Assembly: GCF_004348825.1 (NCBI RefSeq)
Contig: NZ_SMJU01000005.1
Coordinates: forward strand, 1-64,000
From: Arundinibacter roseus
Lineage (GTDB): Bacteria; Bacteroidota; Bacteroidia; Cytophagales; Spirosomataceae
Direction: 5' to 3'
Length of the DNA: 64,000 nt
Positions 1-64,000 of this stretch are shown in pieces. The translations under genes were made by a program, and so were the position numbers. The first letter of the stretch is position 1; the number at the start of each line of letters is the position of its first letter. The notes below the pieces were generated by a model. That model was not told the DNA's origin. It did not search any database and worked only from the letters and a program-made list of their open reading frames with translations.

Positions 1-761
1 CCTGAGTCACCGCCAATATAAATCGAATAATTTGGAGAGCGAAGCATGTAGGATGCCCACAGCGTTTGGTTGCGCTTGAAACCCCGGCCCGAAAAGTGGC
101 GGGCAGGCAGAGCCGTCAATGTCAGGGTACTATCGAGGACTATTTCTTCCTGCCAGTCGAGTTCCTGGATTTGGGTTGAATCGTATCCCCATTTTTCCAA
201 ATGCGCCCCTACTCCCAGGGCTGTTACCACTTTTTTTACACCTGAGCGCAAGGCCGTGACGGTTGCGTAATCCAGGTGATCGTAATGGTCGTGGGTCAGT
301 ACAAGGAGGTCAATATTTGGAAAGTCCTCAGCTGTATATACGTTGCTACCTTCGTAATTCTTCCCAAAAAATGAAACAGGAGATGCATTTCCGCTAAATA
401 CCGGATCAATCAGGATTGTCTTTCCAGCCAGTTTGATCAGGTACGAAGAGTGACCAAACCACACCACCGCGGGTTCTTCACTGATCAGCGTTTTAAGGTT
501 GGTTTTGACCGATGGAAGTGCCTGCGTTGGCTCGCGATCTACGCTTTTGGCCAGGTAGGCTTTCAGAATGTCCCAATAGGTAACTCCTTCCGCCAAATCA
601 GGCGTAAAACTTTGGTTTTTGAACGAACCTTCCCGATAATTCTGTGATTTTTTTATGCGTTCCAAACGGGTACCTTCGGGCTCGGCTCCAAAAACAGCCT
701 GTTGCATAAACAGCCAAATTCCTGCACCTGACAGCACTAAAAAAAGTATAAAATACACCAT
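1..761 (-). CDS. MBL-fold metallo-hydrolase (partial, 3' end outside window)
   Basis: The reading frame starts at an ATG at 761 on the minus strand and runs off the left edge after about 253 codons. The translation begins with one hydrophobic helix (residues 1-20, likely a membrane anchor). A UlaG/NAPE-PLD-type metallo-beta-lactamase fold follows, with VWFGHSSYLIK, the metal-ligand loop THDHYDHLD (HxHxDH) and ARHFSGRGFKRN, and the frame is cut at IYIGGDSG. Members of this family are metal-dependent hydrolases of phosphodiester or lactone bonds. The substrate here cannot be told. A 16-bp operator-like sequence lies 58 bp upstream and recurs before the neighbouring TetR gene, so that regulator probably controls this gene. 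Family is secure, role is not. Confidence 0.9.
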   Translation of the reverse strand, partial: MVYFILFLVLSGAGIWLFMQQAVFGAEPEGTRLERIKKSQNYREGSFKNQSFTPDLAEGVTYWDILKAYLAKSVDREPTQALPSVKTNLKTLISEEPAVVWFGHSSYLIKLAGKTILIDPVFSGNASPVSFFGKNYEGSNVYTAEDFPNIDLLVLTHDHYDHLDYATVTALRSGVKKVVTALGVGAHLEKWGYDSTQIQELDWQEEIVLDSTLTLTALPARHFSGRGFKRNQTLWASYMLRSPNYSIYIGGDS

Positions 762-818
762 GATCTTGCGAATAGTTTTCAATGTTAAAAAAAGTTGATT
801 GGTTTTTAAATAGAATAT

Positions 819-834
819 GTGAGTACTTACTTAC
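819..834. promoter_or_regulatory. Candidate TetR operator upstream of the MBL hydrolase
   Basis: The sequence GTGAGTACTTACTTAC is an imperfect palindrome. It matches 14 of 16 positions with a site at 1384-1399 just before the TetR gene. It lies between the end of the TetR gene and the start of the MBL gene, where a repressor site is expected. That the TetR protein binds it is inference. Confidence 0.6.
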
Positions 835-850
835 AGCTCATACACAAAAA

Positions 851-1378
851 TTAGTATTTCGATTTTATAAAAGTCAACATGTTTTCAAGAGTTGCAGCGT
901 CCGGTTGTTTGATCATCATGGAGCCAAATCCTTCGACAAGCATTGCCAGTAGCTGAATTTCCTTTTCGGGTTCAGCGTAGCCCAGGGCCCGAAACGATTC
1001 CATGCCCAATTGCATCAGACGGAGGTAATGCGGCGACGTATGTGCATGCGTGTATTTTCGCTGCCATTTGATAGTAAATTGCAGCTGCCAAAACTCCCGT
1101 TCTTCCTGAAACAGAACGTAGGCAAGTTCGATGATTTTATGAATTCGTTGACGGTGATTTCCTTCCTGCTCAATCCCAGTCAGATGCCTGCCAATGCGGC
1201 TTTCGCCCAACTCAACAACCGCTTTCATTAGTCCTTCCTTTGTGCCAAAATGTCGAAAAATCAACCCTTCTGAAACCCCGGCCAGGCGCGCAATTTTGCT
1301 CGTAGGCGTGGTATCAAAGCCCTGTTCGGCAAAAAGTTTGAGGGCCGTTTCCAGAATGAGTTCTTTCTTTTCAGTCAT
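851..1378 (-). CDS. TetR/AcrR family transcriptional regulator
   Basis: A 175-residue one-component regulator. The N-terminus has the TetR helix-turn-helix (about residues 5-50): ILETALKLFAEQGFDTT, then TSKIARLAGVSEGLIFRHF as the recognition helix region. The C-terminal half is a helical ligand-binding domain of unknown specificity. A TTG 33 bp further upstream would also be in frame, but I chose the ATG at 1378. It gives the usual TetR start and leaves the operator-like palindrome at 1384-1399 upstream of the coding region rather than inside it. The gene is followed on the same strand by the MBL hydrolase, which has the same palindrome. Autoregulation plus control of that hydrolase is likely but inferred. 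Confidence 0.93.
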   Translation of the reverse strand: MTEKKELILETALKLFAEQGFDTTPTSKIARLAGVSEGLIFRHFGTKEGLMKAVVELGESRIGRHLTGIEQEGNHRQRIHKIIELAYVLFQEEREFWQLQFTIKWQRKYTHAHTSPHYLRLMQLGMESFRALGYAEPEKEIQLLAMLVEGFGSMMIKQPDAATLENMLTFIKSKY

Positions 1379-1383
1379 AGCAA

Positions 1384-1399
1384 GTGAGTGATTACTTAC
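1384..1399. promoter_or_regulatory. Candidate TetR operator upstream of the TetR gene
   Basis: GTGAGTGATTACTTAC is an imperfect palindrome 5 bp upstream of the chosen TetR start codon. It differs at two central positions from the site at 819-834. Its position suggests autorepression. Confidence 0.6.
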
Positions 1400-1474
1400 A
1401 AAAACCCGCAAGCGTTATTTTTGGTTTCTGAATCTTGAAAAAAAATTAATCCTCTGGAAAATTCTGCGGAAAGT

Positions 1475-2314
1475 TTAGCCTTTTACCAGTTCAAAAAGTG
1501 TGATTTCGGGACGAACATTGAACCGCACCTGAATCAGATGACCCAGTGCCCGATTGATATACAGCGTGCGACCATCCCCCAAATCTACCTGTCCGGCTAC
1601 GTACTTTTTGTTGCGTACCGGCAGCAGCGGTGGCCGTAAAAAGGGGGCTTTACACTGCCCGCCGTGCGTATGTCCCGACAAAATCCAGCCCTGATAACCA
1701 TTCCAGATTGGAAGATCTGCAACGTCCGGATTATGACAAAGCACCAGCTGCGGCTTATTTTGAGGAAGCGATTGCAGGACCAGTTCGGGCTTAAAATTGG
1801 TCGCCCACCAGTCATCCAGGCCAATAATCGAAAGGCCATGCACATCAATTTGTTCATTCCTCAGCATCCGGATTCCACGGGCCGAAAGAATGTCAGTTAC
1901 GCGGTCAGCCACCGCCTCTTCCTTCCAGTCGAGGCCGTAGTCGTGGTTACCCAGTACGCCCGCCGTTCCCAAAGTACCATGCACCGCATGCGCCATCACC
2001 TCTTCAAGTTGAGCAAACTGTTCAGGGGATTCGTAGTTCACAAAATCGCCTGTATAAACGACAAAATCCGGAGCCAGTTGCTGCGCTTTTTGCATCGATT
2101 CGATGAGGTACTTTCTGTCGAAGCGGTTTCCCACGTGCATGTCGCTTATTTGCATCAGCGTTTTGCCCACAAGTGCCTCAGGCAGTTGACGAATCGGCAT
2201 TTGCACCCGAACAAATTCAAGCCAGAAAGGCTCCACCTGCCAGGTATACAGGCCCGTAAGTACACCTGCACCGGTAGCAGCGGCAAGCGTTTGAAGGAAG
2301 GTTTTACGTTGCAT
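1475..2314 (-). CDS. Metallophosphoesterase (YkuE/YaeI-like), exported
   Basis: A 279-residue calcineurin-like phosphoesterase. All the dinuclear metal motifs are visible: DMHVG (D58, H60), GDFVNY (D90), GNHDYG (N123, H124), LCHNPD and GHTHGGQ near the C-terminus. The first 25 residues are a hydrophobic alanine/glycine-rich signal or anchor segment after a short basic start, so the enzyme probably acts outside the cytoplasmic membrane. Related YkuE/YaeI proteins hydrolyse phosphodiester or pyrophosphate bonds in lipid substrates. The substrate here is unknown. The ATG at 2314 is the only good start. The gene lies 96 bp upstream of the TetR gene on the same strand. Confidence 0.93.
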   Translation of the reverse strand: MQRKTFLQTLAAATGAGVLTGLYTWQVEPFWLEFVRVQMPIRQLPEALVGKTLMQISDMHVGNRFDRKYLIESMQKAQQLAPDFVVYTGDFVNYESPEQFAQLEEVMAHAVHGTLGTAGVLGNHDYGLDWKEEAVADRVTDILSARGIRMLRNEQIDVHGLSIIGLDDWWATNFKPELVLQSLPQNKPQLVLCHNPDVADLPIWNGYQGWILSGHTHGGQCKAPFLRPPLLPVRNKKYVAGQVDLGDGRTLYINRALGHLIQVRFNVRPEITLFELVKG

Positions 2315-2386
2315 AAAAAAAGGAGGTTCAAATCAGCGGCTTAGCTAGTTTGATTTATAGTAAACTATAATTTTTACTAAGGTACG

Positions 2387-3094
2387 TTATTTGTTCTTTT
2401 TCTTATCTCCCCAAAAAGGCGAAGGAAGGGGTTTTTCCTTGAACACAAAAGCGAGACCATCCCTGAGAGCTTGTGGATACACGAGCACGCGCACTCTAAA
2501 AAATACGCCGTTGAAGGAAGGTATTGACTGAGAAGGTCTAAGATTGTGCCGATACCCCGACTGTAAACCGAGCCCTACCCACCGGGTGGCTTTCCACTCG
2601 CCATAGCCACCGATTTGCAGCGGGACGAGCGTATGTTCTACTGGTTTTTCGCTTAGAGGTTCGCCAGAAAGCAAAACCAATGTAGTGGTGCTTTGGCCAA
2701 TTCCTAGCTCGATTGGAATTCCTGCCTTCCAGCGAGGTTCGTTGAACAAAATGTGCCAGTAGCCCGTACTGACAAAATAAAGGTCAGTTTTTGAGTAGCC
2801 TGCCGCGTCGGTTTGTTTGGCTTCTGCTTTGGAAATAGCACTCAATTGCCGCTTCCCGCGACTTCCTGCCCAGTAATACCCCAGAGTTACTTCACGTTCC
2901 AGAGTTCCCCAGGTATACCCTAAACTTCCGCCCCACATCCCGAAATTTCCGCCTGGAATAAATGATGTTCGATTGTCAATGTGAAGCTTCCAACGCAAAA
3001 GGCCCGTAGGGGCAGTTACAGACTGCGCATAACTTTCCGGGCACCCAATGAAAATCAGGCATTGCAATAAACCATACAACCAGAAAAGGCGCAT
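2387..3094 (-). CDS. Hypothetical outer-membrane beta-barrel-like protein
   Basis: 235 residues with a clear signal peptide (hydrophobic stretch, then a cut site near SYAQS). The mature part alternates short glycine/aromatic-rich strands (GGSLGYTWG, VTLGYYWAG, FVSTGYWHILF, WVGLGLQSGYRHN), as in small outer-membrane beta-barrels. I do not recognise a specific family. It sits 72 bp upstream of the phosphoesterase on the same strand and may be co-transcribed with it. No catalytic motif is seen. Confidence 0.75.
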   Translation of the reverse strand: MRLFWLYGLLQCLIFIGCPESYAQSVTAPTGLLRWKLHIDNRTSFIPGGNFGMWGGSLGYTWGTLEREVTLGYYWAGSRGKRQLSAISKAEAKQTDAAGYSKTDLYFVSTGYWHILFNEPRWKAGIPIELGIGQSTTTLVLLSGEPLSEKPVEHTLVPLQIGGYGEWKATRWVGLGLQSGYRHNLRPSQSIPSFNGVFFRVRVLVYPQALRDGLAFVFKEKPLPSPFWGDKKKNK

Positions 3095-3280
3095 ATGCAG
3101 AAATTGAAACCTTACAACATACTTCCTTAAAAAAAGTCGGCCTGACCTGTCTGAAATGAGTAATGGCTAAAATTCATTACTCATAAAAGCGTATGAAAGA
3201 ACAATTTTGAATTGCCTTTAAAGTAAGAGCTTCCTCTGATTCTCTTTTTGAGAAATACTTCCCCCAACGTATTCATTCCC

Positions 3281-3997
3281 ATGCAACGACGAAGTTTTAT
3301 CTCACTCAGCCTTTGTACTGCCGCCGGATTGTGGGCAACTACGCCATTCTCAGGCGCATCTCTGCCTTTCAAGCCACCACTACGGCTTGCGGTTCTGACT
3401 TCCGAAAATACCTTGACCGATACGTATCAGGGGGTAGTAGAACTATTAACTGGTAATAAAATTCCTTTTGAGTTTATTAGTTCACACCAGGAACTCGAAC
3501 CCTACCAACTGCTGATCTTGCCAGATCATGTATGTATACATGATGCTTTTATATCCCGATTTGAGGCATTTTTGGCACGAGGAGGCACAGTACTCGCGTC
3601 GTTTCAGGCCGGACTAACAGCAGATTTTTCCCGATTTTTCAGTCCCGCTTTTGGGCTGCATGCACCTAAGTTGGCTACTTACAGTCCCGGACTTATCCGC
3701 ATCAAATCCGGTTTAATCAATAGGCACATATCTGACCATGAAGTAGTCATGATTGAGCGGGGCATGCAGGTAAAAACCGCCGGAGCTGACGTTTTGGGAC
3801 AAAGCCTTTCTCCTTTAACCGGCGAGCCTGATGGATTTCCGGCTGTTACCTTATGCAACCGGGTTATGTATTTTGCGCATCCGGTGTTTGCTGAATATCA
3901 TAAATTCAAAACTCCCTGGTCAAAACAACTAATTCTGAATGCGCTGAACCTATTGACTGAAAAAAATCATCCGAAAATTTTAACTATTCCAGTGTAA
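3281..3997 (+). CDS. Exported protein with a glutamine-amidotransferase-like (beta-galactosidase trimerisation-like) fold
   Basis: 238 residues from the ATG at 3281. The frame is open back to a TTG at 3248, but the ATG gives a compact signal peptide (MQRRSFISLSL, cut near FSGAS). The mature part has the alternating beta/alpha pattern LRLAVLTSE, YQLLILPDH, ISRFEAFLARGGTVLAS. This resembles the class I amidotransferase-like domain found in beta-galactosidase trimerisation domains and ThuA proteins. The nucleophile elbow Cys is not evident, so it is more likely a structural or binding domain than an enzyme. The gene is followed after 79 bp by a secreted SASA-type esterase on the same strand, which hints at a shared glycan role (inference). 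Confidence 0.7.
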   Translation: MQRRSFISLSLCTAAGLWATTPFSGASLPFKPPLRLAVLTSENTLTDTYQGVVELLTGNKIPFEFISSHQELEPYQLLILPDHVCIHDAFISRFEAFLARGGTVLASFQAGLTADFSRFFSPAFGLHAPKLATYSPGLIRIKSGLINRHISDHEVVMIERGMQVKTAGADVLGQSLSPLTGEPDGFPAVTLCNRVMYFAHPVFAEYHKFKTPWSKQLILNALNLLTEKNHPKILTIPV

Positions 3998-4076
3998 GAA
4001 CATAGCCTAAAATACCCGGCCGCGCAACATTCAAACCGAGGCGTAAGTTAACTACGTACACAAACTGTTACGAATC

Positions 4077-6092
4077 ATGGTTCGATCAACGGCGTTGCTC
4101 TTCGTTTTGGTATTTTTGGTAGCGTTTCGGGCAGAAGCCCGACTTTCGGTTTCTTTCCCAACGGCTCACACCGTGATTCAACGCAGCCCTGCCGATAGCG
4201 CTCTGTTGTCGATTGCGGGTAGCTACAGCTTACCATACCAGTCGATAGAAGCCCGGCTCATATTTCTCGACGATGCCCGGTCCGGTCTGTGGACGGCATT
4301 GAAATTCTCTACGCATGAAGGTGTTTTTTATGGAAGCATTCCAGCCAAAGGAGGATGGTACCGACTGGAAATCAGAGGAATACTTACTAATTCCAGAACC
4401 GACACCCTGTCCGTCGAGCCAATAGGAGTCGGCGAGGTTTTTCTGGTAGCGGGCCATTCCAATGCCATGGGTCTGCCAAACCTTGGGGCCAAAGATGGCG
4501 GCCCGCAGGTGGTTTCGTTTTCAGCGGTTAACAAAGTTTTGAATGCGGAAAACATTACAGTAGCTTCGAACGAACCGATGCCGTTTCCTTCTTTTTCCAG
4601 ATTCCGGGCCGACCATTTTGTGTTTCCTTCCGGCGAATCGGCCTGGAATTGGGGCGAACTCGGCACCCTGCTTTCTGCCCGGCTTGGCGTGCCCGTTTTG
4701 TTCATGAATGCAGGGTGGGCCGCGGCAAACTCGGTTAATTGGCGTGAGTCTGCCGAAGGAAATAATACCCGAAATATTTATGTAGGAAAAGATTGGCCTA
4801 ACCAACAGCCGTACGCCAACTTGAAAAATACACTCATTTACCTGCATTCCATCCTCGGTCTGCGGGCAGTACTTTGGCACCACGGCGAAAATGACGCCAC
4901 GCATTTGAAGATTTCCCAGGAAGATTATTTTACCAACATAAAGACACTGATTGAACGTAGCCGACTCGATTTTGGCTGTTCGATGGCGTGGGTCATTGGG
5001 CTCTGCTCGGTGAGTTTTTCTACGCCTCTACCCTATTTACCCGTGTTGAATGCCCAAACTCAATTGATCGAAACACCCGAATTTAATACCTGGCCCGGCC
5101 CGTGGACCGACACCATTCAGGTGCCCCGGCCAGCACATGGTCATTTTGAGAACGTACGCGGGGGCACGCAAGGGCTTTCGGAGGTTGCACATGCCTGGAA
5201 CCGGGTTCTTACCGATTCGTTTTTTGACAACAGTAACGCTTTTCAGCCTCCTTTTTTATTGCATGTGGGGCTTCCTCCCGGGCTTGCAGCGCAGGGTCAG
5301 CACTTTCGGATTCCGGTTTGGGGGTCAGACAACATGGAAGTACCGATTTCGGTTGATATCCATTTGCATACGCAGGAAGGCGATTTTGTAGCAGTCGTGG
5401 GCAGTGGTACACCGGGCAACGTACAGGTACAGCTCCCCGAAACTCTACCGGAAGGTGGGTATCGCCTGCGGGCTGTTTGTCAGGAACCACGGCTGATAAG
5501 TACGGTGTCCGAATCATTCAAAATTGAAAAGAATATTTCTGTTCCAAATCCGATTCGCTCCGTAGAATTAGATACAACTAACGGGGAAGTCACGCTGCAT
5601 GTTTTGCTTTCGTCGAAAGAAAATGTGGCGATGCTTACGCTGGAACGAACCGACGATTTACAAACATTTCAGCCGATCAAAACTTCCCCGCAAAACGATC
5701 ACCCGGGCACTTCGGCTTTATATACACTGACGGATATTGCCCCCTTGTCTACCACCGCATACTACCGTGTTACACTTCAAGATACGGATGGAAATACGCT
5801 CTTTTCTTCCGGGATCGCCTACTTTCGAGGGGAAACTCCTGCTGCATTGGCGCTATTTCCTCAGCCGGCCCGGAGCGGCGAACTCATTTATCTGCGATTG
5901 GATACCGCAGAAATTGAAGAAGTTACGGTATTTGATTCCGTCGGAAATACAATTCCGGCCACGCTGCTGCCCGGTACTTTCCAGGGTTTGTGGGTGTTAC
6001 ACACAAACACCCGGCTGGGACCGGGTGTGTATATGCTGCATGTGTTGCAACGTTCAGATTCAAGAATCCAGCGTATGTTAATTATTCCTTAG
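4077..6092 (+). CDS. T9SS-secreted sialate O-acetylesterase-like (SASA/SGNH) esterase
   Basis: 671 residues. A signal peptide (1-21, ending AEA) is followed by a SASA/SGNH-type carbohydrate esterase domain. This shows the block-I serine motif GHSNAMG (normally GQSNM), LWHHGENDATH, and a C-terminal histidine region around HGHFENVRGGTQGLS. Beta-sandwich domains follow, then a C-terminal type IX sorting domain (from about residue 590: ALFPQPARSGELIYLRL to the end, with VYMLHVL). The enzyme would remove acetyl groups from sugars outside the cell or on its surface. The His in place of Gln in block I is a variation on the family consensus. The preceding amidotransferase-fold gene may be co-transcribed. 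The gene is convergent with the anti-sigma gene, with only 15 bp between the stops. Confidence 0.85.
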   Translation: MVRSTALLFVLVFLVAFRAEARLSVSFPTAHTVIQRSPADSALLSIAGSYSLPYQSIEARLIFLDDARSGLWTALKFSTHEGVFYGSIPAKGGWYRLEIRGILTNSRTDTLSVEPIGVGEVFLVAGHSNAMGLPNLGAKDGGPQVVSFSAVNKVLNAENITVASNEPMPFPSFSRFRADHFVFPSGESAWNWGELGTLLSARLGVPVLFMNAGWAAANSVNWRESAEGNNTRNIYVGKDWPNQQPYANLKNTLIYLHSILGLRAVLWHHGENDATHLKISQEDYFTNIKTLIERSRLDFGCSMAWVIGLCSVSFSTPLPYLPVLNAQTQLIETPEFNTWPGPWTDTIQVPRPAHGHFENVRGGTQGLSEVAHAWNRVLTDSFFDNSNAFQPPFLLHVGLPPGLAAQGQHFRIPVWGSDNMEVPISVDIHLHTQEGDFVAVVGSGTPGNVQVQLPETLPEGGYRLRAVCQEPRLISTVSESFKIEKNISVPNPIRSVELDTTNGEVTLHVLLSSKENVAMLTLERTDDLQTFQPIKTSPQNDHPGTSALYTLTDIAPLSTTAYYRVTLQDTDGNTLFSSGIAYFRGETPAALALFPQPARSGELIYLRLDTAEIEEVTVFDSVGNTIPATLLPGTFQGLWVLHTNTRLGPGVYMLHVLQRSDSRIQRMLIIP

Positions 6093-6107
6093 CATCAATC
6101 GATTCGA

Positions 6108-6926
6108 TCAAACTTTTCCCATCACGTACATCTCTTCGAGCGTAGGCGATGGACTTCCACCTTCCTTTTCAAGCGTAATGGCAAAGGCAGCAGGTGTGGC
6201 GTTGGCGCGTTTCATTTGCAGTACTCTTCCTGCATAATCCTGAGCCAAAACACCCATATCTACCGGCTTTCCATCCACGATCGTCCACAGCTGATACTGC
6301 TTACCGGCAGGCGCAGCCGGAAGATTCTGCACATCCAGAAAAACCTCCTGCGTTTGCTGATTCCACAGAGCCACCACCGTACTTTCGGGTGCTTTGTCAA
6401 GTCCTGGCATGCGAATTATACGTACATCAGGATTGCGGTAGTACGAAGCAATCGTTTGGTTGTTGTCAGCAGTCGTTTGCAGGGTTTTCATCTGCGCTGC
6501 CAGTTTTTCGTTCTGACCATTGGTGAGTGTCAGCTGATACACAGCCCAGCTACTAACCAACGCCAGCACCACCGAAGCTGCCACCGCCATGAGCGCCCAC
6601 AACGGACGAGCGGACTGTTGACCTATTCGAATTTCGGCCGCACTTTCAGGAGCAGACTCCTCTACGAGAACGGGTTCTGTTTCGGTGATATCATCTTCTG
6701 AGGCAAATTCCATCTGGGCAAAAATCTTATCTTTCAAGGCCCGGGGAGGATTTTGCGCGTGTTGTAAAGCATAACTTTCCAGGGTTGATTCCAACCGGGT
6801 CAGCTCTGCTTTTACTTCTGGGTATATATGGGACAGGCATTCCACTTCTTGCTTCTCCTGTGGAGAAACAACGCCCAGCACGTATTCTTCTAATATGCCT
6901 GACTCTATGTAGGCTTGGGTATTCAT
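6108..6926 (-). CDS. Anti-sigma factor, RskA-type
   Basis: 272 residues. The N-terminal cytoplasmic part (1-105) includes the anti-sigma motif YVLGVVSPQEKQEVE. One transmembrane helix follows (about 108-132, LWALMAVAASVVLALV), then a periplasmic RskA C-terminal domain with VVALWNQQTQEVFL and GKQYQLWTIVDGKPVDMGVL. It should hold the preceding ECF sigma factor inactive at the membrane and release it on an envelope signal. Its ATG overlaps the sigma factor stop by 4 bp (ATGA at 6923-6926), so translation is coupled, as is usual for such pairs. Confidence 0.93.
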   Translation of the reverse strand: MNTQAYIESGILEEYVLGVVSPQEKQEVECLSHIYPEVKAELTRLESTLESYALQHAQNPPRALKDKIFAQMEFASEDDITETEPVLVEESAPESAAEIRIGQQSARPLWALMAVAASVVLALVSSWAVYQLTLTNGQNEKLAAQMKTLQTTADNNQTIASYYRNPDVRIIRMPGLDKAPESTVVALWNQQTQEVFLDVQNLPAAPAGKQYQLWTIVDGKPVDMGVLAQDYAGRVLQMKRANATPAAFAITLEKEGGSPSPTLEEMYVMGKV

Positions 6927-7468
6927 ATGTTAAAGTAAAGTTTAAGATCCTGCAACGCTGTCCGAATGCGTGATTTAACCGTACCCAAAGGAATATTTAG
7001 TTCCTTTGAAACCTCTTCCTGTGTGTAGCCCTGAAAATAGACCAGGTCCACAAGCAGTTTTCGTTCCGGTTTCAAGTTTTCTACTAATGCTTTCAGATCT
7101 AATGTTGAGGTGGAGGGTTGATAGGAAGCATTTTGTTCTGTCCGGTCAAGATTTTCCGTAATATCATCCAGAATTGGCTTGCGACCTTCTGACCGAACGG
7201 CATCAATTGCGCTGTTTCGAGCGATATTGAGCATCCAGGTAAAAAGTCGGCCTTTGGCCGGATCATACGAAGTTATACTTTTCCAGATCTTTAAGAAAGC
7301 GTCCTGCATAACGTCTTCCGCTTTCTCTTCGTCTCGCAAGACCTTACAGATAACGCTGAACAAAGCCCCTGAGTAGCGTTCATACAGATATTCGTACGCT
7401 TCCCGGTTGTTCTGTTTCAACGATGCCACCAGATCTTCTTCCGAATAGTTGGTTTTTTTGGTCGCCAA
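6923..7468 (-). CDS. RNA polymerase ECF sigma factor (SigK-like)
   Basis: 181 residues with sigma-70 region 2 (about 25-90: VMQDAFLKIWKSI, FTWMLNIARNSAIDAVRS) and region 4 (about 125-178: LVYFQGYTQEEVSKELNIP, GTVKSRIRTALQDLK). The pairing with an RskA-type anti-sigma places it in the SigK/RskA group. The first in-frame start is a TTG at 7468, with a TAA two codons upstream and no ATG before region 2.2, so a TTG start seems real. About 1.2 kb of non-coding DNA lies upstream. The regulon is unknown. Confidence 0.93.
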   Translation of the reverse strand: MATKKTNYSEEDLVASLKQNNREAYEYLYERYSGALFSVICKVLRDEEKAEDVMQDAFLKIWKSITSYDPAKGRLFTWMLNIARNSAIDAVRSEGRKPILDDITENLDRTEQNASYQPSTSTLDLKALVENLKPERKLLVDLVYFQGYTQEEVSKELNIPLGTVKSRIRTALQDLKLYFNI

Positions 7469-8648
7469 AGGTTATAAAAGTTTTTATTCAAGAGGGGCAA
7501 TCTACTAATTTTTTGGATGGCATTAGACCTTTAAACGCTTTTTTTTCTCTTCATTTTCAGGCCCTAAGCCAAATGAACGTTTCAACTTTCATCAGAAGTA
7601 CGTAAGTTAAAGTGCTGCCGGCGGGCTACTTCTGCTGAATCTTTCAAAATTCATTCAAAAATTCTTTGGCTTTCAGGGTTATCTGCCACTATTTCCACCT
7701 TCATTAGTAGTATTGTCAAAAAGGTTATATATAGACCATGCATCTGTCCATTTCCTGTATTCAGGCCACCGTTTGCCACCCCTGCTTTACCCCTCTCACC
7801 CTTCAATTCAATACTGATTTGGTTTGGCTTGCTTTCGGGTTTATATACGCCACCCAAATATATTTGGATGTATAGCAGATGAAAATATATTTCCCCCACC
7901 TGGGCAACGATCACCCCAAATGCCTGGTGTCTCTTTTTGAGCCGTTCACTTTTTCTGTGCTTCAATAAAAGCTTGCTTTATAAAAAGTTGTTTGACGTCT
8001 CTATGCCCTAATATAGTACGAACCACAAGCGGCGATAGATCGACAGACTTTTACGATTTTAGAAAAAAAAGTCTGCAAAACTCTTCTGGCAGGCCTGGCG
8101 CTTCATCCTGTTCATAAATCTACCAAAACGGCTACCTTACTATCTCCCCAACTTGCGGAAAATCTTTCTCAGGCGCATTAAATCTTGAATTTTAGATTAT
8201 TTTTTGTAACTGATTTAAAGTTAATAATTTTGGTTTTTTATTACTATACGTTATTTTAATTTGTAACTTTTTGTACAACAACACAAGCTTAAATTTTACA
8301 ATCTTTTTAAAGAATCACGCACCAATACCGTTCAAATTAATTATTTTTCATTCTTTTTATTGTACTATTTTTAGTTAACTCAATTTCATTATACAATAAA
8401 TACTATTCATTGGATTAAAAATTGAGATTTTCCCTGAACACATCCCTAGGTAGCTCATGAACCGTTAAAAAATTTTTATAACTTTTTATTGCTATCCATA
8501 AATTCATTCTTCATCTTTGAATCAGATTTATGTGTAACCAAAAACTACCATAATATTCTTCCCCTCTTGGCATATCGTTTTTTAAGTAGTTTCACTAACT
8601 ATTAGTAACCAAAACTGTATCCTATTCCAAACATTTACACGACCATCC
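7469..8648. other. AT-rich intergenic region, 1.2 kb
   Basis: No convincing gene. A 104-codon minus-strand frame (7651-7965) starts at TTG and shows no family. From about 8180 to 8640 the DNA is strongly AT-rich and probably holds the promoter of the large secreted protein. One inverted repeat is visible: CAGACTTTT at 8044-8052 pairs with AAAAGTCTG at 8067-8075. I cannot assign a function to it. Confidence 0.6.
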
Positions 8649-11600
8649 ATGAGAAGTTTTCTACTGAATCCTTACCGGGAAACGTACGGCCTGTGGCTCC
8701 GTCTGACCTGCCTGATTATCCTTTTATCGCCTGGCCTGGCGCTGGCTCAAAATGGTTCTCTATGTTACAAACCCCTGATCGGTCCCGGCACAAGTGCGGG
8801 CCCGGTAGGTGGTAGTTTGACTGACGTCGGCTTTACTCCAAACAATACACCTGCTAACCTGATCGACGGGAATACGGGCAACTTTGCCGAAATTTCCAAC
8901 CTGCTCACACTGGCTTCCGGACGGGGCGTAACCGTCAGCAATGCCAATACCACCTACCCCGCCGGATGGTTTGCGGGGTACGTGGTGGAGCTGGGCGACA
9001 ATGGATTGCTCAATGCCAATGTGCTTTCAGGCATTGAAGTTCAGACATTTAATGATGGCGCACCCGCTGAAACCCGCACGTTTAATAGTGGTTTGGGAGT
9101 TACTTTACTTTCGGACGGCTCGCCGGATAAAGTGTATCTTAGCTTTGAAACTACACTGCCTTTTGACGAAGTCAGGCTGGTAAAAAATAGCCTGGTAAAC
9201 CTGGCAGCCGGTACTTCACTCCGCGTATACTACGCCACGGCCTTTGATCCCGGCTGCGGCACGCTGGATCAAAATGGGATTTGCTACGACCAAATCGCCG
9301 GAAATGAAACGGTTGTCAATTTTGGAGCAGGCTTGCTCGGTACGCTTGCTACCCTGAGCAATCCGGATGGCATCACCGACGGAGATAAAAACACCTACGC
9401 AACTCTGGTCCTTCCGGCAGGTACCAACCTGCTGGCCTCGGCGCCATTTGTAGGAGTAAAAAGCCTGCAAACGATTTATCCGTCCGGCAATCGGGTAGGT
9501 TTTGTGGTGCAGCAGGATAACGGCCTACTCACCGCTGACCTGCTCAATACCCTCCGCATCCAAACGTATCTGCACGGAGAATTGCAGGATGATCAGCCGC
9601 TGAGCAGCGGAAATGGCCTGTTGGCCGCAAACGTACTGGCCGGCACAGATCCGATTCAGGAATTGTCAATTCTGACTACCGCACCCTTCAACGAAGTGAG
9701 ACTCGTGGCCGAGGGAGTTATGGCTAGTTTGGGTACCCTGCGCATTTATTATGCCTTTGAAAACCCCGAAAGCTGTACCGATTGCAAAACGGCCCTTACT
9801 TCCAGCGCAGCACAACCCTACACCGGAGAGCTTGTCAGTCGTGACCGTGACCCCAGTATTTTCAGCACATACAATACTACGGGTGTATACGGCTTAACGT
9901 TAGGGACATTAACTAACACCTCTGCTCTGGTTAGCCCAAGTCTGACGGATTCTGCACGGTTTGCTGTTATAGCGGGTTTGCTCAATGGTGGCGCACGCAT
10001 GACTGTTAAGCGAACAGGAGGAGATAATTACCCGGTAGGCACCGTGGCTGGCTTTGCGGTTAAAAGCGGTAGCGGACTGCTCAGCGCGGGGTTGCTCAGT
10101 GGCATTACCATCCGGCTCTATGAGGGCGATGGTGAAAATCCGGTACAGACAATCACCGGTGCCTCGCTGCTCAACCTCGGTTTACTGAGTTCCAATGGTC
10201 TTAATTTTATTGGGGGAAAATCAACTGTGGCCTTTGATGAAATTGAAATAGACCTGAACCTTGGGGCGATTTCGCTGGGACTGCCGCTTACGTTTGATGT
10301 TTTTTATGCCTATGTCCAAATCGATACCGACGGCGATGGAGTACCCGACTGCAACGAAATTTGCGGGGCCGGACAAGACGACTCCGTGGATTCCGACGGC
10401 GACGGCACACCCGATGCCTGTGATGCATGCAGCGATGCCAATGACAAATCGGCGGTGGTTGATACCGACGGCGATGGCTTACTGAATAACTGCGACCCGG
10501 ACAGCGATAACGACGGAATACCCGATTCCGTAGAAGACACCAATGGGAATGGTGATCCTAATGATGATGACGCCGACGGAGATGGGGTGCCCAACTACCT
10601 TGACCTCGACAGCGACAATGACGGAATTCTGGATTTGTACGAATCAGGAATTGATCCGGCACTGATTGCCTCAAATGATGCGGACGAAAATGGAGTACTT
10701 GATACCGCCAATCCGATTTTTACCAATACCCCCCGCGATACTGATGGGGATGGAGTGCCGGATTATCTGGATCTGGATAGTGACAACGACGGAATCCCGG
10801 ATCTGACAGAAAGTGGCCTGACAGGCTTTGCTGATGCTGATAATAACGGGGTGGTCGATGGACCTGACGCTGATAATGACGGAGTGCAGGATAGTGTAGA
10901 TGGCGATGACGCCGCCTTTGGATCACCCAATACCGGTGCTCCACGCGACACCGACGGAGACAATGTGCCCGATGCCTACGACCTGGATAGTGACAATGAC
11001 GGAATCAACGATATTATTGAAAGCGGAATTCCTGGCCTTATCGACGCCAATAACGACGGAATTGTGGATGGACCCGATGCTGATGGCGACGGTATCAGCG
11101 ACAGCGCCGATACCGATGACGAAACCTTCGGCTCACCGGGCGCTCCGGCTCCGATAAATTCTGACAATGACGACGCTCCTGACTACATTGACCTGGATAG
11201 CGACAATGATACCCGCAGCGACCTCGTGGAAAGTGGTCAGACGGGCTATGTGGATGCGGATGATAACGGGGTGGTAGACGGACCGGATTCGGATGGTGAC
11301 GGAATTATGGATAGTGTCGATGGCAATAATGGCACCTTCGGCGATGCCGGAGATACGGCGCCACAAAACACCGATGGTACCGACGAGCCTGATTATCGTG
11401 ATACCGATAGCAACAACGACGGCACCAACGACATTGAAGATAACGGTCGTGGCGACCTTGACCCCGATGATGATGGCATGGTGGACAATCCTGTCGACCC
11501 CGACAACGATGGCATTCCGAATAACAACGGCCTGGACTTCCAGCCTGATGACTTTGGTGGTTTGGGTACAGGTAGTCCTGATCTTTCGCCGGGTGTACTT

Positions 11601-12011
11601 TCCAATGGCTCTACCTACAATGTGTCCGACGAACGTGATGTGGTGGTGACGATTTTTAACACCGGAGAAACAGGCACAAGCGCACCGGTTGTCTTTACGA
11701 TCACGAAACTCGAACCAACCTTCGGAATTGCCATTCCAGAAACGGCAACCAACGCTGATGTGTTTGGCGGAACCGCCGTTGATAACTCCCAATGGACCAT
11801 AACCGAAGAGGCCACACGCTATGTATTTACATTGAAGGATGGGTTCTCAATTTTACCAACCGAAAATAAAAAGGTCGTGCTACGCCTAACCGCCACCGGC
11901 ACCAACTCATCCAATGCCAACCTGACCGTGCGGATCATTGACGGCACCGGTGGTTCTGAAAATCCAATCACCAATAATATCCTGATTTACAAACTGAGCA
12001 TAAACTTATAA
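8649..12011 (+). CDS. Large secreted protein with thrombospondin type-3 calcium-binding repeats
   Basis: 1120 residues with a signal peptide (1-33, ending ALAQ). About residues 35-560 hold three copies of a ~165-residue beta-rich module, recognisable by WFAGYVVELGDNGLL, VGFVVQQDNGLL and VAGFAVKSGSGLL, and by FDEVRLV, FNEVRLV and FDEIEID. From about 557 to 980 there is a long run of thrombospondin type-3 repeats (DTDGDGVPD, DLDSDNDGIPD), which bind calcium. Part of this run is organised as exact 210-bp units (see the repeat entry). The last ~130 residues form a beta domain that does not show a clear type IX sorting signature. A surface or extracellular structural/adhesive role is likely. It is followed after 14 bp by a T9SS cargo gene on the same strand and probably shares its transcript. 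Confidence 0.85.
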   Translation: MRSFLLNPYRETYGLWLRLTCLIILLSPGLALAQNGSLCYKPLIGPGTSAGPVGGSLTDVGFTPNNTPANLIDGNTGNFAEISNLLTLASGRGVTVSNANTTYPAGWFAGYVVELGDNGLLNANVLSGIEVQTFNDGAPAETRTFNSGLGVTLLSDGSPDKVYLSFETTLPFDEVRLVKNSLVNLAAGTSLRVYYATAFDPGCGTLDQNGICYDQIAGNETVVNFGAGLLGTLATLSNPDGITDGDKNTYATLVLPAGTNLLASAPFVGVKSLQTIYPSGNRVGFVVQQDNGLLTADLLNTLRIQTYLHGELQDDQPLSSGNGLLAANVLAGTDPIQELSILTTAPFNEVRLVAEGVMASLGTLRIYYAFENPESCTDCKTALTSSAAQPYTGELVSRDRDPSIFSTYNTTGVYGLTLGTLTNTSALVSPSLTDSARFAVIAGLLNGGARMTVKRTGGDNYPVGTVAGFAVKSGSGLLSAGLLSGITIRLYEGDGENPVQTITGASLLNLGLLSSNGLNFIGGKSTVAFDEIEIDLNLGAISLGLPLTFDVFYAYVQIDTDGDGVPDCNEICGAGQDDSVDSDGDGTPDACDACSDANDKSAVVDTDGDGLLNNCDPDSDNDGIPDSVEDTNGNGDPNDDDADGDGVPNYLDLDSDNDGILDLYESGIDPALIASNDADENGVLDTANPIFTNTPRDTDGDGVPDYLDLDSDNDGIPDLTESGLTGFADADNNGVVDGPDADNDGVQDSVDGDDAAFGSPNTGAPRDTDGDNVPDAYDLDSDNDGINDIIESGIPGLIDANNDGIVDGPDADGDGISDSADTDDETFGSPGAPAPINSDNDDAPDYIDLDSDNDTRSDLVESGQTGYVDADDNGVVDGPDSDGDGIMDSVDGNNGTFGDAGDTAPQNTDGTDEPDYRDTDSNNDGTNDIEDNGRGDLDPDDDGMVDNPVDPDNDGIPNNNGLDFQPDDFGGLGTGSPDLSPGVLSNGSTYNVSDERDVVVTIFNTGETGTSAPVVFTITKLEPTFGIAIPETATNADVFGGTAVDNSQWTITEEATRYVFTLKDGFSILPTENKKVVLRLTATGTNSSNANLTVRIIDGTGGSENPITNNILIYKLSINL
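10731..11360 (+). repeat. Three 210-bp tandem coding repeats (70 residues each)
   Basis: Units begin at 10731, 10941 and 11151, exactly 210 bp apart, and a divergent fourth begins at 11361. Each encodes D-x-D-G-x-x-x-P-D-Y, LDSDNDG, ESG, then DADNNGVVDGPD and FG. They sit within the thrombospondin type-3 region and have diverged in codon use, so the duplication is not recent. Copy number could vary between strains. Confidence 0.8.
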
Positions 12012-12025
12012 CTACATCGATCACT

Positions 12026-13057
12026 ATGAAAAAAGTACTTTTGAACTTCTGTTCACTGGCCCTGTTCCTGAGCCTTACGCTGCAAGTCTACGCCATTGAC
12101 CCTGCCATATCGGCGCTAAGTGTTGCGCCAAACCCGATTCAGCAATATGATGTCGGAACCATCGTAGCCAACTTCAACGTGGGGGGAAGCGGCTCCATCC
12201 CGATTGGCAGCGTGGGTGTTCAGATTTCTTTTCCCAATTCCTACCTCCCCGATCCGCAGTCTATTGCGGCGGTTCGGGCCACAGGTGCCGGAAGCTTCTT
12301 TAACTGGATTTATGATAGTGGCGCACGAACGCTGACGGGTATCAGCAATCAGGTATTTGTGGATGGTGACGGCGGGCTCATTACCATCGACCTGCGAGGC
12401 TACGTAGTGACTGATCCTAGTTTCGACAATTCCGTAGCAAACCTGATTTATCCCAACGGGGCTTTAATTGGCAATGAAGTAGGCAATGACAACCTGCTGG
12501 CCGGAGGCCGCGTGGTGGTCAATCCAAGCCCGGTTTCGCTGCTGAGTTTCACGGCTCAGAAAGAAGCACAAACGGCGGTTTTGAGCTGGGGAACAGCGGA
12601 GGAAATCAATAGCGATCGCTTCGAAATTGAGCACAGCCTTACCGGAAAACAGTGGCAAAAAATTGGCGCAGTAGCCGCACAGGGCAACAGCCGACAAACC
12701 AACTGGTATTCGTTTGTGGACGACAACCCGGCCAATGGCACCAACCTCTATCGACTTCGGATGATTGATAAAGACGGCAGCAACGAAGTAACCCGCGCGC
12801 GAAGTCTGGATTTTGAGATTCTGGTCGAGACGACTCTGTATCCAAACCCGGTAGTTGAAAAGCTATTAATCAAGGCCGATGACCTTTCCAAAATCAGGCG
12901 GGTGGAGCTCTACAACGCCACGGGTCGAACGGTGTTTGTGTCCGAAACCATCAGTGCGCAGGGAATTGACGTAAAAAATCTGCCCAATGGATTTTATGTC
13001 GTGCGGGTAACGCGAACGAACGGCAGCAGCGATTCATTCAAGGTGCTGAAACAGTAA
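12026..13057 (+). CDS. T9SS type A sorting-domain protein
   Basis: 343 residues: a signal peptide (1-23), and an N-terminal beta-sandwich (about 24-165) with repeated aliphatic strands. Then comes a typical Bacteroidetes fibronectin-like linker (VSLLSFTAQKE, AVLSWGTAEEINSDRFEIE, YRLRMIDKDG), and a type IX C-terminal sorting domain (from about 268, TLYPNPVVEKLLIK, then GFYVVRV, ending SFKVLKQ). The protein should be exported by Sec, then by the type IX system, and anchored to or released from the surface. No enzyme domain is recognisable. It follows the thrombospondin-repeat gene by 14 bp and precedes the lasso-type precursor by 49 bp with no terminator visible between them, so read-through into the peptide gene is possible. 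Confidence 0.88.
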   Translation: MKKVLLNFCSLALFLSLTLQVYAIDPAISALSVAPNPIQQYDVGTIVANFNVGGSGSIPIGSVGVQISFPNSYLPDPQSIAAVRATGAGSFFNWIYDSGARTLTGISNQVFVDGDGGLITIDLRGYVVTDPSFDNSVANLIYPNGALIGNEVGNDNLLAGGRVVVNPSPVSLLSFTAQKEAQTAVLSWGTAEEINSDRFEIEHSLTGKQWQKIGAVAAQGNSRQTNWYSFVDDNPANGTNLYRLRMIDKDGSNEVTRARSLDFEILVETTLYPNPVVEKLLIKADDLSKIRRVELYNATGRTVFVSETISAQGIDVKNLPNGFYVVRVTRTNGSSDSFKVLKQ

Positions 13058-13106
13058 AGAAACATCCTCGTTTTTTCAGTCAATTTATCTAAAAAAAGAA
13101 ACACGT

Positions 13107-13262
13107 ATGAACGCATATACCACAAACACTCCGGTTGCATTTGCCCTGAAAAATAGCAAAAAGAGCTACCACAAACCATCTCTGGTACACCGCGGCACGG
13201 TGGCACGGCTCACCTTAAAAGCGGGATCCAGTACGGATGCATTTACAAATTTCACACCGTAA
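13107..13262 (+). CDS. Putative lasso peptide precursor (51 residues)
   Basis: This short frame encodes a 51-residue peptide. Residues 21-36 (YHKPSLVHRGTVARLT) match the lasso leader signature Y-x2-P-x-L-x3-G-x5-T at every fixed position (Y21, P24, L26, G30, T36). In known precursors this Thr is the second-last leader residue. That puts the cleavage after L37 and gives a 14-residue core, KAGSSTDAFTNFTP, with D44 (core position 7) as the ring acceptor. Cleavage after T36 would give an 8-residue ring with the same Asp. A Lys or Leu at core position 1 instead of Gly is unusual. A strong hairpin and a lasso-cyclase-like gene follow directly. The leader match plus the neighbour make this a real gene in my view. 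The mature product and its maturation are inferred. Confidence 0.75.
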   Translation: MNAYTTNTPVAFALKNSKKSYHKPSLVHRGTVARLTLKAGSSTDAFTNFTP

Positions 13263-13287
13263 TGCCCTGATAGTATACTAATAATTT

Positions 13288-13320
13288 AATCAGCCCGCCA
13301 GAATTGGCGGGCTGATTTTA
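13288..13320 (+). terminator. Strong hairpin between precursor and cyclase genes
   Basis: A perfect 13-bp GC-rich stem (AATCAGCCCGCCA at 13288-13300 with TGGCGGGCTGATT at 13305-13317) and a 4-nt loop, followed by TTA. It lies 25 bp after the peptide stop and 48 bp before the cyclase start. It probably acts as a partial terminator or 3'-stabilising structure that keeps peptide transcript above enzyme transcript, as in other RiPP clusters (inference). Confidence 0.8.
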
Positions 13321-13367
13321 GTCATTTTCCGGTAGTCGGCTCCTTCCGTTTAACACCCATTTTCGCC

Positions 13368-15311
13368 ATGGCAATTCCTTATTTTTCGGGCATTTTTTAT
13401 TTTGATCCGGCACAGGCACCCTCGTCTTTCCGCCCCATACCCGATAGCCAAACGCAGGTGGTAGAATTCCTAAACGGATACGTAGCCACCAATGTCCTCC
13501 AATCGCTGCACATTTCGTCCAATCTGATTGTGCTGGCCGATTGCCGTTTTCATGAACGTCCCAAACTCGTGCAAAAAGTTATGGGCGGAGCCATGGCTTT
13601 GTCCGACGCCGAGCTCGTAAGCCACGCTTATGTGCAATGGGGAGACAAGCTTTCAGAGCACTTTACAGGAGAATTTACTTTTATTATTTGGGAAAAAGAT
13701 TCTGGGAAAATCCTTGTTTCGCGCGATCGTTTCGGCTTTAAAACCTTCTTTTATGAGCACAAACCCGGCGCTTATTTTGCCTTTGGCAACCGCATCAGCA
13801 GGCTGCCCACCTTCGTAAAGTCCAGAAATCCTGACTATGTAAAAATCCGTGAGTACCTCCTTCCCGAACGCTCGTACCGCAGCTACGAGGATCGGACTTT
13901 TTATGCGCATATCAAAGCGGCATTGCCTGCCCATACATTCCAAATCCTCCGAACCGATTTTCAGCAGCATTGCTACTGGCGCATCAATCCTGCACAGTAT
14001 AGCGGCATCAGGCACGAAGAAGAGTACATTGAGCTTTTCAAAACCTATTTTTACAACTCCATCCGAAACTGCACGCAGGGCTACACCAACATCGGCACGC
14101 ACCTGAGCGGCGGCATTGATTCGTCCTCGGTAGCCTGCGTGGCACATGAGGTGGCCGGTCCGCTGTCCACTTTTTACATCAATCCTGACCTGCCTTCTAC
14201 CGACGAAAGTTTTTATGTAAAAGCTGTGCAGCAAAAAATCAACTCGCGGCATTTTGCAGCACAACCACAGGATACCATCTACGAATCCTTACGTACATTA
14301 AGTCGTCTGTTTGATCGCCCCGAACAGTTTCCGCTGCCGTCAAGTTTTCAGTTTGCGGCGGCGCACCAAATCCAACAGGCACAGTGTGACGTGGTGCTGA
14401 CCGGTCATGACGGCGACTCGGTGATTGGTCACGGCAATCAGCTCATTGGAAACTACCTCGCTGCGGGCGATTGGCCTCTGCTCAGGCAGGCGCTTGATTT
14501 GTATGCGCAGGAACGCGACCTGAGCTACCTCGCGCCCAATTGGCTGACGCTACCTGCCAATAAACGGCAGCAAACGTACATGCAGCATTTTCTCACCACG
14601 GAGCTTTGGAAGCTCGTTCGACAAAAAGAATTTGGTCATTTCCTGCGTTCCGGACGGGCTTTTCATACCCAAATGGGCTACTCGTACGGACAATTTTTAG
14701 CTTCTTTTCTTGAAAAAATTTCTTCAAGATTCAGTTTTGAAACAGCGCATTTGCTTACTCCTGATTTCTTGAATCACTCGAATGCGTCCGAATCGACCCA
14801 AACGGCTAAGGCACTATACACCAACCTTTCCTCCGACTATACCCATCAGTTTCAGGCCATTACCAACAAGTCGTACATTGATGCCACCGAGCAGCTTCAC
14901 CACATTGGTTTGCACTTTGGGCACCGCTATGCGCATCCGTATTTCGACGAACAGCTCATTGAACTTTCGCTGGCGATTCCTGAAAAATTAAAATTCGGAG
15001 ACGGCAAAGGGCGGGAAACCATTCGCCGGGCGCTGAAAGGAATTTTGCCGGAAGAAGTTCGAACCCGTGGCCATAAAACCAGTTTCAGCGAATACGGCCT
15101 GCTCAGTCTGCGCATGCTTTATTTCCAGACCACCGAGCTGTTTGGCAGACAGCATGTTTTGTGGGAATTTATTGATAAAATAAAATTTGATGCCTGCGTA
15201 AAGTTCCTGTTGAATGACAAAATTCCTTTGAACCAAAAATCGGGAACTTATGGGCTGGTTTCCAGAGCGTTATTCCTGGGAGTTTGGCTGCATGATCTTT
15301 CCGAACCATGA
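13368..15311 (+). CDS. Asparagine-synthetase-like lasso peptide cyclase (C protein)
   Basis: 647 residues in two parts. The N-terminal half (1-200) is a class II glutaminase-like domain, but it starts MAIPYFSGIF and lacks the Cys2 nucleophile of true AsnB, so it cannot use glutamine in the normal way. The C-terminal half is an AsnB-type synthetase domain with the PP-loop SGGIDSSS (247-254), the GHDGDSVIGHG loop (346-356) and a late basic motif VRTRGHKTSF. These proteins adenylate an Asp or Glu side chain and form the isopeptide ring of lasso peptides. It directly follows a peptide gene with the lasso leader signature, which supports the cyclase role over asparagine synthesis. Its stop overlaps the next gene by 4 bp. 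No leader peptidase (B2) or RRE (B1) gene is adjacent. An amidotransferase-family enzyme with another peptide substrate remains possible. Confidence 0.82.
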   Translation: MAIPYFSGIFYFDPAQAPSSFRPIPDSQTQVVEFLNGYVATNVLQSLHISSNLIVLADCRFHERPKLVQKVMGGAMALSDAELVSHAYVQWGDKLSEHFTGEFTFIIWEKDSGKILVSRDRFGFKTFFYEHKPGAYFAFGNRISRLPTFVKSRNPDYVKIREYLLPERSYRSYEDRTFYAHIKAALPAHTFQILRTDFQQHCYWRINPAQYSGIRHEEEYIELFKTYFYNSIRNCTQGYTNIGTHLSGGIDSSSVACVAHEVAGPLSTFYINPDLPSTDESFYVKAVQQKINSRHFAAQPQDTIYESLRTLSRLFDRPEQFPLPSSFQFAAAHQIQQAQCDVVLTGHDGDSVIGHGNQLIGNYLAAGDWPLLRQALDLYAQERDLSYLAPNWLTLPANKRQQTYMQHFLTTELWKLVRQKEFGHFLRSGRAFHTQMGYSYGQFLASFLEKISSRFSFETAHLLTPDFLNHSNASESTQTAKALYTNLSSDYTHQFQAITNKSYIDATEQLHHIGLHFGHRYAHPYFDEQLIELSLAIPEKLKFGDGKGRETIRRALKGILPEEVRTRGHKTSFSEYGLLSLRMLYFQTTELFGRQHVLWEFIDKIKFDACVKFLLNDKIPLNQKSGTYGLVSRALFLGVWLHDLSEP

Positions 15312-15991
15312 AAAAACGACTTGCTGCCCAAATCCTGGTTCTATACATCTGCCTGAGTTGCGAGCCTCCCACAGAAGAACTGCGGGCGGATTACTCCTAT
15401 TTCCCCCTCGAAACAGGACTTTTTGTAGAATACCAGGTGCGTGAAAGTCACTATTCCGTAGCAGGGCCCGCTCGGGAAACTACCTACTATTTGAAAGAAC
15501 GCTGCGGAGATACGTTTCAGACACACAACGGCGGAGAACATGTTAGAATAGAGCGATTTAGAAAAAATTCCCCCACCGCCGCCTGGCTTCCTGACTCGGT
15601 CTGGAGCGCCCGTTTGTTGCCGGACAGAGCCATTCGGACAGAAAACAATCGGGCGTTTATTAAACTGATATTCCCACTTACTTCCCAAACTACCTGGAAT
15701 GGAAATGCGCTCAACGAGTTACCATCTGAACTTTATAAAGCGAATTTTGAAACTGAAAATCTATCTGGATTTGAAAGCTCCCTCCCACGCCCGTTGACGG
15801 TCGTTCAGCGGCAGGATTCCAGTATAATTTCTCTTTACCGAAAAAGTGAACAGTATGCGCCGGGCATTGGACTGATCTACCGGGAAAATACCGCGCTTGA
15901 ATACTGTCAGGAACCGTCATGCCTGGGTTCCGGGAGAATTAATTCGGGACATCGAAAAATCCAGCAGATGGTGGCTTATGGAAAAGAATAG
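15308..15991 (+). CDS. Hypothetical lipoprotein coupled to the lasso cyclase
   Basis: 227 residues. A hydrophobic signal ends in CLSC, with C18 as the likely lipidated residue. The mature protein has beta-rich stretches (YFPLETGLFVEYQVRES, DSSIISLYRKSEQYAPGIGLIYRENTALEYC) and four further cysteines or so. I know no family for it. The ATG lies inside the cyclase stop (ATGA, 15308-15311), so it is translationally coupled and probably part of the same system. A role in immunity, export or binding of the mature peptide is possible but is only inferred from position. Its stop codon abuts the stop of the convergent PorU-like gene with no base between them. Confidence 0.75.
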   Translation: MKKRLAAQILVLYICLSCEPPTEELRADYSYFPLETGLFVEYQVRESHYSVAGPARETTYYLKERCGDTFQTHNGGEHVRIERFRKNSPTAAWLPDSVWSARLLPDRAIRTENNRAFIKLIFPLTSQTTWNGNALNELPSELYKANFETENLSGFESSLPRPLTVVQRQDSSIISLYRKSEQYAPGIGLIYRENTALEYCQEPSCLGSGRINSGHRKIQQMVAYGKE

Positions 15992-18900
15992 CTACCGCAT
16001 CACGAGCCTTCCCGTAAATACCTGTTCATTGACCGTCATTTTATAAATATATACACCCGGCGGCTGCGAATTTGTCCAGAAAATCTCCTGTATACCTGCC
16101 TGTACCTCCACCAATTCTTTATGCAAAAGCTGCCCGTTCAGGCTAAAAATAGTTAATAAAACGTCCGCTACATCCATTGGCTGATTCACCACAAACCGAG
16201 CATATATACTTGTCGGATTTGGACTTACCTCTACACTGACAGACAGATTTTCACGTTCAACTACCTGCCAGCGAACCTGATACGGTTGTCCGGCCCGGTT
16301 TCCGGCTACATCGCGGCCCTGCACCAAAAGTGTGTAAAAACCCGGCGCCAGTTCAGGCTGATAGCTTACCAACAGGCTTTTGTCGGCGCCAACCGAAAGC
16401 CTCAGTTGCTCGCTCTCCACGGCCCGAAAAGCACAGGAATCGCAGCTACGCAGAAAAAACTCAATCAGGCCTGGTTCCGCAGGCAGCGGATTTTGGTCCC
16501 ACAGTTGCGCCTGTATCAACGGATTGCCCGAGATCAAGCTGTTGTTTTCAATCATTCGTCCATTCACCGTCACGGTCAAAAGCGGGTTCAGGAGGTCGGG
16601 CAAAGCTGACAACGGGTACACAGTTAGGTCAGCCACCTCTGCCCACGGAAGCAATAGCGTAGCAGCATTGTTGGTTTCCAGGGTTTCGTCAATCAGGTTT
16701 GCGTCATCCACCAGAACCTCGATTTTCGTCAGTATTTTATCATTTTTAACCCCAAAAAAAAGCGTATCCCGAAACAGCGGGGCAGAAATCTCATGATTCA
16801 TGGGCCAAATCTGCCCTGCATCATCCGTTAGCCGGATCAGGACCGACAGTTTTTGTCCGGCCACGGCCTTGCCCGCATTCCCGATCACAAGCCCGACCTG
16901 TACCGAATCTCCTTTTCCGATAGACTGCGTTGGGGAGGAACTTTGTAAAAAAACGCCTGATGATTGAATCGTAAAATCGGGTTTATCGAGCTGAAAAAGC
17001 ACCACCGCCGGATCACCCAACAGGATGAGCTGATGCACGTTGGCTACATCATAAGGCGTAGGATTATTCGCTAAAATCTCGTCACCGACTTTCTGTAAAA
17101 CTTCCCCGATTGGTTTTCCGAGCCACGGTTCTTCGGCAAACAGTGTTTTGTACAGCGCCGCCAGGTAGCGGGCCGAAGTGGGCGCATAGCTCCAATAGGA
17201 ATTTGAAAGCACACCAATCGCTCCTTTGTTGGCGGCCAAAAGCCAATCGGTTGCCAACGTTTCGTAGCGATAAAATACATTGCCCACGCCGCAGCCGTTG
17301 AAGTACATGAACGGATATTTCCCCGCATTGCTCAGCTGTGAACCTGCCGAAGTGGCAAAGCCGATGTTGAGGTCGGGAACTGTTGGTGAGGCATGCCCCA
17401 TAAAAGTCACAAGCCCAACGCCGGCATTGATCTGCGGTGCAATGTTTACGTTTTCGACCGGTTCGGCAGACTGTTTAACAATCGATTCCACCGGACCGCG
17501 CAGAAAAGCTTTTTCGGCTAATGGCGAAATGTCCGAAAGGATTTTTTGTAAATCAGCAATTTCGTAGGACGATTTTCCGCCGCTAAGGTGCAACACCCGT
17601 TTGGAAAAAGTGCGATCCTGATTGCTTTCAAATTCCTTCACTTTGTCCAGGTAAGCCAACACTTCCTCGGGAGTTCCGGCATTAATACGCCCCGTGCGGT
17701 ACGTGGGGTGATCGGCAGCCTGCCCCGCAAGTCCCGCGGACAGCAGCAGGTCCGAGCCAGGATAGCCAAAGGTTGGCACAAAATCGCGGTCTTGCCAGCT
17801 TTTGAGCACATCCGGAAAACTTACGCCCTTTCCAATCAACAGCAGGTACGCTTCTTTTGGACGGGCGTTGAGCTGAAAATCCAGGAAATTACGAATCGCC
17901 AACGGCCCTCTTTCTCCATAGTTAAACGGATCGTAGAGTTCCTGCACATCAGCAACCAATACGTTAAAACCTCCTCCGGCAGCCGAACGGCGGTAGTTTG
18001 CGTAGGTTTCTGCCGACTCCCGTAGTACTTTATGAGTTAAAATCAGGTAGTTGTAGTCGGTTTCAAATTCTTTAAATTCAATTTTGCGTAGATCTTTCGG
18101 AGCAAGAAATTGGGTAGTAACAAAAATTTTGCGGCTTTCCGATGCCTCTGAAACAGTGGTTTCCCAGCGCGAAGCAATCAGCCGGCTTTCCAGCAAACGC
18201 GGCTCGTACCGATTGGTAACATCGTACATCGCCGGAGTTTTTTCGAGTCCTTCTACCGCAAGTTTTACCAAACCACCGGCTTTGGGCGTCAGATAAAAAT
18301 ACCGCGATGCCAGCCCATTCATCGTGGTTTTTTGTGGGTAAATAACCTCATAACTCGACAGTGAATACAACTCCAAAGCAGCAGTGGAAGCGGACTGCAC
18401 CGAAAAATTAATTTCATCATTCGTCAGACTTTCCTCTGCCGGAAGCACAGTTTCGACCATTCGATGCGCAAAACCGGAAAAATCCAGCGAGGCAAATTTT
18501 CTTTTTCCCGAAAAAAACGAAAGTGGATGTGCAGTATCAAATCGCCCGTTAACCAACAGCCGAAGCCGAACCGGAAAGTCAGCATGACGCACCGGATGCA
18601 CCAGTTTGTAGCGCCACGAAGCCAGCGAATCGCCCTGAATCAGCTTGCCCGTCCAGCCTTCGCCCGCTTCGTAGTAGCTCTGCTGCAGGTAAGGTACAAG
18701 CCCGTTGGAATTGTTGAACGACCACTCGTCGCGGAAAGTCGTGAGGGCGTGTTCGAGATGAAAAGGTTCAGGAGAAAGGCTGTTGGCCAGGTAGGTACCT
18801 TGCGGCATTCGTTTGCCTTTTTTATCGGGATTAACGGTCAGAAAGAACACACAATCGTCGCTGTACAAACTCGTAATTCCCGGTGGCCGGGCGTGGTGAG

Positions 18901-19237
18901 GCCGATACACCAGGCTGTCTTGCTCGCCGGTATTTCCGGCTGAAAAAAATTCAATAAATCCATCCGGCCCCAACTGCCCATCGGCCGATTTTTCTACCCG
19001 AATTGCCAGCTCTTTGCCCCGATAAAAAAGCTGTAAATGATCCGCAGGAGCAGCTTCGGGGAGTCCGGCGCGAAAAAGCTCAGATCCTGAGAGGCGGTAC
19101 ACTCCGGCCTGTTGGGTGGTAATTTTTAGGTATAGCTGCGCCGGATTTATCCAACTTGAAGCCTTCGGCGCTTGCCCGCAGGTTTTCCCCAAAGTGAAAA
19201 AACAAATTCCTATCCACACAAGTAGCGCTTTCCCCAT
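15992..19237 (-). CDS. C25-family cysteine peptidase, PorU/PorU2-like type IX sortase
   Basis: 1081 residues. A signal peptide (1-22, ending TCGQA) is followed by an N-terminal beta domain typical of PorU, and then the gingipain-like C25 catalytic domain. This has YLLLIGKGVSFPDV, GRINAGTPEEV, the catalytic His in TFMGHASP (H615) and the catalytic Cys in FNGCGVGN (C649). The C-terminus (from about residue 990, VSPNPTSIYARF, then VYIYKMTV) is a type IX sorting domain, so the enzyme is itself a cargo of the system. PorU cuts off the sorting domain of cargo proteins at the outer membrane and attaches them to lipopolysaccharide. At 1081 residues it is close to, but shorter than, P. gingivalis PorU, and PorU2 paralogues also exist in this order. 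Which of the two this is I cannot decide. Confidence 0.85.
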   Translation of the reverse strand: MGKALLVWIGICFFTLGKTCGQAPKASSWINPAQLYLKITTQQAGVYRLSGSELFRAGLPEAAPADHLQLFYRGKELAIRVEKSADGQLGPDGFIEFFSAGNTGEQDSLVYRPHHARPPGITSLYSDDCVFFLTVNPDKKGKRMPQGTYLANSLSPEPFHLEHALTTFRDEWSFNNSNGLVPYLQQSYYEAGEGWTGKLIQGDSLASWRYKLVHPVRHADFPVRLRLLVNGRFDTAHPLSFFSGKRKFASLDFSGFAHRMVETVLPAEESLTNDEINFSVQSASTAALELYSLSSYEVIYPQKTTMNGLASRYFYLTPKAGGLVKLAVEGLEKTPAMYDVTNRYEPRLLESRLIASRWETTVSEASESRKIFVTTQFLAPKDLRKIEFKEFETDYNYLILTHKVLRESAETYANYRRSAAGGGFNVLVADVQELYDPFNYGERGPLAIRNFLDFQLNARPKEAYLLLIGKGVSFPDVLKSWQDRDFVPTFGYPGSDLLLSAGLAGQAADHPTYRTGRINAGTPEEVLAYLDKVKEFESNQDRTFSKRVLHLSGGKSSYEIADLQKILSDISPLAEKAFLRGPVESIVKQSAEPVENVNIAPQINAGVGLVTFMGHASPTVPDLNIGFATSAGSQLSNAGKYPFMYFNGCGVGNVFYRYETLATDWLLAANKGAIGVLSNSYWSYAPTSARYLAALYKTLFAEEPWLGKPIGEVLQKVGDEILANNPTPYDVANVHQLILLGDPAVVLFQLDKPDFTIQSSGVFLQSSSPTQSIGKGDSVQVGLVIGNAGKAVAGQKLSVLIRLTDDAGQIWPMNHEISAPLFRDTLFFGVKNDKILTKIEVLVDDANLIDETLETNNAATLLLPWAEVADLTVYPLSALPDLLNPLLTVTVNGRMIENNSLISGNPLIQAQLWDQNPLPAEPGLIEFFLRSCDSCAFRAVESEQLRLSVGADKSLLVSYQPELAPGFYTLLVQGRDVAGNRAGQPYQVRWQVVERENLSVSVEVSPNPTSIYARFVVNQPMDVADVLLTIFSLNGQLLHKELVEVQAGIQEIFWTNSQPPGVYIYKMTVNEQVFTGRLVMR

Positions 19238-19948
19238 AATCGAAAAATTTCAGTCCGATTTAATCATTTTCATTGACTAAATTATAGTTACATAAATTTT
19301 TTAATATACATAAATTTCTCTTCTATAATTTTACTGAAATATACGAACGAAACTAACATGAAGTTTCGTCAACTTTCTTTTTTAGGCTCTTCGGAGCAAT
19401 TATTAAGATAAAAAAGCATTTTCAGCAAAAATTTCTTACAGAATATTCATATATTATAGTTACATTTTTTTAAAATTATATAAAGATAAAAACTTACTTA
19501 TTGCTCTAAAATCTTAATTCCCAACACATTTATTGAATCGTAGATTTGGGAAACAAGGAACCCGCCGAATAAAGTTATAGTCCTCATATTTCATAGATCC
19601 AGCCTCAGCGAGGCGACCTGTTTGTAGATTTTCTCCATGTTGAAATGCTCACTAGCTCCGTTAGGAGCGACCCGCAATCGCTTCCAATCAGCAACTACTG
19701 ACGGAGTATTTTTTTAGTTTGAAATAGGCAGCTGTTTGCCTTACAGCCAATAATCTTCAATACAGGTCAATTCTGACGCTTCTTGCTCTGGCAATAAATA
19801 GTATGCGTCCATCTATCAATCCATACTCTTAGATTATTTGATTAAAAGATCAGACAACTTTGAGAATAAAGCGTAAAAACATACGTAAATCAGTATGTAC
19901 CCGGGAAGAAATACTTTTTTCTTAAACCAAAAAATACAACCGGAATTT
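19238..19948. other. AT-rich intergenic region with a palindromic repeat
   Basis: About 0.7 kb separates the divergent PorU-like and oxidoreductase genes. It holds two copies of TTATAGTTACAT (near 19280 and 19454), a small inverted repeat (ACGAAACT at 19347-19354 with AGTTTCGT at 19362-19369) and the ~73-bp dispersed repeat listed separately. No gene is evident. Both promoters should lie here, but I cannot place them with confidence. Confidence 0.6.
19601..19673 (+). repeat. Dispersed palindromic repeat, copy A
   Basis: A ~73-bp element with two hairpins: GCCTC-AGC-GAGGC (19602-19614), followed by GACCTGTTTGTAGA, and GCTCC-GTTA-GGAGC (19655-19668), followed by GACCC. The ends match a second copy at 52275-52346 in opposite orientation, while the middle has diverged. 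This looks like a REP- or MITE-like element. Confidence 0.8.
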
Positions 19949-21058
19949 ATGAGCACAAGACGTGATTTTCTACAAAATATGGGACTTGGAATTGGGTTTG
20001 CCTCCTTGGCACCTACCCTTTTACAAACTACTCAGGCGGCGGGCATCAGCCAAAATCCAGCCCCAAAACTTCGGGTTGCCCTGATGGGTTTGGGCAGCTA
20101 CGCCACCCGTGTGGCCGAGGCCATGAAAACCTGTCAGTCGGCAGTTTTGACCGGAATCGTGACGGGAACGCCCGCTAAAATTCCAGTTTGGAAAGAGAAA
20201 TACGCCCTTGCGGACAAGAATATTTACAGCTATGAGACTCTTGGTGAGCTAAAAAATAATCCTGACATTGACGTCGTGTACGTCATTACGCCCAACTCCC
20301 TGCATCACACCCACGTGATTCAGGTGGCAGCTACGGGCAAGCACGTGATCACAGAAAAACCCATGGCCGATACCGCCAAACACGCGGAGGAAATGATAAA
20401 GGCGTGTGAGAAAGCCGGGGTAAAACTTTTGGTGGGCTACCGCATGCACTTTGAGCCCTACACGCGTGAGGTGATTCGGATGCTGCGCGACGGCGAAATG
20501 GGTACACTCATGCATGTGGACAACTACATGGGTTTCCGGATTGGCGACCCTACGCAGTGGCGGTTGAAGAAAGACCTTGCCGGCGGCGGTGCGCTGATGG
20601 ACGTTGGCGTGTATTGCCTCAATGCTGCACGCTACCTCACCAACGAAGAACCGCTGTGGGTGACGGCTCAGGAAACCAAAACCGATCCGGTAAAATTTAA
20701 AGAAGTAGACGAAACCATCACGTTTCAGCTGGGTTTTCCGGGCGGCGTCATTGCTTCCTGCGCTACTTCTTACAACGTCAATCTGGAACGGCTGTACGCA
20801 GTAGGCACCAAGGGATTTGTTGAGATGAGTCCCGCTTACAGCTACGGTCCGATCAAAGGCCGCACCCACAAAGGCCCGCTCAACGAGCCCGTCGTGACGC
20901 ACCAAACGCTGCAAATGGATGGAATGGCCGATATTATCCTGAATGGAAAAACCATGACGCCGGCGGTAGATGGCTACGAAGGCTTGCGGGATATGAAGAT
21001 TATTGATGCTATTTATGAATCAATTCGCAAGAAAGGCGTCAAGATTCAATTGGGGTAG
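19949..21058 (+). CDS. Gfo/Idh/MocA-family oxidoreductase with Tat signal
   Basis: 369 residues from the ATG at 19949; another in-frame ATG lies at 19895. The later start puts a twin-arginine motif at the N-terminus (STRRDFLQNMG, then a hydrophobic stretch ending QAAG), typical of exported Gfo/Idh/MocA enzymes. A Rossmann NAD(P) domain (LRVALMGLGSYATRVAEAM, VVYVITPNSLHHTHV, KHVITEKPMA with the catalytic-type EKP) is followed by the C-terminal substrate domain (GGGALMDVGVYCLNAARYL). The relatives closest in layout are glucose-fructose oxidoreductase-like enzymes that keep NADP bound in the periplasm. The sugar substrate is unknown. A strong hairpin terminator follows. Confidence 0.92.
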   Translation: MSTRRDFLQNMGLGIGFASLAPTLLQTTQAAGISQNPAPKLRVALMGLGSYATRVAEAMKTCQSAVLTGIVTGTPAKIPVWKEKYALADKNIYSYETLGELKNNPDIDVVYVITPNSLHHTHVIQVAATGKHVITEKPMADTAKHAEEMIKACEKAGVKLLVGYRMHFEPYTREVIRMLRDGEMGTLMHVDNYMGFRIGDPTQWRLKKDLAGGGALMDVGVYCLNAARYLTNEEPLWVTAQETKTDPVKFKEVDETITFQLGFPGGVIASCATSYNVNLERLYAVGTKGFVEMSPAYSYGPIKGRTHKGPLNEPVVTHQTLQMDGMADIILNGKTMTPAVDGYEGLRDMKIIDAIYESIRKKGVKIQLG

Positions 21059-21077
21059 TTTGTGGCGTGTACGAAGT

Positions 21078-21124
21078 GGCGGTGTTGTTTTCCTTTTATA
21101 CGGAAAAACAACACCGCCCTTTTT
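21078..21124 (+). terminator. Terminator after the oxidoreductase gene
   Basis: A 16-bp stem with one bulged A: the arm 21078-21093 (starts GGCGGTGTTG) pairs with 21102-21118 (ends CAACACCGCC), followed by CTTTTT. It ends at the stop codon of the convergent gldF gene. Confidence 0.85.
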
Positions 21125-21851
21125 ATCGTCTCAGTTGACCCACCCGCCAGTAGGTGAGTATCAGAAAGAAACCCATCAAACTAAGCAGATAAACTACATT
21201 CCGAATGTCGATGAGGCCGCGCCCCAGCGCCTGATACTGTTGGTCGAGGGCGGCCTGCGAAAAGAACAGCGCCAATCCACCGGACCCCAGCAATTGCGAA
21301 AGCGCGCTAAAACCGACGTACCAGACAAAACCCAGAAAAACGCCAATGACAAAAGCCACGATTTGATTGTCATTGAGCGAAGATGCCCACAAACCCATGC
21401 TCGTGAGGGCACCGCCCAGAAGCAATAAACCTACATAGGAGCCCGCTACGGCGGCCGAGTCTACGTTGCCCGGCGGGTTGCCGAGCTGATAAATGCTGAG
21501 GTAGTACATCCCCGTGGGCAGGAGCATCAGCGCCACGAGCAGCCAATTGGCCAGAAATTTACCTAACACCAGCGAAGCATCACTAAGGGGTTTGGTAAGC
21601 AAAAGTTCCAGCGTGCCGCTGCGGTTTTCTTCGGCAATGGAACGCATGGTAATGGCCGGAATCAGGAAAAGGAGCACGTAGGGAGTCAGGTCAAAAAAGG
21701 CACCCAAATCGGCGTAGCCGTAATCGAGTACATTCGAGTCTGGAAACACCCATACGATGAGCCCGACGGCCAGCAGAAAGGCCGTCAGGACCATGTAGGC
21801 AATGAGCGAGTTGAAAAAACTACTGATTTCTTTCTGAAAAATGGCTAGCAC
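21123..21851 (-). CDS. gldF: Gliding motility ABC transporter permease GldF
   Basis: 242 residues from a GTG at 21851. The frame is open to a TTG at 21908, but the shorter start fits the usual GldF N-terminus and length. The sequence has six predicted membrane helices. It shows family-typical stretches: FQKEISSFFNSLIAYMV, LLFLIPAITMRSIAEE, SGTLELLLTKPLSD and QIVAFVIGVFLGFVWY. GldF is the membrane subunit of the GldFG ABC transporter needed for gliding in Flavobacterium. Its partner gldG usually follows in the same operon, but here the next DNA is a terminator and a convergent gene, so gldG must be elsewhere or absent. It is the last gene of a minus-strand run with two DUF4199 genes and a dihydroorotase. 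Confidence 0.9.
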   Translation of the reverse strand: MLAIFQKEISSFFNSLIAYMVLTAFLLAVGLIVWVFPDSNVLDYGYADLGAFFDLTPYVLLFLIPAITMRSIAEENRSGTLELLLTKPLSDASLVLGKFLANWLLVALMLLPTGMYYLSIYQLGNPPGNVDSAAVAGSYVGLLLLGGALTSMGLWASSLNDNQIVAFVIGVFLGFVWYVGFSALSQLLGSGGLALFFSQAALDQQYQALGRGLIDIRNVVYLLSLMGFFLILTYWRVGQLRR

Positions 21852-21928
21852 GGAATGCAAAAAGGGATGACTGAAAAATGAATGAGTAGCTAGTGAAACG
21901 AAAAACAATCAACGATTCTGCTTTTGGA

Positions 21929-22444
21929 TCACTCAAATACTGGTTTATTTTTACGCATAATGGCGGAGATAATCAGGGAAAGCAGGAAACCAATAATGAG
22001 ATAGCTAATTATGCCCAGAAAAAACATCATGCCCGGCGTCATAAATTTCTCACTCATTTCGATGGCCTGCTCAATCTGTGCATCGTCCATGCCCCGGTTT
22101 TCCATATCCTCCCGGGCTTTGTCCATCGACTGTTGGATAATCGTGGTATCGATAAATTCCATATAAAACATGGTAAAAACCGAGCCCAGCAGCCCTACAA
22201 TTGCCGAAACCAGCGAGCCAATGCCGAGGCCTTCGCCGTAGGACATGTAACCCGCATTTTGGGTTCGAAAATCACGCATTGCCAGCACGATGCCGATAAT
22301 CATAATTACAAAACTAAGGGACGTCACCGCTCGGTTTTGAACCAAACCCGCAAGGTTCACGATCGTAGAATAGACAATAACGGCAACGGCGGTAATGATT
22401 CCGAATTTCAGCGCGATTCGGGCGGTAGATACTTGTTCTTGCAT
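21929..22444 (-). CDS. DUF4199 domain membrane protein
   Basis: 171 residues with four hydrophobic segments (about 10-35, 42-58, 72-95, 135-160) and a charged loop of helix before the last one. The pattern matches the DUF4199 family of Bacteroidetes, whose function is unknown. A second, diverged DUF4199 gene lies 83 bp upstream on the same strand (22528-23088), so this is a paralogous pair. The ATG at 22444 is clear. Confidence 0.85.
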   Translation of the reverse strand: MQEQVSTARIALKFGIITAVAVIVYSTIVNLAGLVQNRAVTSLSFVIMIIGIVLAMRDFRTQNAGYMSYGEGLGIGSLVSAIVGLLGSVFTMFYMEFIDTTIIQQSMDKAREDMENRGMDDAQIEQAIEMSEKFMTPGMMFFLGIISYLIIGFLLSLIISAIMRKNKPVFE

Positions 22445-22527
22445 AAAAAGAGTGGTTTAGGGGTGTAACTAATGGAATGCAACGATTTAAATGTATACGT
22501 AAATTGACAGATAGTCAAACGGTTGGC

Positions 22528-23088
22528 TCAGGGCTTTCCCTGAAAAATACCGTACGACTGCCGTCTGAAAATAAGTGAAATAATCAAAATTGGAAGCACC
22601 GCCATTACGGTTTTTTTACTGAGCTCATCCGTAATCAGCTGCCCCGGACTGGTATTACCCACATTTTTTACCATATTCTGAAACTCGGCTTCCCCGATAT
22701 TCTTCACGAGCTCGTCTTTTCCCTGCATCATCAGCTGCTTCATTTCTACCAGATAAGCCGTAAAAACCGAAGGATCAATATAGGCCACGAACAGATACAC
22801 AAGCCAACCGGAAAGAAAAGCCCCCGCCGTATTGACCACATAGCAAACCGTCAGGGCTTCCCACAGGTGCATAGCCCCGCGCCCAACATTCTTGCGGTAG
22901 TACCAGCAGGCGGCAATCATCAGGATGAGGTAAATTCCAAAATCCAGCACCCGTACATTTCCAAGCGGGGTTTTTCCAATAAAATACAGGCCCAAAAAGT
23001 ACAGAAATGCCAGCAAACCGGTAGCAGCGCCAAAGACAAGCGGCACTTTCAGCAGTGGTTTATTAAAATAATTCAATAGAGTATTCAT
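22528..23088 (-). CDS. DUF4199 domain membrane protein (paralogue)
   Basis: 186 residues with four membrane segments: LVFGAATGLLAFLYFLGLYF, FGIYLILMIAACWYY, NTAGAFLSGWLVYLF and MAVLPILIISLIF. It has the same layout as the next gene and is assigned to DUF4199, of unknown function. It lies between a dihydroorotase homologue and the second DUF4199 gene, in an arrangement often seen in Bacteroidetes. Small gaps suggest one transcript. Confidence 0.82.
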   Translation of the reverse strand: MNTLLNYFNKPLLKVPLVFGAATGLLAFLYFLGLYFIGKTPLGNVRVLDFGIYLILMIAACWYYRKNVGRGAMHLWEALTVCYVVNTAGAFLSGWLVYLFVAYIDPSVFTAYLVEMKQLMMQGKDELVKNIGEAEFQNMVKNVGNTSPGQLITDELSKKTVMAVLPILIISLIFRRQSYGIFQGKP

Positions 23089-23122
23089 AAGATATTCAGG
23101 TAGTTGGGACGTAAAGTAGGCC

Positions 23123-24415
23123 TCAGGACGGCTGTCCGAACCACCGGATGTGGCCCTGATTGAGTACGCCGGAGACGTGGCCTTTCAGGGTTTTTCCCAG
23201 AAAAGGTGAGTTGATTGCTTTGGATGCCGATTTGGTGTACGTCCACTCCTTCGCAGGGTCAAAAAACGTAAAATTGGCAGTTTGCCCTTCGGCAATGGAA
23301 AGCGCAGGCAGGCGCAGAATGCGACGCGGCTCGCTTGTCAGTTTTTCAACAATGCTTTCTACCGACAGTCCGCTGTGCATAGTCAGAAGCGCAAAGACCG
23401 TTTCCAGGCCGGTGATTCCAAATTCGGCATGATCAAATTCCAGATTCTTGCTTTCCTCATCATGCGGGCAGTGATCCGACACAACGCAGTCGATTGTGCC
23501 ATCGACCAATCCATCACGCAGCGCCTGAATATCAGCTACTTTTCGGAACGGCGGATTAACTTTCAGATTTGTATCAAACGTCAGCAAGGCCTCATCGTGA
23601 TAGACCAGCTGATGCGCGGCCACCTCACAGCTTACGGGCAGGCCCTGTTTTTTAGCTTCACGGATCAGCTCCACAGAACGGGCCGTTGATACGAGTGAAA
23701 TATGAAGCAGTGGCAAAGTGGCCGGTTCGGTTGTTTGTTCCAGGATGTACTTCAACAGGTTGAGGTCGCGGGTCAGCATCATTTCTTCGGCGAGAGGCGG
23801 CATTCCTTTCAAGCCAAGCAACGTACTTGTAAGGCCTTCGTTCATTTGCCCAAAAAGCGTCAACTGTTTGTCTTCGGGACGGTTGATGAGCAGCGCATTC
23901 ATCGGGCGCAGGTACAGCAGTGTTTTCAGAAAAATATCTGCATGCTGAATGGGATTATCTCCATCCGTAAACGCCACGGCTCCGGCCGTATGCAGGTCGA
24001 TCATCTCGGTAAAATCCGTCCCGGCGGCATGTTTGGTGACCGCAGCGGCCACATGTACACACACCGGACTTTGCCGGCGGCGCTGCCTGACGTAATTGAG
24101 CGTATCCTTCGAATCAACGACAGGTTGAGAATTGGGCAGGAGGACGATTTCGGTAAAGCCCCCCTGCATTGCGGCCTGCCGAACCGAATCGAGGTCTTCT
24201 TTGTGTTCAAAGCCGGGATCGCGCGAGGCTACGCGCATGTCGAGCCAACCGGGCGAAATACAGCAATTGTTCCCTTCTACCACATCCATTCCGGCGGCAG
24301 ACAAATTTTCGCCGATTTCGGCAATTCGATTATCTTCCACCCGAATATCCTTGATTTGACCATTCCAGGGAGAGGCCTTATCTATAATCTGTACCGAGCG
24401 TAGGAGTAAGTTCAT
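23123..24415 (-). CDS. Dihydroorotase-like amidohydrolase lacking the HxH metal motif
   Basis: 430 residues with the class I dihydroorotase layout: an early strand region ending in GWLDMRVASRDPGFEHKEDL, then HISLVSTARSVELIREAKKQG, NLKVNPPFRKVADIQALRDG and VSDHCPHDEESKNLEFD. Active enzymes have HVHLR in the first motif, whose two His bind zinc. Here this reads RVASR, so both are missing, while the later His and Asp motifs remain. Homologues of this type are common in Bacteroidetes and are annotated as dihydroorotase. Whether this one makes dihydroorotate or is a non-catalytic partner of aspartate transcarbamoylase, as with PyrC' in Pseudomonas, is open. Confidence 0.85.
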   Translation of the reverse strand: MNLLLRSVQIIDKASPWNGQIKDIRVEDNRIAEIGENLSAAGMDVVEGNNCCISPGWLDMRVASRDPGFEHKEDLDSVRQAAMQGGFTEIVLLPNSQPVVDSKDTLNYVRQRRRQSPVCVHVAAAVTKHAAGTDFTEMIDLHTAGAVAFTDGDNPIQHADIFLKTLLYLRPMNALLINRPEDKQLTLFGQMNEGLTSTLLGLKGMPPLAEEMMLTRDLNLLKYILEQTTEPATLPLLHISLVSTARSVELIREAKKQGLPVSCEVAAHQLVYHDEALLTFDTNLKVNPPFRKVADIQALRDGLVDGTIDCVVSDHCPHDEESKNLEFDHAEFGITGLETVFALLTMHSGLSVESIVEKLTSEPRRILRLPALSIAEGQTANFTFFDPAKEWTYTKSASKAINSPFLGKTLKGHVSGVLNQGHIRWFGQPS

Positions 24416-24440
24416 TCGTAGTAGCTTAAAATTACTTCAT

Positions 24441-24463
24441 AAAAAAAGCTCCTTTCGGAGCTT
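24441..24463 (-). terminator. Terminator of gcvH
   Basis: The stem AAGCTCC (24446-24452) with GGAGCTT (24457-24463) and a TTTC loop. On the minus strand it is followed by a run of seven T. It lies directly after gcvH. Confidence 0.85.
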
Positions 24464-24475
24464 AGGGATACCTGC

Positions 24476-24856
24476 TTAGGCCCCCACAAACTGTTTGTAT
24501 TCGTCGGCGCTCATCAAATGTTCAAGTTCGCCAGGATCAGAAACCTTCAAACGAATCATCCAGCCTTCTCCATACGGATCGCTATTGACTAGCTCAGGCG
24601 CAGCGTCGAGGGCAGGATTAATTTCGAGTACTTCTCCGGAGATTGGCAAAAACAGATCAGAAACAGTTTTTACGGCTTCAACCGAACCAAAAATTTCATT
24701 TTTTGCGAGCGAATCACCTATTGTATTGACATCTACATACACAATGTCTCCGAGTTCATGCTGTGCATGATCCGTGATTCCAACCGTGGCAAGATCGCCT
24801 TCAATACGAATCCATTCGTGATCTTCGGTATATTTTAATTCTTCTGGAAATTGCAT
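24476..24856 (-). CDS. gcvH: Glycine cleavage system H protein
   Basis: 126 residues, the full family length. The lipoyl-attachment motif GSVEAVKTVSD places the lipoylated lysine at K63. ITDHAQHELGDIVYVDV and PYGEGWMIRLKVSD are the other conserved blocks. The protein carries the aminomethyl group between the P, T and L proteins during glycine breakdown. In many Bacteroidetes gcvH lies next to sprA, and here the two are separated by a single plus-strand gene. It has its own terminator. Confidence 0.97.
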   Translation of the reverse strand: MQFPEELKYTEDHEWIRIEGDLATVGITDHAQHELGDIVYVDVNTIGDSLAKNEIFGSVEAVKTVSDLFLPISGEVLEINPALDAAPELVNSDPYGEGWMIRLKVSDPGELEHLMSADEYKQFVGA

Positions 24857-25029
24857 GAGGTATATAGATAAGTTCGGGTAAGTTTATTTTAAATTCTGTT
24901 TTGCAAATTACAGGATGTAGGGGGGAATTTCCAAATGGATTTTCAGCTGTTTTTTTTTGATATGTATAGTAGTTTGTAGAAATAATTGCATTCTAAGTAG
25001 TATTTAACTAAAAAGAACAGGTTTCTGAC

Positions 25030-28000
25030 ATGCATCTTTCCATGATCCTTCCTGACACCCGCAGCTTGTCATTTCGGGTGTGGGTAACTATCGGTTGCTC
25101 CGTCCTGCTTATGGCCGGACTTTACTCCTGCCTTTCCCCAAAACCTACCGGCAGCAATAGCCCACAACTAACAAAGGCAGCAAGTGTTTCTCCGGCACGG
25201 GTTCTGGTTTTTTCCAAAACCAAAGGCTGGAAACACACCTCCATTCCGTTCGGAAATGCCGCCATTCAAAAACTCGGACAGGAACATGGATTTCGGGTAG
25301 ATACGACCAAAAACGCTGCGTACTTTACCGACGATAGTCTGCGCAACTACCGGGCGGTTATCTTCAACTGCACCACTGGAAATGTTCTGAACGCAGAGCA
25401 ACAGGCCGCTTTTGAACGCTACATTCAGGCAGGTGGCGGCTATATGGGCATTCACTCAGCGGCTGATACGGAGTACGAATGGCCCTGGTATGGCAAGCTT
25501 ATGGGCGCGCATTTTGCCAATCATCCGCTCAATCCCGGCGAGCGCACGGCAACGGTGGAAGTGACCGACAAAACGCATCCGGCAACCGCTCACCTCCCCG
25601 ACCTTTGGACCCGAAAAGATGAATGGTACAGCTACCGTTCTTTTTATCCGGGCCTGAATGTACTGGCTTCTTTGGACGAAGAATCCTATCAAAACGGTAC
25701 GAACGGTGCCAATCACCCGATTGCGTGGTACCACGAGTTTGACGGAGGACGAGCGTTTTATACCGGCGGCGGCCACATGGACAGCAGCTACGATGAGCCG
25801 TTATTTTTGAAACATATTTTGGGGGGAATTCAGTACGCCATGGGCGATGGAAAGCCGTTGGATTATAGCAAGGCTTACGCCGTAAGTGTGCCGGAAGAAA
25901 ACAGATTCGTAAAAACTATTTTGGTAGACGACCTCAACACACCGATGGAACTGGCCGTGGCCGACGATGGTCGGGTGTTTTATACGGAGCTCCGTACGGC
26001 AAATCTTTACATGTACAACACCCGCACCCATCAGAATACGGTCGTGCATCGCTTCGACGTAGCTACCAAAGGAGGCACCGGACTCATTGGCGTGACCCTC
26101 GATCCGAATTTTAACCAAAATAGCTGGATTTACCTCTACTATTCGCCCCCTACCGAGGAAGAACCTATTCTCTTCAATCTTTCCCGATTTACCGTTCGGG
26201 CAGATAATACCCTGGATCTTGCTTCTGAAAAAATACTCCTGCAAGTACCCGTACAAATCAATAGCGGCGCGCACCACGGCGGCTCGCTTGCCTGGGACAA
26301 GGAGGGAAATTTGTATCTTTCTACCGGCGATAGTTCCAGCCCGTTTCCGTCCAACGGCTACGCCCCGCTCGATGAGCGACCCGGCAAAGAATATGTCAGC
26401 CTTGATGCACAGCGCTCAGCGTCCAACACCAACGACCTGAAAGGCAAAATCCTGCGCATTCGCCCTCAGCCGGACGGCAGCTACACCATTCCCGACGGCA
26501 ATCTTTTCCCAAAAGGAATGGCCAAAACCCGGCCTGAGATTTATACGATGGGTTTGCGAAATCCGTATCGAATTGCGGTAAATCCAAAAACGTCCGTTTT
26601 GTATTGGGGAGAAATCGGGCCTGATGCCGGCAAAGACAGCATTCAGGGCCCCCGCGGCTACGATGAATTTAATCAGGCCAGAAAAGCCGGAAATTTTGGC
26701 TGGCCCTATTTTGTGGGAAACAGCATTCCGTATGTCAAATGGGATTTTGCAACCGAAACCGCCGGACCGGCTTTTGACCCGAAAGCTCCCGTCAACTCGT
26801 CTCCCAACAATACCGGGCTAACCAACTTACCCCCGGCCGTTCCGGCGATGATCTGGTATCCCTACGCCGCTTCCCGGGAGTTTCCCGAACTGGGCCTTGG
26901 CGGACGGTCGGCGATGGTCGGTGAGTTTTATAGCTATGATAAAAATTCTTCATCGCCGGGCAAATTCCCGGAATTTTACGACGGCACGCTCTTTGCCTTC
27001 GATTGGATGCGGAATTGGGTCATGGCTTTCCGCTTTGATGAAAACGAAAATTTCCTCCGCGCCGAGCCCTTCATGACTGCCAATGGCGATTTCCGCCGCC
27101 CGATTGATCAGGCATTTGGCAAAGATGGCGTGATGTATATGCTCGAATATGGTTCGGTGTATGGCGCTGATAACGACGATGCCCGGCTGGTTAAAATTGA
27201 ATACAATGCCGGAAACCGGGCCCCTTTGGCAAAGGCATTTGTTGTCGATTCAGTAGAAGCCGCCCAACTACCCAAACGCGTTTTTCTGACCTCCGAAAAC
27301 CGCTATGTTTCTACCCAAAAAGAAGTAATCGGCGCCGCACCCCTGCGGGTGATGTTTGGCAGCCGGGGCACCACCGACCTCGACGATGATGACGAAATAA
27401 AGTATCAGTGGTTATTTGATGGCAAAACCGTAGGCTCCACCCAACCAAATGCTGCCCATACGTACACCAAACCGGGTGTTTATCAGGCCGTTTTGAAAGT
27501 AACCGACAAAGCCGGACTTACAGGCACGGATACAATCGTGGTGAAGGTGGGCAATGCACAGCCTGAAGTAGTTATTTCATCGCCCAACAACAAGTCGTTT
27601 TTTTGGAAGAATAAACCTTTCATATACGAGGTTAAGGTCAAAGATAAAGAAGATGGCACCATGGGTTCAGAAAAAATCCAGGCCTATTTTAACTATAATC
27701 CACAGCCCATAGCTTCGTCGGCAAGCGGCACCACTGCCGCCGTAGGCAGCACGCTGATGGAGGCAAGCGACTGCAAAGCATGCCATACGATAGATAAAGT
27801 TTCGGTGGGGCCTTCGCTGCTGGCAGTAGCCCAACGCTACAAAGGACAGACGCAGGCGCTGGACTTGCTGACGGCCAAAATCATCAAAGGCGGAGGCGGC
27901 GTGTGGGGCACCGAGCACGTCATGAGTGCGCATCCACAGATTTCAACGCAGGATGCCAACGAAATGGTGAAGTACATTTTATCATTGGCGGAACCGGCAA

Positions 28001-28521
28001 AACAACGTGTGCCCATAGCAGCGCAGGGAAGCCTGGCATTGACCGAACACAAAGCTGATGAACCGCGCGGACGCTATACCATTCAGGCTTCCTACACCGA
28101 TCAGGGCGCTAACGGCATCGGCCCGGTCACCGCTACCGACGTGGTAACACTACGCAGTTCCTACGTTCAGACGGTCTATGCCGATGCGCATGTAGGTTTT
28201 CCACGCTGGGGAAATAGCCTGAGTGGCGGAAATCACAAGTCGTATATTTTGCTTAAAAACATTGATCTTACCGGCATTCGGAATTTTAAGTATACGTACA
28301 ATTCATCGAAAAACGGAGAAATTGAAGTTCGAATCGATTCGCAGGCCGGACCCGTCATCAGCCGAACGACTTACTCGCCAACGGACGGAAAATCAGGCTC
28401 TGTACAGGCCGAAGTAACTACTCCAACTACGGGAAAACATGATGTCTATTTTGTAGTAGTGAAGCGCGACAAGCCCAATGATAACATCATTAGTTTGTCG
28501 GGAATAGAGTTTTTGGAGTAA
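25030..28521 (+). CDS. ThuA / PQQ-type sugar dehydrogenase / PKD / cytochrome c fusion lipoprotein
   Basis: 1163 residues. The signal sequence ends in a lipobox-like LYSC. Domains in order: a ThuA-like domain (about 57-285, VLVFSKTKGWKHTSIP, GGGYMGIHSAAD); a soluble PQQ glucose/sorbosone dehydrogenase beta-propeller (about 300-740, HHGGSLAWDKEGNLYLSTGD, GLRNPYRIAVNP); a PKD domain (about 770-840); a c-type cytochrome with the haem site CKACH (C915, C918, H919) and a likely Met ligand in HVMSAHP; and a C-terminal CBM6-like beta-domain with LSGIEF at the end. Such fusions in Bacteroidetes are thought to oxidise sugars outside the membrane and pass electrons to the haem. The substrate is unknown. 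The gene separates sprA from gcvH and lies on the opposite strand from both. Confidence 0.88.
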   Translation: MHLSMILPDTRSLSFRVWVTIGCSVLLMAGLYSCLSPKPTGSNSPQLTKAASVSPARVLVFSKTKGWKHTSIPFGNAAIQKLGQEHGFRVDTTKNAAYFTDDSLRNYRAVIFNCTTGNVLNAEQQAAFERYIQAGGGYMGIHSAADTEYEWPWYGKLMGAHFANHPLNPGERTATVEVTDKTHPATAHLPDLWTRKDEWYSYRSFYPGLNVLASLDEESYQNGTNGANHPIAWYHEFDGGRAFYTGGGHMDSSYDEPLFLKHILGGIQYAMGDGKPLDYSKAYAVSVPEENRFVKTILVDDLNTPMELAVADDGRVFYTELRTANLYMYNTRTHQNTVVHRFDVATKGGTGLIGVTLDPNFNQNSWIYLYYSPPTEEEPILFNLSRFTVRADNTLDLASEKILLQVPVQINSGAHHGGSLAWDKEGNLYLSTGDSSSPFPSNGYAPLDERPGKEYVSLDAQRSASNTNDLKGKILRIRPQPDGSYTIPDGNLFPKGMAKTRPEIYTMGLRNPYRIAVNPKTSVLYWGEIGPDAGKDSIQGPRGYDEFNQARKAGNFGWPYFVGNSIPYVKWDFATETAGPAFDPKAPVNSSPNNTGLTNLPPAVPAMIWYPYAASREFPELGLGGRSAMVGEFYSYDKNSSSPGKFPEFYDGTLFAFDWMRNWVMAFRFDENENFLRAEPFMTANGDFRRPIDQAFGKDGVMYMLEYGSVYGADNDDARLVKIEYNAGNRAPLAKAFVVDSVEAAQLPKRVFLTSENRYVSTQKEVIGAAPLRVMFGSRGTTDLDDDDEIKYQWLFDGKTVGSTQPNAAHTYTKPGVYQAVLKVTDKAGLTGTDTIVVKVGNAQPEVVISSPNNKSFFWKNKPFIYEVKVKDKEDGTMGSEKIQAYFNYNPQPIASSASGTTAAVGSTLMEASDCKACHTIDKVSVGPSLLAVAQRYKGQTQALDLLTAKIIKGGGGVWGTEHVMSAHPQISTQDANEMVKYILSLAEPAKQRVPIAAQGSLALTEHKADEPRGRYTIQASYTDQGANGIGPVTATDVVTLRSSYVQTVYADAHVGFPRWGNSLSGGNHKSYILLKNIDLTGIRNFKYTYNSSKNGEIEVRIDSQAGPVISRTTYSPTDGKSGSVQAEVTTPTTGKHDVYFVVVKRDKPNDNIISLSGIEFLE

Positions 28522-28536
28522 TAGCGCTGTTTCAAT

Positions 28537-28574
28537 TTATACCCGTAAGGTTTTTAAAAACCTTACGGGTATAA
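28537..28574. terminator. Perfect 38-bp palindrome between convergent genes
   Basis: The left arm (28537-28555, TTATACCCGTAAGGTTTTT) is the exact reverse complement of the right arm (28556-28574). With T-rich and A-rich centres it can fold on both strands and should terminate both the fusion gene and sprA. A perfect, loop-free palindrome of this length is unusual and could also be a remnant of a mobile palindromic element. Confidence 0.8.
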
Positions 28575-28595
28575 CTAATTAATGACCGGGAAAAA

Positions 28596-31500
28596 TTATT
28601 CCGCCAAATTAAACTTCACCTGAACGCCACCGGCGGTTGTAGAGCGGTAGAAAGAATTGGAAACGAGCGGATCGTTGAAGGTACGGTCGAAGTAAAATTG
28701 CAGACTCAGACGATTGCTCACCACATAGTTGACCGTTGGTCGCAGCTGAAAGTTAATATTTCCGGCAATCGGTACATTTTGTCCATCAAATTTTCGCTGA
28801 ATTGCACGCGTGTCCCGGAAGGTAAGTCCCATCTGAACCGTTAAATCATTTTTTAGTTTCTTCTTAACCCCATTGATTTTGAATGGAATCGGAACATCAT
28901 TTTTTGTAAATCCAATGCTGATTGTCAAGTCCTGATTAAACAGCTCGGCAACCTGCGTATTGGACATACTCAACGCCACGGAGCGATCGCGGTTGTAGTC
29001 GATCCGGCCCGTAATCCGGCTTTGGGTACGGAAATTAATCCCGATCAAAGGCGAAAACTTTTCCTGTAAGGTTACGGTACTCATTACAAACACAGGCACG
29101 TATTGACCCAGATAATTGGTTCGGGACGACAACGGATAGCCCATCACGGCTAAGTTCACAAACAGCGATTCGTAGTCGAGTGAGGAAGTGAAATTACCGA
29201 CGCTATACGTAGAAATATAGTTGTGCGTCAGCGTGAAAGAGCTGAAAATTTTCTTAAATGGTTTTAATTGTGACAGCCCGTTATAATCAACCCGCCAATT
29301 GGGCATTGGGAATCCGAGGAAGGGCGAAATTCTGACAGTTTCGGGATCTTTGCCGGTGTAAGCCGCAAAAAACGCCGGAATCAGCACATCCTGCGAATTC
29401 TCGTTGTACTCGCCACCGCTCCCATTTTCACTGTTGAGGCGCTGCCGCAACACCCCCCGATAGTCTCGAAAACGATCAAAAACGGGCGAAGTATTGTCAC
29501 GGTTAATTTTGGCAAATGCCGTCCGGAACGACATAAATGACATACTAAACTGCCCGTTTCGTACCGGGCTTTGGCTGACAAACTGTCCGTTTGGATCTTC
29601 GGGACGGTAAAATTCCTGATAGGCATCCTGCCGGGTCAGGCGGGCTTCAATCTGCATTCTGAAATCTTTGAACGGTTCCAGCGTGGTCCGCATCGTAAAG
29701 TTCTTCTGAATGGTTTGTTGAAACGCCTGATTCTGTACCGTACTCGGCGTCAGCCACCCATTATTGGCGGCTTTTATATGAATATTTCGATCCTGACTAC
29801 CTAGCACAAAAGGCAAACCGGGGGCATTGGCATTGTCTAGCCCAAAGAACCGGGGCGTTGGCAAATAGCCCGGCAGAGCGGTAGTTTCCAAAATGGTGTA
29901 ACTCACATTGATACCCCGAACGGTCATCAGCACCCGAGTCAGATCTTTCAGCACTTTGCTTGGCGGCGGCGGCAGCTCTTCAATATCGCCGGGGCTGCGG
30001 GCAAAATTTTTCTTTTGCTGCGAAGGCGAATTGGCAAATTTCAGGTATTTGAGTTTGTTGTAAAGCGCTACAAAATCTACCCGACCCGTAATGCCCCGCT
30101 CGCGGCTGTTGCGGATGATATTTCCGAACGGAATTCCCAGCGAATCGACAAGGCCGAGGGCGTTGGCCTGAAAATTATAGGCAATCGTATGGTTATAATC
30201 GGCGGTCATCCAGTCTGTGAGCGGCAATTTGTCGAGGGGCAGCCGGTAAGTTAGCCGAATCCGTTGGTCATAGTTTTTGATTCGACCCAGTTTCTTAAAA
30301 TTACTCCAAAGTGTATCCTGCTTTTCGGGCGTATTTATATCTCCCATTGGCTCATCCACAATGGCATTTGCCACGGTATTATAACTCAGAACGACATTGC
30401 GCGTAAGGTTCCAGTTGAGGTCGTAGTAGCGATTAAACCAAAAATATTTTTCAAAAAACGGCTCCATTCCCGCCGTCGTCAACTCTGAGTTTCGCAGCTG
30501 AGTTTTGGTATAACTCCTGTCTACATCCGTCCGAATCGATACGGTATTGGGAAGTAAGGTGAGATTAAAATCTTTGATAAAATTCAAATACCGGCTGTCC
30601 GTTTCCCACTTCCGGAAAGGCTCAAAAGCTTTGGGTTGTGAGGTAAAGGTGTAGGCGATTCCTCCGCGATACATCCGTTGCGCATAAATATCCGTGAGAA
30701 TATTCGAGCGTTTGAGATCGCTGAAAGCATAGGTAAAGGCCAGATTTTCAAAATCATAGAAGTGACTTTTAGCCCCCGGTTTTGTCTTGGTCTTCCGCAC
30801 ATTCGAGAGATTTATTCCCCGCCTGACGGTATTATCCTCTACCAGGCGCCGGTACTGTTCACGTTCGTCAGCATTATCCAGATTTTCAAGCGACGTAGAA
30901 AGCGGCGTATCGGGGTCCAGCGGATTAAAATGCGGGCTGATGCGGCGATTGTCGTAGTTGACATAGAGCGGAATACTGAATCCCCACTCCTGCGGCAGGA
31001 GTTTATCCAGCGAAATATTCGATGAAATCCCGAACTCCGTCGTTGTGGCCCGCGCCCGCTCGCCGATGCGCTGCTGTACACCACCAAAGCCAAAGGTTTC
31101 GATCCGACCCGATGCCGTTACGGTTGCAAAATCTGCCAATTTAGCGTTCAGTTGCCCCACGGCCGCCTGTCCGGCAGTTTCGTCAAATCCTTCTACGTGC
31201 AATTCATTCACCCACAGGCAAAAACTTTTGGAGCGCTCGTCCAGCGACTTCGGATTTCTTACGCCAATCATCAGCACGCGTACAGAACTCAGGTCGGGAT
31301 TTCCAACTACGGTAATCTTATAACGTCCGTCCCGGGTCATCACTGAATAAGGCAAACTGATTGCGTTGTTTTCACTCCGATTTCTCTCCGCTTTGGCCCG
31401 TATCAGTTCTTCAAACGCAACGTTTATCTCATTTTCCTGCGGCCAAACTACCTCCGGCTGACTTACATTTTCGGGGGTTGCCTGCAAGTTCGCTACTTCT

Positions 31501-34500
31501 ATTTCGTAGTAGTTTTGGGTGAGGTCCGTTCCCAGGCGCATGAAGCCGGCCACAAAACCACTTTCATTGTCGTCATTTTGCATGTGAATGTACATGCGCA
31601 GTCGTTTACGAAATTGCAGGTCAAGGTTTACGTTTTTAAATACGGCCCGCGAATCTCCGTCGCGCAAATCTGTTACGCAAAGACTCATAGACTGCTCGTT
31701 GAGCTGAAAATTGGTGGTTGGCTGCGTAAAATCCTGATCGCGTTGCCAGCCCGGCGGTACGGCATATACGTACTTTCTATCCGAATTATTAGCCTGACTA
31801 TTTTCCTCAATACTAACCGTTCCGACGGTAAATTTGGCATCATAAGGCTCGGGAACTTCCTGCAGGCCCGGTGCATCAAGGTCTGACAGGTACTTGCGGT
31901 ATTGCTGCCCTACCATGTGCAGCTGGGCAAACCGAAGCACCACGGGCTGTTCAAAATCGGTAAGGTACATCCGCACAAAGCGGATGGACTTAAAGCCATT
32001 GATTTGTCCGACTTTCCGGGTAAACTCTTTTACCGGAACCCGAAACAAATACCAATTGACGCCATTGGCTACGGTTTTATCCACAATAAAGCCACGGCCA
32101 ATATCCAGCCGATTCGGTTTCAGATCAATCTCGTATTCGTAGTAAGCTTCATTGTCATTGATGGTGTTATCTACGTTCAAATCCTCAGAATCAGGAATAT
32201 TGGTTGCAGCCGGGGTGACGTTATTGGTACTTGTCGTGCTTTCGGGCGAGTTATTTTCCATGCCCAGAAACTGTTTATAACGTTCCAGGATTTTTTTGTC
32301 GTCGGCGTCGAGTTCCGCTCCAAGGTAAAACTGAAAATCATCGCCCGAAGGGTCAGCCAAAATTCGTTCGCGGGCTTCCGCTGTAAGGTTAGCGGGCAAG
32401 CGATCCAGAAAAGTTTCTCTGAAATACCGCCGTTCGTCTTCATTATTCAGTCCATCCAGCCCTACGTCCTGCTTTTCGCGGGCACCCGGTTCGTTGCTGA
32501 ATGCATTGATTAAATACTGCTGCTTGGTTACGCGCCCCCAGGCGGTACTGTCTACATTGACGCCCGGTTGCGGGTTATCGAAAGGAAGGCCATTTTCAAA
32601 ATTAAAGCGTCCATCTTTGACAACATCTTCTGAAATATCTCCGAGGTTAAACACAAGTTTTCCTCCGGTCGTATTGTTCCGATTCTCTATTCCATCACGA
32701 ACGACGCCATTTTCGCCCCCAATAAACGGGTCGAGCATCCAGAATTCAATGTTTTCAATATTGGCATTGTCAAAATCAATGTCCGACGTTACTGCTCGGG
32801 AAATAGCACCAAAATTTCGGCGCGGGTCGAGAAGCCGCCCGTCGGCATCGAGCGCAGGATTGTAATTATACATTCCCCGCTCTTTGGGGTAATAGGCAAT
32901 ATCCAGAATATTCTGAGGTAAATTTAACGGCGGCACCGACCGACCGGGAAAGAGTTCAATCGGATTAAATAATCGTTCATAATAATTTTGAAGGTCTTCA
33001 TCCGTAATTGTCGGCGGGCGAAGGTTTCCAAAACCGGCACCCAGGCCTGAAAATCCAAAGATATTGTCAACACTGTACGCCGAAATCTTTCCGCGCTTGT
33101 AGCCAAATTCCAGCGGATTATCGGGCGTTCCCTGTGGAAACTGCTGCGGCGTGGCTCCCAGACGCCAGCGGGTGGGCTGTCGGGTCAGATCATAAATCGT
33201 GCGCGTAGCCTCAAAGTCGTCCACTAGCGAGCGGTTGTTGACCCGGGGCGCTACGCCCGGAAAAAGTTGGGCAACTTCCCCTTTGAACTGAATGCTTGAA
33301 GGTTCTTTGGTTTGGATCAACGGTAATTTGTCGAGCCATTTGGTCAGGAATGGCGCATCTTTTCGAATATTGGCGTCAAATCCCACAATGGTATTATTGG
33401 TAGGTTCGTTGCCGATTGCTACCCGAGTCAAAAAGCCAGCCGGGGTTTCACGGTGCCGCATGGCGGTCATCCCCAGGCTGATATCATTATTTACCAAATA
33501 GTCGAGCCTTGTACCAAAAAGCGTTCGGATTTGATTATTGAACATATCGGGCCGCTCAAATTCGATGACTATTTCCCGGCCTGAAAGCAATACACTCGGA
33601 TTGACCAACCGCACCCGCCCGATTTGCGCCTCTACGATAAAATCCTGTCCCGGCATGAGCGACACGCCTCCCGCCGTTACGGTCACCGACTCTTCCGACA
33701 CCCCAAACGGCAGCTGCACGTCCGTCCCTCCGGCCGATTGGTAAGCACCTTTCAGGAAAAACTTATTTCGCTCCGAAACCTGCTGCGCATCAATTTGGGT
33801 AGTACTGTATAGCTCGTCAAAGACATATTTATTTTTGAGCAAATCTTCATCCGGATCAAAGTTTTTAGCCAGATTGGAGCCGAAAGGTTCGAGTACGGGG
33901 AAAAATATTCGCCCCGTTTTGGTGTCAATCGTGATGCCCTCCACGAAGTCAAAATTTCCATCGGGCTGTAAATCATTGACAGGATTGAGGCGATCCAGAC
34001 CCATCACGCGCAACAGCGGGCGATTTTGCAGCCTGCGTCCTTCCTGCAAATTGGGATTATCAATTCCTGTTAAGTCATCCTTATAAATAACTCTTAGCTG
34101 AAAACCCTGTCGGTCAATCTGATTGGTACCTAATGAATATACGTTCTTCATCATCAGGTCCCACATCGGTAGTTGGGTATTATTTCGGATTGTTGAGGAT
34201 TTCAACAATTTCAAGGCAATTACTTCATCATCTTTTCGATTTTGATAATCTTCCGTTAGCTCGCCTACTTTATACGCCCGTCCATTCAACGTATATTCAT
34301 AAGCGACAGCCAGTACTTCATCGTTTCGCAGCGGTACGGTAAGCGAAATGTAGCCCAACTGCTGATTAAATTTATATTCCCGCTCATCCATCAATCGCTT
34401 GGCGCCGCGCAACAATTCAAAATCCACTGCTTTTTGCAACCCCAGCGTAGAACTTAACTCAAACGACGTACGGTCTACCTGCCGGAAAGCTTCATTTTCC

Positions 34501-35771
34501 CGCAGACTTCGGTACAAACCATTGGTTTCATTATCGACAGGCAGGCGGGGATTGATTGGTTGAAGCGCAGGATTGGACGTATTGTGAGGGCCGGGCTCGC
34601 CCAAATCGGCAAAGGCCGCCAGATTTCGCAGGGTTTCGGTTGTGGTAGTACGGTTTGTTACATACACTTCCAGACGGGTAATATTGATTCCGGAAGTAAT
34701 CATGGGTAACGTTTTTAGCCCACTTTCATAAATATTTCTAAAATACTGAGAGAGAAAAAAGTGACGATTTTCGTCATAATTATCGGCCCGAATCTCAAAA
34801 TCTTTGGTTTGCGCTCCACCTCTGAGCACGATTCGTTCTTTGCGGGAGCGCTGTTGTGAAGCGACGAACGTAGCGTTTAAACGTCCAAACTGAAACTCCG
34901 TTTTTAAGCCAAAAAGATTTTGAACCCCCGGAATCAACTGACTATTGATGGGCCAACTGATGTTTCCGGCTTCTATTTTGCGCACCAAACTTTCTTCGGG
35001 AGCTTTGTAGTTTAGCTTTAATGCATTTTCAAAATTGAAACTTGCCTTGGTATCGAAGTTGGTCAGGAAGCCCATCCGATCCCCCATTTTTGCATTAAAA
35101 TTTATATTGATTTGCTCATTAAAGATAAAGCTCGTATTCCGCCTTTGCCGCACCGGTACGGCCGGATTATCGATGAATTGATGCAATACTCCAAAGTCCA
35201 GCGCCACAAAACCATTGGGCTTGAAGTCCATGAAATTATCTCCAAAAAGCTTATCCAATGCTGGCGGCAAATCCAGTTTAGGCAGCAGGCCTCGGCCACC
35301 CATTGCACTTTTTCCATCGAGCCGCGCCGAATATTCCCTCATCAGGGTTTCAAAGGCACGTTTACGCTGCATTTCGTTGTAGGTATTCAGATCCAGACTT
35401 TGGGTAGGTCGATAGTCGAGTTTGCCTTTGGGCGTAGTAACGTCTTCTTCTACAACTACCCGTCCGGTGCTGTCGAGTTCAATGGTAGTTTTGATATTGG
35501 CAGGATCTTTCAGGTACAGGGATGAGCGGGGTCGAGGTTCTGAAAAACGATTTTGGTAGTAGTCCTGCCAGCGAATAATTGCCTTTTGGCCCGATTTTTT
35601 TAGCTCATTCCCCAGAGTATCGGTGCCGGTGGTATCGGTTAAAATGGGCAAATAGGTATCATTGGCCGGCTTGGGAGCAGGCACAAAACTACCGGACGCA
35701 CTTGCCAGCCAGTAAGCTGCTGCGGAAATGGTTGCCGTTCGAAAAAGAAGTTGGTAAATCGTTGCTGACAA
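28596..35771 (-). CDS. sprA: Cell-surface protein SprA, type IX secretion translocon
   Basis: 2391 residues, within the usual size of SprA (Sov in Porphyromonas). SprA forms the giant outer-membrane beta-barrel through which T9SS cargo leaves the cell. Family-typical stretches include FKPNGFVALDFGVLHQFIDNP, PINSQLIPGVQNLFGLKTE, MFNNQIRTLFGTRLDY and the C-terminal RPTVNYVVSNRLSLQFYFD. The N-terminal region is a hydrophobic signal-like segment. The first possible start is a TTG at 35771, with a TAG two codons upstream and no ATG nearby, so a TTG start is likely. ruvA lies just upstream on the same strand, as in many Bacteroidetes. Together with the PorU-like and GldF genes it shows that this organism has type IX secretion and probably glides. 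Confidence 0.97.
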   Translation of the reverse strand: MSATIYQLLFRTATISAAAYWLASASGSFVPAPKPANDTYLPILTDTTGTDTLGNELKKSGQKAIIRWQDYYQNRFSEPRPRSSLYLKDPANIKTTIELDSTGRVVVEEDVTTPKGKLDYRPTQSLDLNTYNEMQRKRAFETLMREYSARLDGKSAMGGRGLLPKLDLPPALDKLFGDNFMDFKPNGFVALDFGVLHQFIDNPAVPVRQRRNTSFIFNEQININFNAKMGDRMGFLTNFDTKASFNFENALKLNYKAPEESLVRKIEAGNISWPINSQLIPGVQNLFGLKTEFQFGRLNATFVASQQRSRKERIVLRGGAQTKDFEIRADNYDENRHFFLSQYFRNIYESGLKTLPMITSGINITRLEVYVTNRTTTTETLRNLAAFADLGEPGPHNTSNPALQPINPRLPVDNETNGLYRSLRENEAFRQVDRTSFELSSTLGLQKAVDFELLRGAKRLMDEREYKFNQQLGYISLTVPLRNDEVLAVAYEYTLNGRAYKVGELTEDYQNRKDDEVIALKLLKSSTIRNNTQLPMWDLMMKNVYSLGTNQIDRQGFQLRVIYKDDLTGIDNPNLQEGRRLQNRPLLRVMGLDRLNPVNDLQPDGNFDFVEGITIDTKTGRIFFPVLEPFGSNLAKNFDPDEDLLKNKYVFDELYSTTQIDAQQVSERNKFFLKGAYQSAGGTDVQLPFGVSEESVTVTAGGVSLMPGQDFIVEAQIGRVRLVNPSVLLSGREIVIEFERPDMFNNQIRTLFGTRLDYLVNNDISLGMTAMRHRETPAGFLTRVAIGNEPTNNTIVGFDANIRKDAPFLTKWLDKLPLIQTKEPSSIQFKGEVAQLFPGVAPRVNNRSLVDDFEATRTIYDLTRQPTRWRLGATPQQFPQGTPDNPLEFGYKRGKISAYSVDNIFGFSGLGAGFGNLRPPTITDEDLQNYYERLFNPIELFPGRSVPPLNLPQNILDIAYYPKERGMYNYNPALDADGRLLDPRRNFGAISRAVTSDIDFDNANIENIEFWMLDPFIGGENGVVRDGIENRNNTTGGKLVFNLGDISEDVVKDGRFNFENGLPFDNPQPGVNVDSTAWGRVTKQQYLINAFSNEPGAREKQDVGLDGLNNEDERRYFRETFLDRLPANLTAEARERILADPSGDDFQFYLGAELDADDKKILERYKQFLGMENNSPESTTSTNNVTPAATNIPDSEDLNVDNTINDNEAYYEYEIDLKPNRLDIGRGFIVDKTVANGVNWYLFRVPVKEFTRKVGQINGFKSIRFVRMYLTDFEQPVVLRFAQLHMVGQQYRKYLSDLDAPGLQEVPEPYDAKFTVGTVSIEENSQANNSDRKYVYAVPPGWQRDQDFTQPTTNFQLNEQSMSLCVTDLRDGDSRAVFKNVNLDLQFRKRLRMYIHMQNDDNESGFVAGFMRLGTDLTQNYYEIEVANLQATPENVSQPEVVWPQENEINVAFEELIRAKAERNRSENNAISLPYSVMTRDGRYKITVVGNPDLSSVRVLMIGVRNPKSLDERSKSFCLWVNELHVEGFDETAGQAAVGQLNAKLADFATVTASGRIETFGFGGVQQRIGERARATTTEFGISSNISLDKLLPQEWGFSIPLYVNYDNRRISPHFNPLDPDTPLSTSLENLDNADEREQYRRLVEDNTVRRGINLSNVRKTKTKPGAKSHFYDFENLAFTYAFSDLKRSNILTDIYAQRMYRGGIAYTFTSQPKAFEPFRKWETDSRYLNFIKDFNLTLLPNTVSIRTDVDRSYTKTQLRNSELTTAGMEPFFEKYFWFNRYYDLNWNLTRNVVLSYNTVANAIVDEPMGDINTPEKQDTLWSNFKKLGRIKNYDQRIRLTYRLPLDKLPLTDWMTADYNHTIAYNFQANALGLVDSLGIPFGNIIRNSRERGITGRVDFVALYNKLKYLKFANSPSQQKKNFARSPGDIEELPPPPSKVLKDLTRVLMTVRGINVSYTILETTALPGYLPTPRFFGLDNANAPGLPFVLGSQDRNIHIKAANNGWLTPSTVQNQAFQQTIQKNFTMRTTLEPFKDFRMQIEARLTRQDAYQEFYRPEDPNGQFVSQSPVRNGQFSMSFMSFRTAFAKINRDNTSPVFDRFRDYRGVLRQRLNSENGSGGEYNENSQDVLIPAFFAAYTGKDPETVRISPFLGFPMPNWRVDYNGLSQLKPFKKIFSSFTLTHNYISTYSVGNFTSSLDYESLFVNLAVMGYPLSSRTNYLGQYVPVFVMSTVTLQEKFSPLIGINFRTQSRITGRIDYNRDRSVALSMSNTQVAELFNQDLTISIGFTKNDVPIPFKINGVKKKLKNDLTVQMGLTFRDTRAIQRKFDGQNVPIAGNINFQLRPTVNYVVSNRLSLQFYFDRTFNDPLVSNSFYRSTTAGGVQVKFNLAE

Positions 35772-35884
35772 AGCCTATCACACTTGGTTAAAGAGGGTTC
35801 GGTACTAACCTGCAATGCGCTATCCACAAAACGGCTAAAACCTTGCCAATATTCTCCTTCAATTATAAAATATAAACCAAAAAA

Positions 35885-36478
35885 CTACCGAAGTGCCAGT
35901 TTGATGAGTTGTTCGACCGTAAGCCCTTCACCCTCACGCTTGATGATGGTATCCAGGCTTTTCTCTGCGGCAGGTTTAGGTATTCCCAGCGTAATCAAAG
36001 CGGCCAACGCCTCCCCGCGTGCCTGTCCACCCGACGACGCCCCTGAAAGAAAGCTGACGGGCGAGGTCAGGGAATCTTTTCTCATTTTATCTTTAAGTTC
36101 GAGGATCACCCGCTGAGCTGTTTTCAGGCCAATACCTTTGATGGATTGCACCACGCGCAAATCTTCGTTCATGATGGCATGACGAATTTCGGAGGAAGAT
36201 AGTGACGACAGCATGACCAAAGCCGTGGCGGGCCCCACCCCCGACACCCCCACAAGATCCAGAAAGAGTTTCTTCTCATCGGGTTCGGCAAAGCCAAAAA
36301 GTACGTGGGCATCTTCCCGAATATTCAGATAGGTATACACCCGGCACTTTTCTCCCGGTGCCGGTAGAGCCGAAAAAGTCTGCAGCGAAATCCGGACCTC
36401 ATACCCCACGCCCATGGCATCAATAATGGCGTAGGCTGCGTCTTTTTGGGCAAGTTTCCCTTCCACGTAAGCAATCAT
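35885..36478 (-). CDS. ruvA: Holliday junction branch migration protein RuvA
   Basis: 197 residues from the ATG at 36478, which gives the standard start MIAYVEGKLAQK. A frame open to 36523 adds 15 non-conserved residues. Domain I is an OB fold (1-65). Domain II has two helix-hairpin-helix motifs (VGVSGVGPATALVML and IKGIGLKTAQRVILELK). The short domain III at the C-terminus (AEKSLDTIIKREGEG, VEQLIKLAL) binds RuvB. RuvA holds the four-way junction so that RuvB can drive branch migration. It lies upstream of sprA on the same strand, about 110 bp apart. Confidence 0.97.
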   Translation of the reverse strand: MIAYVEGKLAQKDAAYAIIDAMGVGYEVRISLQTFSALPAPGEKCRVYTYLNIREDAHVLFGFAEPDEKKLFLDLVGVSGVGPATALVMLSSLSSSEIRHAIMNEDLRVVQSIKGIGLKTAQRVILELKDKMRKDSLTSPVSFLSGASSGGQARGEALAALITLGIPKPAAEKSLDTIIKREGEGLTVEQLIKLALR

Positions 36479-36513
36479 GCTTGAATAAGTTTTTTGGTAA
36501 TATACTACTAAAA

Positions 36514-36553
36514 CACCACCCACAAAACCCGAAATTGGTCCGTATGGGTGGTG
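36514..36553 (-). terminator. Hairpin between the transglycosylase gene and ruvA
   Basis: CACCACCCA (36514-36522) pairs with TGGGTGGTG (36545-36553) around a 22-nt loop. On the minus strand the stem is followed by TTTTAG. It is a possible terminator of the upstream lytic transglycosylase gene. Confidence 0.55.
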
Positions 36554-36574
36554 AAAAATTGATTCAGAATGGCA

Positions 36575-38329
36575 TTAGCCCGTGATCAAAAGCTTCATAC
36601 CGGCTTTTATGCTATTCCCTTGTATTTTATTCGCTTGTTTTATTTTATCAATCGTTAGTCCATAGCGCTGAGAAATGGTCCAAAGGGTGTCACCCTGCTG
36701 CACGGTATGGTAGCGGGGCTTAACCTGAGGTATTGGTTTTTTTGCCGGATTCGCTGCTGCTACCTTCGCAGATGCGGCCACCGCCGCAGGTGCTACTTCG
36801 AGCTTTTGCCCCGGAAAAATAGTACCATTACTTAAATCATTCCGCTCTTTAAGTTCATCCACAGTCACGCCATAGGTTCGGGATATTGCGGCAAGCGTTT
36901 CTCCTTTTTTTACCAGATGTACCAGCGGCTGTCCCTTTTTAGTCTTGGGCTTTGCCACGGGAGCGTCTGCTTCCTCTTCTTCCTCGTCGGCCAGAGCAAT
37001 TTCTTCTTCACCATCGGTTTTGGAAGTGGCTTCATTGACAGGTTCTGTAAGTACAGGCTTTGTAGGGGAGGTTTCGGTAGTTTTTGCCGAAGCCACCGCT
37101 TCGATAGGGCGCGGTGTGGCTGTTCGTACCTTCCTAACAATCGTAAGCTTTTGCCCGCGAAGAAGTTTGGTACTGCGCATGCGGTTCCAGCTTTTTACAT
37201 CCGCAATACTTACTCCATATTTATTGGAAATAGATGAAAGTGTTTCTCCGCTGCGTACCGTATGTTTTGTTCGTTTGGTAGTATATACATAATCCCCGAT
37301 TTGCTCTCCGGCTGAGGCCAGCATCACAGCATTAACCGGCTTTTTGGAAGCTGAATCCAAAATTGCGAAGCGTTCAGGATGCATAAGAGGAAATTTCTGA
37401 AAAGGAACTTTCAATACAAAATTCCGGGTATAGTCTGGCAGTACTGTATTGATAATCTGAGGATTAAACTTCCGGATTTCCTCCATTGTCACTCCACTTA
37501 GGCTTGCAAAAACGGTCAGATCCAGATAGCCGTTGACATGCACCGTGTCGGCAACAGTTGGGTATTCAATGCTTTGCGGAACTATGCCATGATCCTGTCC
37601 GTAGTGCATCATGTATAAAATAGCTACAAATTGAGGAACGTAGCTGCGCGTCTGCTTGGGCAGGGCATCATATACTGACCAAAACGTACTGCCACCGCTC
37701 CGCCGCATGGCGCGCTTGACGTTTCCGGGGCCGGCGTTATAGGAAGCAAGGGCCATTTCCCAATCTCCAAAAATAGTATATAACTGACGCAGGTACCGGC
37801 AGGCGGCTTCGGTAGATTTTTCGGGATCAAAGCGCTCGTCGATGTATGCATCCTGACGCAGGCCAAACTCCCGGCCGGTGGCGCGCATAAACTGCCAAAG
37901 CCCACCCGCCCCTGCATACGAGATAATCCGGGGGTCGAGCCCTGACTCGATCATGGAAAGGTATTTGAGCTCGTCCGGCATGTTGTGCCGGGCAAGTGCT
38001 TTTTCATAGATGGGGAAGTAAATATTTTTTTCGGCCATCATCCGGCGTGTAAACTCCGGTTTTCGGTAAATAAAATATTCGACAAACTGATGAGAAACCG
38101 GATGATAGACAAGCGGGATTTTCTTCTGCAACTGTGCAAAACGTGCCTGAATCAAATCGCCCGGGATTTGGGTGGTGGGCATTTCCAGTTCGGGCAGAGA
38201 GTCTGCCATAATACCCAAAGTGTCTGTTTCGTAATCCAGTTCTTCTTGTTGAGTCTGTGCCCATGCCGGCACGTTCCACACTCCCAAGGCAACAACGACT
38301 ACACTCACAATTCGCTTTACTATCTTCAT
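36575..38329 (-). CDS. Membrane-bound lytic murein transglycosylase D-like, three LysM domains
   Basis: 584 residues with a signal peptide (1-24, ending AWA). The SLT family 1 catalytic domain (about 105-235) has the catalytic Glu in SMIESGLDP (E128), AGGLWQFMRATGREFGL and ASYNAGPGNVKRAM. Three LysM peptidoglycan-binding repeats follow (about 358-402, 470-515 and 540-584), each with GETLxxIS or GDTLWTIS and a YGVxxxxxKxxN core. A Pro/Ala/Glu-rich linker lies between the first two. It cuts glycan strands of the cell wall with 1,6-anhydro ends. In this order the enzyme lies upstream of ruvA and sprA on the same strand. Confidence 0.95.
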   Translation of the reverse strand: MKIVKRIVSVVVVALGVWNVPAWAQTQQEELDYETDTLGIMADSLPELEMPTTQIPGDLIQARFAQLQKKIPLVYHPVSHQFVEYFIYRKPEFTRRMMAEKNIYFPIYEKALARHNMPDELKYLSMIESGLDPRIISYAGAGGLWQFMRATGREFGLRQDAYIDERFDPEKSTEAACRYLRQLYTIFGDWEMALASYNAGPGNVKRAMRRSGGSTFWSVYDALPKQTRSYVPQFVAILYMMHYGQDHGIVPQSIEYPTVADTVHVNGYLDLTVFASLSGVTMEEIRKFNPQIINTVLPDYTRNFVLKVPFQKFPLMHPERFAILDSASKKPVNAVMLASAGEQIGDYVYTTKRTKHTVRSGETLSSISNKYGVSIADVKSWNRMRSTKLLRGQKLTIVRKVRTATPRPIEAVASAKTTETSPTKPVLTEPVNEATSKTDGEEEIALADEEEEEADAPVAKPKTKKGQPLVHLVKKGETLAAISRTYGVTVDELKERNDLSNGTIFPGQKLEVAPAAVAASAKVAAANPAKKPIPQVKPRYHTVQQGDTLWTISQRYGLTIDKIKQANKIQGNSIKAGMKLLITG

Positions 38330-38406
38330 CAGTGTCAGGAAGAGGTTAAATTATTACTTTGTTTTTACGATTGGTGCCCGGTTTCGAGCGTATTTTCAAA
38401 CAAATT

Positions 38407-39867
38407 TTATTCCACTTTTTCTGGCATGGTGATCAAATCGGATACGTATTTTGAAAAGGCCAGCAATTCTTTTTCCGCAAAGGGGCGGGTCATTAGCTGC
38501 AAACCAATCGACAGACCTTCCTGATCGGTTCCGGCCGGAATTGCAATAGCAGGTGTACCTACTACATTGGCCTGAACTGTAAAAATATCCGCTAAATACA
38601 TTTGTAAGGGATCGTCCATTTTTTCCCCGATACGAAATGCTGTGGTGGGTGTAACGGGCGAGAGAATGAAATCGTAGTGTGTAAGCAGGCGCTCGGTTTC
38701 CTGACGTATCAGTTTTCTAACGCTTTGCGCTTTGGTATAGTATGCGTCGTAGTAACTTGCACTCAAAACAAAAGTCCCCAGTAAAATGCGCCTGCGCACT
38801 TCGTCACCAAAACCTTCGGTACGGGTGTTTTTGTATAGTCGTTCCAGATCGGGGGTATCTTCGCTGCGGTAGCCGTAGCGCACGCCGTCAAACCGGGACA
38901 AATTGGAACTTGCCTCGGCGGTAGTCAGAATGTAGTATGTTGGCAAACAATATTTCAGCAAGGGCATTTCTACGGGCTCCACGGCATGTCCGTCAGCTCT
39001 GAGCTGCTCAATTACCTGCCCCAAACGTTCCCGTATTTCCGGTGCCACTGCCTCGCTTTCGAGTGATTCGCGCAGGTAACCTACACGAGCAGGTTGTTGC
39101 CCGGATACAGCCATCCAGTCAAGCTGTGCCGAATAGTCAGGAACTTCCCTGGTAGAAACCGTGCTGTCGAACTCATCGTGCCCGGCCATTATTTCCAATA
39201 GCAAGGCAGCATCTTCTACGGAGCGGGTAATGGGCCCGATACAGTCAAAGGAAGAAGCGTAGGCAATAAGCCCCCAACGCGACACCCGCCCATAGGAAGG
39301 CTTTAAGCCCACCACGCCGCAAAAAGCCGCAGGCTGCCGAACCGACCCGCCCGTGTCGCTCCCCAGGGAAGCATGACATAAGCCCGCCTGTACTGCAACG
39401 GCAGAGCCGCCTGACGAACCGCCCGGCACCCGTGAGGGGTCGGCGGCGTTGCGTACGGGGCCAAAGTAGGAGCTTTCGTTGGAAGACCCCATGGCAAACT
39501 CATCGCAATTTTGACGGCCAATAATAATGGCATCTTCATCAAGCAGACGCTGAACGGCGGTGGCCGTAAAGGGAGAGCGGTATTGATCCAAAATATGGCT
39601 ACCGGCCTGCACACTGTGCCCGGCCTGACAGAGGACGTCTTTGATCCCTAACACCAGGCCAGCCAAACGGCCCGCCTGATTGTTGGTCAAACGCTCATCT
39701 ATGGCTTCGGCTCTTTGCAGGGCTTCGTCCGTATAAACCTCGACAAATGCATTGAGATGTTGATACTCTCGGATACGGGCAAGGTATTGCCCGACCAACG
39801 TCACACAGGTTGTGTTTCCTGCACGCAGATCGCGCTGTAGGTCAGCAAGCGTCAGGTACTCTTTCAA
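38407..39867 (-). CDS. gatA: Glutamyl/aspartyl-tRNA amidotransferase subunit A
   Basis: 486 residues, the normal length. The amidase signature and the Ser-cisSer-Lys triad are complete: K76 (GIKDVL), S151 (PGGSSGGSAVAV) and S175 (GSDTGGSVRQPA). GatA releases ammonia from glutamine for GatB to amidate misacylated Glu-tRNA(Gln) or Asp-tRNA(Asn). The frame opens with a TTG at 39867, with only an ATT and a TAA just upstream, so the start is TTG or a nearby non-ATG codon. gatB and gatC are not in the window. A hairpin separates it from tatA upstream. Confidence 0.95.
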   Translation of the reverse strand: MKEYLTLADLQRDLRAGNTTCVTLVGQYLARIREYQHLNAFVEVYTDEALQRAEAIDERLTNNQAGRLAGLVLGIKDVLCQAGHSVQAGSHILDQYRSPFTATAVQRLLDEDAIIIGRQNCDEFAMGSSNESSYFGPVRNAADPSRVPGGSSGGSAVAVQAGLCHASLGSDTGGSVRQPAAFCGVVGLKPSYGRVSRWGLIAYASSFDCIGPITRSVEDAALLLEIMAGHDEFDSTVSTREVPDYSAQLDWMAVSGQQPARVGYLRESLESEAVAPEIRERLGQVIEQLRADGHAVEPVEMPLLKYCLPTYYILTTAEASSNLSRFDGVRYGYRSEDTPDLERLYKNTRTEGFGDEVRRRILLGTFVLSASYYDAYYTKAQSVRKLIRQETERLLTHYDFILSPVTPTTAFRIGEKMDDPLQMYLADIFTVQANVVGTPAIAIPAGTDQEGLSIGLQLMTRPFAEKELLAFSKYVSDLITMPEKVE

Positions 39868-39903
39868 AATGGGGAAGCCTTAGAGATGATACAATTAAAA
39901 ATC

Positions 39904-39952
39904 AGAGCCGTTTCGGAGTAGGCGTTTTGATGGTCTAACCCAAATCGGCTCT
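39904..39952 (-). terminator. Possible terminator after tatA
   Basis: AGAGCCG (39904-39910) pairs with CGGCTCT (39946-39952). On the minus strand GATTTTTAATT follows the stem. The loop is long, so this is a weaker call. Confidence 0.5.
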
Positions 39953-39983
39953 TAGGAAAAAATATTTATTTGAAACCGGCTAC

Positions 39984-40190
39984 TTACTTAGTAGCGGAAT
40001 CTTCCATTCCTTTTTCTATATTTTCTTTAACGTCCTTGGTAGCGTTCTTAAATTCGTTGATACCCTGACCCAGGCCACGCATCAGTTCGGGAATTTTCTT
40101 GGCTCCAAAGAAAAGAAGAATAAAAAGGGCAATAAGGAAAATCTCCTGTCCTCCCAATCCCATAAATGCGAATATCGATCCAAATTCCAT
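39984..40190 (-). CDS. tatA: Sec-independent protein translocase TatA
   Basis: 68 residues. One N-terminal membrane helix ([13 protein letters not shown]) is followed by the conserved FG-x-KK-x-PEL hinge and an amphipathic helix ([17 protein letters not shown]), then a charged tail. TatA forms the pore through which TatBC-bound folded proteins with twin-arginine signals cross the membrane. In this window the oxidoreductase at 19949 has such a signal. Bacteroidetes usually use one TatA/E-type protein with TatC. Confidence 0.97.
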
Positions 40191-40255
40191 GCTTATTAAT
40201 TGTTTTATATGAATACAAATTTAATTAATCTTTTTACGAATCAAAACACAATTGC

Positions 40256-40687
40256 TCAGCCGATGTTAATCGTTTTGCGATCTTTTTCCCATTCGTTGAA
40301 TTTCGCCAGGTCGTCTCCGAGCGATTTAAAGAGCCACAAAACCAGCGCCACGTCGTCGGTCAGGCCCAGAACCGGTAAAAAATCCGGAATAAAATCGAGT
40401 GGCGAGACGAAATAAATCAACACCCCCACAATTGATAAAAGGCTCTTCCAGGGTAACTGACGGTATTCTCCGGCAGCATAGGCTTTCACAAGCCGCGTGA
40501 GCAGAGAAAGCTGCCCCTGCACCTCAGCCACACCTTGTTTAAAACCTCCCTGCCGTGACTTTTCCATCACTTGTTTGGCCAGTTCAAACAGGCGGGAGCC
40601 GTTGGAAGCGTAGCGTCCGGCCTTTCCGGTTGCTTTTTTAAAAAAAACAGAACGTAAAATTCTGGCGGTAAAAGATTCGTTTGTCAT
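40256..40687 (-). CDS. YkvA/DUF1232 family membrane protein
   Basis: 143 residues. The central part (about 80-125) is the DUF1232 signature: [20 protein letters not shown], then [20 protein letters not shown]. The N-terminal half is a basic helical region. The family is small, membrane-associated and of unknown function. It lies 65 bp upstream of tatA on the same strand. Confidence 0.92.
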
Positions 40688-40900
40688 AGTGAACTACACA
40701 CGGGTAAAAGTAGAAACTGTCGGCTATATAACCATTTTTACTAATAAAAAATTGCATTTTTGACCTGACATTCTCCCCAATCCTTATCCGTTTTTGTGAC
40801 TATTTTTCTTCCATAAGCACGATCTGTTTTATTCATGTACGTCCATTTGGCGTATACGGTTGAATGTAGTGTAAAAGAATTTGGGGCCGAACGGCCAAAC

Positions 40901-43900
40901 TTAGGCAATATCGTCTTTTTCAAGGAGCATTACCGGAAGAACCGCCAAAAGTATAACGATTGAAAAAAGCAGCCCGCCACTTGTACCCATAGCCAAAGCC
41001 GGCCAAAAGGGCTGATCGGCACCCAAAAGCAAAAAAGGAAGAAGGCCCGTCACCGTGGTAAGTATTGAAAGCAGGATAGGCCGGATTTTGTAGCGAACCG
41101 CCCGACGGTACCCCCGCAGCGGAGAAACGAACCGCTGCTGCTGATTTTTTTCATTCATGACAAAAATCGTAGCATTCACCACGAGCCCCGCCACAAGCAG
41201 AAACGACGCGTAACCACCCTGATCAAAACTGAATTCAAAAATATAGAAGGCAAGAAAAATACCGGTAAATGACAGCGGGATTTGAAGGATCATCCAAAGC
41301 GGCTGCCGCAAAGACTCAAACAGTACGGCGCCAATGATGAAGATCGCCAGAAGCACCACGCCAATCAGCTGATACTGCCGCTCGCCGGCTTTGAGCCACC
41401 AGTTAAACTCCGACCGTTCGAGGGTGTAGCCCAAAGGAAGTTCTCCTTTGTAGAGACGCAACGTTTCGTTCAGAAATTCACTGCCGAACGTATGACTTCC
41501 AAAGTATTCAAACGAAAGCTGCCGCAGGTACTGCTGATTTTCTTTGCGGATTTGGGGAGCTACCGGCTGCCGCTCGATCTGCCCATCAGTAGACTTATGT
41601 TTGGTTTGCGCTCCCGCCGAAATAAAACTATGGCGCAACTGCCATAGGTCGCCGGGAAGCAGCGGCGCCACCACCACTCCTTCATAGCGGTTTTGAGCCA
41701 ACCGAAACAAGTCCGGCACTGGGCGGGCATTGAAGCGCTCTCCCACGGCAGCGTAGTAAGCAGGCACCTGTCCACCCTGCCGGATCAGTTCGTCTTTTTC
41801 GGGTGAAAAAATATACGCTTCCAGCGTTTTTTGCTGATACATGCCCGGCACGCGGTTGATGTCTACCTTCTGAATTCGCGGGTGCACCAGGAGCTTATCC
41901 GCCAGGCCTTGCGTGAGCACTTCGAGTTGTTCATAGTTGTAGCCGCGCAGCAATACGTCAAAAGTCGGCGCGGTGTTGGCACCCAAATGTTGACTAAACC
42001 CCTGCCCCACTCCATAAATATCCCAGTCGACACCGCTCGATTCGAGCGAACGGGCAATCAACCGGGCTTTCAGTCGATAGGGAATGGAACCTGCCTCTGC
42101 TTCCTTTTTGAAATAAATAGCCATGCCTCCCTGCTGTCCATTGTAGACCTGCGTAATGAAACGCTCCACGCCGGGCTCTTTGGCTACTTCGGTCTCCATG
42201 CCTTTCAGCAGATCGTTCATTTGCTCTACTGTACTCTGATTGGGCAATCCAGCATTTACGTATAGTAATGTACGTTCATTGCTTGAATAATTGTAACTTT
42301 CAAAAACATGATTTACAAACAGACGCAAACTTCCCCCCAGCCAGGTGTCGAGCAACGGTCGCAGGTTTTCCTGAAACCACTCGCTGCCGAGGGTGTTGTT
42401 GTAGAATTGGGCATTGGGCTTTTCCCCTTCTATACGAGTGGGCAACAAAAAGATCGGCAGCCCGAAAGCCAGAAAAGCGGTGGTCAAAACTACTCCCCGA
42501 AACCGGACCAATGCCACCACGAAACGGCCATAGAGGCGATCCAGCCGAACGACCCAGCGACCAGGCCGCCGCATCGTTATGGCCATCAGGCCCATGCGTT
42601 CGAGCGCCACAGGCACAAACCAATAGGCTACAACCAGCGAAACGGATAGCGTAATGATGAGCACTTTACTGAATTCCAGCAGGTCGCGGCGGGCTTGTTC
42701 GGGCAAAAACCAGATGACCGTCAGGGCAGCGCAGGTCGTAAGCGTAGCCCCCAGCAAGGCCCGAAAAACGCTTCGATTGCGGCTGTGGAGGTAATGATCA
42801 ATCATCACGATTGCGTTGTCTATCTGCAAACCCAGCGATACCGTCAGAGCAGCCAGTGAATAGAGGTGCATGTTCACCCCCAACACATAGAACAGCAGAG
42901 CAGAAAGCAATAAATTAACCAGCAGGCAACCAATAATTAACAGCAAATAGCGAAAATTTCGGATACTTAAAGCGACCACAAGCAGCAGAATAGTCACAGC
43001 AGCGCCTGATTGCCAGGCCATTCGGTAGAGATTCTCACGGATATAATCAGCCGCATCGTAGTCGGTACGAAGGCCGTAGGTTGGTGGAAACTGCGCCTGC
43101 AATTGTCGTAAAAGCGTACCAATTTGGGTAGAAGTTTCGAGCTGATTGGCCCCTTTTCGGGTAGTAAGCACCAGCTGTACGGCATTTCGGCCATTGACCC
43201 GAAAGTAGGATTCGGGCCGGGCTTCCACCCGTTGGACGGTGGCCACATCGGTCAGGCGTACAAGGCGCCCGCCAATTGCCCGCAGGAGTACGTTTGGAAA
43301 CTCCGTCACGTCAGGCGATTCTACGGTCAGGCTGAGCAGGCGGTCGTTGGCCCGCAGCCAACCTACCTGCTGCCGCAGGCCGTGCACCTGTAATGCCTCC
43401 ACGAGGTCGGCTTTGGAGAGCTGCAGCGCCTGCAACTGCTCGGGTACATAAGACACCCGCCACTGCTTTTGTTCACTCCCCCGCACCTCAATGCTATATA
43501 GTCCCTCTACACCTGCAAGCCTGGGTTTCAGGCTATTCTCGGCAAATTCAGTCAGTTCACTGACGGCTGCCTGCCCGTTTACCTGCAAAATCATAAAGGG
43601 TTGTTGCTTCTTTGATTCTTCGGGCGAATCTATGCTAATTGATGGATAACTCACGCCCAGCGGAAGCCGCGAATAGACTTGCCGAATATGCGCTGCAACC
43701 TCAAAACGCAGGCGGTCTACATCGGTTTTTGGGGCAAGTGTAAGCGTTATGAACGCCGAATGATAGCCCGAAACTGATTCAATTTTGACTACCTCAGGCA
43801 TCGTGCTCAGCACCCCTTCCAATGGCGATGTAACCTGCAACTCCATGGAACCGGGTGAGGCACCGGGCCACTCGTAGGACACCCGCAGCTGATTACCGCC

Positions 43901-44002
43901 CCCCGCAGGCTGAAGCTGCCACGAAAGGCGCGGAACGGTCAAAAAGCCGATCAGACTTAATAAAAAGAACAACAGGAGGATTTTGTACGAATAGGTTTGC
44001 AT
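40901..44002 (-). CDS. RND-family efflux transporter permease (orphan)
   Basis: 1033 residues with the AcrB/CzcA layout: TM1 near the start, a large periplasmic loop, a TM2-6 block (about 335-470), a second loop and TM8-12 at the C-terminus (LIGVVLLAIFIIGAVLFESL and PILLSILTTVTGLLPFLLLG). The TM4 proton-relay region reads GLQIDNAIVMID, keeping one Asp where many pumps have DD. No adaptor or outer-membrane channel is adjacent. It could share those of the RND operon at 51-57 kb, which codes a related pump, but that is inference. Substrate unknown. The gene is divergent from the propeller-lipoprotein cluster. Confidence 0.9.
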   Translation of the reverse strand: MQTYSYKILLLFFLLSLIGFLTVPRLSWQLQPAGGGNQLRVSYEWPGASPGSMELQVTSPLEGVLSTMPEVVKIESVSGYHSAFITLTLAPKTDVDRLRFEVAAHIRQVYSRLPLGVSYPSISIDSPEESKKQQPFMILQVNGQAAVSELTEFAENSLKPRLAGVEGLYSIEVRGSEQKQWRVSYVPEQLQALQLSKADLVEALQVHGLRQQVGWLRANDRLLSLTVESPDVTEFPNVLLRAIGGRLVRLTDVATVQRVEARPESYFRVNGRNAVQLVLTTRKGANQLETSTQIGTLLRQLQAQFPPTYGLRTDYDAADYIRENLYRMAWQSGAAVTILLLVVALSIRNFRYLLLIIGCLLVNLLLSALLFYVLGVNMHLYSLAALTVSLGLQIDNAIVMIDHYLHSRNRSVFRALLGATLTTCAALTVIWFLPEQARRDLLEFSKVLIITLSVSLVVAYWFVPVALERMGLMAITMRRPGRWVVRLDRLYGRFVVALVRFRGVVLTTAFLAFGLPIFLLPTRIEGEKPNAQFYNNTLGSEWFQENLRPLLDTWLGGSLRLFVNHVFESYNYSSNERTLLYVNAGLPNQSTVEQMNDLLKGMETEVAKEPGVERFITQVYNGQQGGMAIYFKKEAEAGSIPYRLKARLIARSLESSGVDWDIYGVGQGFSQHLGANTAPTFDVLLRGYNYEQLEVLTQGLADKLLVHPRIQKVDINRVPGMYQQKTLEAYIFSPEKDELIRQGGQVPAYYAAVGERFNARPVPDLFRLAQNRYEGVVVAPLLPGDLWQLRHSFISAGAQTKHKSTDGQIERQPVAPQIRKENQQYLRQLSFEYFGSHTFGSEFLNETLRLYKGELPLGYTLERSEFNWWLKAGERQYQLIGVVLLAIFIIGAVLFESLRQPLWMILQIPLSFTGIFLAFYIFEFSFDQGGYASFLLVAGLVVNATIFVMNEKNQQQRFVSPLRGYRRAVRYKIRPILLSILTTVTGLLPFLLLGADQPFWPALAMGTSGGLLFSIVILLAVLPVMLLEKDDIA

Positions 44003-44121
44003 AGAGAAATGGAGGAAAAGGAGGCAGGCAAAAATCTGAGTTGCACCAAAAGACTGCTTTTACAAAACTAAGTATTCTACCTTCGCAAGGGTTTAGCAAT
44101 TCGACAAACAAGCCCAAACTA

Positions 44122-44150
44122 TGACCATTTTCCGAAAAAATGACCATTTT
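44122..44150. promoter_or_regulatory. Tandem direct repeat in the divergent promoter region
   Basis: TGACCATTTT occurs at 44122-44131 and 44141-44150, 19 bp apart start to start (about two helical turns), between the RND gene and the first DUF4221 gene. It looks like a binding site for a regulator that acts as a dimer on direct repeats. The regulator is unknown; the LuxR-type protein at 48.8 kb is one candidate. Confidence 0.5.
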
Positions 44151-44269
44151 TTTTCGTTCGGAAAGTTTGCAAGTATCAAAAATAGTTCGGTGGTTTAGTG
44201 TACACAATTTCCATTGAATAGACACGTATATCCAATTGCATTATGAACCCGAAACCCTCTACCCTTTTT

Positions 44270-45445
44270 ATGAAAAAACCCCTGCTATTACTACATCTTT
44301 TGGTAGTTTTTTCCTGCACACAACGTTCTGATCGTACTAGTCAGGAAAACTCAGAGCTATCTAAAAGTACGTTAGCGATTGAGTACAAGAAAACCATAAA
44401 TTTGAATTTAGACAACAAAACTTCCAATTGGTCAAGTAGCATTCAATACTATGAGGACTCGAAAAACAAATATCTCATTCTTGCAAGTACATCTACCAAT
44501 TCTGTTCAATTTTATGATTTAAATGGAAACCTCCAAAAAGAGGTAACCTGTGAATGGGAAGGTCCGGAAAGCACTGGTAAAATGCAATCATTTTTATACA
44601 CAGGAAAAGATTCATTGTACATTCTAAATATAAATACTCATCGAATATTTAGGCTTTCGGATAAAGGCAAAGTATTAAAATTATACCAATTGGAACCCTG
44701 GAAAACGGATGATTATTTCACCATACCCTTTGCAATATGCGCTATGCCTATGGAGATAGTTGATGACAAATTATATATTCCAGGATTACCGGGCGTATAC
44801 TATTTTAAAAATCCAACGGATTATTTAACGAAGGGCAAGCTGACAATTTCGTTGGATCTAAAAACCGGGGAACATATTGAACAAATAAATCACCCGAACA
44901 AAGAAAAATTCTTAGGGAAAAATTATGGGTCTGATTTACTTTATGCGCACAGAACATTTAACCCGATAACGCAAACATTCATACATTCTTTTCCGGGTGA
45001 TCATAGCATTTATTCATATACGATGGATGGAAAATTAATTGACACGAAGGAATTAAAGAGCGACTATGCAGATGATGTACTAAAAGAAATGGCTAACTGG
45101 GCAAGTGTGGATGATTCGTATAAAGAATATTTTCACTACCTGAAAAACACAATATATGAAGGTTTATATTTTGATAAGTATAGAAATATTTACTACCGAC
45201 TTGTCAAACATGGTACAAACACAATTTATTCAAAAGAGGATGTTGACAACAAAAAACCCATTGATTGCAGGTGTTCATTGATTGTGGCAGACAAAGATTT
45301 AAATAAAATAGATGAAATAGTTTTGGAGAAAGGGGTGCGTCATCATTTAGTAGTTGTTACACCAGAGGGCTTGTTGATCCTAAACAAGAAGAATCCACAG
45401 GAAAATATAATTGCGTTGAATCTATATGAAATTAAAGTAAAATAA
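44270..45445 (+). CDS. DUF4221-like lipoprotein (beta-propeller)
   Basis: 391 residues from the ATG at 44270. The frame opens at an ATG at 44243, but the later start gives a standard lipoprotein signal (MKKPLLLLHLLVVFSC). The mature protein repeats short beta segments of a propeller type: YLILASTSTNSVQFYDLNG, then the EGPESTGKMQS motif (EGP-x-x-x-G, typical of DUF4221), SLYILNINTHRIFRLSDKG and LIVADKDLNKIDEIVL. Function unknown; likely anchored in the periplasm or outer membrane. It starts a tightly spaced run of four genes. Its DNA is visibly more AT-rich than the RND genes on both sides. Confidence 0.82.
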   Translation: MKKPLLLLHLLVVFSCTQRSDRTSQENSELSKSTLAIEYKKTINLNLDNKTSNWSSSIQYYEDSKNKYLILASTSTNSVQFYDLNGNLQKEVTCEWEGPESTGKMQSFLYTGKDSLYILNINTHRIFRLSDKGKVLKLYQLEPWKTDDYFTIPFAICAMPMEIVDDKLYIPGLPGVYYFKNPTDYLTKGKLTISLDLKTGEHIEQINHPNKEKFLGKNYGSDLLYAHRTFNPITQTFIHSFPGDHSIYSYTMDGKLIDTKELKSDYADDVLKEMANWASVDDSYKEYFHYLKNTIYEGLYFDKYRNIYYRLVKHGTNTIYSKEDVDNKKPIDCRCSLIVADKDLNKIDEIVLEKGVRHHLVVVTPEGLLILNKKNPQENIIALNLYEIKVK

Positions 45446-45448
45446 ATT

Positions 45449-46636
45449 ATGCAAATCATCAAGAACTTACAAATAGCTATCGCACTCGTAGTAGTTTTCC
45501 TTACTGGATGCAGCACCCAACAAAGTGAAAATTCTAAAAATGAACTAATATTTTCACTTGATTCACTGGCAATAAAAATTGATTCAAGTCAATTGAATGG
45601 GTATGATACGTACGGATTTAATGCGGAACATAATGTATTTGTAGGATACAATTCGCCCCTGAATAGTTTTGATCTATATTCATTGGAAAGCAAAACAGCA
45701 GTTGGGCGTATTTCAGCAGGTACCGAAGGCCCGGATGGTATTGGTCAAATAGAAGGTATTTCGCCAATCGGTAAAGATTCGATTCTGATTCAACACTACG
45801 GACATTTGAAGATTTTAAATGCTTCCGGGAAAGTAATTAAAGATTACAACTACGTCGATCAAATAGAGAAAAACAATGACTTATCAGGAAATCCGATCAG
45901 CAATCAGTACGTGCCTCTTCGGTATAGTTCACGAACAAATTCTGTTTTATTGTACTCATTACGTGAAAGTTATGTAGAAAGCAACAAATCGCCGTTAAGT
46001 TTGTTTAACCTCACAAATTCTACCTTTGAGCAAATTCCGGTACGTTTTCCTAAATACTACAAAGAGGCAAACGGGAACTATGGCTTCATGAATTATACCA
46101 ATGGGAATGTGGTGAATGATACGTTAGTAGTTTACAATCACCTGTTTGCTCCTGCTATTTACAGCTATAATTTGAAAACAAAACAGAGCAAAGAATACGA
46201 ACAAGTGGAACTCGAAAAACAAATTAGAAGTATAAATATTTCAAAATCACCGGAAGAGTGGGAAAAACATGCACTTGAAAGTACGCACTATCTGGAAGTA
46301 TTATATGATCCTTATCGGCAGTTATACTATCAATTTATCTGGAAAGGGATTTCGCCCAAAGATCACAGCAACGAACACAATTCGTTTTTAGACAAAGAAT
46401 TACACCTCAGAGTATTCACTCCTGATTTTAAACAAATTGGTGAATATGGTTTAGCTAAACACACCTACACACCCTTTAATTGGTTTGTTTCAAAGCACGG
46501 AATTATATTGAGTAATAATCATCCAAATAACAAAAATTTTAGAGAAAATTATCTTAGGTTTTATATTCTGCAATTTAAAAAAATTCATAAAAAATCAAAT
46601 ATTTACTTTTCCTCAGTAATTTATCGCAATAATTAA
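45449..46636 (+). CDS. DUF4221-like lipoprotein, paralogue
   Basis: 395 residues with a lipoprotein signal ending in LTGC. The motif EGPDGIGQIEG and the blade-like repeats (FDLYSLESKTAVGRISAG, HLKILNASGKVIKDYNY) identify DUF4221. It is 3 bp downstream of the preceding paralogue and equally AT-rich, so the pair probably arose by duplication. Function unknown. Confidence 0.85.
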   Translation: MQIIKNLQIAIALVVVFLTGCSTQQSENSKNELIFSLDSLAIKIDSSQLNGYDTYGFNAEHNVFVGYNSPLNSFDLYSLESKTAVGRISAGTEGPDGIGQIEGISPIGKDSILIQHYGHLKILNASGKVIKDYNYVDQIEKNNDLSGNPISNQYVPLRYSSRTNSVLLYSLRESYVESNKSPLSLFNLTNSTFEQIPVRFPKYYKEANGNYGFMNYTNGNVVNDTLVVYNHLFAPAIYSYNLKTKQSKEYEQVELEKQIRSINISKSPEEWEKHALESTHYLEVLYDPYRQLYYQFIWKGISPKDHSNEHNSFLDKELHLRVFTPDFKQIGEYGLAKHTYTPFNWFVSKHGIILSNNHPNNKNFRENYLRFYILQFKKIHKKSNIYFSSVIYRNN

Positions 46637-46655
46637 CCTAAACAATTTATATACT

Positions 46656-47855
46656 ATGTATAAAATATCGAAAAAAGTAATCCTTCACTACCTGAATATG
46701 TACGTACGACTCCTGCTCTTTATAGGCTTTACCTCTTTTGTAATGGCGTGCAACACTACCGGGAATGCGCCCGAGCTATTGATCGATAATACCTCCCTAT
46801 CGAATGGAATTGATGGCGATATTTTCTTTGAAGACATTGAATTAAAACGACTACAAACTCCACTAGAAAGTCTCGTGTCCGAAACAGCCATTTTGGTTGG
46901 ATACGAAGGGTGGGTCTATCAGTTGGATGGCTATAAATCCCGGCGATTTAATGCCTTTAATCCTGAGGGAAAATTGATCGCCACAATTGATCAAAGTCTG
47001 CTTGCCGAAAAACTCCATGTGGAAAGTCAGGTGGTTGATGTTGACGTAAATAAAACGGGCGTGTATATTCTGCTGAGCAATCCAAATTATATCCTGAGCT
47101 TTACGCACGACATGCAGCTACGCGACACCCTACGGCTTGCTTTTGACGCGCATAGCATCAAACATCTGCCAAGTGGCGATTTTTTGATTTATAAAACCTT
47201 ACAGGCCGATACGCAGGAAAGCCCCCGCTATTTTTATCATCTCATCCTGACGGATGCCTCCGGAGAATTCAAAAAGGGCCTTTTTCCATTTACGCTTCCC
47301 GAAGGAGCACGCGCTTTTGTAGACATCAACTTTCCCTTTGGCCATGATTTACAGGAGCAGGTGGTTTTTTCAAGAACGATGAATGATACACTCTATGTGC
47401 TGTCCAAAGATCTCAGCAAAATAGAATCAACCCGGATTGTTCAGTTTAAGAACAAAATGCTGAAAATGGAGGAGTTTCCCGACAAATCAAAACTTGTAGA
47501 AATGATGCTGAATCCAGAATTGTCGCGTCCCTTTGGAATGGGCAATTTTCAGGAAGACAGGCATACGCTGAGCCTTGTTCTGGGACAAAACGCCCGAACG
47601 GTTTGGTATGTGCAGCAACAGGCCTCAGGGAAATCGGGCATTGGGTCGTTTGTATTTTCCAAAAAACAAAATGCTACCTTTCCCGTGCCGATCTATAAGG
47701 ATGGAAGTGATTTTATGGGCATCCTGGAAGAAAGCACGCTGGAGAAATTGCCGCTCGCAAAAACAGCAAGCCCGTCCATAAAAAAAGTTTACGACGACAT
47801 TCGGAACAATGGCGCAAGCTACGCCGTCTATTTCAAAACCAAAAAACAACCCTAA
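46656..47855 (+). CDS. Six-bladed beta-propeller lipoprotein
   Basis: 399 residues. Two ATGs (46656, 46698) are possible. The second gives a compact signal MYVRLLLFIGFTSFVMAC with the lipid Cys. The mature part carries propeller-type repeats: GWVYQLDGYKSRRFNAFNPEG, VDVDVNKTGVYILLSNPNYI and LYVLSKDLSKIEST. It belongs to the six-bladed beta-propeller (BF3164/DUF5128-like) group of Bacteroidetes lipoproteins. Its base composition is less AT-rich than the two genes before it, so the run seems mosaic. It lies 19 bp downstream of the DUF4221 pair and 4 bp before the DUF3738-like gene. Confidence 0.8.
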   Translation: MYKISKKVILHYLNMYVRLLLFIGFTSFVMACNTTGNAPELLIDNTSLSNGIDGDIFFEDIELKRLQTPLESLVSETAILVGYEGWVYQLDGYKSRRFNAFNPEGKLIATIDQSLLAEKLHVESQVVDVDVNKTGVYILLSNPNYILSFTHDMQLRDTLRLAFDAHSIKHLPSGDFLIYKTLQADTQESPRYFYHLILTDASGEFKKGLFPFTLPEGARAFVDINFPFGHDLQEQVVFSRTMNDTLYVLSKDLSKIESTRIVQFKNKMLKMEEFPDKSKLVEMMLNPELSRPFGMGNFQEDRHTLSLVLGQNARTVWYVQQQASGKSGIGSFVFSKKQNATFPVPIYKDGSDFMGILEESTLEKLPLAKTASPSIKKVYDDIRNNGASYAVYFKTKKQP

Positions 47856-47859
47856 TTCT

Positions 47860-48516
47860 ATGAAACAATTGGTGCTATGTATTGCAAGTTTGCTGACGAT
47901 CCCTGCCTTTGGTCAGCAAAAACCAAAGGACATTCGGACCGAAGCCTACACCCTCACGATTCGGCCTGCCGCGGAGCCCCGTGCCACCGGGAAAGCCACC
48001 GGCGAGCGGCTTCTGTCGTGCTCGGGCTGTACGCTGCAGGACTTTGCTCAGTTGCTGGCGAAGCCTCATGCCCTAAAAGTTACGGCCCGTCAGCTTCGGA
48101 CCCAATACGACTTCAAGCTCACCTGGAAATCCGGAGAACTACCTGTACATCAGGAATCGATCATCCGTGCACTCGGCAAGGAGTTTGGCCTCAAAACCTC
48201 ACATACGCAACAGAGTGTACCTGCTTTTCGGGTCGTCCTGACAAGCCCCAAGCGGCTCTCGAAAACCCTCGAAATGGAGGATGGCGTGGCTTACAAAAAA
48301 GTGGATACGAAGGTATATTTTTATAAGACAAGCCCCGCAACTTTGGCCACAGAACTAACCCAACTCACGGGTATCCTGCATGAGGCTGATGGAATCAGGA
48401 AAGAGGAACTTACGCTCATGTTTGACACCAAACAGCTCGACGAAACCCTGCAAAAAGCAGGAATTACCCGCGTAGCGCTAGAAAAGAAGTTGAAGATCTA
48501 TCATCTCCGAGAGTAA
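47860..48516 (+). CDS. DUF3738 (TIGR03435)-like secreted protein
   Basis: 218 residues from the ATG at 47860; a frame open to 47809 overlaps the previous gene. A signal peptide (to about FGQQ) is followed by a pattern like the C-terminal part of DUF3738: CTLQDFAQLLAKPHALKV, RTQYDFKLTW, then IRALGKEFGLKTSHTQQS and FRVVL. The second half (SPATLATELTQLTGILHEAD, LTLMFDTKQ, LEKKLKIY) resembles the first and may be an internal duplication. The family is of unknown function and often sits near TlpA-type redox lipoproteins. The gene ends the four-gene run that starts with DUF4221. Confidence 0.65.
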   Translation: MKQLVLCIASLLTIPAFGQQKPKDIRTEAYTLTIRPAAEPRATGKATGERLLSCSGCTLQDFAQLLAKPHALKVTARQLRTQYDFKLTWKSGELPVHQESIIRALGKEFGLKTSHTQQSVPAFRVVLTSPKRLSKTLEMEDGVAYKKVDTKVYFYKTSPATLATELTQLTGILHEADGIRKEELTLMFDTKQLDETLQKAGITRVALEKKLKIYHLRE

Positions 48517-48547
48517 ACTAACGTGTGTTCATTTCTCCTTTCCGCAG

Positions 48548-48669
48548 GCTATGTCACACAGCCCCTGAAAACTAACGCAATGGGCCGCACTCACTCAAAA
48601 CCCAGGCAAAACGGGCTGGGTGACACAGCCCACGGTGTAGCAAAACGGGCTGTGCGACACAGCCCGTGG
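48548..48669. repeat. Tandem hairpin repeats
   Basis: Two near-identical 30-bp units (48606-48635 and 48640-48669) share GCAAAACGGGCTG and GACACAGCCC. The second forms a perfect hairpin, CGGGCTGTG-CGA-CACAGCCCG; the first is weaker. A partial third copy (ATGTCACACAGCCCC) starts near 48551. The intergenic DNA between the DUF3738-like and LuxR genes holds no gene. The units look like a REP-type palindromic element. Confidence 0.75.
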
Positions 48670-48809
48670 AACAGGCACCAACCAATAAAAGTTAAATTTT
48701 TTCAATTATTAGTAACAAAATCTATTTTCCTATTGCATGATAAAAGTGACTTACCTATCTTGCCCACAAAACAAAACCCTCACGCAAACTAGGTAAACCG
48801 TTCCTCCAC

Positions 48810-49427
48810 ATGCATATGTTCACCCTCTTACCCAACCCCCTCCCCACCACAGCTGCCGCCTTTGTGGAGCATGCCGGGCGGTTTGTACAATCCTCGCCCC
48901 AACGCCTGACGCAAGCCCACCTGCCCGACACCTGCCCGCAGCTGCTCCTGCTCGGAGCCGACTGCCTTGCCTGTCCGGACGCGAGGTCGTGGCTTACCCG
49001 GTTTTCGACGGCCTATCGGGTCATTTTTTCGTTGGAGGCACCTACGCCCGAACTCCTGCTTGAAGCCGATGCCGTCCTCCACCCGCTGGACGACCCCTGC
49101 GTCGTTGACGCCTGCCTGAGTGCCTACCGAAGGCAGATGCCCTACGTATCGGCGGTGCATGTGCCGGGGCTCACGCAACTCATGACCCGCCTGCGTTTGC
49201 TCAGCACCCGCGAGTGGCAGATCTTTATGCACCTACGCAAGGATACCCCAAGCGCACAGATTGCCCACCGTTTGTGTATAAGCGAGGATACCGTAAAGAA
49301 CCACCGAAAGGCGATCCGAAAAAAACTCGGCCTGCAGGGCGGAAAAAATAGGCTTATGCACTTTGCGAAATTGTATGAGTTGCATCAGCAATTGGTGCCG
49401 GAAGAGGTAAGGGAAATAAACGATTAA
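48810..49427 (+). CDS. LuxR-type DNA-binding response regulator-like protein
   Basis: 205 residues. The C-terminal HTH (about 133-190) reads LSTREWQIFMHLRKDT, SAQIAHRLCISEDTVKNHRK and KKLGLQGGKNRLMHFAKLY, a clear NarL/LuxR-type helix-turn-helix. The N-terminal ~125 residues may be a degenerate receiver-like domain (LLLLGADCLACPDARSWL, YRVIFSL), but I see no phosphorylatable Asp in the usual context. It is the only DNA-binding protein in the 44-57 kb cluster and is thus the best candidate to regulate it (inference). The start could also be at the ATG two codons later. Confidence 0.85.
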   Translation: MHMFTLLPNPLPTTAAAFVEHAGRFVQSSPQRLTQAHLPDTCPQLLLLGADCLACPDARSWLTRFSTAYRVIFSLEAPTPELLLEADAVLHPLDDPCVVDACLSAYRRQMPYVSAVHVPGLTQLMTRLRLLSTREWQIFMHLRKDTPSAQIAHRLCISEDTVKNHRKAIRKKLGLQGGKNRLMHFAKLYELHQQLVPEEVREIND

Positions 49428-49502
49428 TTATAATACTTTCGCAAATTAAAAATACTAGTTTAACATCAAACCAGTTTCAAAACCCTCCTATTTATATATA
49501 TT

Positions 49503-50657
49503 ATGAAAACTAAAATAACCCTGCTTCTTTTACTATCAGTTCTTATTTCCTGTACAGATAAGGCTGCTCTTGATCAGCCAATAATTCATTCTATTGATAT
49601 TGTCAAAGAATTGGATAAAGCAGATTCGTTATCTCTAACCAATGAATTTGAAGTAAAGAAAATTATAGCTTTAAAAAATCCAGAAGAACTTCCAATCGTA
49701 GAAATTACTAAATTATTCATACATGATGGCAATATCTTTACTTTCGATCAAACGAGTTCGACTCTTTTGGCTTTCGATTCTACCGGTACTTATCAATATT
49801 CTATCGGAAAAATTGGTGAAGGAGAAGGCGAGTTTATCGATTTAAGTGATGTTGCCCTTGATAAAGAAAAGAACGTGCTTTTTCTATTTTCCAATAGCAG
49901 CCGAGCTCTGTATACGTTTACGCCAGAGGGAGCGTTTTTAAAGAAGTATAAAATCCCATTTTATGCTTCTTCTATCGCTCTACTTCCGGACAGTAATTTG
50001 GCATTCTACATCAACTATAATACGAGTGAGGCAAACGCAATGCACAATGTACTAATTACGGATCAATCAGGAAATATTAAAGAGAAATATATGCCCTACA
50101 CAAGTGAAAGTACTCCATCCCTTGATATCAGTGGCTATGTAGGAGAGAATCAAGCAGGAGCGCTCGCTTCTACGGCTTTTTCGGATACTATTTATCAGTT
50201 GAGCAATGCAGGAATTTCCCCAAAATATGTACTCAAATTAGGCAAGTTTCAGTACAAAAACTTTGAGAAAAAAGATGTGATGGCGATTATGCAGGATTTG
50301 CCCAGCCACTATTTTTTAAAATCCAGATTTGTAGAAACAGCTAATTGGCTGACATTTACAATAGGACATAAAGGAAAAGAGAGCAAATTTTTCTACAATC
50401 CATCTATAAATTATTCTATTTCTGACGTTCAATTTAATAAGTATTCTTCTATACATTATTTAAAACAACCCCTGGCAATTATAAACAATATGTTTGTTTC
50501 TCAGTTTTTTTCAGACTATTTTATTTATATGAAAGAGGATAGAGAAAAAATCCTCAGCCAAGTAAAAAAAGAAGACAGTAAATTATTTGAGCTATTTTCA
50601 AATAGTAAAGATACGAACCATCCAACATTAGTATTTTTTTCTAAGAAAGAGAAGTGA
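49503..50657 (+). CDS. Six-bladed beta-propeller lipoprotein
   Basis: 384 residues with a lipoprotein signal ending in LISC. The propeller core is clear: NIFTFDQTSSTLLAFDSTG, the hallmark GEGEGEFIDLSDVALD, VLFLFSNSSRALYTFTPEG and KYKIPFYASSIALLPDS. This is the BF3164/DUF5128-like six-bladed propeller family, of unknown function. The DNA is AT-rich like the DUF4221 pair. It follows the LuxR-type regulator by 75 bp and is closed by a hairpin terminator, so regulator and propeller may form one unit. Confidence 0.85.
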   Translation: MKTKITLLLLLSVLISCTDKAALDQPIIHSIDIVKELDKADSLSLTNEFEVKKIIALKNPEELPIVEITKLFIHDGNIFTFDQTSSTLLAFDSTGTYQYSIGKIGEGEGEFIDLSDVALDKEKNVLFLFSNSSRALYTFTPEGAFLKKYKIPFYASSIALLPDSNLAFYINYNTSEANAMHNVLITDQSGNIKEKYMPYTSESTPSLDISGYVGENQAGALASTAFSDTIYQLSNAGISPKYVLKLGKFQYKNFEKKDVMAIMQDLPSHYFLKSRFVETANWLTFTIGHKGKESKFFYNPSINYSISDVQFNKYSSIHYLKQPLAIINNMFVSQFFSDYFIYMKEDREKILSQVKKEDSKLFELFSNSKDTNHPTLVFFSKKEK

Positions 50658-50676
50658 GAACAGTTCAACTACTACT

Positions 50677-50714
50677 TACCTTTGTTGTTGAGAATTTCAA
50701 CAAAGGTAAAAAAA
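50677..50714 (+). terminator. Terminator after the propeller lipoprotein
   Basis: TACCTTTGTTG (50677-50687) pairs with CAACAAAGGTA (50698-50708) around a 10-nt loop. It is followed mostly by A on this strand, so it may instead act as a 3'-end structure. Confidence 0.6.
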
Positions 50715-51045
50715 CGAAATTTAAAAATGCAATTCCAAGGAATACTGTACAAAAAAGTGTTATTATTGGTTGATTAGTTTTCTTGTTTAATTCAAAATCA
50801 CGAAATTCTCTATACAAGTTTAAGCTTTTAGTATGTTATAATTGGGGAATTAATAGGTTTATCAAAATACATGAATATGTACTTTGTATAGGCAAAACCT
50901 TTGATAGCAATGCAGTACTTTGTGCTGTGTTGCTTTATTCATTTCCACCCCAAAAAAAATTCCAAATTCAAATCCTTTTCATTACCAGTAAAGTCCATAG
51001 TTTTACGACGCACTTATACTCACTTACCCCCTCATCATTGAACAC
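50715..51045. other. Intergenic region before the RND operon
   Basis: About 330 bp of AT-rich DNA with no supported gene. It must contain the promoter of the efflux operon, but I see no clear operator. Confidence 0.5.
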
Positions 51046-52140
51046 ATGAATCAGCCGTTTAGGAGCTTGTTTTATATAGTACTCGGCCTGATGCTGACTA
51101 CCGCCTGTCAGTCGCCGCGTGTATCGGAGGAAGACGCCCTCGCCGGGGCAGACACCACCGCCCGGGAGCTGCCGCTTGTGGAGGTTGCAACGGCACAACG
51201 GCGGCCCTTTGCCACACAGGTCATCAGCAATGGCCGGGTAGTGGTGCCGCAGCAGGCAGAGCTTTCGTTTCGTAGCCCCGGCACAATTGAGCGGGTTTAC
51301 GTGCAAAATGGCGCAAGCGTAGCCGCCGGGCAGCTGTTGGCCTCCCTTTACAACGCAGACGCGCAGCTTGCCCTGCAAAAAGCCGAACTCCAACTCGCCG
51401 AAAGCCGGGTGGAGATCAACGACCTGCTGATTACGCAAGGCGGCAGGCGTGGCGACACGAGCTCGGTGTCGGCAGAAATCTACCGGTTCATTCGCCTGCG
51501 CAGCGGCTACGACCGGGCGCTGTTGGCGGTGCGGGAGGCACGTCTGCTGCTGGAAAATACCTACCTGCGGGCACCGATGCCGGGCGTGGTAGCCAACCTC
51601 ACGCTCTCGGCCCACAACCCCACACCTGTAGGGAAGCCATTTTGTATTCTCCTCAACCGCACCGAGTTGCGGGTGGTATGTCCCCTGCTCGAATCTGAAC
51701 TTGCCACCGTGCAGGCCGGACAAACGGCCCGGATCGAAACCCTGGGGGCGGGCGGTGGGTCGTACGCAGCGCAGGTCGTTACGCTGAATCCACTGGTGAG
51801 CAGTGAGGGGCTTGTCGAGGCAACGCTGCGGCTGCAAAAGCCCGACGCGCGCCTGCTTTCGGGCATGAATGTACGCGTGGTGATTGAAAAATCGCTGCCC
51901 AACCAACTCGTTGTGCCCAAAGCCGCCGTGGTAGAGCGCAACGGCCGCAAGGTGGTGTTTAGCTTCGCCGACGGCCTTGCCAAGTGGAACTACGTAACTA
52001 CCGGCCCCGAAAACAGTACCGACCTGTGTATTCTGGAAGGCCTGGAACCGGGGCAGCAACTGATTGTTTCGGGAAATCTGAATCTGGGCCACGATGCCAA
52101 AGTGGAGGTCAGGAAGGCTGATGCCGCCGATGCACCCTGA
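51046..52140 (+). CDS. RND efflux periplasmic adaptor (membrane fusion protein)
   Basis: 364 residues. The lipoprotein signal ends at C21 (LTTAC). The usual HlyD/AcrA order follows: ELSFRSPGTIERVYVQNGASVAAGQLLASL (first biotinyl-lipoyl half, about 65-95), a helical hairpin (LALQKAELQLAESRVEIND), TYLRAPMPGVVANL (second lipoyl half), and beta-barrel and membrane-proximal domains (RVVIEKSLPNQLVVPKAAV). It joins the pump to the outer-membrane channel. It is the first gene of the efflux operon, followed by a TolC-like channel and the RND pump. Confidence 0.93.
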   Translation: MNQPFRSLFYIVLGLMLTTACQSPRVSEEDALAGADTTARELPLVEVATAQRRPFATQVISNGRVVVPQQAELSFRSPGTIERVYVQNGASVAAGQLLASLYNADAQLALQKAELQLAESRVEINDLLITQGGRRGDTSSVSAEIYRFIRLRSGYDRALLAVREARLLLENTYLRAPMPGVVANLTLSAHNPTPVGKPFCILLNRTELRVVCPLLESELATVQAGQTARIETLGAGGGSYAAQVVTLNPLVSSEGLVEATLRLQKPDARLLSGMNVRVVIEKSLPNQLVVPKAAVVERNGRKVVFSFADGLAKWNYVTTGPENSTDLCILEGLEPGQQLIVSGNLNLGHDAKVEVRKADAADAP

Positions 52141-52615
52141 GGATTTTTTTTAAGTAGCGTTTAGCTGTTAGCTTGCTCATTTAATTGATTATCAGCTTAT
52201 TAGAATTAATTTTTATTAAAATAGCTTATTCTAACCTTGCTTGATTATTTAGGAACCGATGCATTGTACACGATGGGACGCTCCTAACGGAGCTCATGTA
52301 TTTTAAATTCAAAATATTTCTACAAACAGGTCGCCTCTCCGAGGCTAATTCTATAAAAATCAATGAATTAAGCATTTGAGCAAAATCATATTAGGTTTGA
52401 AAATACCACAAAGTGTTGATTTACAATAACATAGACCCAAATGGCAAATAACCTAATTCCTAATAGCTACTTATTGAACGGTTCTAAAATGTATATTCAA
52501 AAAATGCTATAAACCCCTAATTATCAGAATATTAAAAAAATTAATGACTAATCACCTACTTGCAAACAGCTACCAACACAAGCTTTCGATCCACAAGCTG
52601 ACGGCGCTATCACGA
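52141..52615. other. Intergenic region with dispersed repeat
   Basis: 475 bp of AT-rich DNA between the adaptor and TolC-like genes, which is long for one operon. It contains copy B of the dispersed palindromic repeat. No gene is evident. Confidence 0.6.
52275..52346 (-). repeat. Dispersed palindromic repeat, copy B
   Basis: Read on the minus strand this 72-bp element starts AGCCTC-GGA-GAGGCGACC, has TGTTTGTAGA, and ends AGCTCCGTTAGGAGCGTCCC. Both arms match copy A at 19601-19673; only the central ~25 bp differ. It lies within the efflux operon, between adaptor and channel genes. Confidence 0.8.
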
Positions 52616-54082
52616 ATGACTACACGACTCCCCCTCTTCCTGCTGTTTGTGCTGCTGAGCCTGTTGCCTGTGTGCCCGGCGCAGTCGCAACGGACGCTGA
52701 GCCTGTCGGATGCCATAGCGTTGGCGCAGCGGCAGTCGCCCTATTACTTTCGGGCCAAAAACACCTACGAGACCGGCTATTGGCAGTTCCAAAATTTTCA
52801 GGCCGGATTTAAGCCACAAATCAGGCTCAACGCTACTATCCCTACCTTCTTTCGGGCCATCAATCCCATCACGCAGCCGGACGGCAGCATTCAGTTTCGG
52901 CGGGTCACGCAGGCCAACAACAGCCTGGGCGTGAGCCTTGTGCAGAACATCGGGGCCACGGGCGGGCAGCTGTTACTCGGGACACGGCTGCAACGGACGG
53001 ATAATTTTGGCGGTGCCGAAAGCAGCTATTTTTTATCAACGCCCGTGAGTTTCTCGTACTATCAGGAATCTTTGCTTTACAACGACCTGCGGTGGCAGCG
53101 GAAATTGCAGCCGCTGTATTTTCAGACGGCAGAAAAAAACTACGCAGAAGAGCTCGAAGAAGCGGCGCTGCAGGGCGCAACTTTGTTTATGGCTACGCTC
53201 GTAGCGCAGGTCACAGCCGACATCACGGCGGCTAACCTTGCCAATGCGGACTCGCTTTATTTGCTCACCAAAGAGCGCTTTGCTCTCGGCACGGTGGCCC
53301 AAAGCGACCTGCTGCAACTGGAACTGAATGTACTGAAAGCCAAAAATCAGCTGGCCACTGCCCGCCTGAATGCCGAAGCAAGTCTGCGCAACATGAAGCG
53401 TATTTTGGGCATCGACCTGGCCGAAGCCGTGGCGCTTCAGGAACCGCCGCTGCCGCTCAAAACGAGTCTGTCGTACGAAGTGGCGCTGGAAGAAGCCCGC
53501 AGCAATCGACAGAATGTGCTGGAATTCAGCACCCGGCGGCTGGAAGCTGAACAGAAAATTGCCGAAGCCAAAGGAAAAAACAGCCTGCAATTTGGGCTAT
53601 CGGCCAATGTGGGCACGCAGCAAACCGCCACGAGCTTTGGCGGTGCGTACCGAAACCTGCAAAATCAACAGTACATTGGCGTGTCGCTCGACATGCCGAT
53701 ACAGGATTGGGGGCTGCGAAAATCGCAGATCAGGCTGGCCGAAGCCAACCGCGAGCTCGTGGAAGTGAACGTGCAGCAGGACGAGCTGACGTTTGAGCAG
53801 GAAATATTTTTGCAGGTCATGCGCTTTGGACAGCAGTACGATCAGCTGGCGTTGGCCCAAAAAGCCGATACCGTGGCGCAGCAGCGGCTGCATATTACCA
53901 AAGAGCGCTACCTGGTGGGCAAAGTAGGCATCACCGATCTTAATCTGGCTCTGGAAGAAAACATCCGGGCGCGCGAAGGCTACATTCAGAGCCTGAGTGC
54001 GTATTGGCTGGCTTTTTATACCCTGCGACGGCTCACGCTTTATGATTTTGAGAAAAAACAGTCGATTCGCTACCAACCCTGA
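52616..54082 (+). CDS. TolC-family outer-membrane efflux channel
   Basis: 488 residues from the ATG at 52616, which gives a signal peptide (MTTRLPLFLLFVLLSLLPVC, cut near AQSQ). A frame open to 52544 adds 24 residues and lacks a signal. The mature part has the two TolC repeats with long helices (LSLSDAIALAQRQSPYYFRAK, LANADSLYLLTKERFALGT and its counterpart QQRLHITKERYLVGKVGITD, LNLALEENIRAREGYIQ). It forms the outer-membrane trimer of the tripartite pump. It ends 9 bp before the RND gene. Confidence 0.92.
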   Translation: MTTRLPLFLLFVLLSLLPVCPAQSQRTLSLSDAIALAQRQSPYYFRAKNTYETGYWQFQNFQAGFKPQIRLNATIPTFFRAINPITQPDGSIQFRRVTQANNSLGVSLVQNIGATGGQLLLGTRLQRTDNFGGAESSYFLSTPVSFSYYQESLLYNDLRWQRKLQPLYFQTAEKNYAEELEEAALQGATLFMATLVAQVTADITAANLANADSLYLLTKERFALGTVAQSDLLQLELNVLKAKNQLATARLNAEASLRNMKRILGIDLAEAVALQEPPLPLKTSLSYEVALEEARSNRQNVLEFSTRRLEAEQKIAEAKGKNSLQFGLSANVGTQQTATSFGGAYRNLQNQQYIGVSLDMPIQDWGLRKSQIRLAEANRELVEVNVQQDELTFEQEIFLQVMRFGQQYDQLALAQKADTVAQQRLHITKERYLVGKVGITDLNLALEENIRAREGYIQSLSAYWLAFYTLRRLTLYDFEKKQSIRYQP

Positions 54083-54091
54083 TTCTGCCGC

Positions 54092-57000
54092 ATGACCCGC
54101 TTCCTCCTTGCCCGCCCGATTGCTACGTTTGTGGTTGCCTTTACGCTCATGGGCCTCGGGCTGATCACGCTCCGGCAGCTCCCGATTTCGCTACTACCCG
54201 ACATCCCGATTCCTGAACTTACCGTGCAGGCCTCCTACCCGGCAGCCGACGCCCGGCAGATTGAACAGTTGGTGGCCCTGCCGCTGCGCAATCAGCTTCT
54301 GCAGCTGCATCATCTGGACGACCTCGAAGCGGTGTCGCAGGACGGGCAGGTGACCGTGAAGCTACGCCTCGACTACGGCACAGATGTAGATTTGGCGTAT
54401 CTGGAAGCCAATGAAAAAATTGACCTCCTGATGAGTCAGTTTCCGCGCGACATGGAACGGCCCCGCGTGGTAAAAGCCGGCGCGGGCGACTTGCCCGTGT
54501 TTGTGTTGAACGTGTGGGCAGCGAATGGCGACAGCGCCGATTTTATTGAGGTCAGCAGCTTTGCCGAACAGGTGATCCGCAAGCGGCTCGAACAATTGCC
54601 GGATATTGCCCTGGTAGACCGCTCCGGTGCGGCCGAGGGCGAGTGGCTCATTCGCCCCGATCTCAACCGCCTGCGGGCCGCCGGTCTCACCACCGACGAG
54701 CTCAGCGACGCACTCCGCAGCCGAACGGCCAATTTGGGCAGTCTTACCATCCGAGAGGGGGCCTATGAGTATAGCATTCAACTGGCTGAGCCTTTGCAAT
54801 CGGCTGAGGAGCTTACAAACACCTATTTGCTGGCAGGCAAAGAAAGCCCGCGTTTGGTGCGTTTGGGCGATTTTGCCACCGTCATGCGGCAGGAACAACC
54901 CGAAGCCGGATTCCACACATTCAACGGGCAACGGGCTATGGCACTGGCAATTATCAAGCGGTCTGATGCGCAGGTGCTGGACCTGCAGGCCGAGTTGGCG
55001 GAGCAGGTCGAGCAGTTTCGGCACGACTACCCTTCCCTGCGGTTTGAGGTAAGTCAGGATCAAACGACCCTGCTGGCAATCTCAATCTCGAACCTGGAAG
55101 GTAGCCTGCTTACCGGGGCACTGCTTACGTTGCTAATGGTTTTTTTATTCATGAATTCCCGACGAATTTTACTCATTATTGCCGTGCTGATTCCGGTGTC
55201 GCTTGCCATCACGATGCTGGCTTTTTATGGATTGGGGCTTTCCATCAACATTGTTTCGCTGGCCGGGCTCGTGTTGGGTATTGGGGAAATCATCGACAGC
55301 GCCATTATTATTATTGAAAATATTGAGCAACAGCGCGAGCGCGGCCTGTCCGTAGCCGACGCCTGCGTAGAAGGTACGGGCGAGGTCATCGGCCCGCTTT
55401 TTACCTCCGTTTTGACCAATTCGGCGGTGTTTTTGCCTTTGCTTTTTTTGAGTGGAATTGCCGGTGCGCTCTTTTTTGATCAGGCCGTCTCCGTAACGCT
55501 GGCTTTGGGCATCTCGCTTTTGGCCTCCTACACGCTCGTTCCGGTGATGTATCATCGGCTTTACCGTCGGCAGGAGACGTTTCGCCCCACGACTACCCGC
55601 TTGATGCGGGCGGCAGATTCGTTTTATAACCGGGTATTTACGGCTGCTTTTCGGTATCGGCGCGGTGTATTGGTTGGCTGCGGGCTGCTGTTGGCGGGTG
55701 CCGGGTGGATCGGTCTAAAAATTCCCAAAAGCGGCATGCCCGAGCTGAGCCGTACCGAACTGGAATGGGCTGTGGACTGGAACGAGCCGATTTCTCCTCA
55801 GGAAAACAGCCGCCGGATTCAGTCGCTGCTGCGTTCAATCGGGCCGCTTTCGGGCACAGTAAATGCCTATGTAGGTGCGCAGGATTTTTTGTTAAATCCC
55901 CGACTCAATCAGGCGCCGTCGGAAGCCTTGATTTTATTTAAAGTAAACAGCACCGCTGATTATGAAAATCTTATAGAAAAATTACGCCAAAAAACCGCTC
56001 AGCATTTTCCTGCCGCTACCAATAGTTTCAGGCCCGCCCAAAACGTTTTTGAACAGCTCTTTCAAACCAACGAAGCGGATCTTATTGTGCGGGTTTTTGA
56101 CGGGCAATCGCAGCAAAGCCCTGAACAGGCGCAGGTACGTCAGGCCACCGACCTTCTTCAAAAAGCAGGATTCAGCGTGCCCACGCCGCCCACCCGCCGC
56201 CGCATTTTGCTCACGCTTTCCGACGAAAAACTGGCGATTTATCAAGTTGCACGCGAAAGCCTTTACCAACGCCTTGCCACGGCCTTTGGCCAAAGCCCCG
56301 TAACTACCCTCCAAAACGGACAGCAGCAGTGGCCCGTGGTGATGGGGCAACTGAGTGAGGCGAACCTGGACAGCATTCTTGCCCATACTTTTGTGACTAC
56401 TCAAATGGGCACAGGTATTCCAATAAAAAACCTATTGACTTATCGCTTTGCGGAAGACTTCGCCGCGCGCCGACTGGGTAAAGAAGGAGCCTACGTAGCG
56501 CTTGAACCGATATTGTTACAAACGAGTCAGGAGTTGCCCCCGCACCAAATCGCCCAAAAAGCTCTGGCACAGGCTACTGGTTTTTCGTTTGATTTTGCGG
56601 GAAGTTATTTCCGAAATCAAGCCTATTTGCTTGAACTCGGCTGGGTTATTCTGATTGCGGTGGCGATGTTGTTTTTTATTTTGGCGGCCCAATTTGAATC
56701 GCTGCTCCAACCGTTTATCGTGCTGCTGACCATCGTGTTTGGCACTACGGGTGCGCTTGCGCTGCTCTACCTAAGTGGCGGCAGCCTCAACATCATGTCC
56801 GGCGTCGGCCTTGTGGTGCTGATTGGCCTGCTGGACAATGATTCTATTCTGAAAATTGACACGATGAACCGTTCGTTGGGCAAACTTTCGCTCATGGAAT
56901 CGATTCGGGAAGGCGGTCAGCGGCGGCTGCAATCGCAACTCATGACTTATTTCACCACCGTGCTGGGTCTGCTGCCTGTACTTTGGGCCGCAGGACTTGG

Positions 57001-57121
57001 AGCTGAATTGCAAAAACCACTTGCACTTACCGTACTCGGCGGTATGACGCTGGGCGTGCTTATTTCCTGGACGTTTATTCCGTTGATGTATTGGTGGCTA
57101 CAAAAGGGAAAGGAGGAATAG
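54092..57121 (+). CDS. RND efflux transporter permease
   Basis: 1009 residues with the AcrB/MexB layout: TM1 (ATFVVAFTLMGLGLITL), a periplasmic porter loop with LPISLLPDIPIPELTVQASYPAADARQIEQLV, TM2-6 including GLVLGIGEIIDSAIIIIENIEQQRE (TM4), a second loop, and TM8-12 near the C-terminus (VGLVVLIGLLDNDSILKIDTMNR). It should use the proton gradient to pump small molecules from periplasm or membrane. It lies 9 bp after the TolC-like gene, so they are co-transcribed with the adaptor upstream. Substrate unknown. It is a distant relative of the orphan pump at 40901-44002. Confidence 0.95.
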   Translation: MTRFLLARPIATFVVAFTLMGLGLITLRQLPISLLPDIPIPELTVQASYPAADARQIEQLVALPLRNQLLQLHHLDDLEAVSQDGQVTVKLRLDYGTDVDLAYLEANEKIDLLMSQFPRDMERPRVVKAGAGDLPVFVLNVWAANGDSADFIEVSSFAEQVIRKRLEQLPDIALVDRSGAAEGEWLIRPDLNRLRAAGLTTDELSDALRSRTANLGSLTIREGAYEYSIQLAEPLQSAEELTNTYLLAGKESPRLVRLGDFATVMRQEQPEAGFHTFNGQRAMALAIIKRSDAQVLDLQAELAEQVEQFRHDYPSLRFEVSQDQTTLLAISISNLEGSLLTGALLTLLMVFLFMNSRRILLIIAVLIPVSLAITMLAFYGLGLSINIVSLAGLVLGIGEIIDSAIIIIENIEQQRERGLSVADACVEGTGEVIGPLFTSVLTNSAVFLPLLFLSGIAGALFFDQAVSVTLALGISLLASYTLVPVMYHRLYRRQETFRPTTTRLMRAADSFYNRVFTAAFRYRRGVLVGCGLLLAGAGWIGLKIPKSGMPELSRTELEWAVDWNEPISPQENSRRIQSLLRSIGPLSGTVNAYVGAQDFLLNPRLNQAPSEALILFKVNSTADYENLIEKLRQKTAQHFPAATNSFRPAQNVFEQLFQTNEADLIVRVFDGQSQQSPEQAQVRQATDLLQKAGFSVPTPPTRRRILLTLSDEKLAIYQVARESLYQRLATAFGQSPVTTLQNGQQQWPVVMGQLSEANLDSILAHTFVTTQMGTGIPIKNLLTYRFAEDFAARRLGKEGAYVALEPILLQTSQELPPHQIAQKALAQATGFSFDFAGSYFRNQAYLLELGWVILIAVAMLFFILAAQFESLLQPFIVLLTIVFGTTGALALLYLSGGSLNIMSGVGLVVLIGLLDNDSILKIDTMNRSLGKLSLMESIREGGQRRLQSQLMTYFTTVLGLLPVLWAAGLGAELQKPLALTVLGGMTLGVLISWTFIPLMYWWLQKGKEE

Positions 57122-57241
57122 CCCTAAAATTCTTTCCCTAACTCTTGCTGGTACGAACCGAAATAAATCGTCCGTATTTTAGTTACATCATTGGTATATC
57201 TGCCCGATGATGATCCTAAAAAGCTACAAAATCAGATTTCC

Positions 57242-58204
57242 ATGAAAAAACGTACTTGTTTCGGCCTGTTTTGCTTCTTGGCGACCACTGCCTGCACGCA
57301 GTCGATTCCTTCTCAAAACCCGCTTTCGGGCGGTGAACTGCTCTTTCAGTCGGGTTTTGAAGCCGGCGTAACGGTGGTGCTGCGCGGTGCTGAGGCGGAT
57401 ATAATCGGGGCGGACGCTTCACTTACGAAGCCCAATGATTGGGTTACGGATCTTGACAATCATCCTGAGATAGGTAACTTTAATTTACAATATCAGGGAG
57501 GCGATAGTACGCAACGCTACGCGCGGATTATTCAGGAGCCGGGCAATCCGACCAACAGGGTGTTGCACTTTTGGCTTGACGGCCCTAATGTGGACAATTC
57601 CAAGGGAAGAATTCAGGCAAATTTATATGGCAATCGGGGCATGAAGGCATTTTCGCAATCCGTCAGGATGTATTTACCTGATGATTTTAATACCGTACGT
57701 ACTTACCCAAAAGCCATTCATTGGCTCACAATTGCCGAATTCTGGAACAACATTACGTGGAGCCAAAGCGTACCGCACCGCTTTCGGATTACGCTCGGCC
57801 TCGGCAAACCTACCCCACAAACGGGCGATCTACGCTTTATTCTTGATGCACAGGATTGTGAACTTTTTGCCGATAACAGCCAAAAATACACGACGATTTG
57901 GGCCGAAAGCAACCCCGAAGTAAAAGTACCAATCGGCAAATGGTTTACGATGAACTACTACTACAAGGAAGGCGACCGCAGCACCGGACGATTCTACATG
58001 AGCATTATTCCGGAGGGAGAAAAGGAAGTGGTGGTTTTTGATGTAACCAACATCACCCACAATACTCAGGACCCATCGCCCGATGGCGTTTCGGATTTTA
58101 ATCCATTAAAACTTTACACGTCCAAAGATTTGATTCAGTACATGAAAAGTCAGGGGAAAACTTTACAGATTTATTGGGACGATTTTAAGCTGCAAAAGCA
58201 TTGA
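57242..58204 (+). CDS. Secreted concanavalin-like (polysaccharide lyase-type) lipoprotein
   Basis: 320 residues from the ATG at 57242. The frame opens at 57191, but the later start gives a lipoprotein signal (MKKRTCFGLFCFLATTAC). The mature part looks like a beta-jelly-roll of the polysaccharide lyase/glucanase clan: LLFQSGFEAGV, VLHFWLDGPN, KGRIQANLYGNRGMK, GKWFTMNYYYKEGD, and the ending LQIYWDDFKLQKH. I cannot pick a family or catalytic residues with confidence. It stands alone between the efflux operon and mdh. Confidence 0.7.
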   Translation: MKKRTCFGLFCFLATTACTQSIPSQNPLSGGELLFQSGFEAGVTVVLRGAEADIIGADASLTKPNDWVTDLDNHPEIGNFNLQYQGGDSTQRYARIIQEPGNPTNRVLHFWLDGPNVDNSKGRIQANLYGNRGMKAFSQSVRMYLPDDFNTVRTYPKAIHWLTIAEFWNNITWSQSVPHRFRITLGLGKPTPQTGDLRFILDAQDCELFADNSQKYTTIWAESNPEVKVPIGKWFTMNYYYKEGDRSTGRFYMSIIPEGEKEVVVFDVTNITHNTQDPSPDGVSDFNPLKLYTSKDLIQYMKSQGKTLQIYWDDFKLQKH

Positions 58205-58344
58205 AATTTTGGTTTCAAAAAAAGCCAACTAAACCTTCAAACGTATTTTTACGCAAAAAATAAGCCACGAAATAGGGTTAAACAAAATATGTGTTCTAAT
58301 TTTAGACCGAAAATTTTTGTTCACGTTTTTACTATAATTTTATC

Positions 58345-59271
58345 ATGAAAATAACCGTCGTAGGCGCAGGAGCCGTAGGAGCCACCACCGCCGACAACAT
58401 TATTCGCCGGGAGTTGGCCGAAGAGGTAGTGCTTTTGGATATCAAAGAAGGAGTTGCCGAGGGAAAATCCCTGGATATGTACCAAACTGCCGCTTTGCTG
58501 GGCTTCAATACCCGGCCGATCGGCTCCACCAACGATTACGAAAAAACGAAAGGTTCTGACGTAGTCGTGATTACCTCCGGGCTGCCCCGCAAGCCCGGCA
58601 TGACCCGCGAAGAACTGATCGGCATCAATGCTGGTATCGTGAAGTCGGTGACTGAGAATATCCTGAAATATTCGCCCAAAGCGATCATTCTGGTCGTTTC
58701 CAACCCTATGGACACGATGACCTATTTGGCATTGCGCGAGTCGGGTATTCCCAAAAAACGCATCATAGGTATGGGCGGCGCACTCGATAGCGCTCGTTTC
58801 AAAACCTACCTGGCGCTGGAAATGAACGTCTCTCCCAACGATATTCACGGCATGGTGATTGGCGGCCACGGCGATACAACAATGATTCCATTGACTCGCC
58901 TGGCAACGTATAATGGTATTCCGGTTAGCCGTTTCATAGCGGCTGACAAGCTCGAAAAAGTAGCTGCCGATACGATGGTTGGCGGTGCTACGCTTACCAA
59001 ACTGATCGGTACGTCGGCCTGGTACGCACCCGGTGCAGCGAGCGCTATGATCGTGGAAAGCATTGTCCGCAACCAACGCCGCATTGTGCCTTGCAGTGTG
59101 ATGCTGAATGGTGAATATGGTCAAAAAGATATTTGCATGGGCGTACCCGTGGTGATCGGTAAAGGCGGCTGGGAGAAAATCATTAACCTGCGTTTGAGCG
59201 ATGCCGAGAAAGCAGCGTTCGCTAAGTCGGCAGACGCCGTGCGGTCGATGAATGCCGCGCTGGACGCTTGA
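58345..59271 (+). CDS. mdh: Malate dehydrogenase
   Basis: 308 residues of the LDH-like malate dehydrogenase group. The Rossmann motif GAGAVG (7-12) and D32 point to NAD. Substrate and catalytic residues are in place: R82 and R88 (LPRKPGMTREEL), N120 (VVSNPMD), R151 (GALDSARF) and the catalytic pair D148/H175 (GGHGDTTM). It interconverts malate and oxaloacetate in the citric acid cycle. It has its own terminator. Confidence 0.97.
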   Translation: MKITVVGAGAVGATTADNIIRRELAEEVVLLDIKEGVAEGKSLDMYQTAALLGFNTRPIGSTNDYEKTKGSDVVVITSGLPRKPGMTREELIGINAGIVKSVTENILKYSPKAIILVVSNPMDTMTYLALRESGIPKKRIIGMGGALDSARFKTYLALEMNVSPNDIHGMVIGGHGDTTMIPLTRLATYNGIPVSRFIAADKLEKVAADTMVGGATLTKLIGTSAWYAPGAASAMIVESIVRNQRRIVPCSVMLNGEYGQKDICMGVPVVIGKGGWEKIINLRLSDAEKAAFAKSADAVRSMNAALDA

Positions 59272-59296
59272 TTTGGACTTTGATTTTTAGTTTGAT

Positions 59297-59340
59297 AAAA
59301 ACGGGTGTAGCTACTAGTAGCTCTATACCCGTTTTTATTT
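59297..59340 (+). terminator. Terminator of mdh
   Basis: AAAAACGGGT at 59297-59306 pairs with ACCCGTTTTT near 59327-59336, with an inner GTAGCTAC/GTAGCT stem. The T-run is followed by ATTTTTA. It lies 25 bp after the mdh stop. Confidence 0.85.
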
Positions 59341-59421
59341 TTACAGACAAAATGATTATTGAAAATATTTGGTAAAAATTTACAAAAAGTGTGAATAGCT
59401 ATATTCAAACCCATTTAAACG

Positions 59422-59646
59422 ATGACTTTTGAGAAATTGACACCTGAGGAATTAACAGATGGATTTATATTTCCTGCTGTTGCACTTTTGCCTTCTGAAA
59501 GAGCCGAAATGGCGCAGGAATTAGAAACAATCCGTCGGGAACGTAGTTCGAGGCGAACTGTTGAACAGCAACGAAATGATATACAAACCTACCTATCAAA
59601 TCGAAATCTGATACTGCAAAATCCAGGCGCCCCGCCGACCGCTTGA
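59422..59646 (+). CDS. Small hypothetical protein
   Basis: 74 residues, highly charged and helical (LPSERAEMAQELETIRRERSSRRTVEQQRNDI). Its start MTFEKLTPEELTDGFIFPAVALLPSE looks like short conserved proteins of the phylum, but I cannot name a family. The last 51 bp overlap the 3' end of the convergent porin gene. It has no Sec signal. The chance that it is a chance frame is real. Confidence 0.5.
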   Translation: MTFEKLTPEELTDGFIFPAVALLPSERAEMAQELETIRRERSSRRTVEQQRNDIQTYLSNRNLILQNPGAPPTA

Positions 59647-60975
59647 CGTAAGGTTCGTTGAGGTAGAATTTGCTTCAAAAATCGGGCGGTTTTCATAATT
59701 CAGGCTGAGCTTGGCCGTATGTCCTTTGATAAGCCAATTCAGGCCGACATTGTATAGATTCATAGTGCTGTTCAGTCGGTCGTAATTGGCAAACTGCCCC
59801 GAGGCAAACGGCTGAATTGTCCCCTGCGACCCCAGCAAATTGTCGGAAAATTTATAACCAACCTGTGCGTATATAACCAAACCGTTACCAAACATTGGAT
59901 AGGCATTTCCCTGCGTTCCGCCCACGCCCGGCAGCGGCTGAGTGGTGCCCGTAGCAGGGTTCATCAGACCATTGTAGCGGAGGTATCCACGGCCATAATC
60001 CGTAGAAAAATAGCCTGCGTATGACGAAATCGCCGTTCCTTTTTCTTTATTCAAAGGCATATCCAAATAGGCCGCCACGGACCACAAATTCATGTGATTG
60101 TAAACCGTATCCTGCCCGTTTTTATGCCAGGTTGCATTTTTCTGAGAAATAATCCCTGCTTCCAGATTAAGCACTTTCCGTTTACCCAGGTACGTTCCCG
60201 TCATGTATCCGGGGGTGGTATTATCTTCTATGTCAAAGAAATTATAGATGAATAGTCCCTGAAATTGTTTTTTATGATTTCGCTGCGCAAACACCGCATT
60301 TGACCCAAGTGCGGGCGGAGTAGCCCCATTGGTTTCGATCGGAAACGGATCGCTTATGTCTATACGGTAATTGAATTTCCCTATTTGTCCGCGGCTGTAT
60401 ACGCTTAGTTTACGGGCAAACTGATCTGTTTGGTCAACGGTAGCCTGTGCAAAAACCGGCACATCCATCGTCAGAATTGTGCCGATGCCCGGCTGAGAAA
60501 AGCGTGAAAGTCCACCCACGATTGTAAGCCCGCCGCCCAATCGGATAAAGTTGGTTCCTTGTCGTTGCACTTCATATTCGCCGACCGCATCATGAAAAAA
60601 CGCCGCAACTTTCCGGTTGCTCGGGGTTCCGGTGGTAGAATAGCCTGGAAACGCATTGTTTTTATTGAAGTTGTTCATGCCAAACTGCGTATATAAAAAT
60701 ACTCGGTCGGTGATTTGCCCAAACATTTGAATACGAGTTCGCCGCAGGCCGATGTCGAAGGTTTGGGCGGCGGCATCGCTCAGGACGGTAGTTCCGGGAT
60801 TATTATTGTTGAGGCGGAGCCAGGTTTGGTTTAAAAAAGTTACTTTAAAGTAATGAGAACCGGACTCATTGAGCGCATAGCGGAGGTCCGTACGGGTATT
60901 GGGTTCTTCACTTTTTTTTGTTTGGGAAAAAGCCGGGAAAGTCAGAAGAATTAAGATCCAAAGGGTATGTTTCAT
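59596..60975 (-). CDS. Porin, OprP/O-like
   Basis: 459 residues with a signal peptide (1-17, ending AFSQT). The protein reads as a beta-barrel of alternating aromatic strands (YFKVTFLNQTWLRLNN, DIGLRRTRIQMFGQITDRV, FLYTQFGMNN, VYAQVGYKFS-like stretches, TAKLSLNYENRPIF). It ends with a short C-terminal strand (WILQYQISI). This is the phosphate-selective porin O and P family layout; the solute is unknown. The gene is followed by a convergent small gene and preceded by about 230 bp of non-coding DNA. Confidence 0.85.
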   Translation of the reverse strand: MKHTLWILILLTFPAFSQTKKSEEPNTRTDLRYALNESGSHYFKVTFLNQTWLRLNNNNPGTTVLSDAAAQTFDIGLRRTRIQMFGQITDRVFLYTQFGMNNFNKNNAFPGYSTTGTPSNRKVAAFFHDAVGEYEVQRQGTNFIRLGGGLTIVGGLSRFSQPGIGTILTMDVPVFAQATVDQTDQFARKLSVYSRGQIGKFNYRIDISDPFPIETNGATPPALGSNAVFAQRNHKKQFQGLFIYNFFDIEDNTTPGYMTGTYLGKRKVLNLEAGIISQKNATWHKNGQDTVYNHMNLWSVAAYLDMPLNKEKGTAISSYAGYFSTDYGRGYLRYNGLMNPATGTTQPLPGVGGTQGNAYPMFGNGLVIYAQVGYKFSDNLLGSQGTIQPFASGQFANYDRLNSTMNLYNVGLNWLIKGHTAKLSLNYENRPIFEANSTSTNLTSSGRRGAWILQYQISI

Positions 60976-61140
60976 GTTAAAATTAATGATTTATCCGTCA
61001 AATGAATGATTCAAAGGACGGACTACGGAGTTAATGAGTGATTAAATCGGTATTAAAAAGTGCTTAAAAAGGACTATAAACAGCGATTAGATTCACAAAA
61101 AAACAACTATAAAGTAGTTATAAAAAATTTAGCCCAAAAC

Positions 61141-61177
61141 AAAAAGCCTGTCATGGATCTACCACAACAGGCTTTTT
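61141..61177 (-). terminator. Terminator of the zinc metalloprotease gene
   Basis: AAAAAGCCTGT (61141-61151) pairs with ACAGGCTTTTT (61167-61177). On the minus strand the stem ends in a T-run. It lies 25 bp after the stop of the protease gene. Confidence 0.85.
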
Positions 61178-61202
61178 GGAACGTACCGTATTTTTATTCA
61201 CC

Positions 61203-63674
61203 TCATCGCTGTTCCCAGGTACAGGCAGGTTCGAGCCATTCCTGACCGGGATCAATCGGCGCTCCGTCCGGAATCGCAACGGATTTTTCTCGGATTTCTG
61301 TTTCCAGTTCACCGTTCATAAAACGGTCGATTTGACGAAGTGCAAATTGGTAATGCGCCCGGTGCTGTTCATCAATACCATATTGCTTTTGATCTATCCA
61401 GTTTTTGAGTTCGGTTAGTTTAAACAGACCCATCGAACGAGCCGCTGCTGATGCTTCCGAAGCCGAAACCAACGAAAATAGCTGATGTAAAATCTGACTT
61501 TCGGTTTGTCTCCGAATAGCTGCCTGATAACTCTCACGTACCACGATTTTGTTTTTCCAGGTTTCTTCCAGCAGCGCATCAAGTACTTCCCCAAGGCCGG
61601 GCAAAGTGGAATCCAACGCTTTCTGACTTTCGAGCCGGCTTGCTCGTTGCGGATGCAAAAGCAAGCTCAACATCAGGTTTGTGGCCGCTTCGGCCGGCGC
61701 CATAGGATCGAATGTAAGACCGGTTTTTCCGGCAAACAACTCACGTGAGTTGCCGTTATACCCAAATGGACGCGGCGGCAGGAGCGCCACCACCGAACGC
61801 GGCAAAGCCAGAACATCCGGTTTTATGGAGTTCAGCAATGCACGAAGGGCACGCCGTTGTTCACCACCTTCTACGGATATCTGTGACACTTGTCCGTCGC
61901 CTCTGAGTGCATAAGTATAATCGACTCCGCCAAGCACCTTAGTTGCGGCCTCTACCTGATACCGATGAAACAAATACATAGGCACGAGCACTTCCTGCAA
62001 GGTAGCGAGAGGCATACCTGCCGGAATTTTCTTCTCAGAAAACTGGTTGAGCGCAATTTTACGCACCCGCATCACTCGTTCCAGTTCATCCACGGCATTT
62101 TCTCCTCCGTCCCACAGATGGGTTTTTGAGTGAGAACTTCCGGCGGGGCGGGCATCCTGATCGGTCAGAAACGCCTGCCCGCTTTTGAGGTACTCCTGAA
62201 TAATGGCATTCAGCGAATCCGCCTCCTGACTGCCTTCCTCAAACTCCCTATAGGCATAATTGATCGCAATTTTATCCCACTCACCAATTCCGACAGCATA
62301 GGCTTCTGTCAAATCCAGAGTCGTATCGTTCTTGATTTCTACGTGCGGATGTGGGTAGTCCATCACCGACGCCCGGGTACGGGTGCTTGCAATGTAGTTG
62401 TGCGGTAGCCCAAGGGTATGCCCCACTTCATGAGCCGAGAGTTGCCTTAAACGGGCCAGAGAAAGCTCCATCATTTCGTCCGAAACGTCCTTTCCCTCTT
62501 CGTATTTAGCTACCAATCCCTGTGCAATCAGGAAGTCCTGACGCACGCGCAACGAACCCAACGTTACTTTTCCTTTCAGAATCTCTCCCGTGCGTGGATC
62601 CATGATGCTGCCTCCGTAGGACCAACCCCGCGTGGAGCGGTGCACCCACTGAATTAAATTATAGCGAATATCCATTGGATCGGCATCTGCTGGCAAAAGT
62701 TTTACCTGAAACGCATTGATAAAACCGGCAGCTTCAAACGCATCGTTCCACCAGGCAGCGCCCTCCATCAGTGCCGACCGAATGGGCTCAGGCGTACCGG
62801 GGTCCATATAATAGATAATGGGTTCTTCGGCCTCACTTCGGGCGGCTGTCGGATCCTTCTTTTTGAGTCGGTGGCGCACGGCATAGCTCTTGCTGAGCGG
62901 GTCGCCTACGGGTGATGAATAATCATAAAACTCAATGCCATTGACACCTGAACGAGGATCAAAAGCACGGGTCTTATAATTTGCATCGGGCAACTGTACA
63001 AACGAATGGTGCTGATGCATAGTTACAGCGGTAGGTGTAGGCACCACCGAACGCAGGTAACCTCCGGGATTATCGCCTGTCAAAGTAATTATGGTTTCAA
63101 ACTCTGTATTTTGGGGAAAATTTTTGGTCCGATCCATGAAGAGTGCGGAGCGCGACCCATCCAGTTTGTAGCTTCCCTGCCGACTGCGACTGATGGCCTG
63201 TACAGCGCCTACGGCATCCTGCATCAGAAATGGTGTGAGTTCGACAAGCACCCGACCATCCGTTTCTGCGGCGATTTCAAATCCCCAATGCACCGAACGG
63301 GCGAAGGATTCTTCCACGGCTTTTTTTTCAAGCGGATCCTGACTCAGCGCCCGATACATGTAATTGGGCTCAACCATCAGGATTTTGGGACCGCTTCGCT
63401 GAAATTTTACAATGTGTTCGCTCCCAAGCCGCCCCCGATCCAGGCCAATATCATTGGAACCTACTCCTTGTGCAAGGGTTGGATAATACAGCAGTTCTGT
63501 GTCAAGCTGAGCAATTTCCAGCCAGATTTTGCCTTTCTTGGCATCCCAGTAAAAAGCCAAAAAACCTTCCTGCTTTTCCATTCCAGCGGTAAAGCTTTCG
63601 ATGGTTGAGGACTGAGCCCAAATCCCTGGACTTAGTAACAACAAAGTAAATAAGATAAAGGAGAATTTTCGCAT
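61203..63674 (-). CDS. Secreted zinc-dependent metalloprotease
   Basis: 823 residues with a signal peptide (1-20, ending IWAQ). N-terminal beta-rich DUF5117-like region, then a gluzincin/metzincin-type catalytic domain with HEVGHTLGLPHN (H415, E416, H419, and the third His in LPHN) and a downstream VMDYPHP. Family members (EcxA-related zinc-dependent metalloproteases with DUF4953) are common in Bacteroidetes and are exported. The C-terminal ~150 residues are helical and lack a type IX sorting domain. The substrate is unknown. The gene stands alone with its own terminator. Confidence 0.9.
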   Translation of the reverse strand: MRKFSFILFTLLLLSPGIWAQSSTIESFTAGMEKQEGFLAFYWDAKKGKIWLEIAQLDTELLYYPTLAQGVGSNDIGLDRGRLGSEHIVKFQRSGPKILMVEPNYMYRALSQDPLEKKAVEESFARSVHWGFEIAAETDGRVLVELTPFLMQDAVGAVQAISRSRQGSYKLDGSRSALFMDRTKNFPQNTEFETIITLTGDNPGGYLRSVVPTPTAVTMHQHHSFVQLPDANYKTRAFDPRSGVNGIEFYDYSSPVGDPLSKSYAVRHRLKKKDPTAARSEAEEPIIYYMDPGTPEPIRSALMEGAAWWNDAFEAAGFINAFQVKLLPADADPMDIRYNLIQWVHRSTRGWSYGGSIMDPRTGEILKGKVTLGSLRVRQDFLIAQGLVAKYEEGKDVSDEMMELSLARLRQLSAHEVGHTLGLPHNYIASTRTRASVMDYPHPHVEIKNDTTLDLTEAYAVGIGEWDKIAINYAYREFEEGSQEADSLNAIIQEYLKSGQAFLTDQDARPAGSSHSKTHLWDGGENAVDELERVMRVRKIALNQFSEKKIPAGMPLATLQEVLVPMYLFHRYQVEAATKVLGGVDYTYALRGDGQVSQISVEGGEQRRALRALLNSIKPDVLALPRSVVALLPPRPFGYNGNSRELFAGKTGLTFDPMAPAEAATNLMLSLLLHPQRASRLESQKALDSTLPGLGEVLDALLEETWKNKIVVRESYQAAIRRQTESQILHQLFSLVSASEASAAARSMGLFKLTELKNWIDQKQYGIDEQHRAHYQFALRQIDRFMNGELETEIREKSVAIPDGAPIDPGQEWLEPACTWEQR

Positions 63675-63752
63675 AGCATCATCAATTAGGCAAAGTTAAG
63701 GGGTTGAATATACTCTAATTTCACACACTTCGCCACCTATTGCTATACGTGA

Positions 63753-64000
63753 GGGGAGGTTTATAAAATTTATTGTAAAAAATATCGGGATTATGAAAAT
63801 CAGGTTCAGAAAAACGCTCCTGTCAATGAAAGGGTAAAGAACTACGTTCACCTGATTTTTAGCACAAAACATCGATACCCTTTTATCGATACCTTCATTG
63901 AGTTGAAATTACATATGTATCTGGGTGGCATTTGCAACGCGCTTGGCTGTCAGGTAATTGTTGTTGGTGGCTACACAGATCATGTGCACATACTGTGTAT
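63753..64000 (+). mobile_element. IS200/IS605-type Y1 transposase (partial)
   Basis: A frame open from 63753 to the window end encodes YVHLIFSTKHRYPFID, ICNALGCQVIVVGGYTDHVH and IL. These are the HUH-type tyrosine transposase blocks of TnpA (DHVHIL holds the His-hydrophobe-His metal motif). The window edge cuts the rest, including the catalytic Tyr. No ATG lies in this frame before the conserved blocks, so the 5' end is either damaged or uses a rare start. Such Y1 enzymes move short hairpin-ended elements, which fits the palindromic repeats in this window, although a link is only inferred. Confidence 0.7.

Follow-up and report, generated by a model that had tools for sequence, protein, structure and literature searches.

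A lasso-type precursor and cyclase beside T9SS genes in Arundinibacter roseus, with leader-processing genes on another contig

Results

Gene content of the locus

The window, i.e., the whole stretch of 64,000 nucleotides of Arundinibacter roseus DNA that was analysed, carries a small lasso-type precursor gene and a cyclase gene among genes for surface proteins. The features are as follows.

8649..12011, + strand: secreted protein of ~1120 aa with Asp-rich repeats (TSP3-like by eye), first of a conserved surface-protein pair
12026..13057, + strand: T9SS cargo, 343 aa, with type A sorting domain (TIGR04183, E 1.2e-12; PF18962)
13107..13262, + strand: lasso precursor gene A, 51 aa, leader MNAYTTNTPVAFALKNSKKSYHKPSLVHRGTVARLTL, core KAGSSTDAFTNFTP
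13218..13259, + strand: predicted core K1-P14; K1, G3, S4 and D7 are conserved in the T9SS-linked group
13288..13317, + strand: terminator-like hairpin between precursor and cyclase, 13 bp stem and 4-nt loop, then a short T-rich stretch
13368..15311, + strand: lasso cyclase C, asparagine-synthetase-like, without glutaminase Cys2, 647 aa
15308..15991, + strand: cassette lipoprotein, 227 aa, its start overlapping the cyclase stop by 4 bp
15992..19237, - strand: PorU2-type sortase/gingipain-like C25 protease, 1081 aa, with T9SS sorting tail (NF052324, PF01364)

Precursor, leader and core

An earlier note on this DNA had read a lasso leader signature in the 51-codon gene, and all of its residues (Y21, P24, L26, G30 and T36) were found. 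They occupy positions Y(-17), P(-14), L(-12) and T(-2), which is the published lasso register with YxxPxL at -17 to -12 and Thr at -2 (PMC10368454). Counted from Y21, this register puts the first core residue exactly at K38, and the note's claim of a core that starts with Lys and has D7 as its only acidic residue agrees with it. D7, which is D44 of the ORF, is the predicted ring acceptor and lies within positions 7-9 stated for lasso peptides (PMC10368454); the macrolactam would join the K1 alpha-amine to the D7 side chain. Across 24 aligned precursors Y, P, G and T are invariant. With the NCBIfam leader model NF033521 the ORF scores 14.6 bits, below the cut-off of 19 which at least two relatives pass, and it is therefore plausible that the gene is unannotated, as the note had it.

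In three other genera an orthologous precursor adjoins an orthologous cyclase. The leader signature is present there and the K-x-G-S-x-x-D core is kept, including the Asp for which the note had proposed a comparison: the core reads KGGSQTDAF... in genome G003 as well as in Persicitalea jodogahamensis (G016), and KTGSQSDAF... in Rhabdobacter roseus (G023). The orthologues show pS of 0.61-0.99 versus pN of 0.17-0.34 (34 aligned codons), i.e., purifying selection, and since pS is far above pN we take the frame to be a selected gene. A chance or decayed frame, which the score below the curated leader cut-off might suggest, is contradicted by these values and also by the conservation, the hairpin and the same position in other genera. 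We rejected it as having a negligible probability. At E 1e-6 or better, the precursor profile matched 4 of 295 genomes of the class, three of them in the Spirosomataceae.

Cyclase

The cyclase matches Asn_synthase (PF00733, E 3e-29). As previously claimed, it has the synthetase PP-loop (SGGIDSSS) and lacks Cys2, residue 2 being Ala. Its best NCBIfam model is the lasso cyclase NF033535 (260 bits, E 3e-77), followed at a distance by asparagine synthase (149 bits). Both scores are below the respective cut-offs, that of NF033535 being 525 bits, a curated detection threshold rather than a biochemical feature; the same model was matched by all 12 cyclases scanned. In a tree of 75 rows the window cyclase falls into a group of 59 rows together with cyanobacterial lasso cyclases (SH-aLRT 100), while 16 AsnB-like controls, which have a Cys near the N-terminus, form a separate side (SH-aLRT 100). 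The cyclase tree, which the earlier note had named as a check, thus sides with a lasso cyclase, and we reject a true AsnB, given the missing Cys2 and the position apart from all 16 controls.

A single-sequence search of the genome contigs with the window cyclase gave no match, but an alignment-based search did find cyclases. The PDB sequence search returned no lasso cyclase structure by name; the matches were asparagine synthetase, beta-lactam synthetase, CarA, a hydroxyamidotransferase and weak ones.

Leader-processing genes

No B1 or B2 gene was found near the precursor and cyclase. The genome encodes six Asn_synthase genes and only two pairs of PqqD and Transglut_core3 genes, at about 48.5 kb of contig C6 and 60 kb of contig C4. 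At the C6 locus we find B1 (PqqD/RRE), B2, a 358-aa protein without Pfam match, an HPrK-like kinase and an NTP_transf_5 gene, yet neither a cyclase nor a precursor. B2 at this locus keeps its Cys and His motifs, and the kinase has the H, G, G, GKS and DD motif reported for lasso kinases. An RRE protein and a leader peptidase are thus available in the genome. The self-contained cluster in the window was rejected, as genes A and C are located here and B1/B2 on another contig. Of the 'lasso peptide cluster' announced in the earlier note, the lasso peptide stands on its leader, core and cyclase; the cluster does not, given the distant processing genes and the T9SS-related neighbours. An arrangement of A, B and C in one cluster is usual but does not define lasso chemistry.

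Among 200 genomes of the family, B2 is present in 78 of 80 with the cyclase versus 20 of 120 without. It lies within 15 kb of the cyclase in none of 33 Dyadobacter genomes versus 18 of 26 Spirosoma genomes; all these counts are per genome and uncorrected for relatedness, and as linkage or its absence runs along genus lines, individual genomes cannot be taken as independent events. The separation of A/C from B1/B2 is fixed in the sampled Dyadobacter. The same kinds of B1/B2 genes occur within the cassette in Rhabdobacter (L049) and at several Spirosoma loci, and most of the cyanobacterial loci sampled are linked, mostly as B1-B2-C-A in one run.

The B1/B2 pair on contig C4 is located ~9 kb from a divergent cyclase. 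This stretch (51-62 kb; L042 6111-16845) is a separate RiPP-like region, which also comprises an HPrK-like protein, a methyltransferase and an MBOAT gene; no precursor was recognised in it.

T9SS cargo, hairpin and orphan precursors

The repeat protein at 8649..12011 has no Pfam match; its homologues are found at the same place in four other loci (L047, L048, L049 and L108). The T9SS cargo ends 50 bp before the precursor, and in orthologous loci, too, a T9SS cargo lies directly upstream. The hairpin downstream of the precursor has a folding energy of -24.7 kcal/mol (z -7.2). It was not listed by the terminator scan, its T tract being short, and the promoter and terminator scan overall performed no better than chance. 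By eye, similar hairpins are seen 3' of several other T9SS-linked precursors, though not after the two Dyadobacter ones inspected. From spacing and hairpin we infer that the precursor is the last gene of the T9SS-cargo transcript.

The precursor profile search also found precursors without adjacent cyclase. Five such orphans in the same genome (C18:21.7k, C43:161k and three sites on C33) have different leaders and an identical core, KIGSTSDVGGMQPMP, which is encoded via 4-12 synonymous changes per 54 nt; each of the five adjoins a T9SS-CTD ORF. Seven of the nine precursors of this genome are located at most 60 bp from a T9SS-CTD ORF on the same strand, for which 1.7% of the genome would qualify; as the C33 copies are probably duplicates, the binomial value for this adjacency overstates the case. 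That precursors of the Spirosomataceae are scattered beside surface-protein genes, with their processing enzymes encoded elsewhere in the genome, suggests a surface role and not an ordinary antibiotic cluster. On contig C33, units of precursor and T9SS cargo are found at both ends (L237, L238), which suggests a repeat array left open in the assembly.

Lipoprotein and PorU2

The lipoprotein accompanies the cyclase and PorU2 across the Spirosomataceae, with an invariant lipobox Cys18 and invariant C200/C205. Its structure model (pLDDT 90) shows weak fold matches to LolA/YmcC-like and other lipoproteins with a top TM <0.4, and the PDB sequence search gave no match. PorU2 is identified by NF052324 (872 bits, cut-off 450) and PF01364 (E 1e-66), and H615/C649 is a candidate dyad by motif. 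Both genes also occur in two further cassettes (L043, L045) and at many Spirosoma and Dyadobacter loci; PorU2 is present in at least 145 of the 200 genomes and hence not exclusive to lasso loci. The L045 cassette (C40:353k; 8279-14028) comprises cyclase, lipoprotein and PorU2 without a recognisable adjoining precursor. In one Dyadobacter locus (L095 10425-12251), and at similar positions in others, the cassette adjoins a gene for a PorZ-like T9SS component (PF21544).

Lys in the core and gene context

Among 53 precursors, compiled and labelled by context by hand, a Lys immediately or one residue before GS is found in all 37 T9SS/PorU2-linked precursors, in 6 of 9 others and in none of the 7 curli- or YcaO-linked ones. 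K1 occurs together with D7 in 27 of the 37.

At three loci (L044 7468-11581, located at C33:345-350k of this genome; L106; L249) a lasso-type precursor ending in Cys is followed by a YcaO-domain protein (PF02624 in L044) and a lasso-type cyclase, possibly a hybrid of azoline and lasso chemistry. Six further loci (L046, L235, L128, L250, L251 and L050) carry other lasso-type precursors and cyclases in or beside runs of curlin-like repeat genes (by eye); the cores of these precursors are without the Lys.

Discussion

Proposed function

We favour, with a probability of roughly two in three, a dispersed lasso-peptide system that serves the cell surface and of which the window is one outpost. For the precursor and cyclase, lasso-type chemistry is well supported: gene content, leader register and the cyclase tree all point to it. 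We presume that B1/B2 act in trans, and likewise presume phosphorylation, threading, export, a role of PorU2 and the surface function of the peptide. Transcribed as the final gene of the T9SS-cargo operon, as spacing and hairpin suggest, the precursor would have its leader bound by B1 and cut after Thr-Leu by B2, both presumably supplied from the other contig. The adjacent cyclase would then activate D7 and join it to the K1 amine; by comparison with the family, the product would be a macrolactam of seven residues that carries a tail of equal length. Ser4, which is conserved, is a possible phosphorylation site for the kinase; in relatives, the modified residue is Ser3 or a C-terminal Ser. Outside the cell the product would act in concert with proteins of its own cassette, namely T9SS cargo, lipoprotein and PorU2 sortase, and the gene association and the kept Lys point to a surface ligand or tether, probably not a freely secreted antibiotic. 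Xanthomonins likewise have a 7-residue ring, but with Gly1 and Glu7 instead of Lys1 and Asp7; as the Asp ring is tighter than their Glu ring, threading is uncertain.

Comparison with known systems

The closest likeness is to the bsf cluster of Bradymonas and paeninodin-type class II lasso peptides, which share with our system the YxxPxL at -17 to -12 and a recognition residue at -2, as well as separate RRE and leader peptidase, cyclase, HPrK-like kinase and nucleotidyltransferase genes (PMC10368454). There, however, all genes form one cluster with an ABC transporter, whereas here A and C are dispersed and B1, B2, kinase and nucleotidyltransferase lie at another locus; the core starts with Lys instead of Gly, and T9SS genes stand in place of the exporter. 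Cyanobacterial lasso peptides (NF033528, lasso_cyano, a model matched by 23 of 24 sampled precursors at E up to 1) have cyclases within the clade of the window cyclase, but their loci are mostly single runs, and T9SS is a system of Bacteroidota. In P. gingivalis, PorU joins the cargo by an amide to a seryl-bearing sugar on LPS (PMC13086638). That system shares with ours a PorU-type sortase, here PorU2, and cargo with a type A sorting tail, but no lasso peptide is involved in its anchoring. Literature searches for PorU2, for lasso peptides with sortases and Bacteroidota, and for lasso peptides with T9SS, curli or these genera gave no paper on a link between lasso peptides and T9SS within the collection searched, an absence that is no proof of novelty.

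By analogy, the lasso might be a covalent handle: PorU2 would trim the sorting tail of the co-transcribed cargo and attach the C-terminus thus exposed to the invariant Lys via its side-chain amine. We regard this as a long shot; if true, each cargo would be tethered via its own lasso, as opposed to the seryl sugar in P. gingivalis.

Alternative explanations

An ordinary lasso peptide, antimicrobial or signalling, whose cluster was broken by rearrangement would equally leave B1/B2 to act in trans, with the T9SS neighbours as bystanders or as an export or immunity context. A linked ancestor is likely, because in most cyanobacterial and Spirosoma relatives A, B1, B2 and C are still neighbours. 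T9SS genes, moreover, abound in these genomes (40 matches). Yet the T9SS adjacency recurs at separate loci in several genera, usually on the same strand, it is retained by orphan precursors without cyclase, and the Lys follows the T9SS/PorU2 context. Such a broken cluster is therefore unlikely, albeit to be reckoned with. Somewhat less probable again is that the cyclase product is an unthreaded 7-residue head-to-side-chain macrolactam and no lasso. A 7-residue Asp ring is indeed very small, and the core tails are short and variable; against this, leader, B1, B2 and C each belong to the lasso type, and ring position 7 is within the range stated for lasso peptides (PMC10368454).

The conserved Lys might instead be a cleavage site, after which PorU2 or another gingipain-like C25 protease cuts at the cell surface; with the ring thus opened, the peptide would be set free or lose its activity. 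C25 gingipains are Arg/Lys-specific, and C25 genes adjoin many K-containing precursors and none of the examined curli- or YcaO-linked ones. Some K-containing precursors, however, have no adjacent C25 gene, and PorU acts on the C-termini of T9SS cargo (PMC13086638), and we rate such cleavage as improbable.

Implications and further observations

The proposed dispersed system is hard to find by lasso genome mining, which usually seeks A, B and C side by side. Its precursors have at most a cyclase as biosynthetic neighbour and its processing enzymes are encoded at a distance, so that it would be missed or mis-scored. If the link to T9SS is functional, lasso peptides would take part in the construction of the bacterial surface.

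Neither in the vicinity of the window nor next to B1/B2 did we recognise a dedicated ABC exporter. On contig C18 (16-19.7 kb; L234 3962-7692), a 798-aa C39-peptidase ABC exporter-like protein and a 425-aa HlyD-like protein (both by eye) are encoded ~2 kb from an orphan precursor, from which a recombinase gene separates them, and represent a candidate exporter.
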